Shown: one piece after another, positions 1 to 64,000 of the stretch
Position numbering within the stretch: the first letter of the stretch is position 1
How the letters are laid out: each line of letters starts with the position of its first letter
NCBI GenBank assembly: GCA_001600495.1
Contig: BCKE01000002.1
Span: 326,347 to 390,346 of the forward strand
Direction of reading: 5' to 3'
Length of the DNA stretch: 64,000 nucleotides
Source: Pilasporangium apinafurcum
Lineage: Eukaryota > Oomycota > Peronosporomycetes > Pythiales > Pythiaceae
Position numbers and translations under genes: made by a program
The notes under the pieces: model-generated
The model's input: the letters and a program-made list of their open reading frames with translations, nothing else
Told to the model about the DNA's origin: nothing
The model's database searches: none

Positions 1-84
1 CGCAGCATCAACACCTTTAGAGGAGAGGAAATTTCCCCCCGCCGCCAGTGCGCAGGCAGTCGCCAGCACACTCGTGAACTTCAT
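1..84 (-). CDS. Secreted protein, N-terminal fragment
   Basis: Reading leftward from an ATG at 84-82, the frame is open to the window edge (28 codons). It reads as a classic signal peptide: a Lys at position 3, a hydrophobic Val/Leu/Ala/Cys-rich core, then a small-residue Ala-Ala-Gly-Gly stretch and a more polar segment ending in Asp-Ala-Ala. This indicates an exported protein whose mature part lies outside the window, so no family can be given. It is transcribed away from the importin gene, so the roughly 825 bases between them hold both promoters. The signal-peptide reading is an inference from hydrophobicity over a short stretch. Confidence 0.55.
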   Translation of the reverse strand, partial: MKFTSVLATACALAAGGNFLSSKGVDAA

Positions 85-909
85 CCGTTTTCTTCTCGTC
101 TCTTTCCCCCAGCCTTTCCCCCTACCTTCCTGTGTGGAGCTCTTTGCTGAGTGAGGGAGGGGCGAATAAAAGTATGAGAGAGAGAGGGAGCCTAAACACA
201 TACCTCTATCATTTAATAAATCCGAGAGTTATACTCTTCAAAATAAATATTTGATATGCCCAAATCTTAAATAGGTACTGTGATTTTGTCCAATGAGGAG
301 GCACCACATTGGCTCTTTTTATAGCTTCAGTTTTGATTTTTTGATATGAAGTTACAATGGATAAGAATAGAATAGCAGATTAGCATGAAAAAGCAGGACA
401 GTCGTCCTACAGCTGGGGTGCTTCGTGTATCTCTCCGTTCATACGGGATGAATTACTTTGAGCTCTGTGGGCCCTGAGCCTCAGTAGCACAGTTCACTGT
501 TTCGAAGAAAAAAAGAAAGAAAAAACTGGATCTTCACGGAATTTGGCGACATGTTTCACACTAATTATTGATCCTTATCAGACTGGGTCGTCTTAAACCT
601 GGGTAGGCCAGTAGTGGATGATGACCCGAATTTTCCGGGTTGAACTCATACCCAAAGTGTCTTTTTTTGGTGACCTTATCTTGGAGCTATAGAGGAGGAA
701 CAAACGCAACGACAAGAACGTCATTCGTCTTCCGTCGCTCGTTTTTCACGCGCTTGGTCATCGACAGGCAGACGGTGGAGAGCATTTTTAGTCCCATTAA
801 TATAGTTGGAAACACCGTAAGCCAATCTATCCACCTGAAAATTTCTTCCACACGACTGTAGCTGTTGGAAAAAAATCATCTTATTGACCATCAGGGAAAG
901 AAAAAAAAG
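85..909. promoter_or_regulatory. Intergenic region between divergent genes
   Basis: I see no convincing gene here. A 73-codon open frame at 640-861 has no recognisable domain and low-complexity composition. A short GA-rich run (gagagagaga type) lies near 175-190 and an A-rich tract near 507-525. The stretch presumably holds the promoters of the secreted protein on the left and the importin on the right. Confidence 0.4.
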
Positions 910-3900
910 ATGATAATGGACGCGGCGGTGGTATCAGAAGCGTTACAGCAGCTCTACAATCCGTTGAGCTCACCACGCGTGCGTCGCCGTGCGGATTCAC
1001 TTCTACAAAACTTTCAGCGGTCACCTGAGGCGGCCCACACGGCGCTAAGGGTGCTACAGGCTCCTATCGTGGAGAGTAATCCATCCACTGCGGCGCTAAC
1101 AAAGGCGGAACGAGCGTTTGCGGCCTCGACGTTGTACTTCACCGTGGCAGCGTATGTACGAAAATGTAGACTGGAGGCTTCAGCGACGTGGACTGAAGAA
1201 GAACGCACGCAGCATGAGGCTGTCACCAAAGACTTTGGTATGCTGTGTCAACAGGTGTGGAACGTGTTGACGGGTCCTAACGGTGCGATGGAGGAATTCA
1301 GTACGCAAACACAATTGGGATTGACAATCGCAGTGATTCTGTTGCGTTTCCATGAACAGCGTGCCGATTCGACGATCGTAGCTGCTGTAGAATGGCTCGT
1401 GCGTAATCAGGAACATCCGATGAAGGACGAGATGTCCACGAACGTGACTAATTTCGCGATTCTGCTAGTGCTCAAGTTAATTCCAGAGGAAGTTGAGAAC
1501 AAACGCGTCAAATTTGCCAAAGTGAGACGTGCACAGTGTCAGATGATGGTCCAACAGTCGGCTGGGCATGTGATTCAGAATGTACTTCCGTCGATAGCGA
1601 GTGCGATTGATGCGACTGAGAACCAGAATCGATTGCGGTCGTTATTAATGAAGACGTTCTCGAGTTGGGTCGAGTATGGCAATGTATCGCCAAGTCTGAT
1701 CCTAGAATCGGGCTTGCTGGACCGCGCATTCCGTGAAACCATGATGCCTCCATGTTATGAAGATGCTCTCTTGACGATTAGAGAGGTTGTAAGAGCATGC
1801 AATAATGTCACGCATGTCCCCCTGATGGAACTAGTAATGAAGAACTTTGTGGTCTTAGGCAAGCACATCGCGGAATGCATGGCAACCTCGAACGAGATGT
1901 TGTTCTGTCTCTCTGGCTGCGCGACGGCGATCGCCGAATGTGGACAAGCGTTCATCATGTACTTCGTGGATTACACGTTGGACCTTCACCCTGGATCTCT
2001 GGTTTATGAGTTCCTAGATACGATTTTGTACTTTACCTCGCTGCACGACCTAGATATCTCCAAAGAGACGATGGATTTCTGGATAGAATTCCGAGCCTAC
2101 ATTTCGGGAAAAAATGAAGACAGAATACAGCAGTTTGAGGCTTTCATTTCCCGAGTTTTGAACATATTGGTGGAGCGAACGGAGTTTCCTGAGGACTATG
2201 AGAATTTCCCCATAGCAGCAAAAGATCGGTTTGCAAGCTATCGGAATGATGTGCGAGCAGTGTTTCGATCACTCGCAACGGTGAATGCGGCGAGCGAAGA
2301 TAAATTTGTGGTGGATACGATCCATGTGATTTTCCACCAGTACGAAATAGCAGAAACCGGTCCAGTTCCCCCCTCAGTAAGATTACTATTCGATTGACTT
2401 GATAATGGTTGATACATTTTTACTTATCGCTTGATTTTGTTCTATCATAGTGGTGGCGACGTACAGAGGTGTACGTTCATGCTCTAACTGCTGTATCGAA
2501 GTCGATCCGTGAAGAAGATACATTCTTAATACCTCGGCTTTTTGAATGCTTGTCACGGAAAGAGCCAACGCATCGTGCGCTTTCTCGCACGATCACACTT
2601 TTTCTGGGTGTGATGGGTCATTGGTTTGCCCGTCATCCTAAGTATTTGGAACTGTATGCTTTTCAGATCCTTTCGCATAGCTTCGAGTTAAGCGAAGTTC
2701 ATGAGACCTTTCCGTTTAAACTACGTGGACAAGAAGACCACGTAGGAGCGGTATCACTGAAGAAACTGACGGCGCGCTGTGGTGTCCATTTCTTCAATCA
2801 GCGGTGGCTGGATGCGATGCTTCACTTGTATCGCACGAACCGAACAGTTGCTGGCACCAAGGAGGCGTGTCTTGTTGAGGGCAGTTTGCGTCTTGTCGTT
2901 GAAGCTGTTGCTCAGGTAGTGGCAACTGTATCGTACAAAGATGCCTTCCCAGTCGTCGATGAATTGTGCGGAATTATGTTCCAGGATTTGGCAATGCGAT
3001 ATAGTGTCTTTAATGCGGAAGATGAAGACTCGGTCGAGTTTCTTTGCGAGTTATTTGATCATTTGAGTGTTCTAGCGACCCAGGTTCCGTATCAAATCGA
3101 CCAGGACTTCCAGCATCCGATACTTTGTGTGCTAGAGAAGCGATGGAACATCTTGGACTCCATCATGCGCGTGTACAGTAGCTGTGAGGAAGTGACAGAA
3201 AGATTCTGTGCTATGCTAATTGGGCTATTTGATGCGCTTCGATTGCAGTCGTTGGATTTTGCGTCTGTGATCATGCCTAACTTATTGGAACACTTTGCAA
3301 GAAGCTATGACGGTAACTTTTTAAAGGTGATCAAGAGCATCATCGCGTGTGCAGGTGACGATGATGCAACCATAGCAAGTTTGACACGTGTCATGGTGAT
3401 TGTCATAGAGAGCGCATTGAGCAAAATTGCGGCTACAGGTAATGTAGATGACAATCCGGTACTGGTCGTGTCGTTGTTCGACTTAGTGAGCAGCTGTGGA
3501 TCCCATCGGCCATTGATTTTGGTGCATTCAAATCACTTCGAAGCTATTTTAGCCCTTGTGTTGCATGCACTGAAAGCTCAAAACCCAGAAGTTGGGAATG
3601 CTGCATTGATGTTTCTTCTGGAAATCAGTGCATGGTACGGTGAAGTTGTGCGCACGCCTCCACAGTTATTGAAGTCCAAGGAATGGGAGGGTAAAGTTTT
3701 GCTTCATCAATTGATTCAGACGCTTTTCTTTGAGAAAGACGTCCAGTATCTTTTGCTCGTCGCATTGTTTAATGCTGCCAGTGGTGGGATGCCCCCGAAT
3801 TTACTCGAGAAAATCGCTGAAGTGGTTCGTTCGTGCTGGGCATGTTTTGGTCGACAACGAAGCGAAGAATTGATGCAACGCCTGCTCGCTGACGATGGAT

Positions 3901-4073
3901 TCTTGGGTGCACACGTAGCGCCACGTACTCGCGGAGAATTTGCGGTAAATATCTCGAAGCCTGAATGTGTGGAAAACTCGCGCAAGTTTAAACGTGTGCT
4001 TAGCGCATTTTGTGACCATTTCCGAAAGAATCTGAATGGAAGCAACACGACAGCGAGTGTCGCCACATCTTAG
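910..4073 (+). CDS. Importin-13/transportin-3-like karyopherin beta
   Basis: Nuclear transport receptor of the importin-beta superfamily, expected to carry cargo through the nuclear pore under Ran control. Two exons, 910-2376 and 2451-4073, join in phase 0 across a 74-nt intron (GTAAGA donor, ATAG acceptor) and give about 1,029 residues. The whole length is helical and repetitive, as in HEAT-repeat karyopherins. The first 150 residues resemble the importin N-terminal and Xpo1-like segments, with a helix bundle rich in Leu and Ala followed by a run ending in Gln-Thr-Gln-Leu-Gly-Leu. Metazoan transportin-3 and importin-13 are about 920-960 residues, so this is slightly longer. The first ATG in frame is at 910; a second two codons later at 916 is equally possible. 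Exact subfamily is uncertain; a general exportin is the alternative. Confidence 0.75.
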
Positions 4074-4327
4074 ACATCCAATAGTGTAAGCAATGTCACT
4101 ATGTAGCCCCATGAAGGTCGAATAGGGTGATCAATCGAAATAATAATCGACATGGAGCGGATTAAAATACTCCCATATTGTATTACACAAACTCAATTGC
4201 AAATCACGTTTTGATTCACTCAAACGCCTAACGTCATATACATGCACCCACTGAAGACAGAGGAGAAAAATACGCTGGAAATACGTCCTACGCGTTGTCG
4301 TCTTTTGTGGGCAAACACGTGACTAGC

Positions 4328-5587
4328 TCAAAGGAATGGGTTGCCTACATCTTTCCAGGTGTTTGCATTCTTTTCGGTCTGAACAGTGATCAAATGACCC
4401 GATGGTGGTCGGGCTGACGCAGAGGCTTCTGACCATTCCAGGATTTTCGAAGCGATATCATCGACCTGCACAAACACATCGAAATAAAAGATGAATCAGT
4501 CACCTATTAGCGCAATCGACTAATTGCAGACACTTTTCTTACCTTTGTCCAGGATGAGAAATCAGCATCTGCCATGAATTTCCGATTCATGGGCGTATCA
4601 ATCGTCACGGGAAGAACACCAAGCACCGTCGCTTTGTCTGGAAGTTCGGCACTAAATCAAGGAACGCAAATAACGTTAGATATTACGAGCAGCAGATACA
4701 ATTTCGAGAGTGAGTACACGCATTTACATGGTGCTGGCGATCAGATGATGGGTAGCTGCTTTCGTGATACCATAAGAAACCATGTCAGGGGTGGCTACAA
4801 ACACAGATAGAGAGCATTATAAGCATCGAACAACTAGAGCTTTGCCTCTTTCCAGATGAACTATTTTACCTTTGAGAGCGGCAGCAGCGCCAGTCAGAAC
4901 CAACAGGCCTCCTGGGTTTAAGAGGTTGGTTGCCACATGGGCAGCTATTTAATGCGGTTAATGCGGTGAAGGCGCAAGAATGAGTACAAAAATTGTCAGT
5001 TGTAGCCGTCCATAAGCTTCTACGCACCAAGCACAGCCGATTCAGTGTTCTTGGCATGTAGTTGACCCAAGTTCGTCAAGGATTCAGACGACTTAATGCT
5101 TCCGCCTACACACAGTAAATGAGGAGGATAAGCAAAACCAAGACAATAAAGAGCAACAAGGACAATATACATACCTGCCCAACCACCAGCAGCACATACT
5201 ACTGCGTCCACTTTGCCATATCTATGTATATAACCCTCGTGTCAATATCCGTAAAATAAACAGATTCATTCCCATTCAGCTAGCACTGGCCACTGTACTT
5301 GTTAGCAACGTGATCTAGCACTTTTGAAGCTTGGTGAAGGGATGTCCCGGCTGTTTTTTCAAGCACGAAGGAATCCGACACTTGATCGTTTTTCCTGAAA
5401 TACCAAAGCCAATAAACAGCGAAACTGTGTGAGAAATCCATCAGAATAATCGCTACGCGTTGAGAAAAGCTACAAGCACATACGTAAAGTCCACTGAGAG
5501 CGCATTCCATGAAGCTCGCAAAAAGCGCGCAGTGACACCTCGTCCTAGCGCACCGGTGCCACCGATAATCACCAGCGTCTTTGACAT
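4328..5587 (-). CDS. QDPR: Quinoid dihydropteridine reductase
   Basis: Short-chain dehydrogenase that regenerates tetrahydrobiopterin from quinonoid dihydrobiopterin using NADH, serving aromatic amino acid hydroxylases in the cytosol. Eight exons: 5587-5484, 5394-5299, 5221-5175, 5105-5028, 4944-4870, 4794-4728, 4651-4543 and 4465-4328. All phases agree and give 237 residues, against 244 in human. Visible marks are the N-terminal nucleotide-binding glycine motif (GGTGALGRG), the [13 protein letters not shown] segment typical of this enzyme, an [11 protein letters not shown] strand, the catalytic Tyr-x3-Lys as SYGITKAA, and the C-terminal [12 protein letters not shown] segment. Seven introns in 714 coding bases make it the most intron-dense gene here. 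Introns are 69-89 nt. It converges on the importin gene, with about 255 bp between the stops. Family assignment is secure. Confidence 0.92.
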
Positions 5588-6846
5588 TGTATCCAAGTTC
5601 GAGGTGAAGAAGTATTGTGTGTGAAAGAGTGTGATTATGCGTTTGCTCTTCGTCGGGGTAATGGATCACCAATATGGGTGAGCTACTCTAATCAAGCGCA
5701 AGTGGATCGATTACACTGAAAATTGAAGTTTTAGTTGCTACTTGGAAACTTTGCCTCTGTGGTGCACAACTTTCACAAATGACAGGTGTATATGGTTGCT
5801 ACTTTAGGGTGGAGCGTGAATGGCCAAAGAGAGTGACATGTGGTGATGATGAAGAGATCCACATCAACTTCTACTAAGCAGAATTCAAGCTACCAGATGC
5901 ATGCTGTCCAGAAATTCCAATAGTTAACGACATTCCTGAGTTATCTCCTAGCCTAAGTCGCAACGGTTGATTTCACACATGTCTGTATCTGATGTGTGCT
6001 CTCTGTATTCCGAAAAGAATGCATGGTACGGTACTCAACACTCCGCAAGAAACTGCTTCGACACGTGAGTCAGATCGCCGCGCTTTTTTCCTGGTGGTGA
6101 AGTGCAAAGTGATTGCTCTCTAAGGCGCAGCGGTGCTGTTGCGCAATTGTAATCCAACATCGTATCGCTGCGCTTCCTTCACTTTCAGTTCGTCTACAAA
6201 GAAAAAAATCGTCATAACAACACATCACGATCACATGCTTATGTTTATCAAGACAGTGAATAGTAAAGTGCCATGTACTTCGCTTTGCCTTCACGATCAC
6301 GTCTCTCTTCTCAAGAAAAAATACGCTCGCTTTCTTGATGTATGTGGTCTATCGAATGAACAAAGCCAACCCACACATGGAGGCACACACAAACAAAAGT
6401 ATGGGCAAACATGATGCTAGAGCAGATCTACGCATGCTAGAGAGCTCAATCACGCACTTTTTTCGGTCGAACGGTATCTAGTTCCTGCATGGCCACATTC
6501 AAGTGACGAATCTGATGGCATCCAGTCGATCCCAAAACAAAACCATACAGCACATCGTAAGTACGCTATTTCAAGTACGCATGCACTCCCTATCAAGCAC
6601 TAAGAAATCTACACATTAAATAGCACAATTGACACGCATAAATGCCATTCATCACCTCGCCATCCAGCACTTTCGCCGTCCTCTCTGCCTGCAATTGCTC
6701 CAGCATTTTGCAATGGATACTTGGGAAATGGTATTCTTGGAATACTACTCTGAATACCTTTAAAACGAGGTAAGCAGCCTTCATAAAAGGAACATTTTCT
6801 TGTTCACTTGGGCACAAAAGCTTGTGGATAAATATTGCAAGAAACA
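5588..6846. other. Intergenic region, no gene seen
   Basis: About 1.26 kb between the divergent QDPR and the unrecognised gene on the right. Only short open frames occur (for example 6070-6300 minus and 6133-6414 plus). They overlap each other, have no domain-like composition and show no splice continuation. I see no RNA gene or obvious repeat. Confidence 0.4.
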
Positions 6847-8994
6847 ATGGCAATGATGAACGAAGAAGAGGAGTTTGGCATGGAGAAGGCGTTTTCACAG
6901 GACATGGACCCCATGGAAGCTGACGGACGATCAGCTGTGAAAGATCATCCTGATTTTACGTTCCTCGATTGCGATGTACTCGCAAAAGAAGATCCACGCG
7001 GCAACCTACCGACATGGATGCAGGCACTACCCATCGAGAAAGATCCTAAGAAATGGACAATTTTGGAAGTCCAGCTACGACCCGACCGATCGTGGGAGGT
7101 CATGAAAGAGCTGATTGCAACGCTCTGCATCAGTAAAGGCTTGGTGGTTGCGGAAGAAACCCATTCGAGCGTGCTGTTTAGGAAGAAGGTCGCGCAGGAG
7201 AGTCTTGCACATGGCATGGCCAATACGGCAACTTTCCAGAACGTGTTTGTCCGTATTGGGGTAGTGCCATCGAAACTGCGTGTGCTCGATATTTGTTATG
7301 TGGTCTCTGGAGAGAATTCGCTCTTGGGTGGGCTCATGACTAATCAGCGAAATCCGCTGGCAATGGAAAATAAGATCATGAAGTCTTCAACGTATGCACT
7401 GGATCAGTTATTGGGAGCTATTCAGTCCACGATCAACAGTCAATATCTCTCTCTTAGTCACTTATTCATGGCGACGCCCGAGAATATCCCTGAAACTGGT
7501 TTGTCTAATGTCTAAAGTGACCTGGAATTGTTGCTGATACTAATAGCTTGTCTTTGTCAACCCATGCTGATATGTATAGTTGTGGAAGATGCCGAATTGG
7601 ATCCAGGTTATGTGAGTGATGTCAAGAAGATGTTTAACAAGTAAGATCTCTAGTTTGGTGGACAAATATTTATGACTAAGACCTTAACGTTCCAATTCTG
7701 CTTTTCTTGTGTGGTTGCTCAGTGAGATGAAGATGAACATGAGGGATCTATGTATCCCGTTAGAAGAGTACGCATACGAACAGGAGTTTGCGTGTGCAAT
7801 GCTGATTGGACTATTAGATCCATTTTTGAAGAAATACAATATTAAGTTGACGGAGTCACAGGCTTCGGAAAATGCTTCCTCCACAACCGAGGAAGAAACG
7901 GAATATGCGGAACCAGACGACCACCTACCCAAGAAAGAGCCTACGAATACTCCGTCCGTGGAAGAATCTCTTCCATCGGAATCTCAAAAGTCTCCATCCA
8001 TTGCGACATTAAACAGAAAAGTGAGCAACAAGTGCTACGGAGAAGTCATCACCGATATAGTCCACAAGCTCTGGGACGAGCTGAAAGTTGAGTGCGACGG
8101 CAAAGTTCAAGTCAAGATTGCTGAGAAACGGAAACAAGTGTCGTCCCGTGTCGAGGCTGTGCAACAATTACGAATGCGAGCGATTAAGTCAATCATGGAC
8201 GCGTACGCAAACTTCTTTATGTGTCACATCCTGAAATTTTGCCACTCATAATTAGCTTTCCCTTGTGTTATAGTGACAGCGCTGAACTGACAAGTCTGAA
8301 GACTACAACACCTGGCAACCGGTCTTACCATCTCCAATCGCTCAACATGTGGGTGCTCTCGCACAACTTACGTTGTTTCACGTTACCGTAGGAACGACGT
8401 GTTGCTTTATGAAGGATCGTGTGTGATCAATACCATTCCAGCAAAACTTCACGTGACCTATGGGTAATGGCCATACTTCATGCTATTGTTGTTGTATATG
8501 TGGCCAGCTAATATCGTGAGTGCGTTTCCAAATCTAGGGCTTTGATCTATCGGACAATGATTCCTCTCTTTGTGAATACAAGTATCATCCCATTTGAAGA
8601 TATTATCAGCGTGGCTCAGACTTCGTCGTTTGGAATTCGAGTGCTTGCCGTTGAACTCAATCCAGAAAAGCATGCCAAGGGGTTGACGATCGCAATGGGG
8701 TTGGAAGTTGATTTACTTTACCAACTGCTATCGGAGGTACGAGACTAGAAACGAAATTTCGTCCTTCGATCATAGGCTGTCGTTCATATTGCATTCTGTG
8801 TTGTTAATTTGTAGCTGTTCGCGATGCACAAGCATGAGATCGAAAGTAGACCGCCATTACCTCCATTGCATCAACAACTGATGGAAGAAGACGAGGCGGC
8901 GATGAAGAAATTGCTCGGTGATGAGGAAGAAGAGAAAGAGGCAGAGCAAGGTGACGACGCAGTCACATCTAGCAAGACAACTAATCATCCTTGA
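6847..8994 (+). CDS. Conserved-looking protein of unknown function
   Basis: Seven exons fit by phase: 6847-7498, 7580-7640, 7723-8202 (or 8220), 8274-8348, 8392-8463, 8538-8736 and 8815-8994, giving about 572 residues. I do not recognise the family. An acidic Met/Glu N-terminus leads into a folded region (about residues 25-215). Next comes a helical block containing CIPLEEYAYEQEFACAML, a charged Ser/Thr/Glu linker, and a second folded block. That block has a beta-rich run (NDVLLYEGSCVINTIPAKLH) and then the FVNTSIIPFEDI stretch, which loosely recalls GRAM or PH-like domains. The C-terminus is an acidic Glu-rich tail. The intron at 8349-8391 is only 43 nt but is required by the frame. The third exon has two possible donors, GTACGC or GTGTCA. 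No transmembrane segment or signal peptide is seen. GRAM-like is a weak suggestion only. Confidence 0.6.
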
Positions 8995-9192
8995 TAAACT
9001 GGGAGCATTTAATGATCAGTTTGTTATCTATGTTCTCACATGAAAAAAAAGATACGAGGACTCTGCATTCACTGGAGTTACCATAGCGATTGAGATATAT
9101 AATTTATTTTCACGCGTTTATTGCTTTGGTTTTGCCTATTCTTTTCTTCTATGTCACTTTCGTTTTCTTTACATGTTTCCAGTATTGGCACA

Positions 9193-9585
9193 TCAAGGAG
9201 ACTGAGGTGGTGCCGAGGGTAAGTACGCATATGCCGGTGGTGATGGCTCATATGGCGGGGGTTGTTCGTAGTCTGGTGGTCCAAGTAGTGGCTCTTCCAT
9301 ATCACTCACAAGTAGCGATGCTTGCGGTACGCGCACCATAGGTGTGCGTTCACGTTTATGCCGTTCCATGCGTGCATACGGATGCGAATGATTGCTTCTC
9401 CAATATTTTCCTCCTCCGCAACGGCGACAGAAACGGCAATAAAGGAACGACACGCATAGGAACAACGCGATCGACACCACCACGATTAGATCAGCTGACT
9501 GGACGCGAAGTAAGTGCGCACGCTGCAGTTTCTGCTTCGTTTCCATTGCGAAAACGCTATCCATTTGGTCCCAAAACGCCACCAT
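9193..9585 (-). CDS. Small single-pass membrane protein with PPxY-type tail
   Basis: Open frame of 130 codons from the ATG at 9585-9583. A hydrophobic segment at about residues 31-50 (LIVVVSIALFLCVSFLYC) is followed by a Cys-rich juxtamembrane patch (CRFCRRCGGG), a basic stretch, and a Pro/Tyr-rich C-terminus with PPDYEQPPPYEPSPPAYAY. PPxY motifs are known ligands of WW domains, including those of Nedd4-type ligases, so an adaptor role at a membrane is plausible but inferred. No N-terminal signal peptide is evident, so topology is open. No homologue is recognised. The gene converges on the unrecognised gene to its left, and its start lies about 175 bp from the start of the ROK kinase gene, suggesting a shared divergent promoter. 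Confidence 0.55.
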   Translation of the reverse strand: MVAFWDQMDSVFAMETKQKLQRAHLLRVQSADLIVVVSIALFLCVSFLYCRFCRRCGGGKYWRSNHSHPYARMERHKRERTPMVRVPQASLLVSDMEEPLLGPPDYEQPPPYEPSPPAYAYLPSAPPQSP

Positions 9586-9760
9586 CGTTTCTCCTTCGTT
9601 TTTGGCTTTGGGTTTGTACTTCAAAGAAAACTCAAAAAAATGCGTATCTGATATTTAGTCAGTTATATATCATATGTTAAATACCGATTATAGTACCGGT
9701 ATTCGGTCAACCCAAGCAGTGCACATTCATTCATAAAAAGGAAATTAGCTGACGTGAGAG

Positions 9761-11365
9761 ATGGCCGCGCGAAGCGTCTTCGGCGGCGTGGATATCGGAG
9801 CTTCGATCGTAAAAGTGGGTCTAGTGACACAGGAAGGTAAACTACTGACGCGTTTGCAACAGGACATCCATCCGCAGAAGCGAGAGCCACAGGATGTTGT
9901 GAAACTGACAAGCCACTTGCTGCATAGAGTATTGCATGAGGTAACGTAGCCGCGGAAACGGTGTCATTGCTATCTTTCTTTATTTTACATTAAAAAATCC
10001 ATCTCACGTTTGCGATGTGGATATAGGCTGGTATGCAAATGAAGGATCTAAAGGGTGTAGGCGTGGGGTGTCCAGGACAATTAGCACCCAACGGCATTCT
10101 TCATGCGGCGGCTAACTTCCCATCGTGGTTGGATGTGCCATTACAGCAGCTATTGGCGGAGAGCTTCGGTGTGAAGGTACGTTTAATATGAATGTGGTTG
10201 CATTCAATTACATCAGTGGATAATGCGTAGATCTAATGCTTTTTGATGTTCTGTGATGGATTTATAGGTGCACATATGCAACGATGCCGACGCTGCTATC
10301 TTGGCAGAACAGTGGGTAGGGAGTGCAAAGAACGGAGTCAAGGATTTCATCATGCTCAGTGCGTTATTCAACACTCAATCACGCCACCCATTTGTGTTCG
10401 AAAACCTCACACGTGGGTTTTGCTACTATTGCTCTGCATAGCCGTTGGCAGTGGAGTGGGCTGTGGGATTGTCGTTGATGGGAAACTAGTTCGAGGTGGC
10501 ACGCATACAATCGAAGGCGGACATTTGGTACGTCTGCACACATGAAGATACTGTATTTTAAGCGTGAATTTCTAATTAGTTACGCGTTGTTTGTGCTATT
10601 AGATCGTTGAACGCAATGGTCGACTTTGCGGATGCACACAACGAGGCTGTCTAGAAGCTTACAGTTCTGCTGGTGCTCTCGTATTGGAAGCACAGGAACA
10701 TGTCAATGCTGGTACATATCCGAAAGTGAGTCAATTTTCGGCTGTCTACTATAATTATTGTGCTAATATCGTAATAGGAGCAAATTCCAAACTCTCAACG
10801 TATCCGCAAGCCGATATCAATGCGAAACTGATCTTTGATCTCGCGAATGAAGGCGACCAGATGTGTATTGGATTAATTAGCGAGGTGGAATCACACACGC
10901 ACCTCGCTTTGTGTTATTATATCATTTCACTAACAGCTTGCGAACACTCAACCAGGCAGCCGACTATTTAGGTTTTGCGTGTGTCAATCTTGCCCGAATT
11001 CTCGATCCAGAGGTAAATGGCTGATCTACCATTCATATTTAGTAGTTCGTTTGTTAATCCTGTTGTATTCGGCATTCGGGTGTAGATGATCATACTCTCT
11101 GGAGGAATGGCAGAGGCAGGAGAGGATTATATCCAACTTGTTCGAGCTGCACATAACAAATATTCTTGGACTAAATTCCCAAATCCTGTAAGTGGTGTCG
11201 AATTCTAATGTTGCTGGATGCTACTACACACTGAATGTCGCTGTACCGTTATTTTCCTCATATTGTCTGAATTCGAATGAATAGGTACGGATTGAAAAGT
11301 CGACGGTAGGCTACGATGCTGGGATCATTGGAGCGGCAGCAGCGTGCAGACTCGATCTACCTTAG
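9761..11365 (+). CDS. ROK-family sugar kinase (glucokinase-like)
   Basis: ATP-dependent hexose kinase of the bacterial-type ROK family, probably phosphorylating glucose or an N-acetylated hexose in the cytosol. Nine exons: 9761-9940, 10027-10176, 10268-10358, 10442-10527, 10603-10711, 10778-10884, 10956-11012, 11086-11187 and 11285-11365. Phases all agree and give 320 residues, the usual ROK length. Seen in order: N-terminal phosphate-binding motif GVDIGASIVKVG, the substrate segment with catalytic Asp (CNDADAAILAEQW), the adenosine loop GSGVGCGIVVDGK, the EGGHL histidine and the zinc-binding CGCTQRGCLEAY signature. A C-terminal GGMAEAG turn follows. The intron at 10712-10777 is 66 nt with no stop in frame, so an unspliced product would simply carry 22 extra residues. 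Substrate cannot be told from sequence. Confidence 0.88.
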
Positions 11366-11721
11366 ATAGTATTGACCATGTGCCCAATCTGTTCGTTCAA
11401 ATCATTCGTAATCAGAGTGATAAAGTCTGCGCATCCACGTCACCAACTACTTGGTGGTAAGAAGTCAGATGCCACCATCAGTTCCTGCAGAGTAACCATG
11501 ACAAGCAAGACGATCATCAAAGACAAGTTAGAGAGCACCATCACCGGATATTGCTTCATTATGTATTTTTGTTCTTGCTGGCTACACGTTCACTAGCGAC
11601 ATTGCTTAACAAATGTTTTGCCAAAGGTAGAGGCGTTGCAGTAAAATAGAAAAGAGCGAAAACCAATAGCGCAAACAAACTGTTCTCCAACACAGCGTCG
11701 AGTTGATCCATCGGACTTTGT

Positions 11722-13940
11722 CTAGTCACTGTCACTATCAGAGCTGCTGCTACCATCGCTGATGGCTGGACTGCCATTACCATCGCTTGCCTCCTCTGGT
11801 TTTGATTGCTCTTTCGATTCTTCTTTCCTTTCTTCTTCTTCTTCTTCTCTACTCGATTTTGTCTCTTCATCTGCAGGCTCTGTTCGCTGCTGTTTTTGAG
11901 GTGGTTGTTCAGAACCGGATCGTTTTTCACCGGATCGTCGGCGTTTGTGTTCTTGGACAAACTCCTCATCATCGAGCGAGCCATCGTAGATAGCACCATA
12001 TTCGAAAAGAATCGACGTGCGGCGTTCAGTTTCCGCTTCGGAGTATTCACGACGATGAACAATCGCCCCACGACGACGCTTGTCTTCTCCATTCAGCTGT
12101 AGCCACACATGACAAATTCCTTCATCAGAACATATTTTGAAAACTCTGGGCATAATGTGTGATACCTTTGTCTTCTTCAATTGAATACGATGAAAAATAT
12201 CACTGTATGTGAACTGATCCGATTCTGGATCAAATATAAAGACGCAATGCTGCGAATCTTCTCTACCCCTCTACAAATTTTAGAAATGAAGCAATAAATC
12301 AATGAAATAATTTAATGCGCATCAAAGCTACAGCCATGATACTTACGCTTTCAAGTGAGTGTACAGATAGTTGGTATTCTCGAAAGTAGGCAAACTTTTC
12401 ACGATCGTCGTTATCCTTCTGTAAAGTGACAAAAAGCAAGTAGAACACCAAACTCAGTGAACAGATGAGCTCCTACTGTTCATCGAACAGCGACGAACGT
12501 ACCATCTCATCATCATTGGACGCGCTGGGTAACAGGATAGAGCCTTGAATGAGATCTCCGTTCTGTGATTTCTTTGAAACACCGCACAAAAGGGCACGAC
12601 ATTCCTTCTCAGCGATGCTTTTGCTGTTGACATCTGCTGACGGAAGCACATCATAAGACTATGTATAGACAAAACCAAGCCAACGTTAGAAGAATCCACT
12701 TTTTAGGACGAACAACAGATAGTGACTGCGTCATCAGACCAAGATGGCATATTTGTTGGAAGACAAAACTTGGTCTGGAAATACATCCCAGGTCTTGGCG
12801 ATCTTAAGGTTCTTGTTAAATGGGTGCACCAATGTTTTTGGATTGTTGATGTCTTGGAACGATGCCTCAGCACGATCTTCCAAAGTGAATTGCACCACCT
12901 CTGCTAGCGCGTTCTCAGTGCCTTCACGTAATGCGCTTTGAATTTCGACCTCGCTTTTGAACTACAATGTTAATATAACACGATATTTCGTAATCAGATT
13001 CACATCCACAGTTTATACGAAATCTCAAGCGCACATACTTTATGTACAGAATCATAGAGATCATTGCCCATGTATTCCGTTCTGCGCAACCACGAGACTT
13101 CTGGTCTGATTTTGTTTTTGCCCGATTTTGCGGTCTCTTCCTTCATCATCAATGCCTGTTCGTCACCAATCTCCATCGGAGGAGGATGCTCAGGAGCTGT
13201 TGAATCCACCAACAGTCGACAAAGCAACATATCAGATAACTCCATTACTATTAGTATCACGAAAGATAAGGGTAGCAAACCTTCATATTTTGCGGGGTCG
13301 ATCAAGTCGATGGGCAAGCCCAAGTTCGCTTCTTCATGAACCTCATAGCTGTAGTCCTGCTCCAATGTATTGGGTTTATACTTGATCAGCCTGTAAGAGA
13401 AGCAATTTACCGTCAGCCCGTGATCAAGTGATCAAAGCAAGGTGATCTGTTGCCAAGCATGTACCGCTCGGATTCATGTGGATATTGCAGGAATTTAGTA
13501 TCGAATGGCAAGTCAGGTAGCGCATTCCGAAATTCCAAGTTTATGAGAAATTCTGATTGTTTCCCCAGCAGCGCACGGCGTTTTGCTTGTGCATGGCTCT
13601 CTAGGATCATTCTTGTGTGATCTCTGCGCGCCTTTAGCTTATCCTCTTTGTACTTCGCTACTTTCTTCCGCTCCAATTCGTACGCTGCGCGTTCTTCAGG
13701 AGTCGCGCTTGCACCTGGCGGCGCGCGTCGCCGCTTCGCCTCTTCCCTTGCTGCTCGTTCCGCATCTGCACTGCGACTGGAACTGCTGGTAGTCGATTTG
13801 CCATTCGAGCTCTCACGATAACTGTGTGAGCGAGAGGGGGCATCTGCACCGGCGTCGTTACTACCCAAGCTCTCGCGCTTCCTATCATGCACCCCCTCCA
13901 CGACGGAACCTTTTGCATCCACTGCGACCACGTCTGCCAT
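11722..13940 (-). CDS. PAF1: RNA polymerase II-associated factor PAF1
   Basis: Core subunit of the PAF1 elongation complex, which travels with RNA polymerase II and promotes histone H2B ubiquitination and H3K4/K36 methylation. Eight exons: 13940-13465, 13390-13281, 13196-13039, 12961-12740, 12658-12503, 12418-12347, 12270-12166 and 12096-11722, giving 557 residues (human 531). Diagnostic blocks are FRNALPDLPFDTKFLQYP near residue 140, LGLPIDLIDPAKY, the SWLRRTEYMGNDLYD segment matching the WMRKTEY block, and a region aligned with YDYKIAREY as FAYFREYQL. The C-terminus is a Glu/Ser/Asp tail ending in repeated Ser-Asp, as in animal PAF1. The N-terminal 110 residues are basic and Ser/Ala-rich. 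Introns at 13280-13197 (84 nt) and 12165-12097 (69 nt) are multiples of three without stops, so their removal is inferred from homology. Confidence 0.88.
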
Positions 13941-14355
13941 CGCACCTATTGGTAGATAACTGCTTCACTTGCCTTCTTCCGTTCCCCTTTCTGGCCGACG
14001 TTCAAAAGCGGTAACTGGTGTTGGTGTTGCTAGAAACTGTCATTCTTTATATAATTCATTTTAGTGACATAGTAAGCCGGTCTATTACTTTAGTAAAATG
14101 AGCAAGATAAGTCTATTTTAATAATATTTTAATATATAAGCTAAATTAAGATAATTATTAATATGATAGAGTATTTTTCAGTAATTTATATGTCAAAAAC
14201 TTGAAGTGCAATGCCATGTTTCTGGTCTCATTTGCGAGCAAAGTGTTCGTCAAATTGAATTTCCCAAAAGAGGTCTAAAGGAAGAAGCCAAAGGAAGGAT
14301 CTTGACCTAATCAGTGTGTGCATTCGTTCCCCCTTCACATAACAATTAAAAACAA
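13941..14355. other. AT-rich divergent intergenic region
   Basis: Between PAF1 (leftward) and the membrane-ankyrin gene (rightward). The segment 14090-14210 is strikingly AT-rich with runs of TTAATAATATTTTAATATA type. No open frame of note. It is presumably the shared promoter. Confidence 0.4.
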
Positions 14356-15464
14356 ATGCACCAGATGCTCAAGCTCATCCTGCACCACCCCGCCAAGCTG
14401 GCCGCGTCATTGGTGATAATCAGCATAGTCTATTCGTATGCGCGCGTGTTAGTGCTGCAATACCTACTTGGTGCACTCCAGGATTCGATCCATCGATATC
14501 CAAAGAACTTTCCACATGGTTTTTTCCTGCCGTTCTTTTATGTCTCGACTACCGCCATGTTTTTTGCTGCTATTGCGCATGATTTTCTTGTACTACATTC
14601 GACTGGATTGTGGAAATACGTGTTGCCTTTACCATTGACCATCAGAAGAGGATGGTACCGCATCATTGGCGTACCATTGTATGCATTTGTGCTCGCGATT
14701 ATTGAAATCATGCAACTGTTCCGGAACCCAGCAATGGAGAGTGATCTGAGTCGATTAGCAGCATATTTCCAGTCGTTGCGCCAGCAGCAGACATTGTTGG
14801 ATGACGCGACGATTCGAGCGTTGGTCGCCGACATCAAGTGGCAGGCATGGTCGTTGCAAACGCCAACAAATCCAACGACATTGTCCTATATTCGCTTACC
14901 ATTCGACATCATACTCGCTATTGTTGTGTGCGGAGTGTATGGGATTGCGATCTTCTGCAATGAGCCTCGTCATGGTATGTTTTTTATCACAGAAAATGCA
15001 TGAGTATCAAAGTGAATGACAATAGCTTCTGTAAACGTTATTGTGTGATAGATGGTGAAGAGTTGCGGGAAGCTGCACGGAACAATGACATTGCGCGCGT
15101 GAAGATCATTCTCGATCGTGGCGTAAACCCAAATAGCCGCTCAGGAGATGGATCCACAGCATTGCATATCTGTGCGCAGCAAGCCATGCCCAACATCGCT
15201 CAAGTATTGCTGAACTACGGTGCAGATCCGAACAAAGCGGATCGTCTTGGATTTACACCGCTGCATTGGGCCGTACAGATCCGTCGTGAAGAAATCTCGT
15301 CCACGAACCGCTTAGAGATGATTAAATTGCTAGTGAACAATGGTGCCGATCCAAGGCAGGCCGATGCCAATGGCGTCACCTCACTATCCATTGCCTCCAA
15401 GAAGGAGAACGAATCGTCCTTGGCAATTCTCCAGGAAGCACTGGGCGACATAGTTAGACAATAA
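14356..15464 (+). CDS. Multi-pass membrane protein with C-terminal ankyrin repeats
   Basis: Two exons, 14356-14974 and 15052-15464, join in phase 1 (GTATGT donor, GATAG acceptor) to give 343 residues. The N-terminal 205 residues contain hydrophobic segments near residues 15-40, 55-80, 95-120 and 185-205, with charged loops between them. After the splice come ankyrin-type repeats with the marks GDGSTALHICAQQ, GADPNKADRLGFTPLHWAV and GADPRQADANGVTSLSIA. The ankyrin part would mediate protein binding on the cytosolic side. The membrane part is not a DHHC acyltransferase, since no Asp-His-His-Cys is present, nor an obvious channel pore. No orthologue is recognised. Without the splice the first frame stops only nine codons beyond the donor, which supports the join. 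Confidence 0.7.
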
Positions 15465-15551
15465 GGAGCATATTAACACTATTAACAACTAATTAACCTC
15501 GTGCTATGTTCATGTGCATGTGCATCAAGCAATAACAAGTCCACGCCATCT

Positions 15552-18339
15552 CTAACGGCTATTAAACCCAGTCACGTCCATTTGAATCACCTACAAGACC
15601 AATGAAATGTAAGTAAGCGCATCCTTGGAAAGATTTCATCGATATGCATCAACATACCATCAACAAAATTTCTTCCAGTTCCTCTTTAGAGGAATAGACA
15701 CGTAAATCTAGTCTATATACACCAAAATTCACAGTCAACAATGGGACAAATAAGTAACAAGAATTCATCAGCTCTCGCGCAACGTCTCCATTTACCTATT
15801 TACACACGTGCTTGCATGTGGGAGCACAGTATAGATCTGTGATACTGCCTTTCCCAATTGAATAGTAAACGGCTGAATCTCACCGTCCATTCCCGTAAGG
15901 CCCTACGATATACAAGAAATTGGTCACACCATTATTGCGTTTCCAGATAAACAAATAGTGCTCAGTTCAACATACTTTGAATCCTTCAACAGGGACACCA
16001 CTTGATCCCGTGACGTACTGCAAGAGGCGACTACGAGCGTCTTGTGTGAAGGATTCGACAATCTCCCAAAACCACCCAATGAATTCAATTTCACGTTCCA
16101 AGTTTTCACCTAAGAAACGCACGTCCGTGTGGGCTTTCCAATCATCAACGTCAATATCTGGCAGTCCAGAGAGCAACAAATCCAATTCCTTATAGTCAAA
16201 CGCGTGCAGCATCGTGTCAGAGATGACGCTACGAACTCCTTCGAGGATACTCGCCAGTTCCGATTGAACACTGTCAAACAGGTAGTATTGCATCACTTTT
16301 TCGACATAGAAGTGTTTGTTGGTATCATCGACTGCCACTTCCGAGCCATTCGGGATTAAATCGTATCCATCGACGGCAAAAGTCAGGGACAACACGTCAG
16401 TGTTGTCATTTTTGAGAATCCACATAAGACTGGCATGGATGGTTTCATCGATCAGTCGCAAATCCGACAAGCACAACGGTGCGCCGAGAATGTGTTTTAA
16501 CAGAGGAATGGAGAGTCGAATGTTGAGGAGTAGGCCTTCCAGTATTGTTTTTCCGAGGATCTTTCCAAAGAATTGAAACATTTGCAAGTGATTACGACAC
16601 GTCTTCGAGGCGTTGCGATTGACCCAATAGCCCTGGTGGGTAGATGAATTGGTTTGTTGAAACAGCCCTAGGCCATCGGAGAAGATTTCGTTGCATATTA
16701 AATGAAGCCATTCACGAAGGATGCCACCACCATCAATGCCTGGTTCTTCCATGAAATCAACTCGGAGCCGGCGACGAAGTGTCGTGGAAGGAGCAGTCAT
16801 AAAGAGATGAAAAGATTGCTTTACCACATGCTCTCGATGCACTCCTATCGTATCAGTACTTGATTAGCATTATGAAAGCGAATACAACAAATGACAAATG
16901 TGTATACAACACTTACGAATTGTATGAAAGCCTTCCACGATCGAGGACGAGAGCTTCTCCGAGTACTGAAACATCCACTGAACTTTTTCATGAAACGGCA
17001 TATAGGCAACTTTCTACATGCATTGAAATTTACGCATACAATTATTAGACACAGCACAATTCGAGACAAATATGAATTGTACAGCTTACCTGTATGTCGC
17101 TGCTGTATTTCCGTACTGAAATTGATACCTCCTCTGTATCGTTCAGGAGAAATATCATTAGACCAAGTTGCATGGGATCAATGGAGTTAAGCTGCATAAA
17201 GATTGACAAGCATGAGTAAAAATACCTGCTCGTCTCCATTTGGTCTTGGCCTCCGTGAAATCATCGCGCACAAATGCTGTTTTCTCATTAAACACCGTTG
17301 TTTGTGGCTGATCATGATTAAATGGGAATGCGTTTGTCGATATGAACGATCCTTCTTTGATAGCTTCCGACGAACTGGATCCATAGCAACAGCACCTGCT
17401 CTCGCTTTTGGATGGATTTTGAGCGCGTAAATGCTTTTCGACGACAATCGTTCCCCGGAGCTTCAGATTCGTCTGGAATGTAGCTACAGGAATCCGCATC
17501 TATAACGAGCATCACACATGATCAGCACCAAAAGAAAACTTCATATTAGTATGTAGATCGAACAATGATGCCCACATACGAGAAAAAAAATCACCCACCC
17601 AATAGACTCCTCGTGACCCAATACACCTCTTCCATGAATGTCTATCCATCGCCACTTGTTGGCGTTCGTTCAACCCAACCTCAGATCGAGAACTAGTTGA
17701 GGAGCTATTCGATCGTTGGCTTCGCAGTACACTTCTTCGTGGTGTGGTCAATAGGTGAAAAACCGAGCCAGACGAAGATGCACTGACACGGCTTTCTCGT
17801 GGTGGCTGCTGCACCACAAAGGTGCCATTCGATGCTGAGCCACATAGCACACATGCCACTTGTACCTGGTCGTTCGAGTGATAGCAAATCGGACACGTCC
17901 ACCCAGATCGCCTACAGTCATCAATATTCCAGTCAGTTTCCTTCTTAACATGTTAAACGATTTATCTGCTTTGGCTTTCATGTCTCTGTACCATAGCACA
18001 CAATCAAGTAAAGCCTAAAACAACTGAGAGCAACACGTACGAGTATTTGATGAATGCGCGATGGTGGGCGTTGCGGCTCGGTCGCCGCCAGCACTCGACC
18101 AGATTTGGCCATGAAAACCAGAGAATGATCAACACCATCACACCACCAAAACTGCACGCCAGAATCATTTGATCCGACGACCCTTTCGCTTTTTCCTCCT
18201 TTGGCTCCTGACTAGTTGCATCATCACCATCACTCGTACCTGCTGTTGCAGCAATGATATCCACCAGAAGCACCTCAAGTAAGAGCAGTACTGGTATAAA
18301 CGCGTGTAACAAGGTGTTCTTTTTCACTAATATTCCCAT
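15552..18339 (-). CDS. Membrane HECT-type E3 ubiquitin ligase with RanBP2 zinc finger
   Basis: Transfers ubiquitin through a thioester on its HECT cysteine. Nine phase-consistent exons: 18339-18041, 17911-17599, 17499-17272, 17191-17090, 17013-16917, 16844-15976, 15902-15796, 15712-15658 and 15590-15552, giving 702 residues. It begins with a hydrophobic signal/anchor (LLHAFIPVLLLLEVLLVDII) and has a second membrane segment near residue 70. A RanBP2-type finger follows (WTCPIC, ten-residue loop, CVLC), then a Ser/Arg-rich linker. The HECT domain carries the hallmark DGGGILREW entry and, near the end, THE catalytic-cysteine region HASTCVNRLDLRVY. The gene ends in the short C-tail expected of HECT ligases. 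RanBP2 fingers often bind ubiquitin or RNA. Membrane anchoring suggests action on ER or endosomal substrates, which is inference. The first intron (129 nt) could alternatively hold a tiny exon at 17985-17950. Confidence 0.82.
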
Positions 18340-19450
18340 ATTAGTGTCATCCAGTGACGGAAGATCCCGTCGCGTCGACGCACTTGATTTTGGTCTCTTT
18401 CTGAAAAGCGAAATGTGTGATTGTGTGGCGTAGGTGGTCGAGTCTACGCACTTCAACACCCAACTGGCCAAGACAAAAAATCAACGAAACCGCAAACTGG
18501 TGCTTTTTTCTTTTCTTGATTTGATCACATTCGAGAGGGGATTGCATCATTTCCTCCTCAGGTGTCTCTTCTTTCTTCCGTTCTTCTAATTTTCAGGATC
18601 AGTCAGGTCATACTACTAAAGTCAAACGAGAAAAATGGTGGATGATGGACCTCCGACCCAAATTCACACATCATAGCCAGAGCAGAGGGAGAAAGAAGAT
18701 ACACACTACAGTATTCATCCATGTTGTATTTGGAGCGATATGCTTCTCTTCTTCAGGATGAGCAAGCAATCTTTTCTCATAATGCGACCTAGAGAGACCC
18801 TCCACTTTCGTTGTTAAATGGTCACCATCTACACTGAAGTACGACAAATTTATAGAGCTCCTCCGGCATGAAATTCTTCACGATTATACCGTTGCGTTCA
18901 TGTTACTGCAGTCTTGATACGAAATGATCAAGTGAGGACCCAACAAAACCAGTAACGAAAGAGACACGCAATAAATGTAAGAACGCAAAACCACATCGAA
19001 AATTCACGTTAACATTAATACAAGCTTCTTACTAATTTTATCCCACCGTTTTCTTTATATCCTCACCAGCATGTCCCTCTTCATTTGATTTGTTGGCTGC
19101 TATTTTCCATTGAGTAGCATTCTGAGATGTGGTATGTAACTGGCAAAGCCAATTCTTCCATGTCATTCCCATATGCCTGGGAGAAGAGGTGGATTATCTA
19201 TAGACTTCATTCGTCCATAATATCAACCACGAGGTTAAGGGAAGCACAGAACACGATAGGTGGAGCGTGAAGCATTTCACAATACAAAGCATAGTGCACA
19301 AGCTTTTTTCTCTTCACTCTCTCACATTCGCTTGACTTGCAGCAATTCATCGGTTCATTTGAATTCATTCTTCGAGAGCGGTGGCTGGCAGGGACGATGA
19401 CAGTTTCATTCACTGTCGCATGGGAGAGTTTACATTGATGGACCGGTGCT
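18340..19450. other. Intergenic region, no gene seen
   Basis: About 1.1 kb between the HECT ligase start and the PX-protein stop. Only short shadows of open frames occur. No repeat copy, RNA gene or domain-like peptide is visible. It presumably contains the HECT promoter and the PX gene 3' end. Confidence 0.4.
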
Positions 19451-20833
19451 TTAGTAAGCTTGGCAAAACTTTCGCACGGCGTCCATACTAGCGAGTACTT
19501 CGTCGGTGCGGATCGCATCAACGAACGCTTGGATTTTCTGTCGACGTGCGTTTAAAACGTGGTCGGTCAGTTCTCGTTGCACAAAGAGAATGGCACCACT
19601 GGAGAGATGCGGAACCTTTATATGACGGCCAGAGTGTTTCTTCTTGACTTCCTGTTTCAGCTCGCGTTCTAATTTCTTAAATTCATCAAACGTGGCGGAA
19701 ATATCCCACATTATGACTGGATTCATGTGCTTCTCCTGACCATTGGGAACTCCACAATCCACACGCACGAGGTACGTATCCACCTCTTTGCCTGTACCAG
19801 GGAAAGCACACATGTGAGCCTTGCCGACACGAATCCGAGCTTGGTAGAGCGACATCTCCGCGCGTCGACGAGTTTCTCCAGCAACGACGTTTACGATGGG
19901 AGGACCACGGCGAAGGTTGTTGAGTACGCGTCGGCGTACGGATGAGATCTTGACCGGCGCCCCTTCTGCATTTTTCACAGTGTAGGTGAACGGCTCCGTG
20001 GTAGAAGGAGCCTTCGTGGGAGTTACCGAGAGCTTGGGGAGTTTGCTACGTTGTGTCGATGGTTGTTGAGGCGTAATGAAAAACTCCTTATGACTCGCCA
20101 TCAGGAGGTCTTTTTGTTCTGCAAGGATACCTCGTGCGAGCATTGTATAGGTCGAAAACGTCGCAAATGCGATCAGAAGCGTCACTAGCATGTTGAAAAA
20201 CATAGCTGCCACAAGTCTCACAACCTGAATCATGACCACAGACACAACATATGCGGACGCCAACCAAAGCACTTTCTTCATGATCCCGAACGTGACTTTC
20301 CAAAGCGTCTCGCTCAGATTCGAGAGCAACGGCACACGGAAGCCGTGAAAGTGCAGCACAACCGTTGGCACCACACTCACCTCCATTGTCTTCTTTTTGT
20401 CGAGAAAAGCCATTGACCGGCTGAAACCGGAAAATACAGGGTGGTGTTCTTGCAGCGAGGAAGTGGTAGCAGTAGAAATGCGCTTGGAGAGAGCGATATC
20501 TGCTTGTTGAGTGAGTCGAACAAGCACGTGTTGCTGCTTGCTCTCGTCAGCTACGCCAAAGGAGCGCTGAGCGTTGTTGTTGCTTCCTTCCCCTGCTTCG
20601 TTCGCGGGTCTGGTGTCCACTCCAATTTGTGTGGAACTTCTTTGTATCACCTTCGCAAAGGTGTCAGTGGCCTGCCACTGCTGTGCACCTGGAGCGGCAA
20701 CAGGTGGATGTTGAGCAGCTCCATAACGGTAAACGGGTTGGCAACAGTGCAAACCCATGGCATAAAAACGGGTTATAGTGGCCAACAACCCGCCGAGTTT
20801 CATATATACTTCCTGTTGATTAGGTCGGATCAT
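19451..20833 (-). CDS. Membrane protein with C-terminal PX domain
   Basis: Single open frame of 460 codons from the ATG at 20833-20831. The N-terminal 150 residues are Ala/Gln/Ser-rich and probably disordered. A hydrophobic region spans about residues 178-240, with two or three membrane segments (WLASAYVVSVVMIQVV and AMFFNMLVTLLIAFATF). The last 130 residues look like a phosphoinositide-binding PX domain. It has a strand region with KVDTY-like beta residues, WDISATFDEFKKLERELK matching the tyrosine/phenylalanine-x-x-[FL]-x-x-L helix start, a basic KKKHSGRHIKVPHL loop, and a helix ending RRQKIQAFVDAI. A role in endosomal sorting or membrane contact is inferred from PX biology. An upstream exon cannot be excluded because the N-terminus is unusual. 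Confidence 0.65.
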   Translation of the reverse strand: MIRPNQQEVYMKLGGLLATITRFYAMGLHCCQPVYRYGAAQHPPVAAPGAQQWQATDTFAKVIQRSSTQIGVDTRPANEAGEGSNNNAQRSFGVADESKQQHVLVRLTQQADIALSKRISTATTSSLQEHHPVFSGFSRSMAFLDKKKTMEVSVVPTVVLHFHGFRVPLLSNLSETLWKVTFGIMKKVLWLASAYVVSVVMIQVVRLVAAMFFNMLVTLLIAFATFSTYTMLARGILAEQKDLLMASHKEFFITPQQPSTQRSKLPKLSVTPTKAPSTTEPFTYTVKNAEGAPVKISSVRRRVLNNLRRGPPIVNVVAGETRRRAEMSLYQARIRVGKAHMCAFPGTGKEVDTYLVRVDCGVPNGQEKHMNPVIMWDISATFDEFKKLERELKQEVKKKHSGRHIKVPHLSSGAILFVQRELTDHVLNARRQKIQAFVDAIRTDEVLASMDAVRKFCQAY

Positions 20834-21198
20834 GGTTGTTATCTTGGTCCGGGTTTGGATAGAACGGCAAAGTCAACGGGTCGGACCACGTTTTGTTCCA
20901 GGAGCTTCAACGTGTGCAACTCTTCTCTGAACCGAATACTTGGCGGCTGGTAAAGGTGAGGAATGCAAATGATACGTACACGTTTTGCCACCTCTTCTTT
21001 GGGATATGGTGATAGTCGAGGAAGGGCCTTCTTCTCGGTGCTTGGCGCGCCACTGCGTGTGCGCTGCCGTCGAAAATGAGAAAGTGATGGAAAATCTGTG
21101 ATCGCAGCGATCTTTGATGCCCGATTTGGCCGTTTTTACTCTATTATTATATTGAACACCATCTGGGAGGGAGAGAGCGCAAATAATAAAATTGCTCC

Positions 21199-21632
21199 AA
21201 GAGATCATATGCGTTACCAAAGTACGAGTACCTCAGGAAGGAGGAGCTCCTATTTTTTCTTTGGATTCGATTTGACTAGACGAGTGCGGAATAGACATCT
21301 CCAACACCTAGACTCTGAAAATATGTCTTTCTTGTATACTGCTCTCCACACTCGATCACACATCCTCTAGTCCTTTCCATCTTCTACTTCAGTAGCATTT
21401 TGAACTTGTAATGAGACCATGTGAGCATCGCTCTTGACATTTTGCTTGAAACTCTTTTTTTGCTTGGACGTCATCTTTGAGGTCCCAAAAGATGGAAGAA
21501 GGACTTCATGGTGGTTGTTCGACAGCCACTTGGAGATTTTGTGATGCATGTCTGACGTCATCGCTTTCATCCATTGGAAAACTTGATACAAAAACACAAT
21601 CAACTTTTCATACAAATATTGTACACTCGAAC
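21199..21632 (-). mobile_element. Degraded Fanzor (TnpB-like) element, copy 1
   Basis: Remnant of a eukaryotic TnpB-like nuclease element, coding strand minus. From about 21590 the frame gives HHKISKWLSNNHHEVLLPSF, then G-TSKM, where TnpB-like proteins have a catalytic Glu after LPxF. A frameshift follows, then in another frame SRAMLTWSHYKFKMLLK, a stop, and KMERTRGCVIECGEQYTRKT. All of these are recognisable RuvC/TnpB segments. The zinc ribbon and last RuvC motif are deleted. The 3' tail (21199-21285) is shared with all other copies. The first 1,671 bp including most of this copy are duplicated at 40.3-42.0 kb. Confidence 0.7.
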
Positions 21633-22955
21633 TTTGATATGTATATCAACTGAAATGTGTGGTCATCACAGATCGGAATACTTACAGATGAAACTTGTTA
21701 CTTTCAAGCTCAAAAACAAAACAAGAGCCTCTGGAAGTATGGAACTTTTGGGAACTATGGGTTACTCATGGAAAGTAGCAGCGATATCTCAGAGCAACGA
21801 ACATAAATTAGTGAGCTCAAAAAGTAGCTTCAGAGGAATCCGAGTCTCCAGCGTCTTCGGAAGCGAGATAATCATCTCCGTTACCATCATCGTCTTCTTC
21901 TGCACCATCCGACGCATTAAACCCATCTTCTCCAGCATATGTATCAAGTGGATCGGTAGAAAAGTGTTGTCGCTGTACAGCAGCTCGACGTGGTCGCCGT
22001 CCACCTTCAATGATCGCACTCGTGTCAATCCCATCTAACTCTCGTTCAATAGCTTTTTTCTTTTCTGCTTCACGGACGTCTTGTTTGCTGGGATATGCAC
22101 CACTAAAGTGAATATTGGCCTTGTCTAGAACCTCACGAAGGACATCTTCAGCTGCATCTACTGATGACACATTCTTTAATGCCTTGTAGACATGAGGTCT
22201 ACACCGAAACGAAAATAGTTAGAGAAACAAGACAGAGAGTATTGACCACTTAACCAAACGTACGTACCCCATGAGCCCTGCTGCGTGAGCCAATGCTTTT
22301 AATGAGGCTAGTCCAGGAGGATCAGGTTCCTTTTGTGTCTTTGACTTATTTGCTGTGGGAGAAATTTTGCTCTTCTTCTCTCGTCGTGGTTTGCTAGACT
22401 TTGATCTAGAAGTTTGCTGCGAGTATACAATAGTCACGCAGTCAAGAATATATACTGCAGAAAATATCTACAGTTCATCATACATACCACAGCGCGTTTC
22501 TTTTTCGATGGTGGCGGATCATCATCCGATACATCCGAATCACTATCTTCTTTTTTCTCTTCACTCTCATCGTAATTGCCCTCATCAGTGTCGTCGTTCT
22601 CATCGCTATCATCCGCAATCACATTCTTACGTTTCCTATTCTTCATTCTACTCTGTTGACGCTTGCCTTCACCATCTTGTGGCATATCTTCATCCTTCTC
22701 CTCCTCTTCTTCCTCTTCAACACTATCTGTCGCATCTGTTGATTCTGTCCCAGGGTGAAGTGACCGGAGTAAATCTGGCACCAGTTCTCTAACGGTCGGT
22801 TTCCAGCCTGACAATACCGATGGATCTACATGAAGGTGTTCCGATAGATGGTCCATCAGCATTCGTGTCGTCACTATTTCTTCGTCCACCTGTGGAAGAA
22901 TTTCCTTCAACGCATGCTCAAGTACTTGCTCATTGATCTCGATGTCCGCCATCTT
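21285..22955. repeat. Inverted segmental duplication, copy A (1,671 bp)
   Basis: This segment is repeated in opposite orientation at 40347-42017 with equal length. Translations agree in coding, intron and flanking sequence in every frame I compared. I noticed one base difference, near 21323 against the matching site near 41977. One edge lies two bases upstream of the CHZ-gene ATG that opens the shared protein; the other lies inside the degraded Fanzor element. It is either very recent, maintained by gene conversion, or an assembly artefact. Confidence 0.85.
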
Positions 22956-22970
22956 TTCAATGTTAGACAT
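21817..22970 (-). CDS. HIRIP3-like protein: DEK-C domain plus CHZ motif (copy A)
   Basis: Probable histone chaperone for H2A/H2A.Z. Three exons, 22970-22488, 22416-22268 and 22198-21817, give 337 residues. An N-terminal helical domain (about residues 10-70, with LEHALKEILPQV, LSEHLHV and VRELVPDLL) resembles the DEK C-terminal fold. A long acidic Glu/Asp and Lys-rich linker follows, then the HIRIP3-type block PPGLASLKALAHAAGLMGPH, and near residue 275 the CHZ motif ELDGIDTSAIIEGGRRPRR. An acidic Asp/Ser tail ends the protein. CHZ motifs bind H2A.Z-H2B in yeast Chz1 and human HIRIP3. This copy starts with MSNIEK before the shared MADIEI; the ATG of MADIEI at 22952-22950 may be the native start. 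Residues after that point are identical to copy B. Confidence 0.82.
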
Positions 22971-23169
22971 TTTGAGGTACTTGGCGCCAAAAGGAGTCAA
23001 ACCCCCTAAAATCCGATAGAGCAGATATCAAAGGGGACTAAATTTGTATCACAACATAGAGCAAAATTGTGGCTACACTTTCTCCTCTACTTGCTCACTC
23101 GCCAACTATGCATTCCACTTTCTCATTTCTCCTTTTTTCTATGCCGGTATGACCGAAAATGCACGTCGT

Positions 23170-24361
23170 CTAATCGTTCTTCAAGTCCTCACCTTCCGAA
23201 TCCGAAGACGTACCTTCATATTCGTCCTTGCCAGCCTCATGGGCTCCTTTGGTCAGCACACCGATGAGCACGCGGATCAGTAAGAAACCCCACCAAATAT
23301 GAAGGAAATAGAGTGTCACAAGCAGGACGTTAAACATAAACCATGACGGCGGTCCCGGATATGGGAAGAGTTGTGTGAAATCATGCGCATCCGCCATGGT
23401 CATCGACGCTTCACGGTTCTCAATCAGCGTCGTGTAGAGCAGCTTGGTTGGGTACAAATAGATACGCATGTACGCCCATACGGCAAGGACGATGACGAAG
23501 AGAATTTCGCTTCCAAAAAAACCGCGAGGACCTTCTAATTTGAGATAGTTGGCCATCTTGAGCATGTCGAGCGGAATGTCCGAGAAGTCATGTAATAATA
23601 AAACAATCACCCCCACAGGAAGAAATCCCACGCGATACGACCATGTCACCAAGGCAATTGTAACAACATGGTGGGTCATCATCACGAAGTAATCCTTACG
23701 GATCTCTTCCAAAAATTTGCACGAAAATGCCGTGTAAATCCAAATGGCCTACAATGGAGAATGCACAGTTACTGTTAGCATGATGCCATCATCATCATCA
23801 TACATACTATGCAATTCATCTTTTGCGTAGACATACCAACTGAGTGATATAGAGCAACTTCGTCAAGAACTTTTGCTCAGGGAAGACACCAGTGTCTGTG
23901 CCTTGATTCCACACTAACGGTTTCAAAAGCATCAAGGTAGCACACATTAGCACCAATTTATTATTCTAAGCCAACACACATTCAATTGCAAACAAAATCT
24001 TACATGTCGTAGTGTCTTGCCACCACTGTTCGTCGCGCAGTACAATCAATTCGAAGATGGTCATGCTGACATGAATCACCAGTTGCCACGACTGATCACA
24101 CCACTTCTTCATTGCTACAGCTTTCTTCAACGGGTCCCCCAAGTGTTTCAAGAATGTTCGCGAGAACCACCCACCGGTTATCGCAAACACTTTCTTGGTG
24201 ATCATCACTGCTACGGCCACCACGCCAATCATCCCAACCAATATGGCTAACATTTGCGTGTCAGTTCGCAAGGTGTCCGTAATGATAATCAGTTCAAGGA
24301 CCAGCAACGCCATGAGGAGTCCATCAAAGAAGGCGTTGGGTTTTGGAATTGACTTCGCCAT
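23170..24361 (-). CDS. Ceramide synthase (LAG1/TLC domain)
   Basis: ER enzyme that N-acylates sphingoid bases with fatty acyl-CoA. Three exons, 24361-24004, 23913-23837 and 23748-23170, are phase-consistent and give 337 residues, within the family range. The Lag1 motif is plain in the last exon: FVMMTHHVVTIALVTWSY, then GVIVLLLHDFSDIPLDMLK. The paired histidines and HDxxD are the catalytic hallmark. Several hydrophobic segments surround it (near residues 12-30, 38-55, 185-205, 225-245 and 290-310), as expected of a polytopic TLC protein. The acidic C-terminus (EGTSSDSEGEDLKND) is like the regulatory CK2-type tails of other ceramide synthases. No homeobox-like domain is present. It is divergent from sequence right of 24362 and lies 200 bp from the CHZ gene start. 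Confidence 0.88.
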
Positions 24362-24612
24362 GGTATTTCAGTGGTTTTTATTACTCGCCCTCACTTGCTT
24401 CACGTGGTGCTCCCCCAACTCTCCTTTCTTCCTGAAGTGAGTCGAGGTCCTTTGTTCTTTGAATGACGTGCGCAAATAAAACGCGCGAGTTGAGGGAGAT
24501 GACGCCCTTGCAACTCACGATTTTAACGTGGCCCACTTCCTTTTTCTATGGGCTCAGCCGATGGTGATTGGTCCAAAACAACATGTGGTTATTATCATTA
24601 AACCTACAGTGC

Positions 24613-24835
24613 TGGCCAGCGCTAAATGGATAGTGGTTATTTTCTGGCCAATAAATACCGAAAATTGAATCAAATAACCCTACTTAAAAATGATTAAGGT
24701 TAGTAATCTTATTTTTNNNNNNNNNNNNNNNAAAAATAAGATTACTAACCTTAATCATTTTTAAGTAGGGTTATTTGATTCAATTTTCGGTATTTATTGG
24801 CCAGAAAATAACCACTATCCATTTAGCGCTGGCCA
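24613..24835. repeat. Perfect 104-bp inverted repeat around a 15-N gap
   Basis: The left arm 24613-24716 and right arm 24732-24835 are exact reverse complements, beginning and ending with TGGCCA and meeting at a run of 15 N (24717-24731). The arms are AT-rich and non-coding. This may be the ends of a foldback or terminal-inverted-repeat element whose middle was not assembled, or a collapsed hairpin. No target-site duplication is evident outside the arms. Confidence 0.9.
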
Positions 24836-25207
24836 ATAATGTATCTGTATGAAAAGTTGATTGCATTTTTATATGTGTAGCTGTAGAGTATTTGACTTTT
24901 TCGTTCACAAAAATGATGCCAATGAGAACAAGGGACCAGCTCTTATTTCATTGAATGTCATCTATCTTACTTGTCAATTTATTATCACCTCACAACATCA
25001 ATTTCAGTCGAAACCCATAACCGAGCCTTATTACAAGTTCAAGATTCTACTGAAGTACAAGATGGAAAGGACTGGAGGAAGGATGATTGAGTGTGAGAAA
25101 CACTATACAACAAAGACTTATTCTCAAGGTTGAGTCGGACTCGAACAGCAAAACAGGAGGTCTTCCCTGAGTTACTTGTACGTTGGTTTCTCATATGATC
25201 TCTTCAA
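24836..25207 (+). mobile_element. Degraded Fanzor (TnpB-like) element, copy 4
   Basis: It starts directly after the inverted repeat with a sequence matching the 5' edge of copies 1-3 (GTATGAAAAGTTGATTG type). The middle is unrelated or too decayed to align. From about 25030 an open frame gives YYKFKILLKYKMERTGG, IECEKHYTTKTYSQG, the segment just before the zinc ribbon in TnpB-like proteins. This frame is the cleanest of the family and lacks the stop seen in copies 1 and 2. The zinc ribbon itself is deleted and the shared 3' tail follows, ending near TCTTCAAG at 25207. Confidence 0.65.
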
Positions 25208-25463
25208 GATAAGTGACCAAGAAAACGACACATCCTCTATGAAAGTCGACCGAAATCATCGACTCCATATGTGAACTTGACATGAATTGTCGCCACCAGA
25301 TGACTTTAGTGAAGGATGAACACAAATTGCTCAGAAATAATATGAAACAATAAATCTCACAATGCATACCATAAAAGATATCATCATCACTGCAATCACA
25401 CCATATCTGTCAGATAAGCTAGTGCTACTGCGACATAAGACATCCACACAAGTACCAACGTGT

Positions 25464-26615
25464 CTATTCGAGCAGTCCGAATGGGTTATCATCATCGAAG
25501 TTGTCGAGCACGGACAAGCACGCACGACGGTTCACCTCCTGGAAATGAGCATGCAATTCATGGCGCAGCTTTTCAGTGCGGGCGTTCGAGGCAAGCTGCT
25601 TGCTAAGCTTGTCGTAAACAACCAGGATGAGGAATTGGTTAAGAACACACAGGCGGTAATGATGCTTCCAGTGTTCAAGAGTCAATGTCGATCGGCCCTC
25701 CTTGACCATCGTCTCGTGGTAGATCGACAAGCATTCCTGCTCCTGTGCCTGACGATCCTGATCCGTTACACCCACAATGAAAAAGAATGCCAGGTCTCGC
25801 ATCGGATTACCCTTGCCGCAGGTGGCCCAGTCAAGCAGCCACACGTTATCATCAGATACGTCATTTGGAAAGAGCATATTTGCGACATGGAAATCCCCAT
25901 GGATAAGAGTGGATGGACCATCTGCAACTAGATTATGAATGGTTTCAAGCTGACCAGGTTTCGCACTCAAGATTTCACACAACGTAGACAAGCGTGATTT
26001 CTCGGTACTTTGCAACGGAATGTCGTCCAGTACAGCAGCCCAACACTTAGGGAACTGAAGTACTTTTGCTTCGCCACTCAGGTCGCTACCAATTCCGGCT
26101 GGAGAGGCGAGACCAGCACCGTCATGGTTCCAGAATCGAGCATGCATTTGCGCCAGTTTCATGACTATCCCTTTGATTCGATTTGAAGGACAGCCGTCCA
26201 GACAGGTAAATGTTGAAACCGCAGGAACGCGATCCATTACAATCAACATATTTGAAGTGAAGACTGGCGTTGGGATCGCAAACGGTAATTTCTTGGACAC
26301 TTCCTTCTGTCGCTCGTTTGATTCTTGTCCAGTAAGTCCAAAGTCGTGGTAAAATTTTGATTCCACTTGAAACATCCTTTCGAAAGGGAATTCTGGACGT
26401 AGAAACTTTGCCACGACTTGGTTGTCTTGCGTTTGCCCCGTCGTGGAATCTTTAAGCGTTAACTGGATACTGACAACCTTTGAGATCACCCCCACATCGA
26501 GATCCTTCCATGTAAAAGACTGCATGACCTGGTGTGGATATCGCGAAGCAATGATACTGCGCAGAAACTCGATGGTGAGCGCTTCGGGGCTCGCAGGCAC
26601 CGTCTGGCTCGCCAT
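25464..26615 (-). CDS. CHK/aminoglycoside-phosphotransferase-like kinase
   Basis: Small-molecule kinase of the protein-kinase-like fold, intronless, 383 residues from the ATG at 26615-26613. N-lobe features include the VVAKFLRP strand with the putative ATP-binding Lys. The catalytic loop is plain: LIHGDFHVANMLF (HGDxHxxN), followed by WLLDWATCGKGNPMRDLAFF, where LLDW supplies the metal-binding Asp. This order matches the APH/ecdysteroid-kinase-like and CHK families. The C-terminal third is helical with Trp/His/Tyr-rich stretches. Substrate is unknown; family members phosphorylate antibiotics, steroids, choline or sugars. There is no signal peptide, so it is expected to be cytosolic. Its promoter region is shared with the divergent methyltransferase gene. 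Confidence 0.75.
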   Translation of the reverse strand: MASQTVPASPEALTIEFLRSIIASRYPHQVMQSFTWKDLDVGVISKVVSIQLTLKDSTTGQTQDNQVVAKFLRPEFPFERMFQVESKFYHDFGLTGQESNERQKEVSKKLPFAIPTPVFTSNMLIVMDRVPAVSTFTCLDGCPSNRIKGIVMKLAQMHARFWNHDGAGLASPAGIGSDLSGEAKVLQFPKCWAAVLDDIPLQSTEKSRLSTLCEILSAKPGQLETIHNLVADGPSTLIHGDFHVANMLFPNDVSDDNVWLLDWATCGKGNPMRDLAFFFIVGVTDQDRQAQEQECLSIYHETMVKEGRSTLTLEHWKHHYRLCVLNQFLILVVYDKLSKQLASNARTEKLRHELHAHFQEVNRRACLSVLDNFDDDNPFGLLE

Positions 26616-26840
26616 GTTCTTCAATCTTCACACACCAATTGCGCCTGTTTCTTCGTGTCAAATGCCAGGCTTTTTGATGACGCCAGCATTTCATGAATGT
26701 TGGTACCGATTCTGAAGGTGATTTTTTAGCTATGCACATATGATTTCACCCATTTATCCAAATGGGTTGACTGGGTTTTTTAAATCAGCGCAAGAGTGTC
26801 GGTCGGTGAAGGGAAACATTGATGAACATAATGAAGCAAG

Positions 26841-29800
26841 ATGCTGCCATCCCCACAAGAGAACGATCTTCATGGTGGAGATGTTCGATCTAGTGTTAAA
26901 AGCATGGCATTCTACGATGGCGAGAAAGAGGATGAAGGTCTTAGAAATGTCAAATTTGCCGAAAGAGGACATGAAGACGAGCATAATACAGTCCAATTAA
27001 TGCTAGAGAGACTGCGACGTGCCGATTTGATTCTATCTGATAATACCAAGAGACAGAAAAAGGAATTATTGCTTTATCTTCCAGATATGGCGTTAAAGAT
27101 TGTGACATCACGTGATAATCAAGAGCTCGACCCCAATAATGACAACAATCACAGCATCCGTGTTTCCAGTAAATATTCATCCGCTCTGTCATCTCTCTCA
27201 ATTCAATCCAATAATGTGGATTCGCTAGCGGCGTCTCTCTATTCAACTTCGACACGAGGCGCGCCTGGTAAATTCTACGATGGACAGACCCCACATTATC
27301 TACAAAGTGTATTGACACAATCAGGCGGAGACAATACTGACGAAAGTAAATCATGCACTGATCATGACAACAGCAGCGAAGAAACTTCAGATTTGGATCT
27401 TTCCAGCAGCAATGATAGTACGAGCGACCATTTAGAGTCGCTCAGCGATATCGACGCTGCGACTGATGTGCATGATGGGTCACTAAGCTCATTGAGTTCG
27501 CTTAGTCACCTTTCTGATTTTGGTGACATGCTTGTCCCTGACGTGATCGAAAACATCCCGTGTGTAGCTGGACAAGACAGCACGAGGGGATCCAAGAACG
27601 ATTATCAGAACTCACGGTCGCAACACGCGTATGCTAGAGTTTGGATGGAAGATGAAGTCGTGGATGCACAGGCCTGTCTCCCTCAGGAACATGAAAGCTT
27701 ATCGGAAGTTTCTTCTGACTATGACCTAGACACCAGTAGTGATGATGCTCTAGAGCTTCGCCCTTCGACAGCCGCGTTGAAAAACTTGCCTCTTCGGCAG
27801 GAGTCACACAAGCGCTCAACCATTACACGATGCCAGCGACACTTTATCATTCGTGAAGAATATTTTCTTAACTTTAGCGAACTACAGGCTGTCTTCGATG
27901 TACATCTACCACGTCGAAGAAGTTATTTCTTGGATGCTGGCTGTGGAACATCAAATATATGCAAAGAAATGGTGCTGCATGGGTATAACCACGTTTATGG
28001 GATCGATATTTCGACAGCAAAAGTTCAATTTCAGCTAGAAGAATGTGCGGGACTGTCAAATTTTGTTTATTTTGAGACGATGAGTATATCCAGCATGGCA
28101 TTCCCGGACAATTTCTTTGACTGCATTTTCACAAAAGCAACTATAGACGTATTAGCAGCACAGGGCAAGGAGACTGACCTGGATGCAGAGATCGCCCAAG
28201 TAGTCGTGGAGCTGTTTCGCTGTCTGCAACCTGGTGGGATTTGGATCTTCGTGTCGTGTCAGGCTCCGCAAATGACTGGCTTATACAGTGTCGAAGGAAA
28301 TTCCAGTCAGACTGACAGTACTCCGTGGTGGGAGTGGCATGAGATTAAGAAGGTGATGCACCATAACTGCGTACGAGTGAAGGAATATCGCGCGGGTATA
28401 CCTCTTGTATGGGATGGCAAACGGCAAAAGCCGTTCATGATTCGAATTTATCGACGAAACGAGTCGTCACGGCAACGTCTTGAACGGCTGTTATCGGAAC
28501 AAAGTGAAGAGAAGCGATTGATGAAAGAATATGACTCATTCATGAAGTGCCAGAAAGAACGTAGTCGCATGAGAACCGAATTCAACTTCATTGTGACTGA
28601 AATGAAGCTTATGGTCGAAGAAGATGCGATCTCGCAATATATAAACGCAGCAATGGATTATGATCGCGAAAAGGATATACGAGAAGTTAGGCGAAGGGAC
28701 ATATACAACGTGTTACTCAATGCCGAAAGGGAGGCAATGGTGAATGCCGATCTGATCTCGGCTGCTCTTCGTGAGGAATATCTCGGCATGTTGTCGTTAA
28801 TCAAAACTACGCTCGATTCGATAATTTGCGTTGTAATGAGATTAGTTTCAAACGAACAGGTTCACGATACCGTTGATATCCACAAGCCGCCATGTGTACA
28901 CAGCGATGAGATATGTACAACCGAGCGTACGCATGGTGAGAGCTGTATTGACCAATATATGACCGAGGTTGTTGAAGGAATAATATTACGAGCCACAGAA
29001 TCAGTCGGAAGTGGAGATGCCAGTCATGATTATCCTTCAGGAATTGATGGGCACTTGCACATACCAGCCATTCGAGACGAAAGCCTACACATTAATGATC
29101 ATGGATACACTGAGGTAGAAAATGTGAAGAGTGCATCAGTACAGGAGGAATCAGCAACATCGAAACGATCAGTTACCGATGTGCTAGAAACCACTTCGTC
29201 ACATCTACAAGAGAAGTTTGGCAGTGACAGTGCTGATAATGTAGTAGCTTCAGCACCCCCTACTACAGACACTTTACTTTCTGCGACTGACTTGAATGAA
29301 TTACAATGCGATGAACAACCACACCTAAAAGAGAACTACAAAATCAATAGCAGTGATGAGGTACGGCATGATATAATGACTGAATTGGCATCTGCGAACC
29401 ATCAATGGCTGGCAGAGAGCACAACACATTATGCACTCGTTGTGGAGCAGGATATCCCATTTGCATCCGATCAAGAGATCGCAGGAAATGATAAATGTTT
29501 TCTGGTGTCTGAGGATGTACAGTGTGATGCAATATACTGTGCCGTAGCATGTTTGACAGATATCATTGATGAGGCAATGGACCAGTATCCTCTTCTATCT
29601 GCCACAGATACATCAGAGTTTGCAAAAGAGAATGTGGCAACAGTTTATGAAGACGACAAGACGGTTACTGATCATACCTTTGTTCGCGAGGAAGTACCAG
29701 AAAGAAATGAGCAATTCCCTATTATGAATCTTTTGGAGAATAACGAGATTTACCAACGTCATAGTACACCAGAAATATCATCGGAAAATCAACAGTGTTC

Positions 29801-29909
29801 TGTTGAAGAGGTTAATGACGAAGAAGAGGAAATCATACAAGCATGCCGTGAAGCTATCGAACGTATTGTTGAGGAAATTCATCATGTAGAAGAAAGATCG
29901 TTAAGATAG
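26841..29909 (+). CDS. Class I SAM-dependent methyltransferase with long N- and C-terminal extensions
   Basis: Single exon, 1,022 residues from the ATG at 26841. Residues 1-330 are Ser/Asp-rich and probably disordered. The methyltransferase domain covers about residues 345-545: motif I LDAGCGTSNICKEM, the acidic-loop YGIDIS that contacts SAM, a post-II MAFPDNFFDCIFTKATIDVL, and LQPGGIWIFVS. These resemble the METTL13/METTL12-like eEF1A lysine methyltransferase group, where DNSFD followed by KGTLD or KATID is typical. Basic coiled stretches follow (ERLLSEQSEEKRLMKEYD). The last 400 residues are acidic, low complexity and without a recognised fold. A protein methyltransferase is the best guess. 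The extensions are not found in METTL13 relatives I know. Confidence 0.72.
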   Translation: MLPSPQENDLHGGDVRSSVKSMAFYDGEKEDEGLRNVKFAERGHEDEHNTVQLMLERLRRADLILSDNTKRQKKELLLYLPDMALKIVTSRDNQELDPNNDNNHSIRVSSKYSSALSSLSIQSNNVDSLAASLYSTSTRGAPGKFYDGQTPHYLQSVLTQSGGDNTDESKSCTDHDNSSEETSDLDLSSSNDSTSDHLESLSDIDAATDVHDGSLSSLSSLSHLSDFGDMLVPDVIENIPCVAGQDSTRGSKNDYQNSRSQHAYARVWMEDEVVDAQACLPQEHESLSEVSSDYDLDTSSDDALELRPSTAALKNLPLRQESHKRSTITRCQRHFIIREEYFLNFSELQAVFDVHLPRRRSYFLDAGCGTSNICKEMVLHGYNHVYGIDISTAKVQFQLEECAGLSNFVYFETMSISSMAFPDNFFDCIFTKATIDVLAAQGKETDLDAEIAQVVVELFRCLQPGGIWIFVSCQAPQMTGLYSVEGNSSQTDSTPWWEWHEIKKVMHHNCVRVKEYRAGIPLVWDGKRQKPFMIRIYRRNESSRQRLERLLSEQSEEKRLMKEYDSFMKCQKERSRMRTEFNFIVTEMKLMVEEDAISQYINAAMDYDREKDIREVRRRDIYNVLLNAEREAMVNADLISAALREEYLGMLSLIKTTLDSIICVVMRLVSNEQVHDTVDIHKPPCVHSDEICTTERTHGESCIDQYMTEVVEGIILRATESVGSGDASHDYPSGIDGHLHIPAIRDESLHINDHGYTEVENVKSASVQEESATSKRSVTDVLETTSSHLQEKFGSDSADNVVASAPPTTDTLLSATDLNELQCDEQPHLKENYKINSSDEVRHDIMTELASANHQWLAESTTHYALVVEQDIPFASDQEIAGNDKCFLVSEDVQCDAIYCAVACLTDIIDEAMDQYPLLSATDTSEFAKENVATVYEDDKTVTDHTFVREEVPERNEQFPIMNLLENNEIYQRHSTPEISSENQQCSVEEVNDEEEEIIQACREAIERIVEEIHHVEERSLR

Positions 29910-29977
29910 ACACACATGCACACAACAATAACTAACTACTTTTGCTAGATGTTACGTTTCTCCACACCCCAAACTGA

Positions 29978-31474
29978 TTAGAGCTCAACACCCTGGATTT
30001 CAAACGTTTGTACTGAAGCGGCAGGAAACGATGCTTGGAAAGATTTGTTGGTGATACTCTCCACTGATGCAGATGTATACAACGCCCCGGTTCCACTTGT
30101 CTCGGTTGTCCAAGCGTTGATCGGTCCAGCTACACTGGTATAGCCAGTGAGGTCGAAGGAAATTGTTTGTGTCGATGTGTCGGTGTTTACGGTCACGATA
30201 ACTAGAAGCTTGTTCGTCGAATCGTACGCAACCACCGTTTTCGCGTCACCATTGCTTACAATCGTCATTCCAGGACGAATATGGCGAGAGTACTGCGCCA
30301 TGACGTAGTATTTGGGATTAGGAGTACCAATCCAGGCGTCGCCAGGGTTGGACTGGATCAAACCCCATCCACCACTGTCTAATGCTTGCCAGTACACGAA
30401 GGCGGAGACACCCATTTCGTTAATGTCAAGTGCAATGGATTCCGCCATGGTCAATCCACTCGCGTCACTTTCACCGTACTCAGAATCCCATACTCTCTTG
30501 CCAAGCTGAGCACTGAGATCCTTCAAAGTGCCACGATAAGTTCCTCGGTACGCCGAGAGACCTTCGTAGCCGTGTGTATTCACTTTATTGATGGAATTGA
30601 TGACGGAAACATTCGAAGACATAGACTTTAGTGTTGTATACGCAAGTTCCGGGGAGTTTTCATCCGACACTGCGACATTGACGGTGCTGAGACCCTGACT
30701 GTCCAAGTGCTGCCGCAAGTACCCCACTACTTCATTTTGAGTTGCCAGCGTGAAATGACACCCTTCTTGTGTACCGGGATATTTCCACCACGTACTCATG
30801 GGCTCGTTGAACGGTTCGACGTAGTTGAAGTGAATTCCCCAATTGTCTTGAGCGTACTTCACCACTGTGGCAAGGTAGATAGCAAACCTCTCACGATTCC
30901 AACTTTGTAGATTGTCTCCTGACCCCTTATCACCACCTGCAGTGGCGTGATTGTTCGTCATCCACCAAGGAGGCGAGTTGGAAAACGCTTCAAGGACGTT
31001 TGCACCGCGCTGCTCTGCGGCTAGCAGCATCGCACGCTGTTTCACATCAGCATTCCAGCTCCAACTGGACGTTGTTGGGTCAGTACTGAACCAATCCAAC
31101 CAGAACAATTCAATCGCTTTAAAGGCAGGCATATTCTTGGATGTGGTCATGGAGACCTGCTTACCGCTATCGTTGATGGCATTACTACCTGTGCCACCGA
31201 TATTGTATCGAGCAATGTTAAGCCCAAGCGCCGGGATATCGGAGACGCCATTAGAAAGACTGACAGACGTATTGAGCGTGAACAGCATATCGGCAATATC
31301 AGTCTGGTCACCAAATACATTCGCCCACCAACACAGGGACGTTCCCCAGCCTTCCCATCGTGCGAGCAGAGTTTCCTGCGCTTCAATAGTGACTGTATAA
31401 TCTCCTGCGACGCGGCTCGAATATGTAAGCGCGAAGATTGCCATTGCCCTCACGAGTGTGTTGACTGACATCAT
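29978..31474 (-). CDS. Secreted GH30-type glycoside hydrolase
   Basis: Single exon, 498 residues. A signal peptide (about residues 1-24, with core AMAIFALTYSSRVAG) marks secretion. The mature protein opens with the family's GWGTSLCWWANVFG motif and continues as a TIM barrel, with NIARYNIGG and FSNSPPWWMT. The acid/base Glu lies in PFNEPMSTWW (near residue 221) and the nucleophile Glu in VWDSEYGESD (near residue 331). A C-terminal beta-sandwich rich in Thr/Ser follows. This pattern matches GH30 endo-beta-1,6-galactanases and related glucanases. In an oomycete, action on plant or own cell-wall polysaccharide is expected; which one is not decidable here. It is an ordinary, apparently intact gene. 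Confidence 0.85.
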   Translation of the reverse strand: MMSVNTLVRAMAIFALTYSSRVAGDYTVTIEAQETLLARWEGWGTSLCWWANVFGDQTDIADMLFTLNTSVSLSNGVSDIPALGLNIARYNIGGTGSNAINDSGKQVSMTTSKNMPAFKAIELFWLDWFSTDPTTSSWSWNADVKQRAMLLAAEQRGANVLEAFSNSPPWWMTNNHATAGGDKGSGDNLQSWNRERFAIYLATVVKYAQDNWGIHFNYVEPFNEPMSTWWKYPGTQEGCHFTLATQNEVVGYLRQHLDSQGLSTVNVAVSDENSPELAYTTLKSMSSNVSVINSINKVNTHGYEGLSAYRGTYRGTLKDLSAQLGKRVWDSEYGESDASGLTMAESIALDINEMGVSAFVYWQALDSGGWGLIQSNPGDAWIGTPNPKYYVMAQYSRHIRPGMTIVSNGDAKTVVAYDSTNKLLVIVTVNTDTSTQTISFDLTGYTSVAGPINAWTTETSGTGALYTSASVESITNKSFQASFPAASVQTFEIQGVEL

Positions 31475-32744
31475 TGTGGAGCGCTTTGCTACAGCGATTA
31501 CTGCAGCACACGGTCAGTGACAAGTTGAGGGAATTGTAAAATGAAACGATCGAAGTATGTGACCAGTTCGGTCATGGCGTTGATGAAGGGACATCAGAAA
31601 TGCAAAGGAGGATCTGTTGCTGTTTGTGCTTCGCCGCTTATACTCGACTGTGGTATCACGAGCAACTTATCCGGCTAGAAACGTGGGATGGAAACGTGAC
31701 AGCCTTCACCATGAAATCAGCTGGACGGATACTGGACTATCATGCAACCGCTTGCTTACAGCAAACGTTCAAATCCATGGGGAGAATCAGAAGGAAAGAC
31801 AGCTGTTCCGTCACAATTTTCCTCTTGTCGTCTCAGCTTCCGCTCTTCATAGACAGGCTCAACTGGGCCATGCATGACTCGCCCATCTCAAAAACTTGAG
31901 CACTTAGATGTTATAGTTGCGCCCAAACAATCATTTCGGAGGAGCAACACATTGCAGGTGACCGCGAGATATTAGATACAATTTAGACGTGGTCGAAGAT
32001 AGAGCACTGGTCGATAAATAATGAACCATATGATTACAGTGACTTTCTGTAAGGATTTTCCATGCAGTTATTCAGTAACTTGTCTGGAGCAATGGCAGCT
32101 TGCTCACGATCGTGCACTCAATATTGGTGGTTGTATCAAACAATCACCAAGAATCCCATGATGCGGTCAGTGTACCGATGTAGCAAGTGCGGGGAAGGCA
32201 GTGAAGCCACAATACACATCCCAGCAACTACAGTAAAACAACATAGATATCGATGTGGTATCAGGTGATGGGATAGAACCGGCCATTGCGGTGCGACTCA
32301 AATTCATGTGCAAGGTGACATAATAGTCGCTCAATTGCGATACTCTGTGTGGCAAACGGGTGGTCCACTAGTGCGGCCAGAATCAACACGGAAGTCTTAG
32401 TCGCCAACTGTGCTGTGCATGTTAAGCAATAGTAAAGCGCCAAGGAAATGGACTACAATACTACTGGACCTGTCTGTATGCAGGGTGTGTTTCAGGAACC
32501 TAGCATGCCACTCTTGCTACAAGAGTGGTGGGTACTCATTTTTTTGTAGAACGATCGATTGCTTCCCTTGACCATCTCAAGACACCACCAAAATTTCGAA
32601 GCCATTGGATAAATGACCATCACTCACAATGGGCAATGTACCCAAATGCACCTACGTAGGAACCCAAGAGATCTCCTTACATTTGAGTTTTTCCCTTCAA
32701 CAGAACCTGATCTAGTCAAACCGAAACAAGCAACGCAGAGCACA
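31475..32744. other. Intergenic region, no gene seen
   Basis: About 1.27 kb between the divergent GH30 and DBR1 genes. Small overlapping open frames (31600-31899, 32062-32268 plus; 32167-32443 minus) have no recognisable content or splice continuation. A short near-perfect inverted repeat, GCCACTCTTGCTACAAGAGTGG, lies at about 32508-32529. No transposon tail of the Fanzor type is seen. Confidence 0.4.
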
Positions 32745-33932
32745 ATGGTGAAGGTAGCAGTGGTGGGTTGCACGCACGGGGAACTGGATGCCCTATACGA
32801 GACAATCGACGCAATCAATGCTGAGCACCCAGGAGATCCGATCCGATTGTTGCTGTGCTGTGGTGATTTTGAAAGCTTACGCAATTCCAATGACCTCAAA
32901 TGTAAAGCCAGTCCGCCCAGGTACCGACACATGAACTCATTCCATCAGTACTACCGAGGCGAGAAAGTGGCGTCGGTACTGACAATCTTTATCGGTGGGA
33001 ATCACGAAGCGTCAAATTATCTCCAAGAGTTGCACTATGGTGGATGGGTGGCGCCGAATATCTTTTACTTGGGTGCGGCCGGCGTTATTCGTATCGCTGG
33101 ATTGCGAATTGCTGGGATATCCGGGATTTATAAAAAGAAATACTACAACAAAGGTCACTACGAAAGAATGCCGTACAATTCCAAAGCACTCAACAGCGTC
33201 TATTGCGTACGTGAGTTCGACATCTTCCAACTTTCTCATTTGGTCGGGATGCAACGGTTCGATGCAATTCTCAGTCACGACTGGCCCACGAACATCGAGG
33301 ATCATGGTGACATCGATGCGCTACTTGCTGTAAGACCGGATTTTCAGGTAAGTATGGACTTGGGCACATTCGGCAACCCTGGAACTCACCACTTGCTCCA
33401 GGAATTGCAACCGAAAAAATGGCTTGCCGGCCACATGCATGTCAAATTTGAAGCAGTGGTGCATCACAGTGACTCTACCGAAGAAGAGGACAAGATAACT
33501 GAATTCTACGGTTTGAACAAATGCACACATGGTAAAGCATGTTTTGAGGTCATTGAGTTCCCAACATTGGATACAATCGACAATGAAGAACCGGTTCGAG
33601 TCTTTATGGATGTAGAGTGGTTGGCCACGTTGCGGGCGTGTCACTGTTTAGCATCCAGAGGAACTGACATCATCGTACTTCCCAAACACAAGTTTGTGTT
33701 GGATGTTGATTGGGTTGAGAGGCGCTTAGCTAAGTATTACAGTGATCCTAGTCATAGCCACAAACAATACGGAGAGTGGATCACCGATTTTGTCATGACA
33801 GCACCGCCTCTTGGAGAAGAAGACACAGAGTCACCAGTGTATGCACTCGGGAACCCACAAACTGATGCCATCCTGGAGTTATTGGAGTTATGTCATGTGG
33901 TTACCACACCATACATAGGGGAAGAGCAGTAG
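32745..33932 (+). CDS. DBR1: RNA lariat debranching enzyme
   Basis: Metallophosphoesterase that cleaves the 2'-5' bond of intron lariats in the nucleus, feeding intron turnover. Intronless, 395 residues. I chose the ATG at 32745 because the conserved protein begins VKVAVVGCTHGELD. Upstream in-frame residues are unlike the family. Visible metal-site motifs are GCTHGELD, CCGDFES, IGGNHEASNYL, LSHDWPTNIEDHG and the C-side LAGHMHVKFEA. The IYKKKYYNKGHYE segment and the RPDFQ block also match DBR1. The length is shorter than human (544) mainly because the variable C-terminus is short, as in yeast and protists. An in-frame GTAAGT inside the DFQVSMD codons is not used as a splice donor, because homology continues straight through. 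Confidence 0.92.
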   Translation: MVKVAVVGCTHGELDALYETIDAINAEHPGDPIRLLLCCGDFESLRNSNDLKCKASPPRYRHMNSFHQYYRGEKVASVLTIFIGGNHEASNYLQELHYGGWVAPNIFYLGAAGVIRIAGLRIAGISGIYKKKYYNKGHYERMPYNSKALNSVYCVREFDIFQLSHLVGMQRFDAILSHDWPTNIEDHGDIDALLAVRPDFQVSMDLGTFGNPGTHHLLQELQPKKWLAGHMHVKFEAVVHHSDSTEEEDKITEFYGLNKCTHGKACFEVIEFPTLDTIDNEEPVRVFMDVEWLATLRACHCLASRGTDIIVLPKHKFVLDVDWVERRLAKYYSDPSHSHKQYGEWITDFVMTAPPLGEEDTESPVYALGNPQTDAILELLELCHVVTTPYIGEEQ

Positions 33933-34132
33933 GCTGTAGTTGACAAAAAAGCACGTAATAAAGATGTTTATCCTCCTCTCTACTATCCTTAACACACAAA
34001 ATTCACTATCGAACTCACAAAAAATAAGTTACAGAACAAGAAGAACAGAAGTACAGAGAGTAAATCTCAGATTGTTCGGTTTGAATCCATATCCAGTCGA
34101 GCAATATATTGTCAGCTCTGATAGTCTTTAAC

Positions 34133-35714
34133 TCATAAAGCACCAGCCGTCCACAATACGGTTGAATTTGATCCTACTGTCCCCAAGAGATGTCTCTGAG
34201 GATTCCATTGCAAATCTACGACTGGACCATGATGCCCACATGGAAGTGTATGTACTAGCTCTCCAGTCGCTGATTTGTAGATAAAAACTCGACCATCCTC
34301 GGATCCAGTTGTCACATACGCTCCATCAGCACTGTAGCCGCTTCCTAATTTGATCTCTCCTTGTTGACTCGCTTGATGTTTGGCTAACATATGAAGTAGT
34401 TGGCCTTCGAAGGCATCCAAGTGAAGAAACACGCCTCGATTAGTCGCCACGAGCAACTGGTTGCCATCTGGACTGAACTTGATCTCCTGTGCATGCAGTT
34501 TCTTCTCATTTAAGCTTGGACCCTGCATGTGAGCAAAGTACGGCTCCAGTACTCCGACAATAGACGCATCATAAAGCGAAAACTTGGCAAATGGCCCTTC
34601 TTGGTAATTTCGGGCGTCGTACATGCGAATAAGGTGGTCGTCTGTGTATACCCCAAAGACCACGCCTTCTTGGTCGTAGGATGCGCAGACATGAGATACG
34701 GGCAAGTGGTCAACACGCACAAGTGCCTACACGAAGAAAAAATTGTGTGAGGACCAATTTAAAGCACCATGACGCAGGTAAAGCTTCAATTTGACTTACT
34801 GCTGCATCAGAGTTGCGAATATCCCATAGACGGATCGTGCCATCCAAAGCTGCAGACATGAACTCGTCTGCTGTTGGATGCATCATCAGCGAAGTGACTC
34901 TATAAGAACACAGCTAGCAAATGAGGAACAGGAATTGAATACAATAATGACTACGTGTTGAAGATTCCCGGGGTGTGTAGGTGAACGTACTTGTCGGTAT
35001 GACCAGTGTAGTAACGAAGAAATTTATTGTCGAAAAGTGAATGATAGCGAATGCGATCTAAGAAATGATGGTTCAAAACGAGAGAGGAATACAAGCATTA
35101 GCGAATAGCATACAAATTAACTAGTGAATGCGAGCAACATGATACACTTACGATCGTTTACATCATTTGATGAGGAGAACAGAATGCAATCGGGATGATG
35201 TGTGTACTTGACCAGGTCAACACCATATCGCTTGGTAAAGATCGTCTTGGTAATCCTATCATGCGTAATACAAGCATAGCATCACATTCATTAATACTCA
35301 TGTCGAATTGTACATACTAAAAGTATCCAGCAAGAAATCATCAACTGATGTGTGCAACTCACATTCCACTCAAGCAGTTGACCAGTGAGATCACCCCATC
35401 GCTTCTGCTGGTAACACAAAACTCTCCCTGCTGATGAAAACTCAAGGATGACACTTGTATATCTTGGTCTTCGTCGTCCTACGAATAACATCCAATCAAT
35501 CTGTCGTTATCCACAAGTCAGCAATAATGTCATTGACACATCTGTATGTCGAGTGCCACGATTTTTGGTGTTTCCATAACAGACCAAATCTGTATATCAT
35601 TTCCGCATACAGACACACACACAAGTCACGTATCTATACCTGTGGGCTGAAGCTACGTCCAACGCCGTACTTGCGGATAACGTCGTCAGTCAAAGCTACC
35701 CCTTGGCTGCTCAT
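34133..35714 (-). CDS. WDR82: WDR82/Swd2-like WD40 protein
   Basis: WD-repeat subunit that links COMPASS-type H3K4 methyltransferases and PP1 phosphatase complexes to RNA polymerase II. Six exons: 35714-35640, 35478-35363, 35255-35152, 35057-34991, 34899-34800 and 34726-34133, all in consistent phase, giving 351 residues (human 313). Family marks are KRYGVDLVKYTHHPDCILFSS, IRYHSLFDNKFLRYYTGHTD, TADEFMSAALDGTIRLWD, RMYDARNYQEGPFAKF and GSEDGRVFIYKSATGE. The extra length comes from a loop of about 25 residues after GPFAKF (YDASIVGVLEPYFAHMQG and following) and a slightly longer N-terminus. It shares a divergent promoter with the AP-4 epsilon gene. Confidence 0.88.
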
Positions 35715-36105
35715 ATTCCCAATCCAATTGCACAAGCCACTGTTGTGAAGACAGAAGTTGTGCTTAACATCCGTTAACACCCATCCTTAACTCCATTTAG
35801 ATGACTATAGGACCACTACAAAATCGTTTAACTGGTACTACTGTTACTCTAATATTATTAGGTTTATTATTTGAATTTTAATGGTCCGATAGCAGTTGTT
35901 TCCCTTACGTGGCACGACAGCGCACGAGTGATTGTCATTATATCTTGGGGCATTTTCGCTGTGGCACGTGGAGCAGGAGTTGAAAGGGAGAGAGGAAGAA
36001 TTTATCCTCCTTCCTTCTTGTATCAGCCAAAGCCAGCAAAGAAGAAGCAGACGGTTGATTTTGCGTGTCTGACGTAAGGATAAGAGTATTTCACGCCCAA
36101 CCAAC
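35715..36105. promoter_or_regulatory. Divergent promoter region, WDR82 / AP-4 epsilon
   Basis: A 391-bp gap between the two start codons. Pyrimidine-rich patches and a TATTATTAGGTTTATTATT AT-rich core at 35850-35872 are visible. No conserved motif can be assigned without relatives. Confidence 0.35.
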
Positions 36106-39100
36106 ATGTCGGGCGGACATTTATCGAAAGATTTCTTTGAATTGGTCAAGTCCATCGGTGAAAGCAAATCGAAGCAAGAGGAAGACCGCATCATCATCCA
36201 TGAGGTCGCGCAATTGAAACGCAAACTAAGCGAGGTCACCGCGACAGGGAGCAGCTCAGGATCGCAGGTGAACAAGAAGAAAAAAGAGTTTTTGATTCGC
36301 CTAATGTACGTCGAAATGCTCGGTCATGATGCCTCGTTTGGGTATATCAAGGCTGTCGAAATGACTGCATCAACCAATTTGATGCAGAAACGTGTCGGAT
36401 ACTTGACTTGCAGTCTCGTGTTGTCACCCACACACGAGTTTCGTTTCATGATTATCAATCAGTTACAGCGTGACCTGCAGTCGTCGAACCAACTGGAGGT
36501 GTGCTCGGCATTGATGGCGGTGTGTAAGTTGGTGACAGTTGAGATGATCCCGGCCGTGCAGCCGATGATTTTAGATTTGCTGCGTCATGACGCGGAATTG
36601 GTGCGTAAGAAAGCGGTTATGGCTGTTCATCGATTCCATCAGTTGAATCCGGACTCGGTCGTGGAAACGGGTGATGCTTTGCGTCGCTCATTGTGTGATC
36701 GTGACCCAAGTGTCATGGGCGCGACACTCTGTATCCTGCACGACTTGGCCTTGGTGAACCCAAGTGACTACAAGGACTTGGTGCCGAGTTTTGTGAGTAT
36801 CCTTAAGCAAATCACGGAGCATCGCCTACCGCGAGAGTTTGACTATCACCGCATTCCTGCGCCATGGATCCAGATTCGCTTACTCAAAATTCTCGCACTG
36901 CTCGGTCAGGCTGATCAACCGACTAGTGAAGGTATGTACGAGGTGCTTCATGACGTCATGCGTCGTGCAGATACAGGGATTAATGTCGGGTATGCAATCA
37001 TTTACGAATGTGTGCGCACGGTGACGACCATTTACCCCAATAATACACTGTTGGATGCTGCGGCTGCCAGTATTTCGCGATTTATTAGCAGCGACAATCA
37101 TAATCTCAAATACTTAGGTGTCACAGGATTGGCTGCTATTGTGAAAGGCTATCCTCGTTATGCAGCTGCCCATCAAATGGCTGTCATTGACTGTCTAGAA
37201 GATCCGGATGAGACATTGAAACGCAAGACCTTGGATCTCCTTTACCGCATGACCAACCCTGTCAACGTGGAGTTTATCTCGGACAAGTTGACGCAATTTT
37301 TACGTGAGGCTTCAGATGTCTTTCTTCGAACGGAGTTGGTGTCGAGAATCACACAATGTGCTGAGCGCTATGCGTCGAGCAATGCCTGGTATATTCAAAC
37401 GATGACGAATGTGTTTGAGCTCGGCGGTGATTTAGTGCGCCCAGAAGTTGCTCACAACCTTTTACGTTTAATTGCCGAAGGCAGCGGCGAAGATGAAGAC
37501 CAAGATATGGAGTTGCGTCGTGATGCCGTGGATACGTATTTGGAGCTTTTGGAACGTCCTGTCTTGGCGGATATATTGGTGTGCACGATGGCTTGGGTAC
37601 TTGGTGAATACGGGTACTTGTCGGATGTGATGGAACTGGAAGAAATATGTGAGCGTCTCTGTGAGCTGGTGGATCGTCCGTTTGACCAAGAAGACACCAC
37701 CCGTGGCTATATCTTGACGGCTGTAACAAAAATTACTGCTCAAATGGGACACACGATTGAGGTTGCTGATGCGATGATGCATAAATACAAGACAAGTCGC
37801 AGTACGGATCTCCAACAACGATGCTTTGAGTATTTAGCGATGACGAAGAATCTCGGGCTAATGAGAGAGGTGTTCCCTGAGGATGCAAGTTGTGAAGATA
37901 TTGAGGTTGATCCCAATCTTTCGTTCTTGACAGCTTTCGTAGAGAAAGCTGCTGCTCAAGGTGCTCCTCGATATGATCCACCTGAAGAATCCGATGATGA
38001 GGACGGATACGATGGGCAAGGCAGCCAATCCAACCGACTAAACTTTGAAGCATACAAGAAACCAGAGATCCCATACGCAGTCAAACTTCCAATGGAAGCT
38101 CCTGGTATGCTCTCGAACAAATGGGGTACGCCAGCTCCAAATCAACCCATGCAGGTTAGTGGCCCTAACGCATGGCCAGCTGCTGGAAGCCCAGATGTCG
38201 GCGGGTACAATAACACGAAACGTGGTGCTGTCAAGAACGTGTGGGGACCTACTGGATTGAATAATGGTGGCGAAAGTGTACCACCTGGTCCAGGTGCCTC
38301 ACCGGATCCATACAACCAAGGGCCTCAAGGATATGGAGGAATGGGAGGCATGCCTCCTGCTCAACAACCACCAATACAAAGTGGATACGGTGTTGGATAC
38401 GGTGGACAGCCACAGCCAGATTATGGGCATTCTGGTGGGTATCCCCCCAGCGAGCATTCTCTCCACGACGAGGATGATGATGGTGAAGGTCAAGTTGATG
38501 AAAGACAAATGCTGGCCTCTGCGATTTTTGGTGGTATTCCAGGTGCTCCTACTCCAATGCCAGGTACTCGACGCACATCCTCAACTGTACGTGGTACCCT
38601 AAATTCCAATCGACGTACAAGTGCAGGGCGATCGGCTAATAGACGGATATCTGGTCGTCAGGATCAAATGCCGCAACATGCTGATGATCCTCAGCATGGT
38701 CAGCAACTGCACCCTATGGGCCAAGCCCCTCCTCCAGCGCAGCAACCCAGGGCAGAAGTTGATTTACTAGACTTATTTGATGCACCAGCGCCAGCACCAG
38801 CACCAGCACCAGCACCTCAAGGTGTAGCGTACCAGCAGCCGGCATCAGATCCTTTTGGAATGGGTACACCAATCGTATCAACGCCCGCAGCCCCAGTACC
38901 AGCCCCTGCTCCTGTGGTGATTCCTGGCGCCTCGCTCGACCCGTTTAACATGTCAGGACTGGCGTCGAGTATCAACAGCGGTAAGAACATTTGCTTTGAT
39001 GTGCGAGCGCTTTGTATGCCAATTATTAATGATGATTGCTTCTTGTATGTCTGCTATAGATCTATCGAGAAGTACGAACAGCACGGGAAACATTGGATTT

Positions 39101-39524
39101 CAATATAATGGTCGACAGTTAGAGCCTTGGCAAATTACAACACAAGACTTTGGTGGACGGTGGGGAACCTGTCCGTGTGAAAAGAAAGTCAAAGTGTCGC
39201 CTACCTCTGTTCATGCACTGGATGACTTTATGGGTCGCATGCATCAGTTTTCAGTTCATACTGTGGAAGCCATTACAACCAGTACGTTATTTGCTAGCAT
39301 CCATCTTGTAATACGAAATGTGGGTACGTACTAACTTTTTTTGTTCTATTTCTATGTGTATAGCAAACGAAGCCATCGCTGCCTGTCGATTGATTAACTC
39401 CGAGCACGTAGCGTTGATCCACATCAAGATTCGCACGGCGGGCTTTCTGGATCTGACTGTCCGAACGGCAGATGCGGGTTTTACGGACCAGCTGGTAGAA
39501 GCATTGGCTCAGAAGCTCAAGTAA
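36106..39524 (+). CDS. AP4E1: AP-4 adaptor complex subunit epsilon
   Basis: Large subunit of the AP-4 coat adaptor at the trans-Golgi, which sorts cargo into vesicles. Three exons, 36106-38980, 39060-39281 and 39364-39524, give 1,085 residues (human 1,137). The trunk domain matches epsilon closely: SKDFFELVKSIGESKSKQEE at the N-terminus, FLIRLMYVEMLGHDASFGYI, LREFDYHRIPAPWIQIRLLK-type block, NLKYLGVTGL and VLGEYGYLSD. Residues 640-950 are a Pro/Gly/Gln/Ala-rich hinge with a short (APAP)n run near 38786-38814. It contains EVDLLDLFDAPAP, which resembles a clathrin-box/adaptin hinge motif. The C-terminal exons give a small ear or platform-like domain. Confidence 0.9.
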
Positions 39525-39890
39525 ACGCTTCGACAGGAACACCAAGACAACACAGAACCGAAGGAAAAATCTGCATGATAGCACCGTTCCACTAGAGTGA
39601 TCAGTGCATCGTGTGCTGTAAGTTTCTCATTGCATACATATTTGGCGTTTTTCGTACAATGATCGTTACGGTGGTTTTCTCTATCTGTCCGAGTGTCATG
39701 CGAGAATGCTGTGCGTCTTCTTTTGCACTCCAACTACTTTGTTTTGCTTGTTTACCAGGCCCAATGACCGCGTTCATACAGAAATATACTATTTGGAGAG
39801 CATAACACACTGTGATTGTCACTGAACTAACTCCTTCAACAACAGCAGCATGGATTATTATTCTGACATGTAAGATATGGTATATGTATC

Positions 39891-40045
39891 TCAAGAGATC
39901 ATATGCGTTACTAAAGGACGAGTAACTCAGGGAGGAGCTCCTATTTTGTTGTTCGGGTCCAACTCAACCAATAAAAGATAGTTAAGACTAGACGACCGCG
40001 AAGTAGGCATTTTCGACATCTGGACTCTGAAAACAAGTCTGCTAC
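39891..40045 (-). repeat. Solo 3' tail of the degraded Fanzor family, copy 5
   Basis: Only the non-coding 3' end of the family remains. Reading on the minus strand it contains the CGGTCGTCTAGTCTT segment, the GACCCGAACAACAAAATAGG segment, GAGTTACTCGTCCTTTAGTA and the terminal GCATATGATCTCTTGA. No TnpB-like coding sequence is recognisable next to it. It sits between the AP-4 epsilon stop and the CHZ duplicate. Confidence 0.7.
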
Positions 40046-40331
40046 ATAATGTTCCTCACACACAGACAACGGTAATCACAATCCTCGAGTTCTGCTCTTT
40101 ACATATCATTTCCACCAATCTAAATAGTCCTGACTTGTTGTACTTGAGATCGAGATCAATGTCTGTTCAAGCAGATAAAATGAGTGAGCTCTGGGCATCC
40201 TCAATATGTGGAGCTAGCAACTTGGAGTGCAATCATTTTTTACTGTTTATTATCAAGAGGATATGGCTAACAACAGTGTAATTTTGACTAAAATCACCTT
40301 TAATTTGTAATTCTGTGAGTGTTTGTTGTAA

Positions 40332-41485
40332 ATGCAAAATTCGGGCAAGATGGCGGACATCGAGATCAATGAGCAAGTACTTGAGCATGCGTTGAAGGAA
40401 ATTCTTCCACAGGTGGACGAAGAAATAGTGACGACACGAATGCTGATGGACCATCTATCGGAACACCTTCATGTAGATCCATCGGTATTGTCAGGCTGGA
40501 AACCGACCGTTAGAGAACTGGTGCCAGATTTACTCCGGTCACTTCACCCTGGGACAGAATCAACAGATGCGACAGATAGTGTTGAAGAGGAAGAAGAGGA
40601 GGAGAAGGATGAAGATATGCCACAAGATGGTGAAGGCAAGCGTCAACAGAGTAGAATGAAGAATAGGAAACGTAAGAATGTGATTGCGGATGATAGCGAT
40701 GAGAACGACGACACTGATGAGGGCAATTACGATGAGAGTGAAGAGAAAAAAGAAGATAGTGATTCGGATGTATCGGATGATGATCCGCCACCATCGAAAA
40801 AGAAACGCGCTGTGGTATGTATGATGAACTGTAGATATTTTCTGCAGTATATATTCTTGACTGCGTGACTATTGTATACTCGCAGCAAACTTCTAGATCA
40901 AAGTCTAGCAAACCACGACGAGAGAAGAAGAGCAAAATTTCTCCCACAGCAAATAAGTCAAAGACACAAAAGGAACCTGATCCTCCTGGACTAGCCTCAT
41001 TAAAAGCATTGGCTCACGCAGCAGGGCTCATGGGGTACGTACGTTTGGTTAAGTGGTCAATACTCTCTGTCTTGTTTCTCTAACTATTTTCGTTTCGGTG
41101 TAGACCTCATGTCTACAAGGCATTAAAGAATGTGTCATCAGTAGATGCAGCTGAAGATGTCCTTCGTGAGGTTCTAGACAAGGCCAATATTCACTTTAGT
41201 GGTGCATATCCCAGCAAACAAGACGTCCGTGAAGCAGAAAAGAAAAAAGCTATTGAACGAGAGTTAGATGGGATTGACACGAGTGCGATCATTGAAGGTG
41301 GACGGCGACCACGTCGAGCTGCTGTACAGCGACAACACTTTTCTACCGATCCACTTGATACATATGCTGGAGAAGATGGGTTTAATGCGTCGGATGGTGC
41401 AGAAGAAGACGATGATGGTAACGGAGATGATTATCTCGCTTCCGAAGACGCTGGAGACTCGGATTCCTCTGAAGCTACTTTTTGA
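40332..41485 (+). CDS. HIRIP3-like protein: DEK-C domain plus CHZ motif (copy B)
   Basis: Second copy of the histone-chaperone gene, on the opposite strand 17 kb from copy A. Exons 40332-40814, 40886-41034 and 41104-41485 give 337 residues. All 331 residues from MADIEI onward are identical to copy A, and the introns are also identical. The leader differs: here MQNSGK precedes MADIEI, because the duplicated segment begins at 40347, two bases before the codon boundary of the shared start region. At most one copy can retain the original promoter; the other would depend on new upstream sequence. It lacks any stop or frameshift, so both copies look translatable. Domain content is as described for copy A. 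Confidence 0.82.
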
Positions 41486-42017
41486 GCTCACTAATTTATG
41501 TTCGTTGCTCTGAGATATCGCTGCTACTTTCCATGAGTAACCCATAGTTCCCAAAAGTTCCATACTTCCAGAGGCTCTTGTTTTGTTTTTGAGCTTGAAA
41601 GTAACAAGTTTCATCTGTAAGTATTCCGATCTGTGATGACCACACATTTCAGTTGATATACATATCAAAGTTCGAGTGTACAATATTTGTATGAAAAGTT
41701 GATTGTGTTTTTGTATCAAGTTTTCCAATGGATGAAAGCGATGACGTCAGACATGCATCACAAAATCTCCAAGTGGCTGTCGAACAACCACCATGAAGTC
41801 CTTCTTCCATCTTTTGGGACCTCAAAGATGACGTCCAAGCAAAAAAAGAGTTTCAAGCAAAATGTCAAGAGCGATGCTCACATGGTCTCATTACAAGTTC
41901 AAAATGCTACTGAAGTAGAAGATGGAAAGGACTAGAGGATGTGTGATCGAGTGTGGAGAGCAGTATACAAGAAAGACTTATTTTCAGAGTCTAGGTGTTG
42001 GAGATGTCTATTCCGCA
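40347..42017. repeat. Inverted segmental duplication, copy B (1,671 bp)
   Basis: Reverse complement of 21285-22955 with the same length, carrying the CHZ gene and most of a degraded Fanzor element. Left of 40347 and right of 42017 the sequences of the two loci separate abruptly. On the right, both continue into Fanzor 3' tails that are related but clearly diverged, which fixes the breakpoint inside the element. Confidence 0.85.
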
Positions 42018-42124
42018 GCCATCTAGTCTTGGCTGCCATTTGCTAGTCAAATCGGACCCGAGCAACATAATGGAAGCTCTTCCTTGAGCTGCTCATACTT
42101 TGGTGACGCATACGATCTCTTGAA
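41670..42124 (+). mobile_element. Degraded Fanzor (TnpB-like) element, copy 2
   Basis: Same content as copy 1: the LPSF-G-TSKM segment, a frameshift, SRAMLTWSHYKF, an in-frame stop and IECGEQYTRKT. It lies within the duplicated segment as far as 42017 and then has its own, diverged 3' tail ending GCATACGATCTCTTGA. The tail includes TCGGACCCGAGCAACATAAT, matching other copies. Confidence 0.7.
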
Positions 42125-42222
42125 GTGAAGTGGGTTAGACTATAGTAAATGGATCACTTTTTGAACCGGTTAATTTGTGGTGCTGGTATCCGGTTACAAG
42201 GGATAGGTGTAAATACATAAGT

Positions 42223-42249
42223 ATTATCCGGATGATTGATTATCCGGAT
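42223..42249. promoter_or_regulatory. Paired ATCCGGAT palindromes upstream of RPL17
   Basis: ATTATCCGGAT occurs twice, at 42223-42233 and 42239-42249, each with the 8-base palindrome ATCCGGAT. The pair lies about 135 bp upstream of the RPL17 start codon. Binding-site function is a guess from the symmetry and position. Confidence 0.3.
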
Positions 42250-42381
42250 AGTCTCTGAGCCGCTCAGGTTTGTGAAGCGATTGGTGGTGGGGGCGGTTCG
42301 ACACGGTCGTTGTAAGTAGCCCAGTTTGATTCCTATTTCGCTCACCCAGTTTCCAGAACCCGAACGAGCAAGAAATCAATC

Positions 42382-42957
42382 ATGCCATCCTACAGCCAGG
42401 AACCTGAAGATGCTCAACGTGCCGCCAAGGCCCGCGGCTCGCACTTGCGTGTGCATTTCAAGCACTGCCGTGAAGTCTGCCATGCCATCAAGGGCATGCC
42501 CTTGAGCAAGGCCAAGTCGTTCCTCCAGGCCGTGCTCGAATACAAGCAGGCGGTGCCCTTCACCAAGTTCACTGGTGGTTGCGGTCGCCATGCGCAAGGT
42601 AAGTTGCGTGGTGCTGCAGGTGACAAGTGCAAGTGGCCACAAAAGGCTACCAAGATCATTTTTGACTTGGTCAAGAACGCCGAAGCCAACGCCGAGGTCA
42701 AGGGATTGGACACGGACAACCTGTACATCTCCCACGCGCAGGCTAATGCTGCGATTAAGCAACGCCGACGAACTTACCGTGCCCATGGTCGCATTGGACC
42801 ATACATGGCCAACCCTGCTCACATCGAGTTGATCCTCACCGAAAAGCGTGCCAACGTTGTCAAGGCTGCCGAGGAAAAGAAGGTCGTGAAGGTCTCGCGC
42901 AAGCGTCAAGCTCAGCTCCGCTTGAAATCGGGTGGTGGTGTTCCAGCCGCCAACTAA
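42382..42957 (+). CDS. RPL17: 60S ribosomal protein L17 (uL22)
   Basis: Large-subunit ribosomal protein lining the peptide exit tunnel. Intronless, 191 residues, usual eukaryotic length. The sequence follows the family throughout: ARGSHLRVHFKHCREVCHAI, GMPLSKAKSFLQAV, the FTGGCGRHAQGK loop, WPQKATKIIFDLVKNAEANA and RRRTYRAHGRIGPYM. A basic C-terminal tail follows. GC content and codon choice are visibly higher than in neighbours, as expected of a highly expressed gene. A pyrimidine-rich stretch (TTTCGCTCACCCAGTTTCC) precedes the start. It lies 258 bp after the tail of Fanzor copy 2, so the element sits at the edge of its promoter. Confidence 0.96.
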   Translation: MPSYSQEPEDAQRAAKARGSHLRVHFKHCREVCHAIKGMPLSKAKSFLQAVLEYKQAVPFTKFTGGCGRHAQGKLRGAAGDKCKWPQKATKIIFDLVKNAEANAEVKGLDTDNLYISHAQANAAIKQRRRTYRAHGRIGPYMANPAHIELILTEKRANVVKAAEEKKVVKVSRKRQAQLRLKSGGGVPAAN

Positions 42958-43256
42958 GCTAGTTGGAGAGTGAACGACTACTATCAACTGATTCAGATCG
43001 ACTGTAGATGCGAGGGGCAACGGAAAGTTTGGTAAACTTTGTAATACATCCTTGCAGTGAAATGGGTTCTGCTGATGATTGTGTGCTTGCCACAACAACG
43101 AGAGCGTTTATTTTCGCTGCGTATCCAAGCTTCTTTTTAGCATATATGGGATCTTTATTTGGTGAGTTTAAATATGTTAGCTCAAGCATACAGGTGTACC
43201 TGGCTTTATCAAATGGACCGCGCATATCGTCATGGGTATTCGCTTTGAGGTGCGTG

Positions 43257-43781
43257 TTACTCCTCTGGGGTCATTTCTAATATGGTTTCTTTTGCATTGA
43301 CGATAGTGGATGCAATTTCTCGCTTGTTTGCTACAATCATATCTGCCACAACCGCGTAGCTCTTTGTGATGTTCAAGATTGTTCGCAACAAGTCAATCCA
43401 CACTAACAAGCGATCCAAGGACGGGAAGTGGACCACCCAGACCTGTAACGTCGACGGATCCTGAATCGTCATCCACCATCGCTGCATGCCATTGGCATCG
43501 GTTTCTTCTACGGGCGTCACCAGACTGATATTCTGCATCTGAATTACGCGTCGGTAGTTGCCGTAATGCAGCACATGCCGCACTTGGTCCAATTGCAACA
43601 ATTGTTTCTTCTTTTGCATCTTTGGCAAAAAATACCCAGTCGGTTCCTCTACCAACAACCATTCCGATCCAATAGTCAAGTCATCGCTGTTATTGCCTGA
43701 GATTGTGTCATGGCTGAAGCATCCTGTCTTTTGTAAGCACATGCCGAAGTTATCCCAGAGTCTATCCATGGAAAAGAGCAT
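43257..43781 (-). CDS. PH-like domain protein
   Basis: Single open frame of 174 codons from the ATG at 43781-43779. The frame is open further upstream but has no earlier ATG. Beta-strand-like segments are visible: EWLLVEEPTGYFLPK, QLLQLDQVRHVLHYGN, RRVIQMQNISLVTPV, RWWMTIQDPSTLQVWVVHF. A terminal amphipathic helix (LDRLLVWIDLLRTILNITK) follows. This order, ending in a helix with a central Trp, is the outline of a pleckstrin-homology fold. No specific lipid-binding signature can be assigned. About 40 further residues after the helix are polar and charged. The gene is divergent from MSH6. A PH-like fold is inference from secondary-structure pattern only; orthology is unknown. Confidence 0.5.
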   Translation of the reverse strand: MLFSMDRLWDNFGMCLQKTGCFSHDTISGNNSDDLTIGSEWLLVEEPTGYFLPKMQKKKQLLQLDQVRHVLHYGNYRRVIQMQNISLVTPVEETDANGMQRWWMTIQDPSTLQVWVVHFPSLDRLLVWIDLLRTILNITKSYAVVADMIVANKREIASTIVNAKETILEMTPEE

Positions 43782-44397
43782 CCTTACTTGGACACACCCG
43801 GGTGATAATTGAACCTCGTTTGATATTCGCACTCAAGACGAAGTTGTAGACAATGATACTGGAATGAAAGTATCATCCTTTGCATTCATGTGCACGCAAG
43901 TTGCAGCTTGCATTGATAAACTTAGATGGATAGGATCACATCATCATCAGATAAGATACGCTTATGCGTGTGTGCCATATTTCCGTCATTATACCAGACC
44001 CACATGCGCCAAAAATAGTGTTTCAAATCATGAACACCATCACTTCTAGATAAAAGTCATTCACCACGCACCACAATAAATCAACGAATGCAGTTATGAT
44101 TCAGCATAGCCAGATATTTATTGCATTTTTTTTCCCTTGTAATCTTCAGCATTGAGGTCACGACCGCTGTTGAGACATCACTAAATCTTCTATCCCTCAT
44201 GAGACGTGTGAAAGGCAACCGTAACCTTTCGTGTACATAGTGTACCATATTTATGGTACATAGTACCATAAATATGGTACAATTGTGCTTTTGGCGGGAA
44301 GTAGTTCCACCAACAGTGCGCGCGAAGACCACAACGCGCTTCAACAGCTATCGCAAGAGTGCGGGCGTGAAGATCGAGAGCGTCTGTGCTTACCACG
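43782..44397. promoter_or_regulatory. Divergent intergenic region, PH-like gene / MSH6
   Basis: 616 bp between start codons. The notable element is a 39-bp hairpin at 44242-44280, given separately. Otherwise only short frames are seen. Confidence 0.4.
44242..44280. repeat. 18-bp inverted repeat upstream of MSH6
   Basis: GTACCATATTTATGGTAC (44242-44259) and its exact reverse complement GTACCATAAATATGGTAC (44263-44280) are separated by three bases. Each arm is itself nearly palindromic, so the tract can form a cruciform or serve as paired operator-like sites about 115 bp before the MSH6 start. Confidence 0.8.
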
Positions 44398-47300
44398 ATG
44401 AAGCAGCAAAAGACCTTGCTCAACTTCTTCAGCCCACCTTCGAGTACGAAGAAAGAGACCACGACTTCTCCCGGAGACAGCAATACCAAAAGTAATGGTA
44501 AGACATCCAGTAGATCATCAAAGATAGCGAGTGATGTGAAGAAAGATAAACCCGCAAAAGATGCGACGACCAAGCGCATTGAATTTTCACCCAAGCTTAA
44601 GAAGAAAAAAGCAGAAACAGATGGAGACAGCATGAAAAAGAAGACACCAGTGCGCGAGGATAATGACCAAGTCAATGCAGAGACGAAGACAGGCGTGAAA
44701 AGGAAACCGCATGAGGATTTTCTTGGTACAAGCTCCGAGGAAGATGAGGTTATTGTGAACTCTAATAAATCAAATGAAAGAACCAAGCGCACTCGCAAAA
44801 GCCCAGTGAAAGTAATTGAAAATGATGATAGCGATTCGGACGAAGACATGGCTGCACCGAAACGACCACGTGGAGCGAAGGCGTCGTCAAAACCCATTGC
44901 CAGTAGTGAAGAGGAATGGGACCCTGATAATAGCCCCGACAGTGATAATGATAACGATTCCGAGTTCAGTGCTGCTGATGAGGATGCAAGTGACGAGGAA
45001 GCAACAGATGATGATGATAATATGGAAGAAGAAGAAGAGGAACGTGTTCGCCCAGCTAAGAAACGACGAACTACGATCACACCTACGAAGACATCGAATA
45101 ATCGTATGAACATTACTTCACCTTCGTTTTTATCTCCATCGCCGTCGTCAAAGAAAAGTGCATCTCCATTTTCGTCGGCGAGTAAAAAATCGATTTCTTC
45201 ATCGACACCAGACGCGGAGAATAGTGCTGGAACTGCTACAACAGGGAATCATATCCATGACACTCTACCATGGCTACACGAAAAAAGACGTGACATCAAC
45301 GGCAATAAACCCGATTCTCCTGATTATGACCCACGAACACTCTATGTTCCGCCTGAGTTCTTGAAGAAGGAAACACCCGCGATGATGCAGTGGTGGGAGG
45401 TGAAATCTCGGAATATGGACACGGTGTTGTTTTTTAAAGTGGGAAAATTTTACGAGTTGTTCCACATGGATGCCGATGTTGGTTTCAAAGAGCTGAATTT
45501 GATCTACATGAAAGGTGATAAAGCGCATTCTGGGTTTCCAGAAATTGCGTACTCCAAGATGTCGTCACAGCTGATTGAAAAGGGATACCGCGTGGCACGA
45601 GTGGAACAAACTGAGACACCCGAGATGATGAAAGAACGAAACGCGGCTTCAGCGAAGAAATCGAAAGTAGTGCGACGAGAAATGTGCTCGCTGCTATCGC
45701 TTGGCACAAATACTTTAAGCTTTCTGGACGCGCCAATCTCGTCTCAAGAGCAAATATCTAGAAAACTGTTGGCATTGAAAGAAGAAGTGGACACATCATT
45801 AAAGTCCATTCGTTTTGGCGTCTGCATGATTGACTGTGCCACTGGTACTTTTCACTTGTCTGAATTTGATGACACAGAACAACGTGATCGTTTGAAGACG
45901 CTACTCGCACAATTCCATGTTGTTGAAATTGTGACTGAGCGTTCTAATTTATCAGAAGACACGAAAATGATATTGAAATATGCGGCTCCATCTGCTATTC
46001 GTGCTGAGCTACGTGTGGGTAAAGAGTTTTGGGATGCAACTCGCACCGTGGACGAAATTAAACGATCTGGTTATTTCAATGAACATGGATGGCCTGAAGA
46101 AGTGCTTTTCTATTTGGATACTGACAAAAGTGTGAAAATGGATGGCCAACTTGCAATCAGTGCGTTAGGTGGGTGTATCTGGCATTTGCGACGAAGTCTT
46201 ATTGATCAGGAATTACTTTCCTTATGTAACTTCAGCAGATACAAACCATCTGACGAGGAAGCTCGTGAGCGAAACAAAGACGTGCTAAATGCAAAGGCGG
46301 AACTGAAGCAGCAATATGTTGTACTGGACTCTCACACCATTCAGAATCTTGAGATTTTAAACAACAGCTTTAACGGCACTCGTTCTGGCTCATTGATAGA
46401 TATTATGGACAAAACTGTCACCACGTTCGGCAAGCGAATGTTTCAAGATTGGGTTTTGAAGCCGTTGTGCAAGGTCTCCGAGATCAATGAACGGTTGGAT
46501 GCCGTGGAAGAATTGGGAAAGAACAACGAATTGATAATGGAAGTACGCGAATATCTTCGGAAATTGCCTGATCTGGAGCGCCTATTGTCTCGCATCCATG
46601 CACTTGGCTCTGCTCATCGCTCCAAAGAGCATCCAGATAGCCGTGCTATCATGTACGAGACGGACACATATAACATTCGAAAAATCCACGATTTTCTATC
46701 CGTGCTTAATGGGTTTGAGTCGGCGATGGCTTTAACGAAGGAAATCGGACCTCGGTTTGCACAGTTTAAGTCACCTATTTTACAAGCAGTACTGAAGAAG
46801 CACAGTTCGAGGGACGAAGACAAGGCGGATATCCATCGCGGACACTTTCCGGATTTGATGGACAAATTAGAATTTTTTAAGCGAAGCTTTGATCAAACTG
46901 CCGCGAAAAAGAGTGGTTTCATTGTCCCCCATAACGGTGTTGACTCTGAATTTGACGAATCATGCGCAGAAATTAGCAATATTGAAGAAGAACTGGAGGA
47001 GTACTTGAAAAAGCAACGAATCGAACTTAAATGCAAGCAGATCGTGTACTGGGGAAAGAAGAAGGAAGATCGCTATCAGTTGGAAGTTCCGGAAAGTGCA
47101 TTGCAGCCCAGACAACCAAAGGCATACGAACTCAAATCGCGTAAGAAAGGTTATAAACGTTTCCATACACCTTACATTCGGGATATGCTGTCACGACTCT
47201 CAGCAGCAGAAGATCGAAAAGAAGAAGCACTGAAGGACCAAATGCGTCGAATCTTTCATAAATTTGATGAAGACTACAAGTACTGGATGAAAGCTGTGCA

Positions 47301-48231
47301 GTGCTTGGCCGTGGTAGACTGTTTGCTCAGCCTTGCACTTGTGAGTAGTCAGAGTGAAGGATATGTACGACCAGAAATTGTATCCGCTGCAAGTGGCAAC
47401 AACTCTATTCCTTTCATTGATATTGAAGAAGGTGTGCATCCATGCATTGTGTCAACATTTGATAATGGTGAATTTATTCCCAACGACGCACAGCTAGGAA
47501 TAAATGGCAAAGGTCGCATGACTTTGCTGAGTGGTCCTAATATGGGTGGTAAATCGACTCTGTTGCGCCAAACGTGTGTGCTCGCGATCATGGCTCAAAT
47601 CGGATGTTTTGTACCAGCGGCTAAATGCAGAATGAGTCCAGTCGATCGAATTTTCACGCGTATTGGTGCTTCAGACCGCATTCTCGCTGGACAGAGTACT
47701 CTGTTCGTCGAGCTTGCAGAGACGGCAACGATTTTGAACCATGCCACTAACCACTCGCTTGTGATATTGGATGAGTTGGGTCGTGGGACCTCTACGTTTG
47801 ACGGTACAGCGATTGCGTACTCTGTTGTGGAACACCTGATTCGCAATATTCAATGTCGCACGATGTTTGCAACACATTATCATTCGCTGGTCGAAGAATA
47901 TGCCGACGATGAAAACGTCGCCCTTGGCCATATGGGATGCATCGTAGACCCAGAGAACGATCGCAAAGTTACCTTCTTGTACAAGTTGGAGGCTGGTATG
48001 TGCCCGAAGAGTTATGGTATCAATGTGGCAATGCTGGCAAAGTTACCTGAGAAGGTGATTGAGACCGCTGCCAAGAAATCGGAACAATTTGAAAAGTCAT
48101 TGCAAGCAAATTCACACATGGAGCTAGAAGCGTTGAAGATTATGCGGAAAGTTGAGAGTGCTTTAGCAGACGGAAACATGGACGAATTACGAAAATTGTG
48201 GGAAGAAACACGGCGGCTCATTAGCGTCTGA
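44398..48231 (+). CDS. MSH6: DNA mismatch repair protein MSH6
   Basis: Partner of MSH2 in MutS-alpha, which recognises base mismatches and small loops in the nucleus. Intronless, 1,277 residues from the ATG at 44398; the frame is open a little further upstream without another ATG. The N-terminus carries a PCNA-binding PIP box (QKTLLNFF) at residues 3-10. A long Lys/Asp/Glu/Ser-rich disordered region follows to about residue 290. The mismatch-binding domain has the Phe-x-Glu wedge in GKFYELFHMDADVGF. The ATPase domain near the C-terminus shows Walker A GPNMGGKSTLLRQ, signature ILAGQSTLFVEL, Walker B LVILDELGRGTSTFDG and the ATHYHSL histidine switch. All catalytic residues are present. The C-terminal helix-turn-helix dimerisation region follows. 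No Tudor or PWWP domain is evident in the N-terminal part. Confidence 0.96.
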   Translation: MKQQKTLLNFFSPPSSTKKETTTSPGDSNTKSNGKTSSRSSKIASDVKKDKPAKDATTKRIEFSPKLKKKKAETDGDSMKKKTPVREDNDQVNAETKTGVKRKPHEDFLGTSSEEDEVIVNSNKSNERTKRTRKSPVKVIENDDSDSDEDMAAPKRPRGAKASSKPIASSEEEWDPDNSPDSDNDNDSEFSAADEDASDEEATDDDDNMEEEEEERVRPAKKRRTTITPTKTSNNRMNITSPSFLSPSPSSKKSASPFSSASKKSISSSTPDAENSAGTATTGNHIHDTLPWLHEKRRDINGNKPDSPDYDPRTLYVPPEFLKKETPAMMQWWEVKSRNMDTVLFFKVGKFYELFHMDADVGFKELNLIYMKGDKAHSGFPEIAYSKMSSQLIEKGYRVARVEQTETPEMMKERNAASAKKSKVVRREMCSLLSLGTNTLSFLDAPISSQEQISRKLLALKEEVDTSLKSIRFGVCMIDCATGTFHLSEFDDTEQRDRLKTLLAQFHVVEIVTERSNLSEDTKMILKYAAPSAIRAELRVGKEFWDATRTVDEIKRSGYFNEHGWPEEVLFYLDTDKSVKMDGQLAISALGGCIWHLRRSLIDQELLSLCNFSRYKPSDEEARERNKDVLNAKAELKQQYVVLDSHTIQNLEILNNSFNGTRSGSLIDIMDKTVTTFGKRMFQDWVLKPLCKVSEINERLDAVEELGKNNELIMEVREYLRKLPDLERLLSRIHALGSAHRSKEHPDSRAIMYETDTYNIRKIHDFLSVLNGFESAMALTKEIGPRFAQFKSPILQAVLKKHSSRDEDKADIHRGHFPDLMDKLEFFKRSFDQTAAKKSGFIVPHNGVDSEFDESCAEISNIEEELEEYLKKQRIELKCKQIVYWGKKKEDRYQLEVPESALQPRQPKAYELKSRKKGYKRFHTPYIRDMLSRLSAAEDRKEEALKDQMRRIFHKFDEDYKYWMKAVQCLAVVDCLLSLALVSSQSEGYVRPEIVSAASGNNSIPFIDIEEGVHPCIVSTFDNGEFIPNDAQLGINGKGRMTLLSGPNMGGKSTLLRQTCVLAIMAQIGCFVPAAKCRMSPVDRIFTRIGASDRILAGQSTLFVELAETATILNHATNHSLVILDELGRGTSTFDGTAIAYSVVEHLIRNIQCRTMFATHYHSLVEEYADDENVALGHMGCIVDPENDRKVTFLYKLEAGMCPKSYGINVAMLAKLPEKVIETAAKKSEQFEKSLQANSHMELEALKIMRKVESALADGNMDELRKLWEETRRLISV

Positions 48232-48330
48232 ATTACTACTGAAAGAAGTGAAGAGAATCGCATCATGTATAGTCTGCGTTTATGCATATTATGAAGTAAG
48301 ATACACAACTTTCTAATTCGCGCATATGAC

Positions 48331-48906
48331 GCCTCAGGAGCCATATGAGATACTAAAGTATCTTAGGGAAGACCCTTTGTTATGTTGTTTGTGTCAGACT
48401 TGATTAATCAAGACTAGACAACCGCAGAGTAGGTAGCTCCGACACCTGGACTCATCGAGTCCAGGCGAGTAGGCGTTCATTCTTAAGAAAGATGCTCGTG
48501 GCAGTGTTGACATTTCTATCAAGGACGAAGTTGCAGTAAGGACACTGAAAGACTTTCTAATGCTTCATTGCGTGGTTGATTCTCCCACACTGCGAAAAGT
48601 CTTTCTTGTATACTGCTCTCCACACTTGATCACACATCCTCTAGTCCTTTCCATCTTCTACTTCAGTAGCATTTTGAACTTGTAATGAGACCATGTGAGC
48701 ATCGCTCTTGACATTTTGCTTGAAACTCTTTTTTTGCTTGGACATCATCTTTGAGGTCCCAAAAGATGGAAGAAGGACTTCATGGTGGTTGTTCGACAGC
48801 CACTTGGAGATTTTGTGATGCATGTCTGACGTCATCGCTTTCATCCATTGGAAAACTTGATACAAAAACACAATCAACTTTTCATACAAATATTGTACAC
48901 TCGAAC
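48331..48906 (-). mobile_element. Degraded Fanzor (TnpB-like) element, copy 3, with zinc ribbon and RuvC III
   Basis: Longest copy of this family. Reading minus from 48906, it matches copy 1 closely as far as EQYTRKT. It then continues, after a one-base frameshift, as FSQCGRINHAMKH, a stop, and KVFQCPYCNFVLDRNVNTAT. This is the classic TnpB-like order: CxxC, CxxC, then the RuvC III Asp in DR-N-VN (canonical DRDVN). The RuvC II segment again reads LPSF-G-TSKM, so the usual catalytic Glu is replaced by Gly. Several stops and frameshifts make it a pseudogene. The shared 3' tail (48331-48440) follows, preceded by a strong hairpin. Confidence 0.75.
48445..48465. repeat. 9-bp stem, 3-nt loop hairpin at the 3' end of Fanzor copy 3
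   Basis: CCTGGACTC at 48445-48453 pairs exactly with GAGTCCAGG at 48457-48465. It lies just after the RuvC III coding segment and before the conserved tail, where Fanzor guide RNAs are encoded. Copies 1, 2 and 5 keep only one arm (ctaGgTGTTGG or TCCAGATG type). Confidence 0.6.
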
Positions 48907-48981
48907 GTTAGTAGATGATCTGCACTTGTGCATGCCTTTTAACTGAAATCGATGTCGTGAATGCGACCAAAAGGAGAACGA

Positions 48982-49105
48982 TAGTGGCAAACAGTGGTTT
49001 ATTACATGCCTGTGTACGACTCAATGGTGCGTTGACGGTAATAGCACAGACATGGCCACACTCAAGACTCTCCCTGTCCCATATAACCTCGTATGTGTGC
49101 ACACT
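48982..49105. repeat. Local duplicated spacer, copy 1 (partner at 50930-51035)
   Basis: Similar by eye to 50930-51035, same orientation. Shared blocks include TGGCAAACA, CTGTGTACGA and CCCATATAACCTCGTATGTGTG. It lies beyond the 3' end of the first cysteine-module gene; its partner lies directly behind the second. This indicates tandem duplication of gene plus 3' flank. Confidence 0.7.
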
Positions 49106-49335
49106 GAAGACAATCGAAATGTAAGCCTCGAGACTAATGCAAAGCGACACGACAATATAAGTGCTTGATTCGCGTTTAGAATGAAGGAAATACGCATAAT
49201 GAATAAAGCGAAAAGCAAGCATGTTCCAGCTTCAAGAAAAAGATATGTGGAGCGGCGAAGAAACACGTTGGTTTATGGATTCCTATCGTAAAAAAGGCGA
49301 CTGGTATGCCTTGGATCTGACCGGCAATGCTTTTT

Positions 49336-50586
49336 TCATAATTGTGTGGGATTGTTCATGTCGCATCCACGCTCAGCATTGACTTCATTGGCAATTGAAC
49401 GAGTAAACTGCGAGATGGTGCGTTTGACAGCTACCGCCATCGACAAAATCACTACTACTACACCAACGCAGGCGGCAGTAACCATCACACCGAGGAAGAC
49501 GTCATTCTTCATAGCTTCGCGGAATGAATCGGTCACATCACGCTCCTCTCCATTCGATTTAACAACAGCTTTTTTTACAATAGGCGAAACTCCGGTACAG
49601 GTAGCCAAATGGTTAGATGCAGTAGTCGCTTTCCATTTGCAGTACCGGCAGATGCTGCTAAAGCAGCCCAGCCCTCCATCTGTGCACAAAGCAGGCTCTC
49701 CCCATATACCAGCATCGACATCGTCAATGGAGACACTGGGAGAGCAGGCGTTTTCATCGGGTCTTGTTGGACTCACTGACGTTGGTGTTGAGGTGACGGC
49801 GGCGACACAAGCAGCATATGTCGAAGATATCTCCGTTTCTTTGGTTTTACAAAATCGACATGTGGAACTGAAGCAACCCAGTCCGCCATTCGAACAATCA
49901 AATGACTCAGCCCAAACACCAGCTGTCGCATCATCGACAGAGATTGCGTCAGAGCAAACATCGAGGATGATAGTGCTAGCTGGAGTAGCTGATGCTGAGG
50001 GTGCATCGGCTATTGGATTCGGTCCAGTTGTTGTTAATGCAGATGTGGGAGCTGATGTTGGCACTACAGTGACGATACAGGGAGCGTACATCACCGAGGT
50101 TTCTGTGTCTTGTACCTTGCAGAACCGACAATTGGAGTTGAAGCAACCGAGACCGCCATTGGTACACTCGAATGGCTCGGCCCAAAGTCCAGCATTCACA
50201 TCGCCTAAAGATATCGTGGCAGAGCACTCATTCATCGTTACCGCCGTCGCTGGTATAACTGGTGTGGACGCTGGCGCTGTGGTTAGAGCCGTCGTTGGGC
50301 TTGAAGTTGTAGTACACACTGGATAAGGTCTTGATGCGTCAGAGTCGTAAATTCTGCAGAAGCGGCAATCGTCATTGAAACAACCATGGCCGCCGTGAGC
50401 ACAGGCGAAGGGCTCAGCCCAAACGCCAGCATTGACATCACCAAACGACACCGCTGATGTGCAGTTATCTGAGACCAAAACGTCAGAGGTACCGTCTTGG
50501 GTCCGTGCCTCAATCGATTGGAGCATCTCTAGTGAGATGGCGCTAAAAAATAGCATCATAACGTCGCGCGTGGCACGCACAACCAT
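49336..50586 (-). CDS. Cysteine-module surface protein 1 (four modules, TM anchor)
   Basis: Type I membrane protein of an unrecognised family. The first ATG that gives a plausible signal peptide is at 50586-50584 (MVVRATRDVMMLFFSAI); the frame is open upstream. About 416 residues. Four copies of a six-cysteine module follow, each about 50 residues, with the pattern C-x18-20-C-x6-C-x4-C-x2-C-x12-14-C and the constant core GDVNAG-[VL]-WAEP then GGLGCF, CR[FY]C[KR]. Modules are separated by Ser/Thr/Pro/Ala linkers likely to be O-glycosylated. After the last module comes a charged stalk, a transmembrane helix (FLGVMVTAACVGVVVVILSM) and a short basic cytosolic tail. The tail resembles that of paralogue 3. 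Role unknown; an external adhesive or wall protein is inferred. Confidence 0.72.
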   Translation of the reverse strand: MVVRATRDVMMLFFSAISLEMLQSIEARTQDGTSDVLVSDNCTSAVSFGDVNAGVWAEPFACAHGGHGCFNDDCRFCRIYDSDASRPYPVCTTTSSPTTALTTAPASTPVIPATAVTMNECSATISLGDVNAGLWAEPFECTNGGLGCFNSNCRFCKVQDTETSVMYAPCIVTVVPTSAPTSALTTTGPNPIADAPSASATPASTIILDVCSDAISVDDATAGVWAESFDCSNGGLGCFSSTCRFCKTKETEISSTYAACVAAVTSTPTSVSPTRPDENACSPSVSIDDVDAGIWGEPALCTDGGLGCFSSICRYCKWKATTASNHLATCTGVSPIVKKAVVKSNGEERDVTDSFREAMKNDVFLGVMVTAACVGVVVVILSMAVAVKRTISQFTRSIANEVNAERGCDMNNPTQL

Positions 50587-50929
50587 GAGTGCTAAGGTGA
50601 TTAGAAAGTAAACGAAGGCTTGGTTGGTTAGCGGAAAAACAGCAACTGGATCATTAGCAAACGGATCGTGTTTGGTCAAACCAACTTCTCGGACCAGTCA
50701 CCGAGTTGCACTTGAAAGTCTACAACTATGGATGGTATGCGGAGTAACGTACTAGAAATGAAGAGCCGCCGAATAGCATTATTCAAGTGCTGTCGTTGTT
50801 TGTTGCGGCTGGAGTAGCAAGTCGCTTGCCACAGGTCGCTTACTACAGGTCATGTAGTAGTGTTTGCCTGAAGGTTCCATAAATTAACTGCCACCAGCCC
50901 CCCAATTAGAAGATTCCATCCTCTAATGG

Positions 50930-51035
50930 TAATGGCAAACAACGGTTTACTACATGTCTGTGTACGATTCAACGGTAATACTACGGACATGGACGCACTC
51001 AAGATTCTCGCTATCCCATATAACCTCGTATGTGT
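50930..51035. repeat. Local duplicated spacer, copy 2
   Basis: Partner of 48982-49105. Here it lies only about 30 bp beyond the stop of the second cysteine-module gene, while the partner lies about 230 bp beyond the first gene. Roughly 0.5 kb of the ancestral unit (TM tail plus 3' flank) is missing at this locus. Confidence 0.7.
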
Positions 51036-51065
51036 GATCTTTGCCTTCCTTTCCCACCGATAATC

Positions 51066-52289
51066 TCAAGATGCCATCTCCATGAAAACAGTGGACGAGC
51101 CGGTGCAGGTCGATAAATGACCAGAGGCAGCCGTAGTCTTCCACTTGCAGTACCGGCAGATGCTGCTAAAGCAGCCCAACCCACCATTGACACAATTGAA
51201 GGGCTCACCCCAAATACCGGCGTTGGCATCGCCACTAGAGACACTCGGGGAGCAGGTGTTTGCAGCAGGTTTCATCGGTGTGTCTGTCGTTGGTGCTGAG
51301 GTAGAGGCTGATGTGGGTGGTGTAGTGATTTGCACTGTTGTTATTGGACTTGGTGTGGTTGGAACCGGTGCCGTTGCTACCACAGACGAAGAGCAAGCAG
51401 CATAAACCTTTGAGGCTGCTGTTTCTTTATAGTTACAGAAACGACAGCTTGAGCTGAAGCACCCCAGTCCACCACTGGCGCAAGCGTATGGCTCGGCCCA
51501 GATACCAGCATTGATGTCACCAGTTGAGACAGAGGCTGAACAAGAGTTTGCAATGACAGCAATTGCTGGTGCTGCTGTTGCTGACACAATTGTTGAGGGT
51601 TTATTAGTGGGAGCAGAGATGGGTGCGGTGGTTGGTAGAGTCGTTGTTGATACAGAGATGGGAGCAATTGGACTTGGTGCTGAAGTCAGGGCAGCAGTGC
51701 TGGTGGTACAGGCAGCATACACCTTGGATGTAGCTGTCTCTCTAGTTTTACAAAAGCGACAAGTAGAGCTGAAACATCCGAGCCCACCGTATGCACAGTC
51801 GTATGGTTCGGCCCAGATCCCAGCGCTAGCATCCCCCGCCGACACTGTTGCTGAACAGGAGTTTGCTACCACACTACTAGTAGTCGTACTCGTTGCAGGT
51901 GTCGACGTAGGTGTTGCGGTGGTCGGTGTCGGCGTAGGTGCTGCGGTGGTCGGTGTCGGCGTAGGTGCTGCGGTGGTCGGTGTTGGCGTAGGTGGTGCAG
52001 TAGTCGGTGTTGGCGTAGGGGCAGTCACAGACACAGCACCACAGGAGACGAACTTGGCTGTCGCAAGGTTGTCTACAAGTTTACATGCGCGACAGACACT
52101 CGTGACACACCCATAGCCTTCTGACACACAGCTCAAATCGGTCACCATTTGAAGTCCAAGTGTGGCGTCATCTGGACTGATGGGGATCGAACAAGTCGTA
52201 CCCTGTGCGAGAGCTTGAGTGGGACGGAATAAATAAGCAAACGCGTTCAAGAAAAAGAATTTGACGTACACAAAACTTGGACCGAACAT
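51066..52289 (-). CDS. Cysteine-module surface protein 2 (four modules, anchor lost)
   Basis: Secreted paralogue, 407 residues from the ATG at 52289-52287, opening with a clear signal peptide (FFFLNAFAYLFRPTQALA). The first module is divergent (CSIPISPDDATLGLQM start, GYGCVTSVCRACK core). A Thr/Pro/Ala repeat follows, then three canonical modules (GDASAGIWAEPYDC, GDINAGIWAEPYAC, GDANAGIWGEPFNC) with mucin-like spacers. The protein ends eleven residues after the last cysteine (GSSTVFMEMAS, stop). Paralogues 1 and 3 continue at this point into a stalk and transmembrane helix. The spacing of a duplicated 3' flank shows that the missing part was deleted, so this product is probably released rather than anchored. 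A downstream spliced anchor is not visible. Confidence 0.7.
   Translation of the reverse strand: MFGPSFVYVKFFFLNAFAYLFRPTQALAQGTTCSIPISPDDATLGLQMVTDLSCVSEGYGCVTSVCRACKLVDNLATAKFVSCGAVSVTAPTPTPTTAPPTPTPTTAAPTPTPTTAAPTPTPTTATPTSTPATSTTTSSVVANSCSATVSAGDASAGIWAEPYDCAYGGLGCFSSTCRFCKTRETATSKVYAACTTSTAALTSAPSPIAPISVSTTTLPTTAPISAPTNKPSTIVSATAAPAIAVIANSCSASVSTGDINAGIWAEPYACASGGLGCFSSSCRFCNYKETAASKVYAACSSSVVATAPVPTTPSPITTVQITTPPTSASTSAPTTDTPMKPAANTCSPSVSSGDANAGIWGEPFNCVNGGLGCFSSICRYCKWKTTAASGHLSTCTGSSTVFMEMAS
51900..52024 (-). repeat. 27-bp tandem repeat coding Thr/Pro/Ala
   Basis: About four units of a 27-bp motif (GGTGTCGGCGTAGGTGCTGC on the plus strand), encoding TPTPTTAAP-type nonapeptides in paralogue 2. 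Units are nearly identical, so length is likely to vary between isolates. Confidence 0.8.
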
Positions 52290-53662
52290 GGCGACTTGGC
52301 TCTGAACGGGCTGACAGAGAAATCAATTGGCACGAAGCACGAAATTAGTCTCACTTTACTTAGTGATAAGAATTTGGAAACTGAGTACTAAACCAAGAGG
52401 GAATGATTATTTGCTGAAGTTGGTGTGGATGCTTCCTATTGATTATCGGCGAGAACGTGTATGGCCAAAAGGCAAACACCACTTCAGCCCTCCTGGATAA
52501 GGAGTCGCCGAGGCTGGATAGATATTAAGACTAGTGATTGAAAAACAAACTTTGAAACGACCGACCCTTGATAATGTTCATAACCTAGCTTCCGCATATC
52601 ACCCATTGTGAGCACGAATACGTGACCATCTTTGTAGCAGATTCTGCGTCTGACGATGGAGTTGAACCGCTTCTTGTGGCTTCCTACTCGTAACTTTCTT
52701 CAGGTAAAAGCGTTCTTTGGTGACGAGTCAAACTGATTTTAACATACACTCGTTTGACAGTTATGGAGTTGCTGGAAGCCTGGGCTTGTCTGGAAGGGCT
52801 AGCAGTTTGTATGAATACTCTGCCCAACTTGCACAACCCGACAGGGTTTCCTGGACGTCCGTATATAGTGCAGTAAACCATACTGCCTTGCTTAGCATAG
52901 ACACGAGAATGTTGCGTGTGGTCGAGTGATAACGAGCTGAAATCAGTATGTATATCCTTGGAATGCAAGGCTGATCATCCCAACCATTGCAGAGTGATGT
53001 AAATAGTGTAAGTTTTGGATCTTGAAAGCCGACTGTAATGTTGTCGTAATATGAAAGCATTGTCTAGTCGTTGGATTCCTTTGTGTGAGTAGATGTGGTG
53101 CGCATTGGACACTTGGTAACGTACTTGACGTCAGATGGAATGAATTGCACATTACGGATCCATTCACATATATCCTCGTAGAATCATGTGATGCTCATGT
53201 AAGCATGACTGTCGGTGTTTACAGACGTGTCATCAAATACGATTCATTGGTTCTGAATGGAGAAGTAGAACAGTTAAGTCTCTGTATATACCATTAAACA
53301 GCGAGTTCGGTGTGCTGGTTACTTTTAAGTATCGCGATCCAACTCGCACATGCAGCTAGAGCTGTTGGGGAAAAAATTAAAGGAGTGTGAGGCAGCCATT
53401 CCTGCCAAGTTGAAGCGATCATTCCCCAAGAAAACCCGGGTGGGTTCATAAAGATGTGGGCCAAACGGGTTTGATAGAAATCCGGGTCATATCGGGTTTG
53501 GGTCAATGTTCGCATGTTTATTCACCGGACCCAAACACGAGAGACACACGCAGTGCCGTCACCCCCCACCCAACTCGAAGGTTCTAAGCAACGAGCTCAT
53601 TTCTCAACAAGAGCCGCAGAAAGCTCCCCCAGATAAATAAGCACCTCTAGAAAACAGATACA
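52290..53662. other. Intergenic region, no gene seen
   Basis: About 1.37 kb. Open frames at 52684-52968 and 52761-53060 (minus) and 53085-53297 (plus) overlap and have no recognised domain. A run with several GGGT repeats (53435-53510) lies upstream of the TPI gene and may belong to its promoter. A decayed transposon is possible but not supported. Confidence 0.35.
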
Positions 53663-54582
<920 letters not shown>

Positions 54583-54796
54583 GGATATGGAAGATGGCTG
54601 ACATTTATTCATCTATACCTTGCGTGACAATACTTTGATCTTTCGTTGTCTCCAAGTGTCAACTAGTCAGAAGTGGACGCTGCTGCTATAATTTTTTTGC
54701 TACGGTCTATAGTCACTCGAGATGAGCGTTTCTATATTGAAAACAGGGAAAATATCAATGAAAAAAGCATGAATGAGCCTGCCTATTACCGATACA

Positions 54797-56449
54797 TTAA
54801 GATTTTTGGTATATGAGGATGCCTTCTTTGTACAAAGCCTTGGCGACTTCGATTTGGTCCTGTGGATCTTCGTGCGGGAGATCGCCCACTCGAAAGTACT
54901 CTGGATAACTTTGTAAGATGAACTCGATGCTTTCTGCGTCATCCAGTTCGAATTCCAGCGGTGAAATTGGCACCTCGTGATGTTGTCGCGAGTTCTCCTT
55001 GCAATGGTACACTACAGCTTTGCCATCTTCGATCACGAGCCGCACGACGTTGTGACGAATGAGTTTGAGCTGCGTATTGACGTTGATCTTGAGTAATGGA
55101 CTATTTTCACTTGTACAATTCTCTTCTTCGTCTTCCAGTGCCGGTGGGAGTCGGTCGATTAAGAAATTTTTCGCCATTTGATCCGCGGCTGCATCAATCA
55201 TGCCCATGGCTTCACCCATGATTATCTTTAATGCTTTCTTGATTTGCTCGTCAAACTCTTTCCGCCGCGAGTCGTCCTCCAAATCCGAGTGCATCACGCC
55301 CATATAATTAAGATAATCACACGGTAATGACCGCCGCAGGCTGACGTTGTTGTTGATGGCCGCTGCGATTGCTTCTGGTACAAGCGTTTCCATGAAATTG
55401 CCAATGGTGTTTTGCTGACCAGTAGAGACCGTGACATGCAGCGAGTGCATATCCTTGGACGATCGGGCTTGATGAATAAACCCACGCGGAAAGTAAAGCA
55501 AATCTCCTTCTTCCAGGTCAACTTCTAAGATGGGTTTCCCAATCTCCTCCTGTTTGAAATTGCCACTCGAGTACCTTGGTAGCGTCGTCTCTTCGCTCAG
55601 CGGTGAGTATACTTTCCAGTGTTTACATCCTTCTACTTGTAATAGGAAGGCTTCGATATCGTCATAGTGTGGTGCAAAGCCCTGTGTACCCTTTGGGGTC
55701 AGGTATGTATTGGAGCCTGCCATACACCCCCACTCGCCTTCCAAGATCGACAACATCTTCCAAATTGCATCGGAAAATTTCTGTGGACAGAGCAATCGCA
55801 CGGAGCACCCATCGGCAAAGTACTTCCAGACTTGCTTGGCCGTTGCTGCGCCATCCGGATTGAGTGTATGGCGCGTATTATCGACGTATTTCGTCAAATC
55901 CAAGTCACTCCCGTATTCTAATGTGTGTTCTTTCAGGATCCGATCAATTTCATCTTTGCTGAACCTGGACAGTCACACGGCAAATCGCATACACAAGTCA
56001 TTCGTTTCGTATCATTTATCCACCTTAACACTTAAATATATACGATTTCTTACCATCCGTCATAGTATTTTGGCGACTTGCGTTTAATGGCCAACGGTTG
56101 TTTTTCCCAATACTTGTCGTAGAACTCTTGCACTGGCATGGGATATATCAACCACTCAAAGAATAGTTTCGCCTGCATGGCGCTGTGCAGCTCTGTATTT
56201 GCAGCGAGTTCATGGGCATCCATTACTTCATCTTCTGTAATGGCTGCCAAGCCAACATTAAAGCATAAGCAATTGAATTAGACTTTGCGTCAAGAACACC
56301 ACATCATTCACATCATCAGCTACTAATCAGGCATTACCTTTCTCTAGGATCATAGGGGCATCGGTATTGGTCTTGCGCTTCTTCTTGGCCGATGCGCCGT
56401 AGCTGCCATTCGTCTCGTGCTTGCCAGTCATCTCGTGTTTGCCAGTCAT
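54797..56449 (-). CDS. JmjC ribosomal oxygenase (NO66/MINA53-like)
   Basis: Fe(II)/2-oxoglutarate-dependent histidyl hydroxylase acting on ribosomal proteins in the nucleolus, in the RIOX family. Three exons, 56449-56338, 56243-56054 and 55964-54797, give 489 residues. The N-terminus begins with a duplicated MTGKHE and a basic KKKRK nuclear signal. Next is the family block FFEWLIYPMPVQEFYDKYWE with QPLAIKR. The JmjC core shows PHYDDIEAFLLQVEGCKHWK with the HxD metal pair, and the distal metal-binding His in PRGFIHQA. The C-terminal winged-helix region ends in EVAKALYKEGIL. The length is close to MINA53 (465) and shorter than NO66 (641). RIOX1 versus RIOX2 cannot be decided by eye. Confidence 0.85.
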
Positions 56450-56599
56450 TCGAAACGTTGTTTGTTAGGAGCTACACTCATTGCTATTTTAGCCAATAAA
56501 AAGTCATATGTTTATTGACTTGAAGACTGCCTTATTCATTGATTTCAGTTGAAAGACATGATCAAGCAGAGATACATGCATCTCTACTTGAAACCATTA

Positions 56600-56716
56600 A
56601 ATGGTGGGAACTTCAAGGTCTGGCTAACGCCAGAGCTATTTCAAGTCGGACCCAAACAAGAAACAGGACCTTTACCCGGAGTTACTCGTACTTTAGTTTC
56701 TCAAATGAGCTCTTGA
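56600..56716 (+). repeat. Solo 3' tail of the degraded Fanzor family, copy 6
   Basis: Contains AAGTCGGACCCAAACAAGAA, then ACCCGGAGTTACTCGTACTT and the end CAAATGAGCTCTTGAA, collinear with the tails of copies 1-5. Nothing TnpB-like is recognised upstream. It lies just beyond the 3' end of cysteine-module gene 3. Confidence 0.65.
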
Positions 56717-56947
56717 AATGAGAATGATGATAATAGGGACCTAGCAATCAAAAGGCAAGGCGCATTATATACAAGCCCATATATTATGATGGTTACCATC
56801 TCGTTTTCAACATGCAAATCTCGTCATCAAGTACGTATGGAAATGGCGGACTGTCTGTGACAATCCACTTCATCCTCGACCTAAAACCAATCAAATGAAT
56901 CATACAAAGGTTCTTTCTCAGCAATCTGGGAGCGGCATCATATCCGT

Positions 56948-59626
56948 TCAAATGTGATTGAGTGTTGTGTCTTCGTCCGTGGACGGATTGTCCGAGGTCG
57001 TGGCAGCAATTTCCGCCGGATTTTGGATGTCATCAGTCAATTCCTTTGCACTCGTGAAGCGAGTGACTGTGCGCTTGATACCTACCGCCACCATCGCGAC
57101 CATCACGATGGCACCCACACACGCAGCCACCGCCATACCGCCCATGATCCACGGCTTTTGCATGAGTTCCTTAAGCGAGCTACTCTCCTTGTCTTTGGCG
57201 GTTGCTTGCACCTTCACCATCTTTGACGAAAGGTACTGACAAGGCTCCAAGTGTGCTGAGTTTGATGTGACCTGGAAACGGCAGAAGCGGCATGTGGGAC
57301 TGAAACAACCTACACCAACAACGTCAGCTCCACAATCGTATGTTTCTGCAGCGACACCAGCTTCGGTGTCGCCTGGAGCTACGTTCGCTTGGCATTCTTC
57401 GACATCAGTCGGAGCAAAAATGATATCCGTTGGCGCTTCTGTGGGCGCTTCTGTTGGTGCTTCCGTTGGTGCTTCCGTTGGTGCTTCCGTTGGTGCTTCT
57501 GTTGGTGCTTCCGTTGGTGCTTCTGTGGGCGCTTCTGTGGGTGCTTCTGTGGGCGCTTCTGTGGGTGGTTCCGTTATGATCTGGACAGGTGGTTGCGTCT
57601 CGGTAGCGGTGGGAGTGCTGGGAGTGCTAGGAGTGCTGGGAGTGCTGGGAGTGCTGGGAGTGCTGGGAATATACGTCACGTCCGGACAAACCACAAAGTT
57701 TGCCGACTGAGGTGTATCGGCAGTCTTGCAGAAACGACAGACGTTATCAATACAACCAACACCGCCGGAGCTGCAAGAGCTATCCGCATAGATCTGAATC
57801 CCAGCGGCTTGGTCTCCGGGAGAGGCAACCTGGCTACATACCCCTGATGTCTGGGTTGGTGGAGTAGTAGTTGTACTTGGTGCCTCTGTGGCAATAGGAG
57901 GAATCGAAGCCGGTGTTTGGGGCGCAGATGTCACAGGGGCCGTAGTGGTAGTGTAGCCATAATTATCACAGCTAACAAAGTTGGCCGATTGCGGTGTATC
58001 GCTGTGCTTGCAGAACCGGCAGATGTTGTCGATGCACCCAACGCCACCGTTGACGCAGGACGCGTCCGAGACAATTTCAATGCCGGCGGCAAGGTCGCCT
58101 TCTGAAACTACCAGACCACACTGCGTCGTAGCTGGCGTAGATAATGGCGAGGTTGTCGGTTGCTCGGTGATCACACTAGGTTCCGATGAGATAGTGGGGG
58201 TAGTAGGAGCAGCTGTTGATGATACAGGTGCTTCTGTTGGAGCGACTGGGGCTGTGGTCTCCACCACGACAGATCCATAAAGCGAGCACGAATTCAAGTG
58301 TGCAGACTGAGGAGTCGAGAACACTTGGCAAAACCGACAAATGTCACTCGCGCATCCCAACCCACCATTAACGCATGACGCGTCTGTCACCAATTGGATC
58401 CCTGCGGTTTGATCACCAGGTGAGGCAGCTGAGGTACAAGCGCGCTCAGTCACTGTCGGCGTTTCGGTTGGGCCCGTTTCATCATTAACTTCGGTTGGAT
58501 TGAACAAAGGGTCGTCAATAGTGATGGGGGTATCGGTCACAACGACGGGCGTGGTCGTAACTGTGGGAGCTGTTGTGGGAGCCGTCGTGGGAGCTGTTGT
58601 GGGAGCCGTCGTAGGAGCTGTTGTAGGAGCTGTTGTAGGAGCGTTTGTATCCACAATCACAACCACGACGGGGCTCGTACTTGTCGGTTCGGGTGCATAC
58701 GATGGGGAGAGTGTCGCCGTGGTTGGGGCGGGGGAAGACACAGTCACGTTCGAATACGCCGAGCAGTCATTCAAATGACTCGATTGTGAGGTCGTTGCGA
58801 CCTTACAGAAGCGACAATGGTCGCTGTAGCATCCGAGCCCGCCATACAGGCATGTAGGATCAGTAACTGCACTAACGCCGACGGCACTGTCGCCCGCAGA
58901 CACGGTACAGGCACTAGTGTCGTACACATGAGGAGCAGGCGTCACGTAGTTGGCACCAAAGTTTGCACATGTCTGCAGGTGCGTTGACAGCGGGGTATCG
59001 AAGTACTTGCAATGGCGGCAGTGGTCATTATAACAGCCCAGCCCACCATTGACGCATGTCGTATCCAGAACTACCTGGACACCCACGGCCTTGTCCCCTT
59101 CTGAGACACCACAATCGCCAGTGCTCGACGATGGGGCCACTGTTGGTGAGGTAGTAGTCGGTGCCACTGTCGGTGGGGCAGTTGTCGGAGCTTCGGTTGG
59201 TGGGGCAGTTGTCGGAGCTTCGGTTGGTGGGGCAGTTGTCGGAGCTTCGGTTGGGGGGGCAGTTGTCGGAGCTTCGGTTGGTGGAGCAGTTGTCGGAGCC
59301 ACAGTTACTGGAGTAGGAGCTGAAGTTGGCTCAATTATTTCCGAGGGTGTAAATATATTGTTGCATTCATTCAAATGCTTGGACTGAGGTGTATCTCTCA
59401 CTTTACAGAAACGACAAATAGTATCGATACAACCGAGACCACCGTTTATACATTCGGCCCACGTTTCGATCTCAACACCGACAGCCTTGTCACCATCAGA
59501 CGCAGTTTGGGTGCATTCCGTTGCAACGCCCGCTACTAATGAGGCACTCTGCAACAAACAGAGGTTCACGGCGCAGATCGCTGCAACGACCTTGGCCAAG
59601 GACCGATATGTTTGAGAAAATACCAT
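56948..59626 (-). CDS. Cysteine-module surface protein 3 (seven modules, TM anchor)
   Basis: Largest member, 892 residues. The ATG at 59626-59624 gives a good signal peptide (VVAAICAVNLCLLQSASLVAG); the frame is open further upstream without an earlier ATG. Seven six-cysteine modules, with cores such as GDKAVGVEIET, GGLGCIDTICRFCK and DTPQSKHLNEC, are spaced by low-complexity mucin-like blocks: TEAPTTAPP repeats, PTTA repeats, STP repeats and EAPT repeats. After the last module (GVGCFSPTCRFCR) come a charged stalk, a transmembrane helix (GGMAVAACVGAIVMVAMVAVG) and a basic-then-acidic cytosolic tail. The EAPT/TTAP repeats recall oomycete CAR mucins of germinating cysts. Cell-surface coat or adhesion is the likely role, by inference. 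Confidence 0.75.
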   Translation of the reverse strand: MVFSQTYRSLAKVVAAICAVNLCLLQSASLVAGVATECTQTASDGDKAVGVEIETWAECINGGLGCIDTICRFCKVRDTPQSKHLNECNNIFTPSEIIEPTSAPTPVTVAPTTAPPTEAPTTAPPTEAPTTAPPTEAPTTAPPTEAPTTAPPTVAPTTTSPTVAPSSSTGDCGVSEGDKAVGVQVVLDTTCVNGGLGCYNDHCRHCKYFDTPLSTHLQTCANFGANYVTPAPHVYDTSACTVSAGDSAVGVSAVTDPTCLYGGLGCYSDHCRFCKVATTSQSSHLNDCSAYSNVTVSSPAPTTATLSPSYAPEPTSTSPVVVVIVDTNAPTTAPTTAPTTAPTTAPTTAPTTAPTVTTTPVVVTDTPITIDDPLFNPTEVNDETGPTETPTVTERACTSAASPGDQTAGIQLVTDASCVNGGLGCASDICRFCQVFSTPQSAHLNSCSLYGSVVVETTAPVAPTEAPVSSTAAPTTPTISSEPSVITEQPTTSPLSTPATTQCGLVVSEGDLAAGIEIVSDASCVNGGVGCIDNICRFCKHSDTPQSANFVSCDNYGYTTTTAPVTSAPQTPASIPPIATEAPSTTTTPPTQTSGVCSQVASPGDQAAGIQIYADSSCSSGGVGCIDNVCRFCKTADTPQSANFVVCPDVTYIPSTPSTPSTPSTPSTPSTPTATETQPPVQIITEPPTEAPTEAPTEAPTEAPTEAPTEAPTEAPTEAPTEAPTEAPTEAPTDIIFAPTDVEECQANVAPGDTEAGVAAETYDCGADVVGVGCFSPTCRFCRFQVTSNSAHLEPCQYLSSKMVKVQATAKDKESSSLKELMQKPWIMGGMAVAACVGAIVMVAMVAVGIKRTVTRFTSAKELTDDIQNPAEIAATTSDNPSTDEDTTLNHI
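57430..57570 (-). repeat. 12-bp tandem repeat coding EAPT
   Basis: About eleven units of GGTGCTTCYGTT on the plus strand, encoding Glu-Ala-Pro-Thr in paralogue 3. It is the longest pure repeat in the gene. Confidence 0.85.
57605..57668 (-). repeat. 9-bp tandem repeat coding Ser-Thr-Pro
   Basis: About seven units of GGAGTGCTG on the plus strand, encoding STP in paralogue 3. Confidence 0.85.
58560..58650 (-). repeat. 12-bp tandem repeat coding Pro-Thr-Thr-Ala
   Basis: About seven units of GGAGCTGTTGTR/GGAGCCGTCGTR on the plus strand, encoding PTTA repeats in paralogue 3. Confidence 0.8.
59150..59310 (-). repeat. 27-bp tandem repeat coding TEAPTTAPP
   Basis: About five units of GGTGGGGCAGTTGTCGGAGC with a variable 7-base end, encoding nonapeptides TEAPTTAPP in paralogue 3. 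Confidence 0.8.
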
Positions 59627-61095
59627 GTCCGTTGCGAGTCTTTTTCTTGGTCTTTTGCTCACGGGCAGAGGAAATGCTGCTTGGAATGTGTGAGAAGAAC
59701 ACAGCTAAAAGACGAATGAATGGTTTGTAGCCGCTGTCGGCAAACAAGGCAGGCGTCGTCTCGGCCAGAAGCAAGCTCAAACGGGCGCGTTCGTTTTAAA
59801 AGACTATCTAGCCGTTGAGAACCCCTTGGCGAGTCTGGGCCGCATATGAGGCGACCTTCCATGATCCTGTGTGCGAATGGTTTCGGCTTTCAATCCTTCT
59901 TTTGGTCCAATATCTGCCCCAATATCAGTCCGGATCATATGTCAATTCATTACTGTAGAAGTACAAACAGTGAAATCTATAGAAGTAACTTCGCATCATC
60001 CCATAGAAAGGTGTGGATAAAGGAAATTTTGGTGAAACGGATAGAAAACAAACGCAGGCTGGACTGTGTGGAGTCAATCTAAACCCGTATCAGTCTAGTA
60101 CTGTCCTCCTGCCTATTATGTTGCGAGGTCAAATCGTACATTCTCAATCTCTCGGGATTGTAGTCATTGTAGTTATTCTCTTTCTCAAGGGAACTGATTC
60201 CTTCCATAGGCCGCTTGGCATAGACTGTCCAACTTGATTCTTGTTTGCCTTTTATTGCTTCTAGCATCCAGCGTACCAAACGCAATCCTGACAGGGGTGT
60301 GGGTTTCATCAGCTGAATCGAGAGCCATTTGCGCATCCATTATCGGAAACACTGATTATTGATAACGGTCCATTCCTCGTCAGTCGTTACTGCAAACCCA
60401 CGAACGGTCAAAGAGTCGCGGATTTGTGCGACCAACAGCGAATTCTCTACCCTAGATGCTCATTATCGTCATATCTTTGCTCATGTCTATGATCTTGTAT
60501 TTGAAAACCATGTTCCAAGCCAAAAACGGACATTTGCAAGTATGTCGGACAGTCTAGCCAATTCTGGTAATTACTGTGGATGTACTTTTACCTTTTTTTT
60601 CAAGTGTACTAGTGGAAGTGTAGTCGTACTATATGAAGTGCATCTCTTTTACAGTGTAAGTTAGTTTCTACTGGATTTAGCAACGATCACTCCACTTGGC
60701 ATAAAAGAGTAGATTCTGAGGATTCTTCCGCTATTTCATTCTCTGCAGGACGACAAATAGTTCTGACGATATTCACGTGTGGAGATTGTAAGGTAGGTAG
60801 GCAATTGGAAAGTGATCGCGTTTCTGGTTTGAACTACCTACTGATAATCCATTTGTAAACAGCTATGTATTCTTATTGCTAAGCATTCCTTCTACCAACT
60901 TAATTTGATGGTCCAGAGGTCTCTATCTTTTTTTGAACCGTTAATAGTGTTCTGACCAAATGTGCACTTCTGGAACCTGCCTTCTCGCACTATGCTTGCA
61001 ACTTTCGTTCACAACAGTGACTATTTTGAAAAGCACCAAGGCAAGATAATCAAGAGTGTTGTTTTACTGCTGGTCTGCGCAAGCATCCAAACTTA
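59627..61095. other. Intergenic region upstream of Fanzor
   Basis: About 1.47 kb between the start of surface gene 3 and the Fanzor coding region. Open frames at 60079-60336 (minus) and 60359-60664 (plus) show no domain I recognise. The promoter of surface gene 3 and the 5' part or upstream exons of the Fanzor element should lie here. Confidence 0.35.
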
Positions 61096-62358
61096 GGATA
61101 GCTTATCCAATCTGATCCCTGCGTACTCCAGGTTCAAGAAGTATCCCATCCATACTGAGAAGATTGTTTGGATGCAGGAATTATCGGATAGAGTAAGAAA
61201 CGAGATCGAACTGCCGCCATCCAAGTTGAAGAGTTCTCCGGAATGCTACATATCCTTTCTTCACACATTGTTGATAGACATACAAGCTCACGTAGATGAT
61301 AGAATGAATGATTGCCGAGTCTGGTCTTTGCTTTCACAGAAACAGTTCAGACCCATTTTTATTAAGATCAACACCACCGTCCTGAAGGAACTTGCTAAGG
61401 CTTTGGATGATCCTGTTGAGCTTTACGCTGACAAAGCTGAATTATGGTGCACGTGCTTCAATACAGGTCTTGTGACCAAAGTCCAGCGAAAGGAGTTTGA
61501 GCACTTCATTTCGACCGACGGTATGTCAGTTTGACAATCTCCCGTCCAAAGCTTCTCGCGAGAGAGCAAAAAGAGACATTTTCTCTTGAAGACTGGATCT
61601 TTGGTTTAGACCCGGAAAGAAAGAAGATCTTCACTGCTGTCGTCTACAAAGAGGAAAGCATGGCTACGCTGCAAAAACCGAAAGGAGAGAACGTCAAACA
61701 TGAAGTCATCCACTGGTCGAAGGGTCGTTTCTACAGAGAGTGCGGCTACCATAGACGAACAAAGTTGACCAAAGAGTGGATTGGTGCTGAGCCTGACATC
61801 AAAACCTTCAATGAAAGCGTTCCTTCGACAAAAGTTGCGAACCTTGTCTCCTATTTGAAACGGGTGAGATTTTGTCTCGTGTATTTGGATTGTCTTTTTG
61901 GCGTATATTCATCAACGAGGATGAAGAGGCTACGATGGTCGACCTACATCCGTCGACAACAGACGTACGAGAAGGTAGTCAAGAACCTTACAGGTGGTAA
62001 TAAACGAACTGTTATCGCGTATGGAGATGCAAGTTTCACAAGCTCAGCTAAAGGCAACGTTAATGTTCCCACAACGACCCTAGAGAAGAAAGTTGGTTCC
62101 AGGTGTCGTGTTGTTGATGTGAACGAGTTCAGGATGAACAAACTGTGTTGTGCTTGTCATAAGAGGATGAAGGGGTTCGTCCTTGACAGAAAAGTTGTCA
62201 GTGACGGTCTTTATGGTGTGCGACACTGCAAAAATAGTGAATGCCATCGCACATTGTGGGACCGTGACATCAACGCCGCAATAAATATTTTGAGACTATT
62301 CATCGATCAAGTGAAGAAAAAGAAGAGACTTGAGGCGTTCACAAGGGGTAAAGGATGA
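61096..62358 (+). pseudogene. Fanzor (eukaryotic TnpB-like RNA-guided nuclease homologue), nearly complete, one frameshift
   Basis: Two overlapping frames make one protein of about 420 residues. Frame one runs from about 61096 (just after a TTAG that could be a splice acceptor; first ATG 61172) to a TGA at 61532. It includes FRPIFIKINTTVLKELAKAL, WCTCFNTG and HFISTDGMSV, matching the Fanzor segment before RuvC I. Frame two continues through ISRPKLLAREQK, RuvC I as FGLDPERKKIF, an IAYGDASFTSSAKGN block with PTTTL typical of one Fanzor group, and a zinc ribbon (LCCACHKRM, HCKNSEC). RuvC III is intact as WDRDINAAINIL. A missing base near 61529-61531 would restore collinearity. Whether this is decay, an assembly error or frameshifting is open. 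It is a different subgroup from the six degraded copies. Confidence 0.8.
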
Positions 62359-63394
62359 ATTGGTACTCGAAATCAAAAACTGAGATGATAAATATCCTCA
62401 CTGCTATGATTCCGGAAATGGATAAGTGTGATCTTTATTCTCCATGTGTTCTCTACCACGCGTGACACAGGACACATGGGGAATAAAGACTTAGTACAAA
62501 ATGATGAACCTTAATCAAAATGGGATGATGCAGATGTGATCTCGTCACGATTATCAATACAAAGGTTTGGCATGTGTATATGTTCAAGGCAGCACGGTTG
62601 GTTGCGTTTGTCGTTAATAATCTATGGGCACCGAGAATGTCACCCTTATCCACAAAAATATATAGTTTTGAATTCAACTGCTGAACGACAAATTTGTTTT
62701 CGTCTTCGGACCCAAAGGTTCATCCTCAACAACATCGCTGAGATTCTTGATATCTGCAAACACCTGACGTACATTAGATGACCTCAAACAATGTATTCAC
62801 AAACACTCGCAATTTAGCGAATTTGGTCTTCCGTAACGGGCCAGCAAGCATACGGTAGCATTCGACCATTCTCCAATCTACCGCTACGGAAAGCACAATG
62901 CCGTCACGCGAAGCAAAGTGTACGGACCCGCCAGACAAGAAGAAGATCCTCAGATTTTTGTAGAGCTAGAACATAGGATAAAAAATAAGTGTCGCTTTAG
63001 TGCCATAGGTTGCTAGGCGATAGCTGGACTCCATTGGAGTCTCCAGTATTATTACCTAAGGAGACATTTTCGTTGCGCTTGGTAATAATAATCTATGGAG
63101 TGGGTTCAAGTTAAAGTTGTATGGTAAACTACCTAGAGTTGAAGGTTAAACGTCTGCTATACACAGATGTAACTAGTCCGCAATATACGAGATAAACAAT
63201 TCCATGCACTTGTATTTGTAGACTAGAAGCATCTGTTAATGTTGTGAGCAAACCACGGTCAACTAGCTCGTAAAACACAGTTCATCAATGACTCGACTTC
63301 ATTGTTCAATTGAATAGAAAGATGATTTGATGCAAACACACAGATTTGTATTGGTTCTGGCACCCCCAGGCGATATGTGTCAGTCATCGAGGGT
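62359..63394. other. 3' flank of Fanzor and intergenic region
   Basis: No gene seen. Two small inverted repeats occur: GACTCCA-T-TGGAGTC at 63027-63041, and TATTATTACC (63047-63056) with GGTAATAATA (63081-63090). A guide RNA and the right end of the Fanzor element would be expected just after 62358, but the tail of the other family is not present. Confidence 0.4.
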
Positions 63395-64000
63395 TTATAC
63401 TTCAGCCATCATGACAGAGTCACACGGAGTAACATCAGTAAATCTTGGGCCAGTGGAATCAGGCATATCTAGGACTTCAATCACTTGCTTTCCTTCTTCA
63501 TCTGCAGCAGCTGTTATGGCGGCTGCACCAGCAACTGCAGTATCGACCAGTTCCAGAGACGCAGACTCACCATTAGAAACGAGCCGATTCGCTACACGCT
63601 TCACAGCAATAGCTATCATCGCAACAATCGCCACAGCGCCAATAGATGCAGCGACAATAAAAGCCACCGTGAAGGTTGAGTTCTCAAACTGTGATTGAAA
63701 GCCCGTACTGGAACTTTGCACACGCATCACAGTCGCACCATCATCTTGGACGTCCTGGGTGCTAAACAAAGGTACTTCGGAATCCACATCAGCAGTACTG
63801 AATATGGGGTCTTCAGGAGCAGTAGTGACGGCACTTCCGTCGGTTGCAGGTGCATAAGCAGGAGCAGCCGTCTCGGCAACTGGCGCTTCCGTCTCAGTAG
63901 CAGGCGCAGGTGCATATGTCACAATCGCAGGGGCTTCAGTCTCAGCAGGAGCTGGGGCATAGGTGTCATACGCTGGGGCTTCTGTGTTATAGACAGGTGC
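63395..64000 (-). CDS. Mucin-like surface protein 4, C-terminal part
   Basis: Open frame running off the right edge, at least 201 residues. The visible part is a Thr/Ala/Pro/Glu repeat region (TYAPAPA, ETEAPA, AYDTYAPAPA), an acidic stalk, a transmembrane helix near 63600-63665 (FTVAFIVAASIGAVAIVAMI) followed by AVKRVANRL, and a cytosolic tail of about 65 residues. The helix-plus-KRxxxR junction matches those of paralogues 1 and 3, so it is grouped with them, although no cysteine module is seen in the part present. The TYAP-type repeat is the closest in this window to oomycete CAR proteins. The N-terminal part and any modules lie beyond 64000. Confidence 0.7.
   Translation of the reverse strand, partial: APVYNTEAPAYDTYAPAPAETEAPAIVTYAPAPATETEAPVAETAAPAYAPATDGSAVTTAPEDPIFSTADVDSEVPLFSTQDVQDDGATVMRVQSSSTGFQSQFENSTFTVAFIVAASIGAVAIVAMIAIAVKRVANRLVSNGESASLELVDTAVAGAAAITAAADEEGKQVIEVLDMPDSTGPRFTDVTPCDSVMMAEV

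Follow-up and report, generated by a model that had tools for sequence, protein, structure and literature searches.

A Fanzor1-type gene of Pilasporangium apinafurcum in a probable relic of a high-copy DNA transposon

INTRODUCTION

Fanzor proteins are CRISPR-like, RNA-guided cutters of DNA. Fanzor1-only transposons have been known since 2013, and families of them are described from several stramenopiles (PMC3627910). In the published accounts of Spizellomyces punctatus SPu-1 and its nuclease SpuFz1 (PMC3627910, PMC10432273; PDB accession number 8gkh), the element is approximately 2.1 kb long and has a single Fanzor1 frame of 633 amino acids, terminal inverted repeats (TIRs), no transposase, and many copies, nine of them with intact open reading frames. 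Two conserved bases, CA, precede its left repeat beside a putative TA target-site duplication (TSD), which gives the TAM CATA, and SPu-1 ghosts without the gene are described as carrying the identical CA flank; the TAM of GtFz1 is given as TTAAN (PMC10432273, PMC3627910). PUl-4 and related elements of Pythium ultimum are described as Fanzor1-only, with Mariner-type TIRs and TA TSDs, and the Fanzor1 elements of insect viruses as having TTAN duplications, 13-bp TIRs, and an unknown superfamily (PMC3627910). For the SfAV Fanzor, the TIR and TSD are proposed to form part of the guide RNA scaffold (PMC10711439).

Similar to SPu-1 as described, the element presented in this study has TIRs, many copies, no recognised transposase, two conserved bases ahead of the left repeat beside the target duplication, and, in its longer form, a single Fanzor1 frame of comparable length (approximately 640 codons in type A). 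It also has the shifted RuvC-II glutamate of SpuFz1, which is its best match among solved structures. Unlike SPu-1, it occurs in two 5' versions (2.5 and 1.9 kb), appears to duplicate TAN instead of TA, has TT instead of CA on the left flank, and has a palindromic right end and, in type A, a palindromic left end as well; none of the copies scored is full-length and intact. The PUl-4 group resembles it by description in being Fanzor1-only with TIRs and a TA-based duplication, which is TAN here. The insect-virus elements share the TTAN-like site, the short TIRs, and the lack of a transposase; however, only TAN looks duplicated here, and the host is a cellular genome rather than a virus. The family is of the Fanzor1-only kind already known and may be one of the stramenopile families of PMC3627910; no account of such a family was found beyond that report in the oomycete and eukaryotic Fanzor/TnpB literature, as judged mainly from its listings. 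Judging from sequence comparison, the feature in the window is very probably the decayed remnant of a DNA transposon present in many copies, in which a gene for a Fanzor1-type RNA-guided nuclease is the only one recognised. Because the family is so large, its sequences by themselves are informative about target preference, selection, and recombination.

RESULTS AND DISCUSSION

Overall organization of the locus

The window, i.e., the whole 64,000-nucleotide stretch analysed, comprises positions 326,347 to 390,346 of contig C2 in a genome of 36.5 Mb and 136 contigs. The surroundings of the element are ordinary nuclear sequence with genes for adaptin, MutS, a lariat debranching enzyme, an importin-like protein, and others. 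The transposon copy lies on the plus strand at approximately 60591 to 62490 (approximately 1.9 kb), from the left TIR CCTTTTTTTTC to the right palindrome, with boundaries taken from sister copies. It is preceded by TTTTA (60586 to 60590), in which the target motif and the left-hand TA(N) of the duplication are recognised by alignment with the left ends of other copies (54 of 58 rows clean); the third base of the duplication is hard to read in the window copy. The 5' module (60591 to 61007), of the kind designated type B below, ends at the junction with the core that is common to both types. A frame in phase with ORF1 starts at the ATG at 60992 and is closed by an in-frame TAG at 61094 to 61096. 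Two overlapping frames follow, as described in the first-pass annotation: ORF1 (61172 to 61534, 120 amino acids) constitutes the N-terminal side of the Fanzor, and ORF2 (61531 to 62358, 275 amino acids) constitutes the RuvC and zinc-ribbon half. A 58-bp palindrome (62432 to 62489), which is predicted to be the 3' part of a guide RNA scaffold as well as the transposon end, completes the element.

Two proteins encoded on the minus strand flank the element (56948 to 59662 and 63395 to 64000). Both have threonine/proline/alanine-rich repeats and membrane-like C-termini, and the former also has repeated cysteine-rich units; neither has a Pfam match.

Fanzor identity and signature motifs

The first-pass annotation identified the joined frames as Fanzor/TnpB-like and proposed a profile search as a check. 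That search was run with ORF1 and ORF2 as separate queries, as they were throughout, and it supports the assignment at scores below the curated cut-offs. ORF2 matches PF07282 (E = 4.7e-5, 23.9 bits, curated cut-off 26.3), NCBIfam guided_TnpB NF040570 (E = 3.4e-6, 26.6 bits, far under the cut-off of 100), and the PHROG 506 transposase (E = 3.3e-5). Against solved structures, ORF2 itself finds SpuFz1 at E = 0.059, a profile built from 14 pieces finds it at E = 1.3e-4, and the 427-amino-acid open frame of sister copy L035 finds it at E = 1.4e-6. ORF1 alone has no Pfam match. Taken with at least 141 matches in the same genome, these profile matches indicate from the sequence that the Fanzor resemblance of the window frames is not due to chance. 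A single-sequence AlphaFold prediction of ORF2 has a pLDDT of 32.

All four motifs named in the first-pass annotation were found in the window, i.e., GLDPERKK (RuvC-I), IAYGDASF, the zinc ribbon (CCAC...CKNSEC), and WDRDINA (RuvC-III). The RuvC-I aspartate, read from the sequence, is encoded at 61609 to 61611, the RuvC-III DRD at 62260 to 62268, and the four-cysteine zinc ribbon at 62146 to 62244, with cysteine codons at 62146, 62155, 62227, and 62242. An alternative RuvC-II glutamate (62125 to 62127) lies in the pattern ExxxxxxCxxC, six residues ahead of the first zinc-ribbon cysteine, and aligns with the glutamate of DEYKTSSVC in SpuFz1. Motifs were counted over 30 rows (L021 to L050, the window copy being L031), which are the 30 top-ranking ones among the 141 matches and the sample meant by "30 rows" below. 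The RuvC-I aspartate is conserved in all 30, and the shifted glutamate is present in the window copy and in 28 of the rows. DPG together with the shifted glutamate is reported to separate Fanzors from TnpBs (PMC10711439). The window copy has DPE where 18 of 30 rows have DPG, so that the family majority agrees with that distinction and the window copy does not. Of the [TS][TS]xx-zinc ribbon-RD motif (PMC3627910), the ribbon and RD are present in the window; the TS pair, conserved in 23 of 30 rows, is replaced by MN.

The N-terminal WED/REC region is missing from the window copy, which is of type B. The N-terminal part present in type A copies is a putative WED/REC region, as it has no Pfam or NCBIfam match.

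Copies in the genome and two types of 5' end

A protein search of the same genome gave at least 141 dispersed matches; this number comes from the best 140 of 559 candidates and is thus a lower bound, and some copies are split into two matches. With more than 100 related copies in the genome, the window gene is a further instance of something already known, not a single live gene. The mean pairwise identity is 0.88 in the 30 rows, two partly misaligned rows included, and copies differ from the majority sequence by 5.5% on average (27 rows).

The unit common to the aligned copies corresponds to 61008 to 62488 of the window and is preceded by one of two differing 5' parts. Type A copies (approximately 2.5 kb) have a 5' part that extends approximately 1,030 bp beyond the common unit and encodes approximately 180 extra N-terminal residues. 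Type B copies, which include the window copy, are approximately 1.9 kb long, start at the position equivalent to approximately 60591, and have only the short upstream frame from the ATG at 60992. Each 5' part is matched at 40 or more places in the genome, the left module of the window (60586 to 60980) among them at at least 40, and no DNA similarity was found between the type B 5' module (60591 to 61007) and that of type A. Type A copies gave no usable profile by position, as their 5' ends were misaligned.

The aligned type B copies meet the core at approximately one point, equivalent to 61008 in the window; the type B 5' end may therefore have arisen once. Type B-like 5' sequence also occurs further upstream in L050 and, partly, in L030. 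Despite the common junction, a type A and a type B copy can share an identical core.

In a search with the N-terminal region, 47 of 118 rows (our own count, best 115 of 301 candidates) stop near query residue 232. In five of these 47, on contigs C35, C10, C4, C47, and C89, a zinc-ribbon match follows directly after that residue; others, e.g., on C28, do not have this internal-deletion form. The internal-deletion copies, at least five in number, thus join the N-terminal region to the zinc-ribbon end, an arrangement reminiscent of ghost elements.

Lesions in the window copy

By its sequence, the window copy is a broken relic that has been damaged at least twice. The in-frame TAG at 61094 to 61096 ends the frame from 60992, after which the frame is open again from 61097, and a frame break follows near 61530. 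At the latter position, 23 of the 30 rows keep a continuous frame, 5 are broken (the window copy, L032, L033, L048, and L050), and 2 are unscored.

The first-pass annotation described a nearly complete gene with a single frameshift at 61529 to 61534, suggesting either a recently active element or an assembly error. These points are not supported by comparison with the sister copies. The approximately 180 N-terminal residues of type A copies are missing from the window, the TAG is a second lesion, and an assembly error is unlikely because the same break is found at the L032 locus, which has different flanks. Recent activity is not supported, given the divergence of 5.5% from the majority and the finding that no scored copy (best 140 of 559 and best 115 of 301 candidates) is stop-free and full-length in both halves. 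The view that the window holds a single, nearly intact, recently active Fanzor gene with an assembly-derived break would fit the catalytic half, which is mostly open and conserved, the 23 rows that are continuous at the break, and the type B frame that is open in two other type B copies. This view is nevertheless very improbable in light of the identical break at the second locus, the extra in-frame stop, the lack of the N-terminal region in type B, and the differing signature residues.

The annotation further suggested a spliced N-terminus, since coding character extended back to a TTAG. The ORF1 frame is indeed open from 61097; on the other hand, the TTAG is an in-frame stop and not an exon edge. 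If the break or the TTAG were an intron edge, GTATGT at 61521 could be a donor site, which it resembles. However, the 23 continuous rows run on through the break in a single open frame and show no inserted intron, the type A frame of approximately 640 codons, which is interrupted at differing places, spans both sites, and so do single type B frames of 475 codons (L121, 478 to 1902) and 493 codons (L122, 465 to 1943). A spliced gene is accordingly extremely improbable.

Stops in the sister copies with no intact relative in the genome had been named as evidence that would count against a Fanzor gene. Only half of this was found, because L121 and L122 keep the shorter type B frame uninterrupted, together with the shifted glutamate and the zinc ribbon. 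No copy with full-length, stop-free matches in both halves was found among the best 140 of 559 and the best 115 of 301 candidates. Full stop-free N-terminal matches occur in five copies (C8, C37, C27 twice, and C18; best 115 of 301), whose C-terminal matches contain stops or are partial only. At least one internal-deletion copy, that on C4, is stop-free in both of its parts, and 15 of the first 30 rows of the genome protein search have no stop within the matched span. RuvC-III in L121 and L122 is DHD, not DRD.

Element ends and target site

The left ends read TTTAN|CCTTTATTCCCC in type A and TTTAN|CCTTTTTTCCCC in type B, and the right ends read GGGGAATAAAGG[T/C]|TAN. End pairs were read by eye; the window copy, L037, and L025, which would give TAT at either end, were excluded because they could not be read easily. 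The third TSD base is the same on both sides in 25 of the 28 copies with both ends readable and disagrees in L028 and in copies on C77 and C47; four of the agreeing copies have a base other than A (C, T, G, and G; permutation p = 1.6e-4). On the left, T precedes TAN in 53 of the 54 clean rows, but on the right this base is mixed (T in 24, C in 13, and G in 1 of 38 rows), and for this reason TAN is taken to be the duplicated unit. One base further out, beyond TTA, the left flank has T in 44 of the 54 clean rows (four mis-anchored rows of 58 dropped), whereas the mirrored A is found on the right in 17 of 40 rows, or in 16 of 38 after two mis-anchored rows are dropped (44/54 versus 17/40, Fisher p = 1.6e-4). 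By these sequence counts, the TSD looks like a 3-bp TAN, with an asymmetric TTTAN left flank.

This asymmetric flank resembles the arrangement in SPu-1, and TTTAN is therefore a testable TAM prediction for the nuclease. It is possible that transposase preference alone produced the TTTAN flank. In the proposed mechanism, the Fanzor would bind an RNA from the right end that consists of the 3' palindrome, TAN, and the first flank bases, and the complex would cut empty sites with TTTAN and a matching flank, which would favour re-copying of the element.

The right-end palindrome

In 24 aligned copies, 89.9% of the cells in the full palindrome pair, compared with 41 to 56% when the partners are slid; copies with deletions inside the palindrome are left out of these counts. 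Two-sided changes occur in 16 cells versus 10.5 in shuffles (6 of 500 shuffles reach 16), and the number of pairs having a two-sided change shows no excess over shuffles (147 of 500). The right end of the window copy folds better than its shuffles (z = -2.7), and the type A left end is likewise palindromic. The palindrome fits a guide RNA scaffold and fits a DNA palindrome at a transposon end equally well. The covariation is modest against shuffles and could come from symmetry at the DNA level. A guide RNA at the right end is a candidate suggested by the structure prediction and the covariation of the palindrome. An Rfam search gave five matches, all below the gathering threshold.

Selection on the two halves

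Substitutions were counted in 27 of the best 30 rows (L032, L022, and L024 dropped); as these rows are the best protein matches, the counts may favour conserved copies. In ORF2, singletons have an N:S ratio of 151:62 with 8 stops (omega 1.04), and variants in three or more rows have a ratio of 77:62 with 1 stop (omega 0.57; Fisher p = 0.004 for the contrast). Those shared by just two rows (64:18, 3 stops) lie off a smooth trend. In ORF1, the corresponding ratios are 66:33 and 52:22 (p = 0.63), with omega values of 0.84 for singletons and 1.25 for shared variants, i.e., no purifying selection. The simplest reading of these counts is that function was selected while the element spread and that neutral decay followed. 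The catalytic half would then have been under selection during the spread of an element in which no transposase is recognised.

Purifying selection on the shared ORF2 variants would also be expected of a host gene domesticated from a Fanzor. The high copy number, the dispersed insertions with target duplications, the neutral singletons, and the lesions of the window copy do not agree with domestication, which is already contradicted for the window copy and has hardly any probability.

Twin copy and near-identical pairs

The segment 61008 to 62488 of the window is identical over all 1,481 bp to L032, an inverted copy at a distance of approximately 15 kb on contig C2. L032 has a type A 5' part and other flanks, its TTAC flanks match on both sides, and the identity begins where the two types become homologous. 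Other near-identical pairs were chosen by equal search scores and are examples, not a survey. These are inverted pairs, each on one contig and 11 to 26 kb apart, on C7 (L114/L115; 1,803 bp, 99.9%), on C28 (a type B and a type A copy from the set L116/L117/L118; 1,373 bp, 99.7%), and on C22 (L119/L120; 1,508 bp, 99.0%). The remaining copy on C28 has identities of 97.2% (direct) and 99.0% (inverted) with these two. The 5' types differ within the C2 (L031/L032) and C28 pairs, and the sequences beyond the left ends differ in the C7 pair. Beyond the aligned pairs, equal scores were also seen for an inverted pair on C50, a tandem direct pair on C2 (938 to 940 kb), and a copy on C10 with one on C78.

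Gene conversion is the likeliest explanation of the A/B pairs on these sequence patterns, and the window copy would most simply share its core with the nearby inverted copy through ectopic gene conversion. The core could also equal its inverted neighbour through a recent duplication or an assembly artefact, and the inverted, same-contig arrangement of the other chosen pairs agrees with this. The explanation is nevertheless unlikely, given the differing flanks and 5' modules, the point at which identity starts, and the matching TTAC flanks on both sides of L032.

Between shared variants, r2 drops from 0.146 at distances below 25 bp to 0.043 at distances above 75 bp; 30 no-recombination tree simulations likewise gave a low background r2 of 0.063, with a four-gamete fraction of 0.69 against 0.79 in the copies. 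The sole feature that stands out is the excess of linkage below 25 bp, for which multi-base mutations could account, and linkage was dropped as proof of mosaicism. A repeat outside the Fanzor family, intended as a control, had too few copies (10 matches).

A joint reading of the above ectopic gene conversion and the end structures is offered tentatively. TTTAN would be the TAM of the nuclease as recorded in insertion sites, and TAN and the 58-bp palindrome would be part of the guide RNA. The cores of nearby inverted A and B copies would have been rewritten by ectopic gene conversion, possibly after the machinery of the element had itself introduced breaks, and the short type B, which is still open in at least two copies, would itself be mobile and perhaps protein-making. 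Taken as a whole, this reading is possible rather than probable.

Transposase partner

While alive, the element would have been moved by a transposase that was encoded elsewhere and recognised the terminal repeats. No transposase frame was recognised between the ends of the aligned copies. Genome profile searches gave 6 matches to PF13359, 59 to PF13358 (DDE_3), and 3 to PF13843, and there were none to PF01797 (Y1 transposase of the IS200/IS605 type) at E = 0.001.

Three loci with a DDE_3 match and an end of the family nearby, out of the 59 DDE_3 matches, were considered and rejected as partners that carry the family ends. The end at L111 belongs to a Fanzor copy beside the DDE_3 gene, that at L112 belongs to a type A copy, whose left end it forms, and the DDE_3 gene at L113 lies between inverted repeats of its own. 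At L111 (2501 to 3001, contig C34), the reversed Fanzor copy adjoins an open frame of 333 codons of the Tc1/mariner type (DDE_3).
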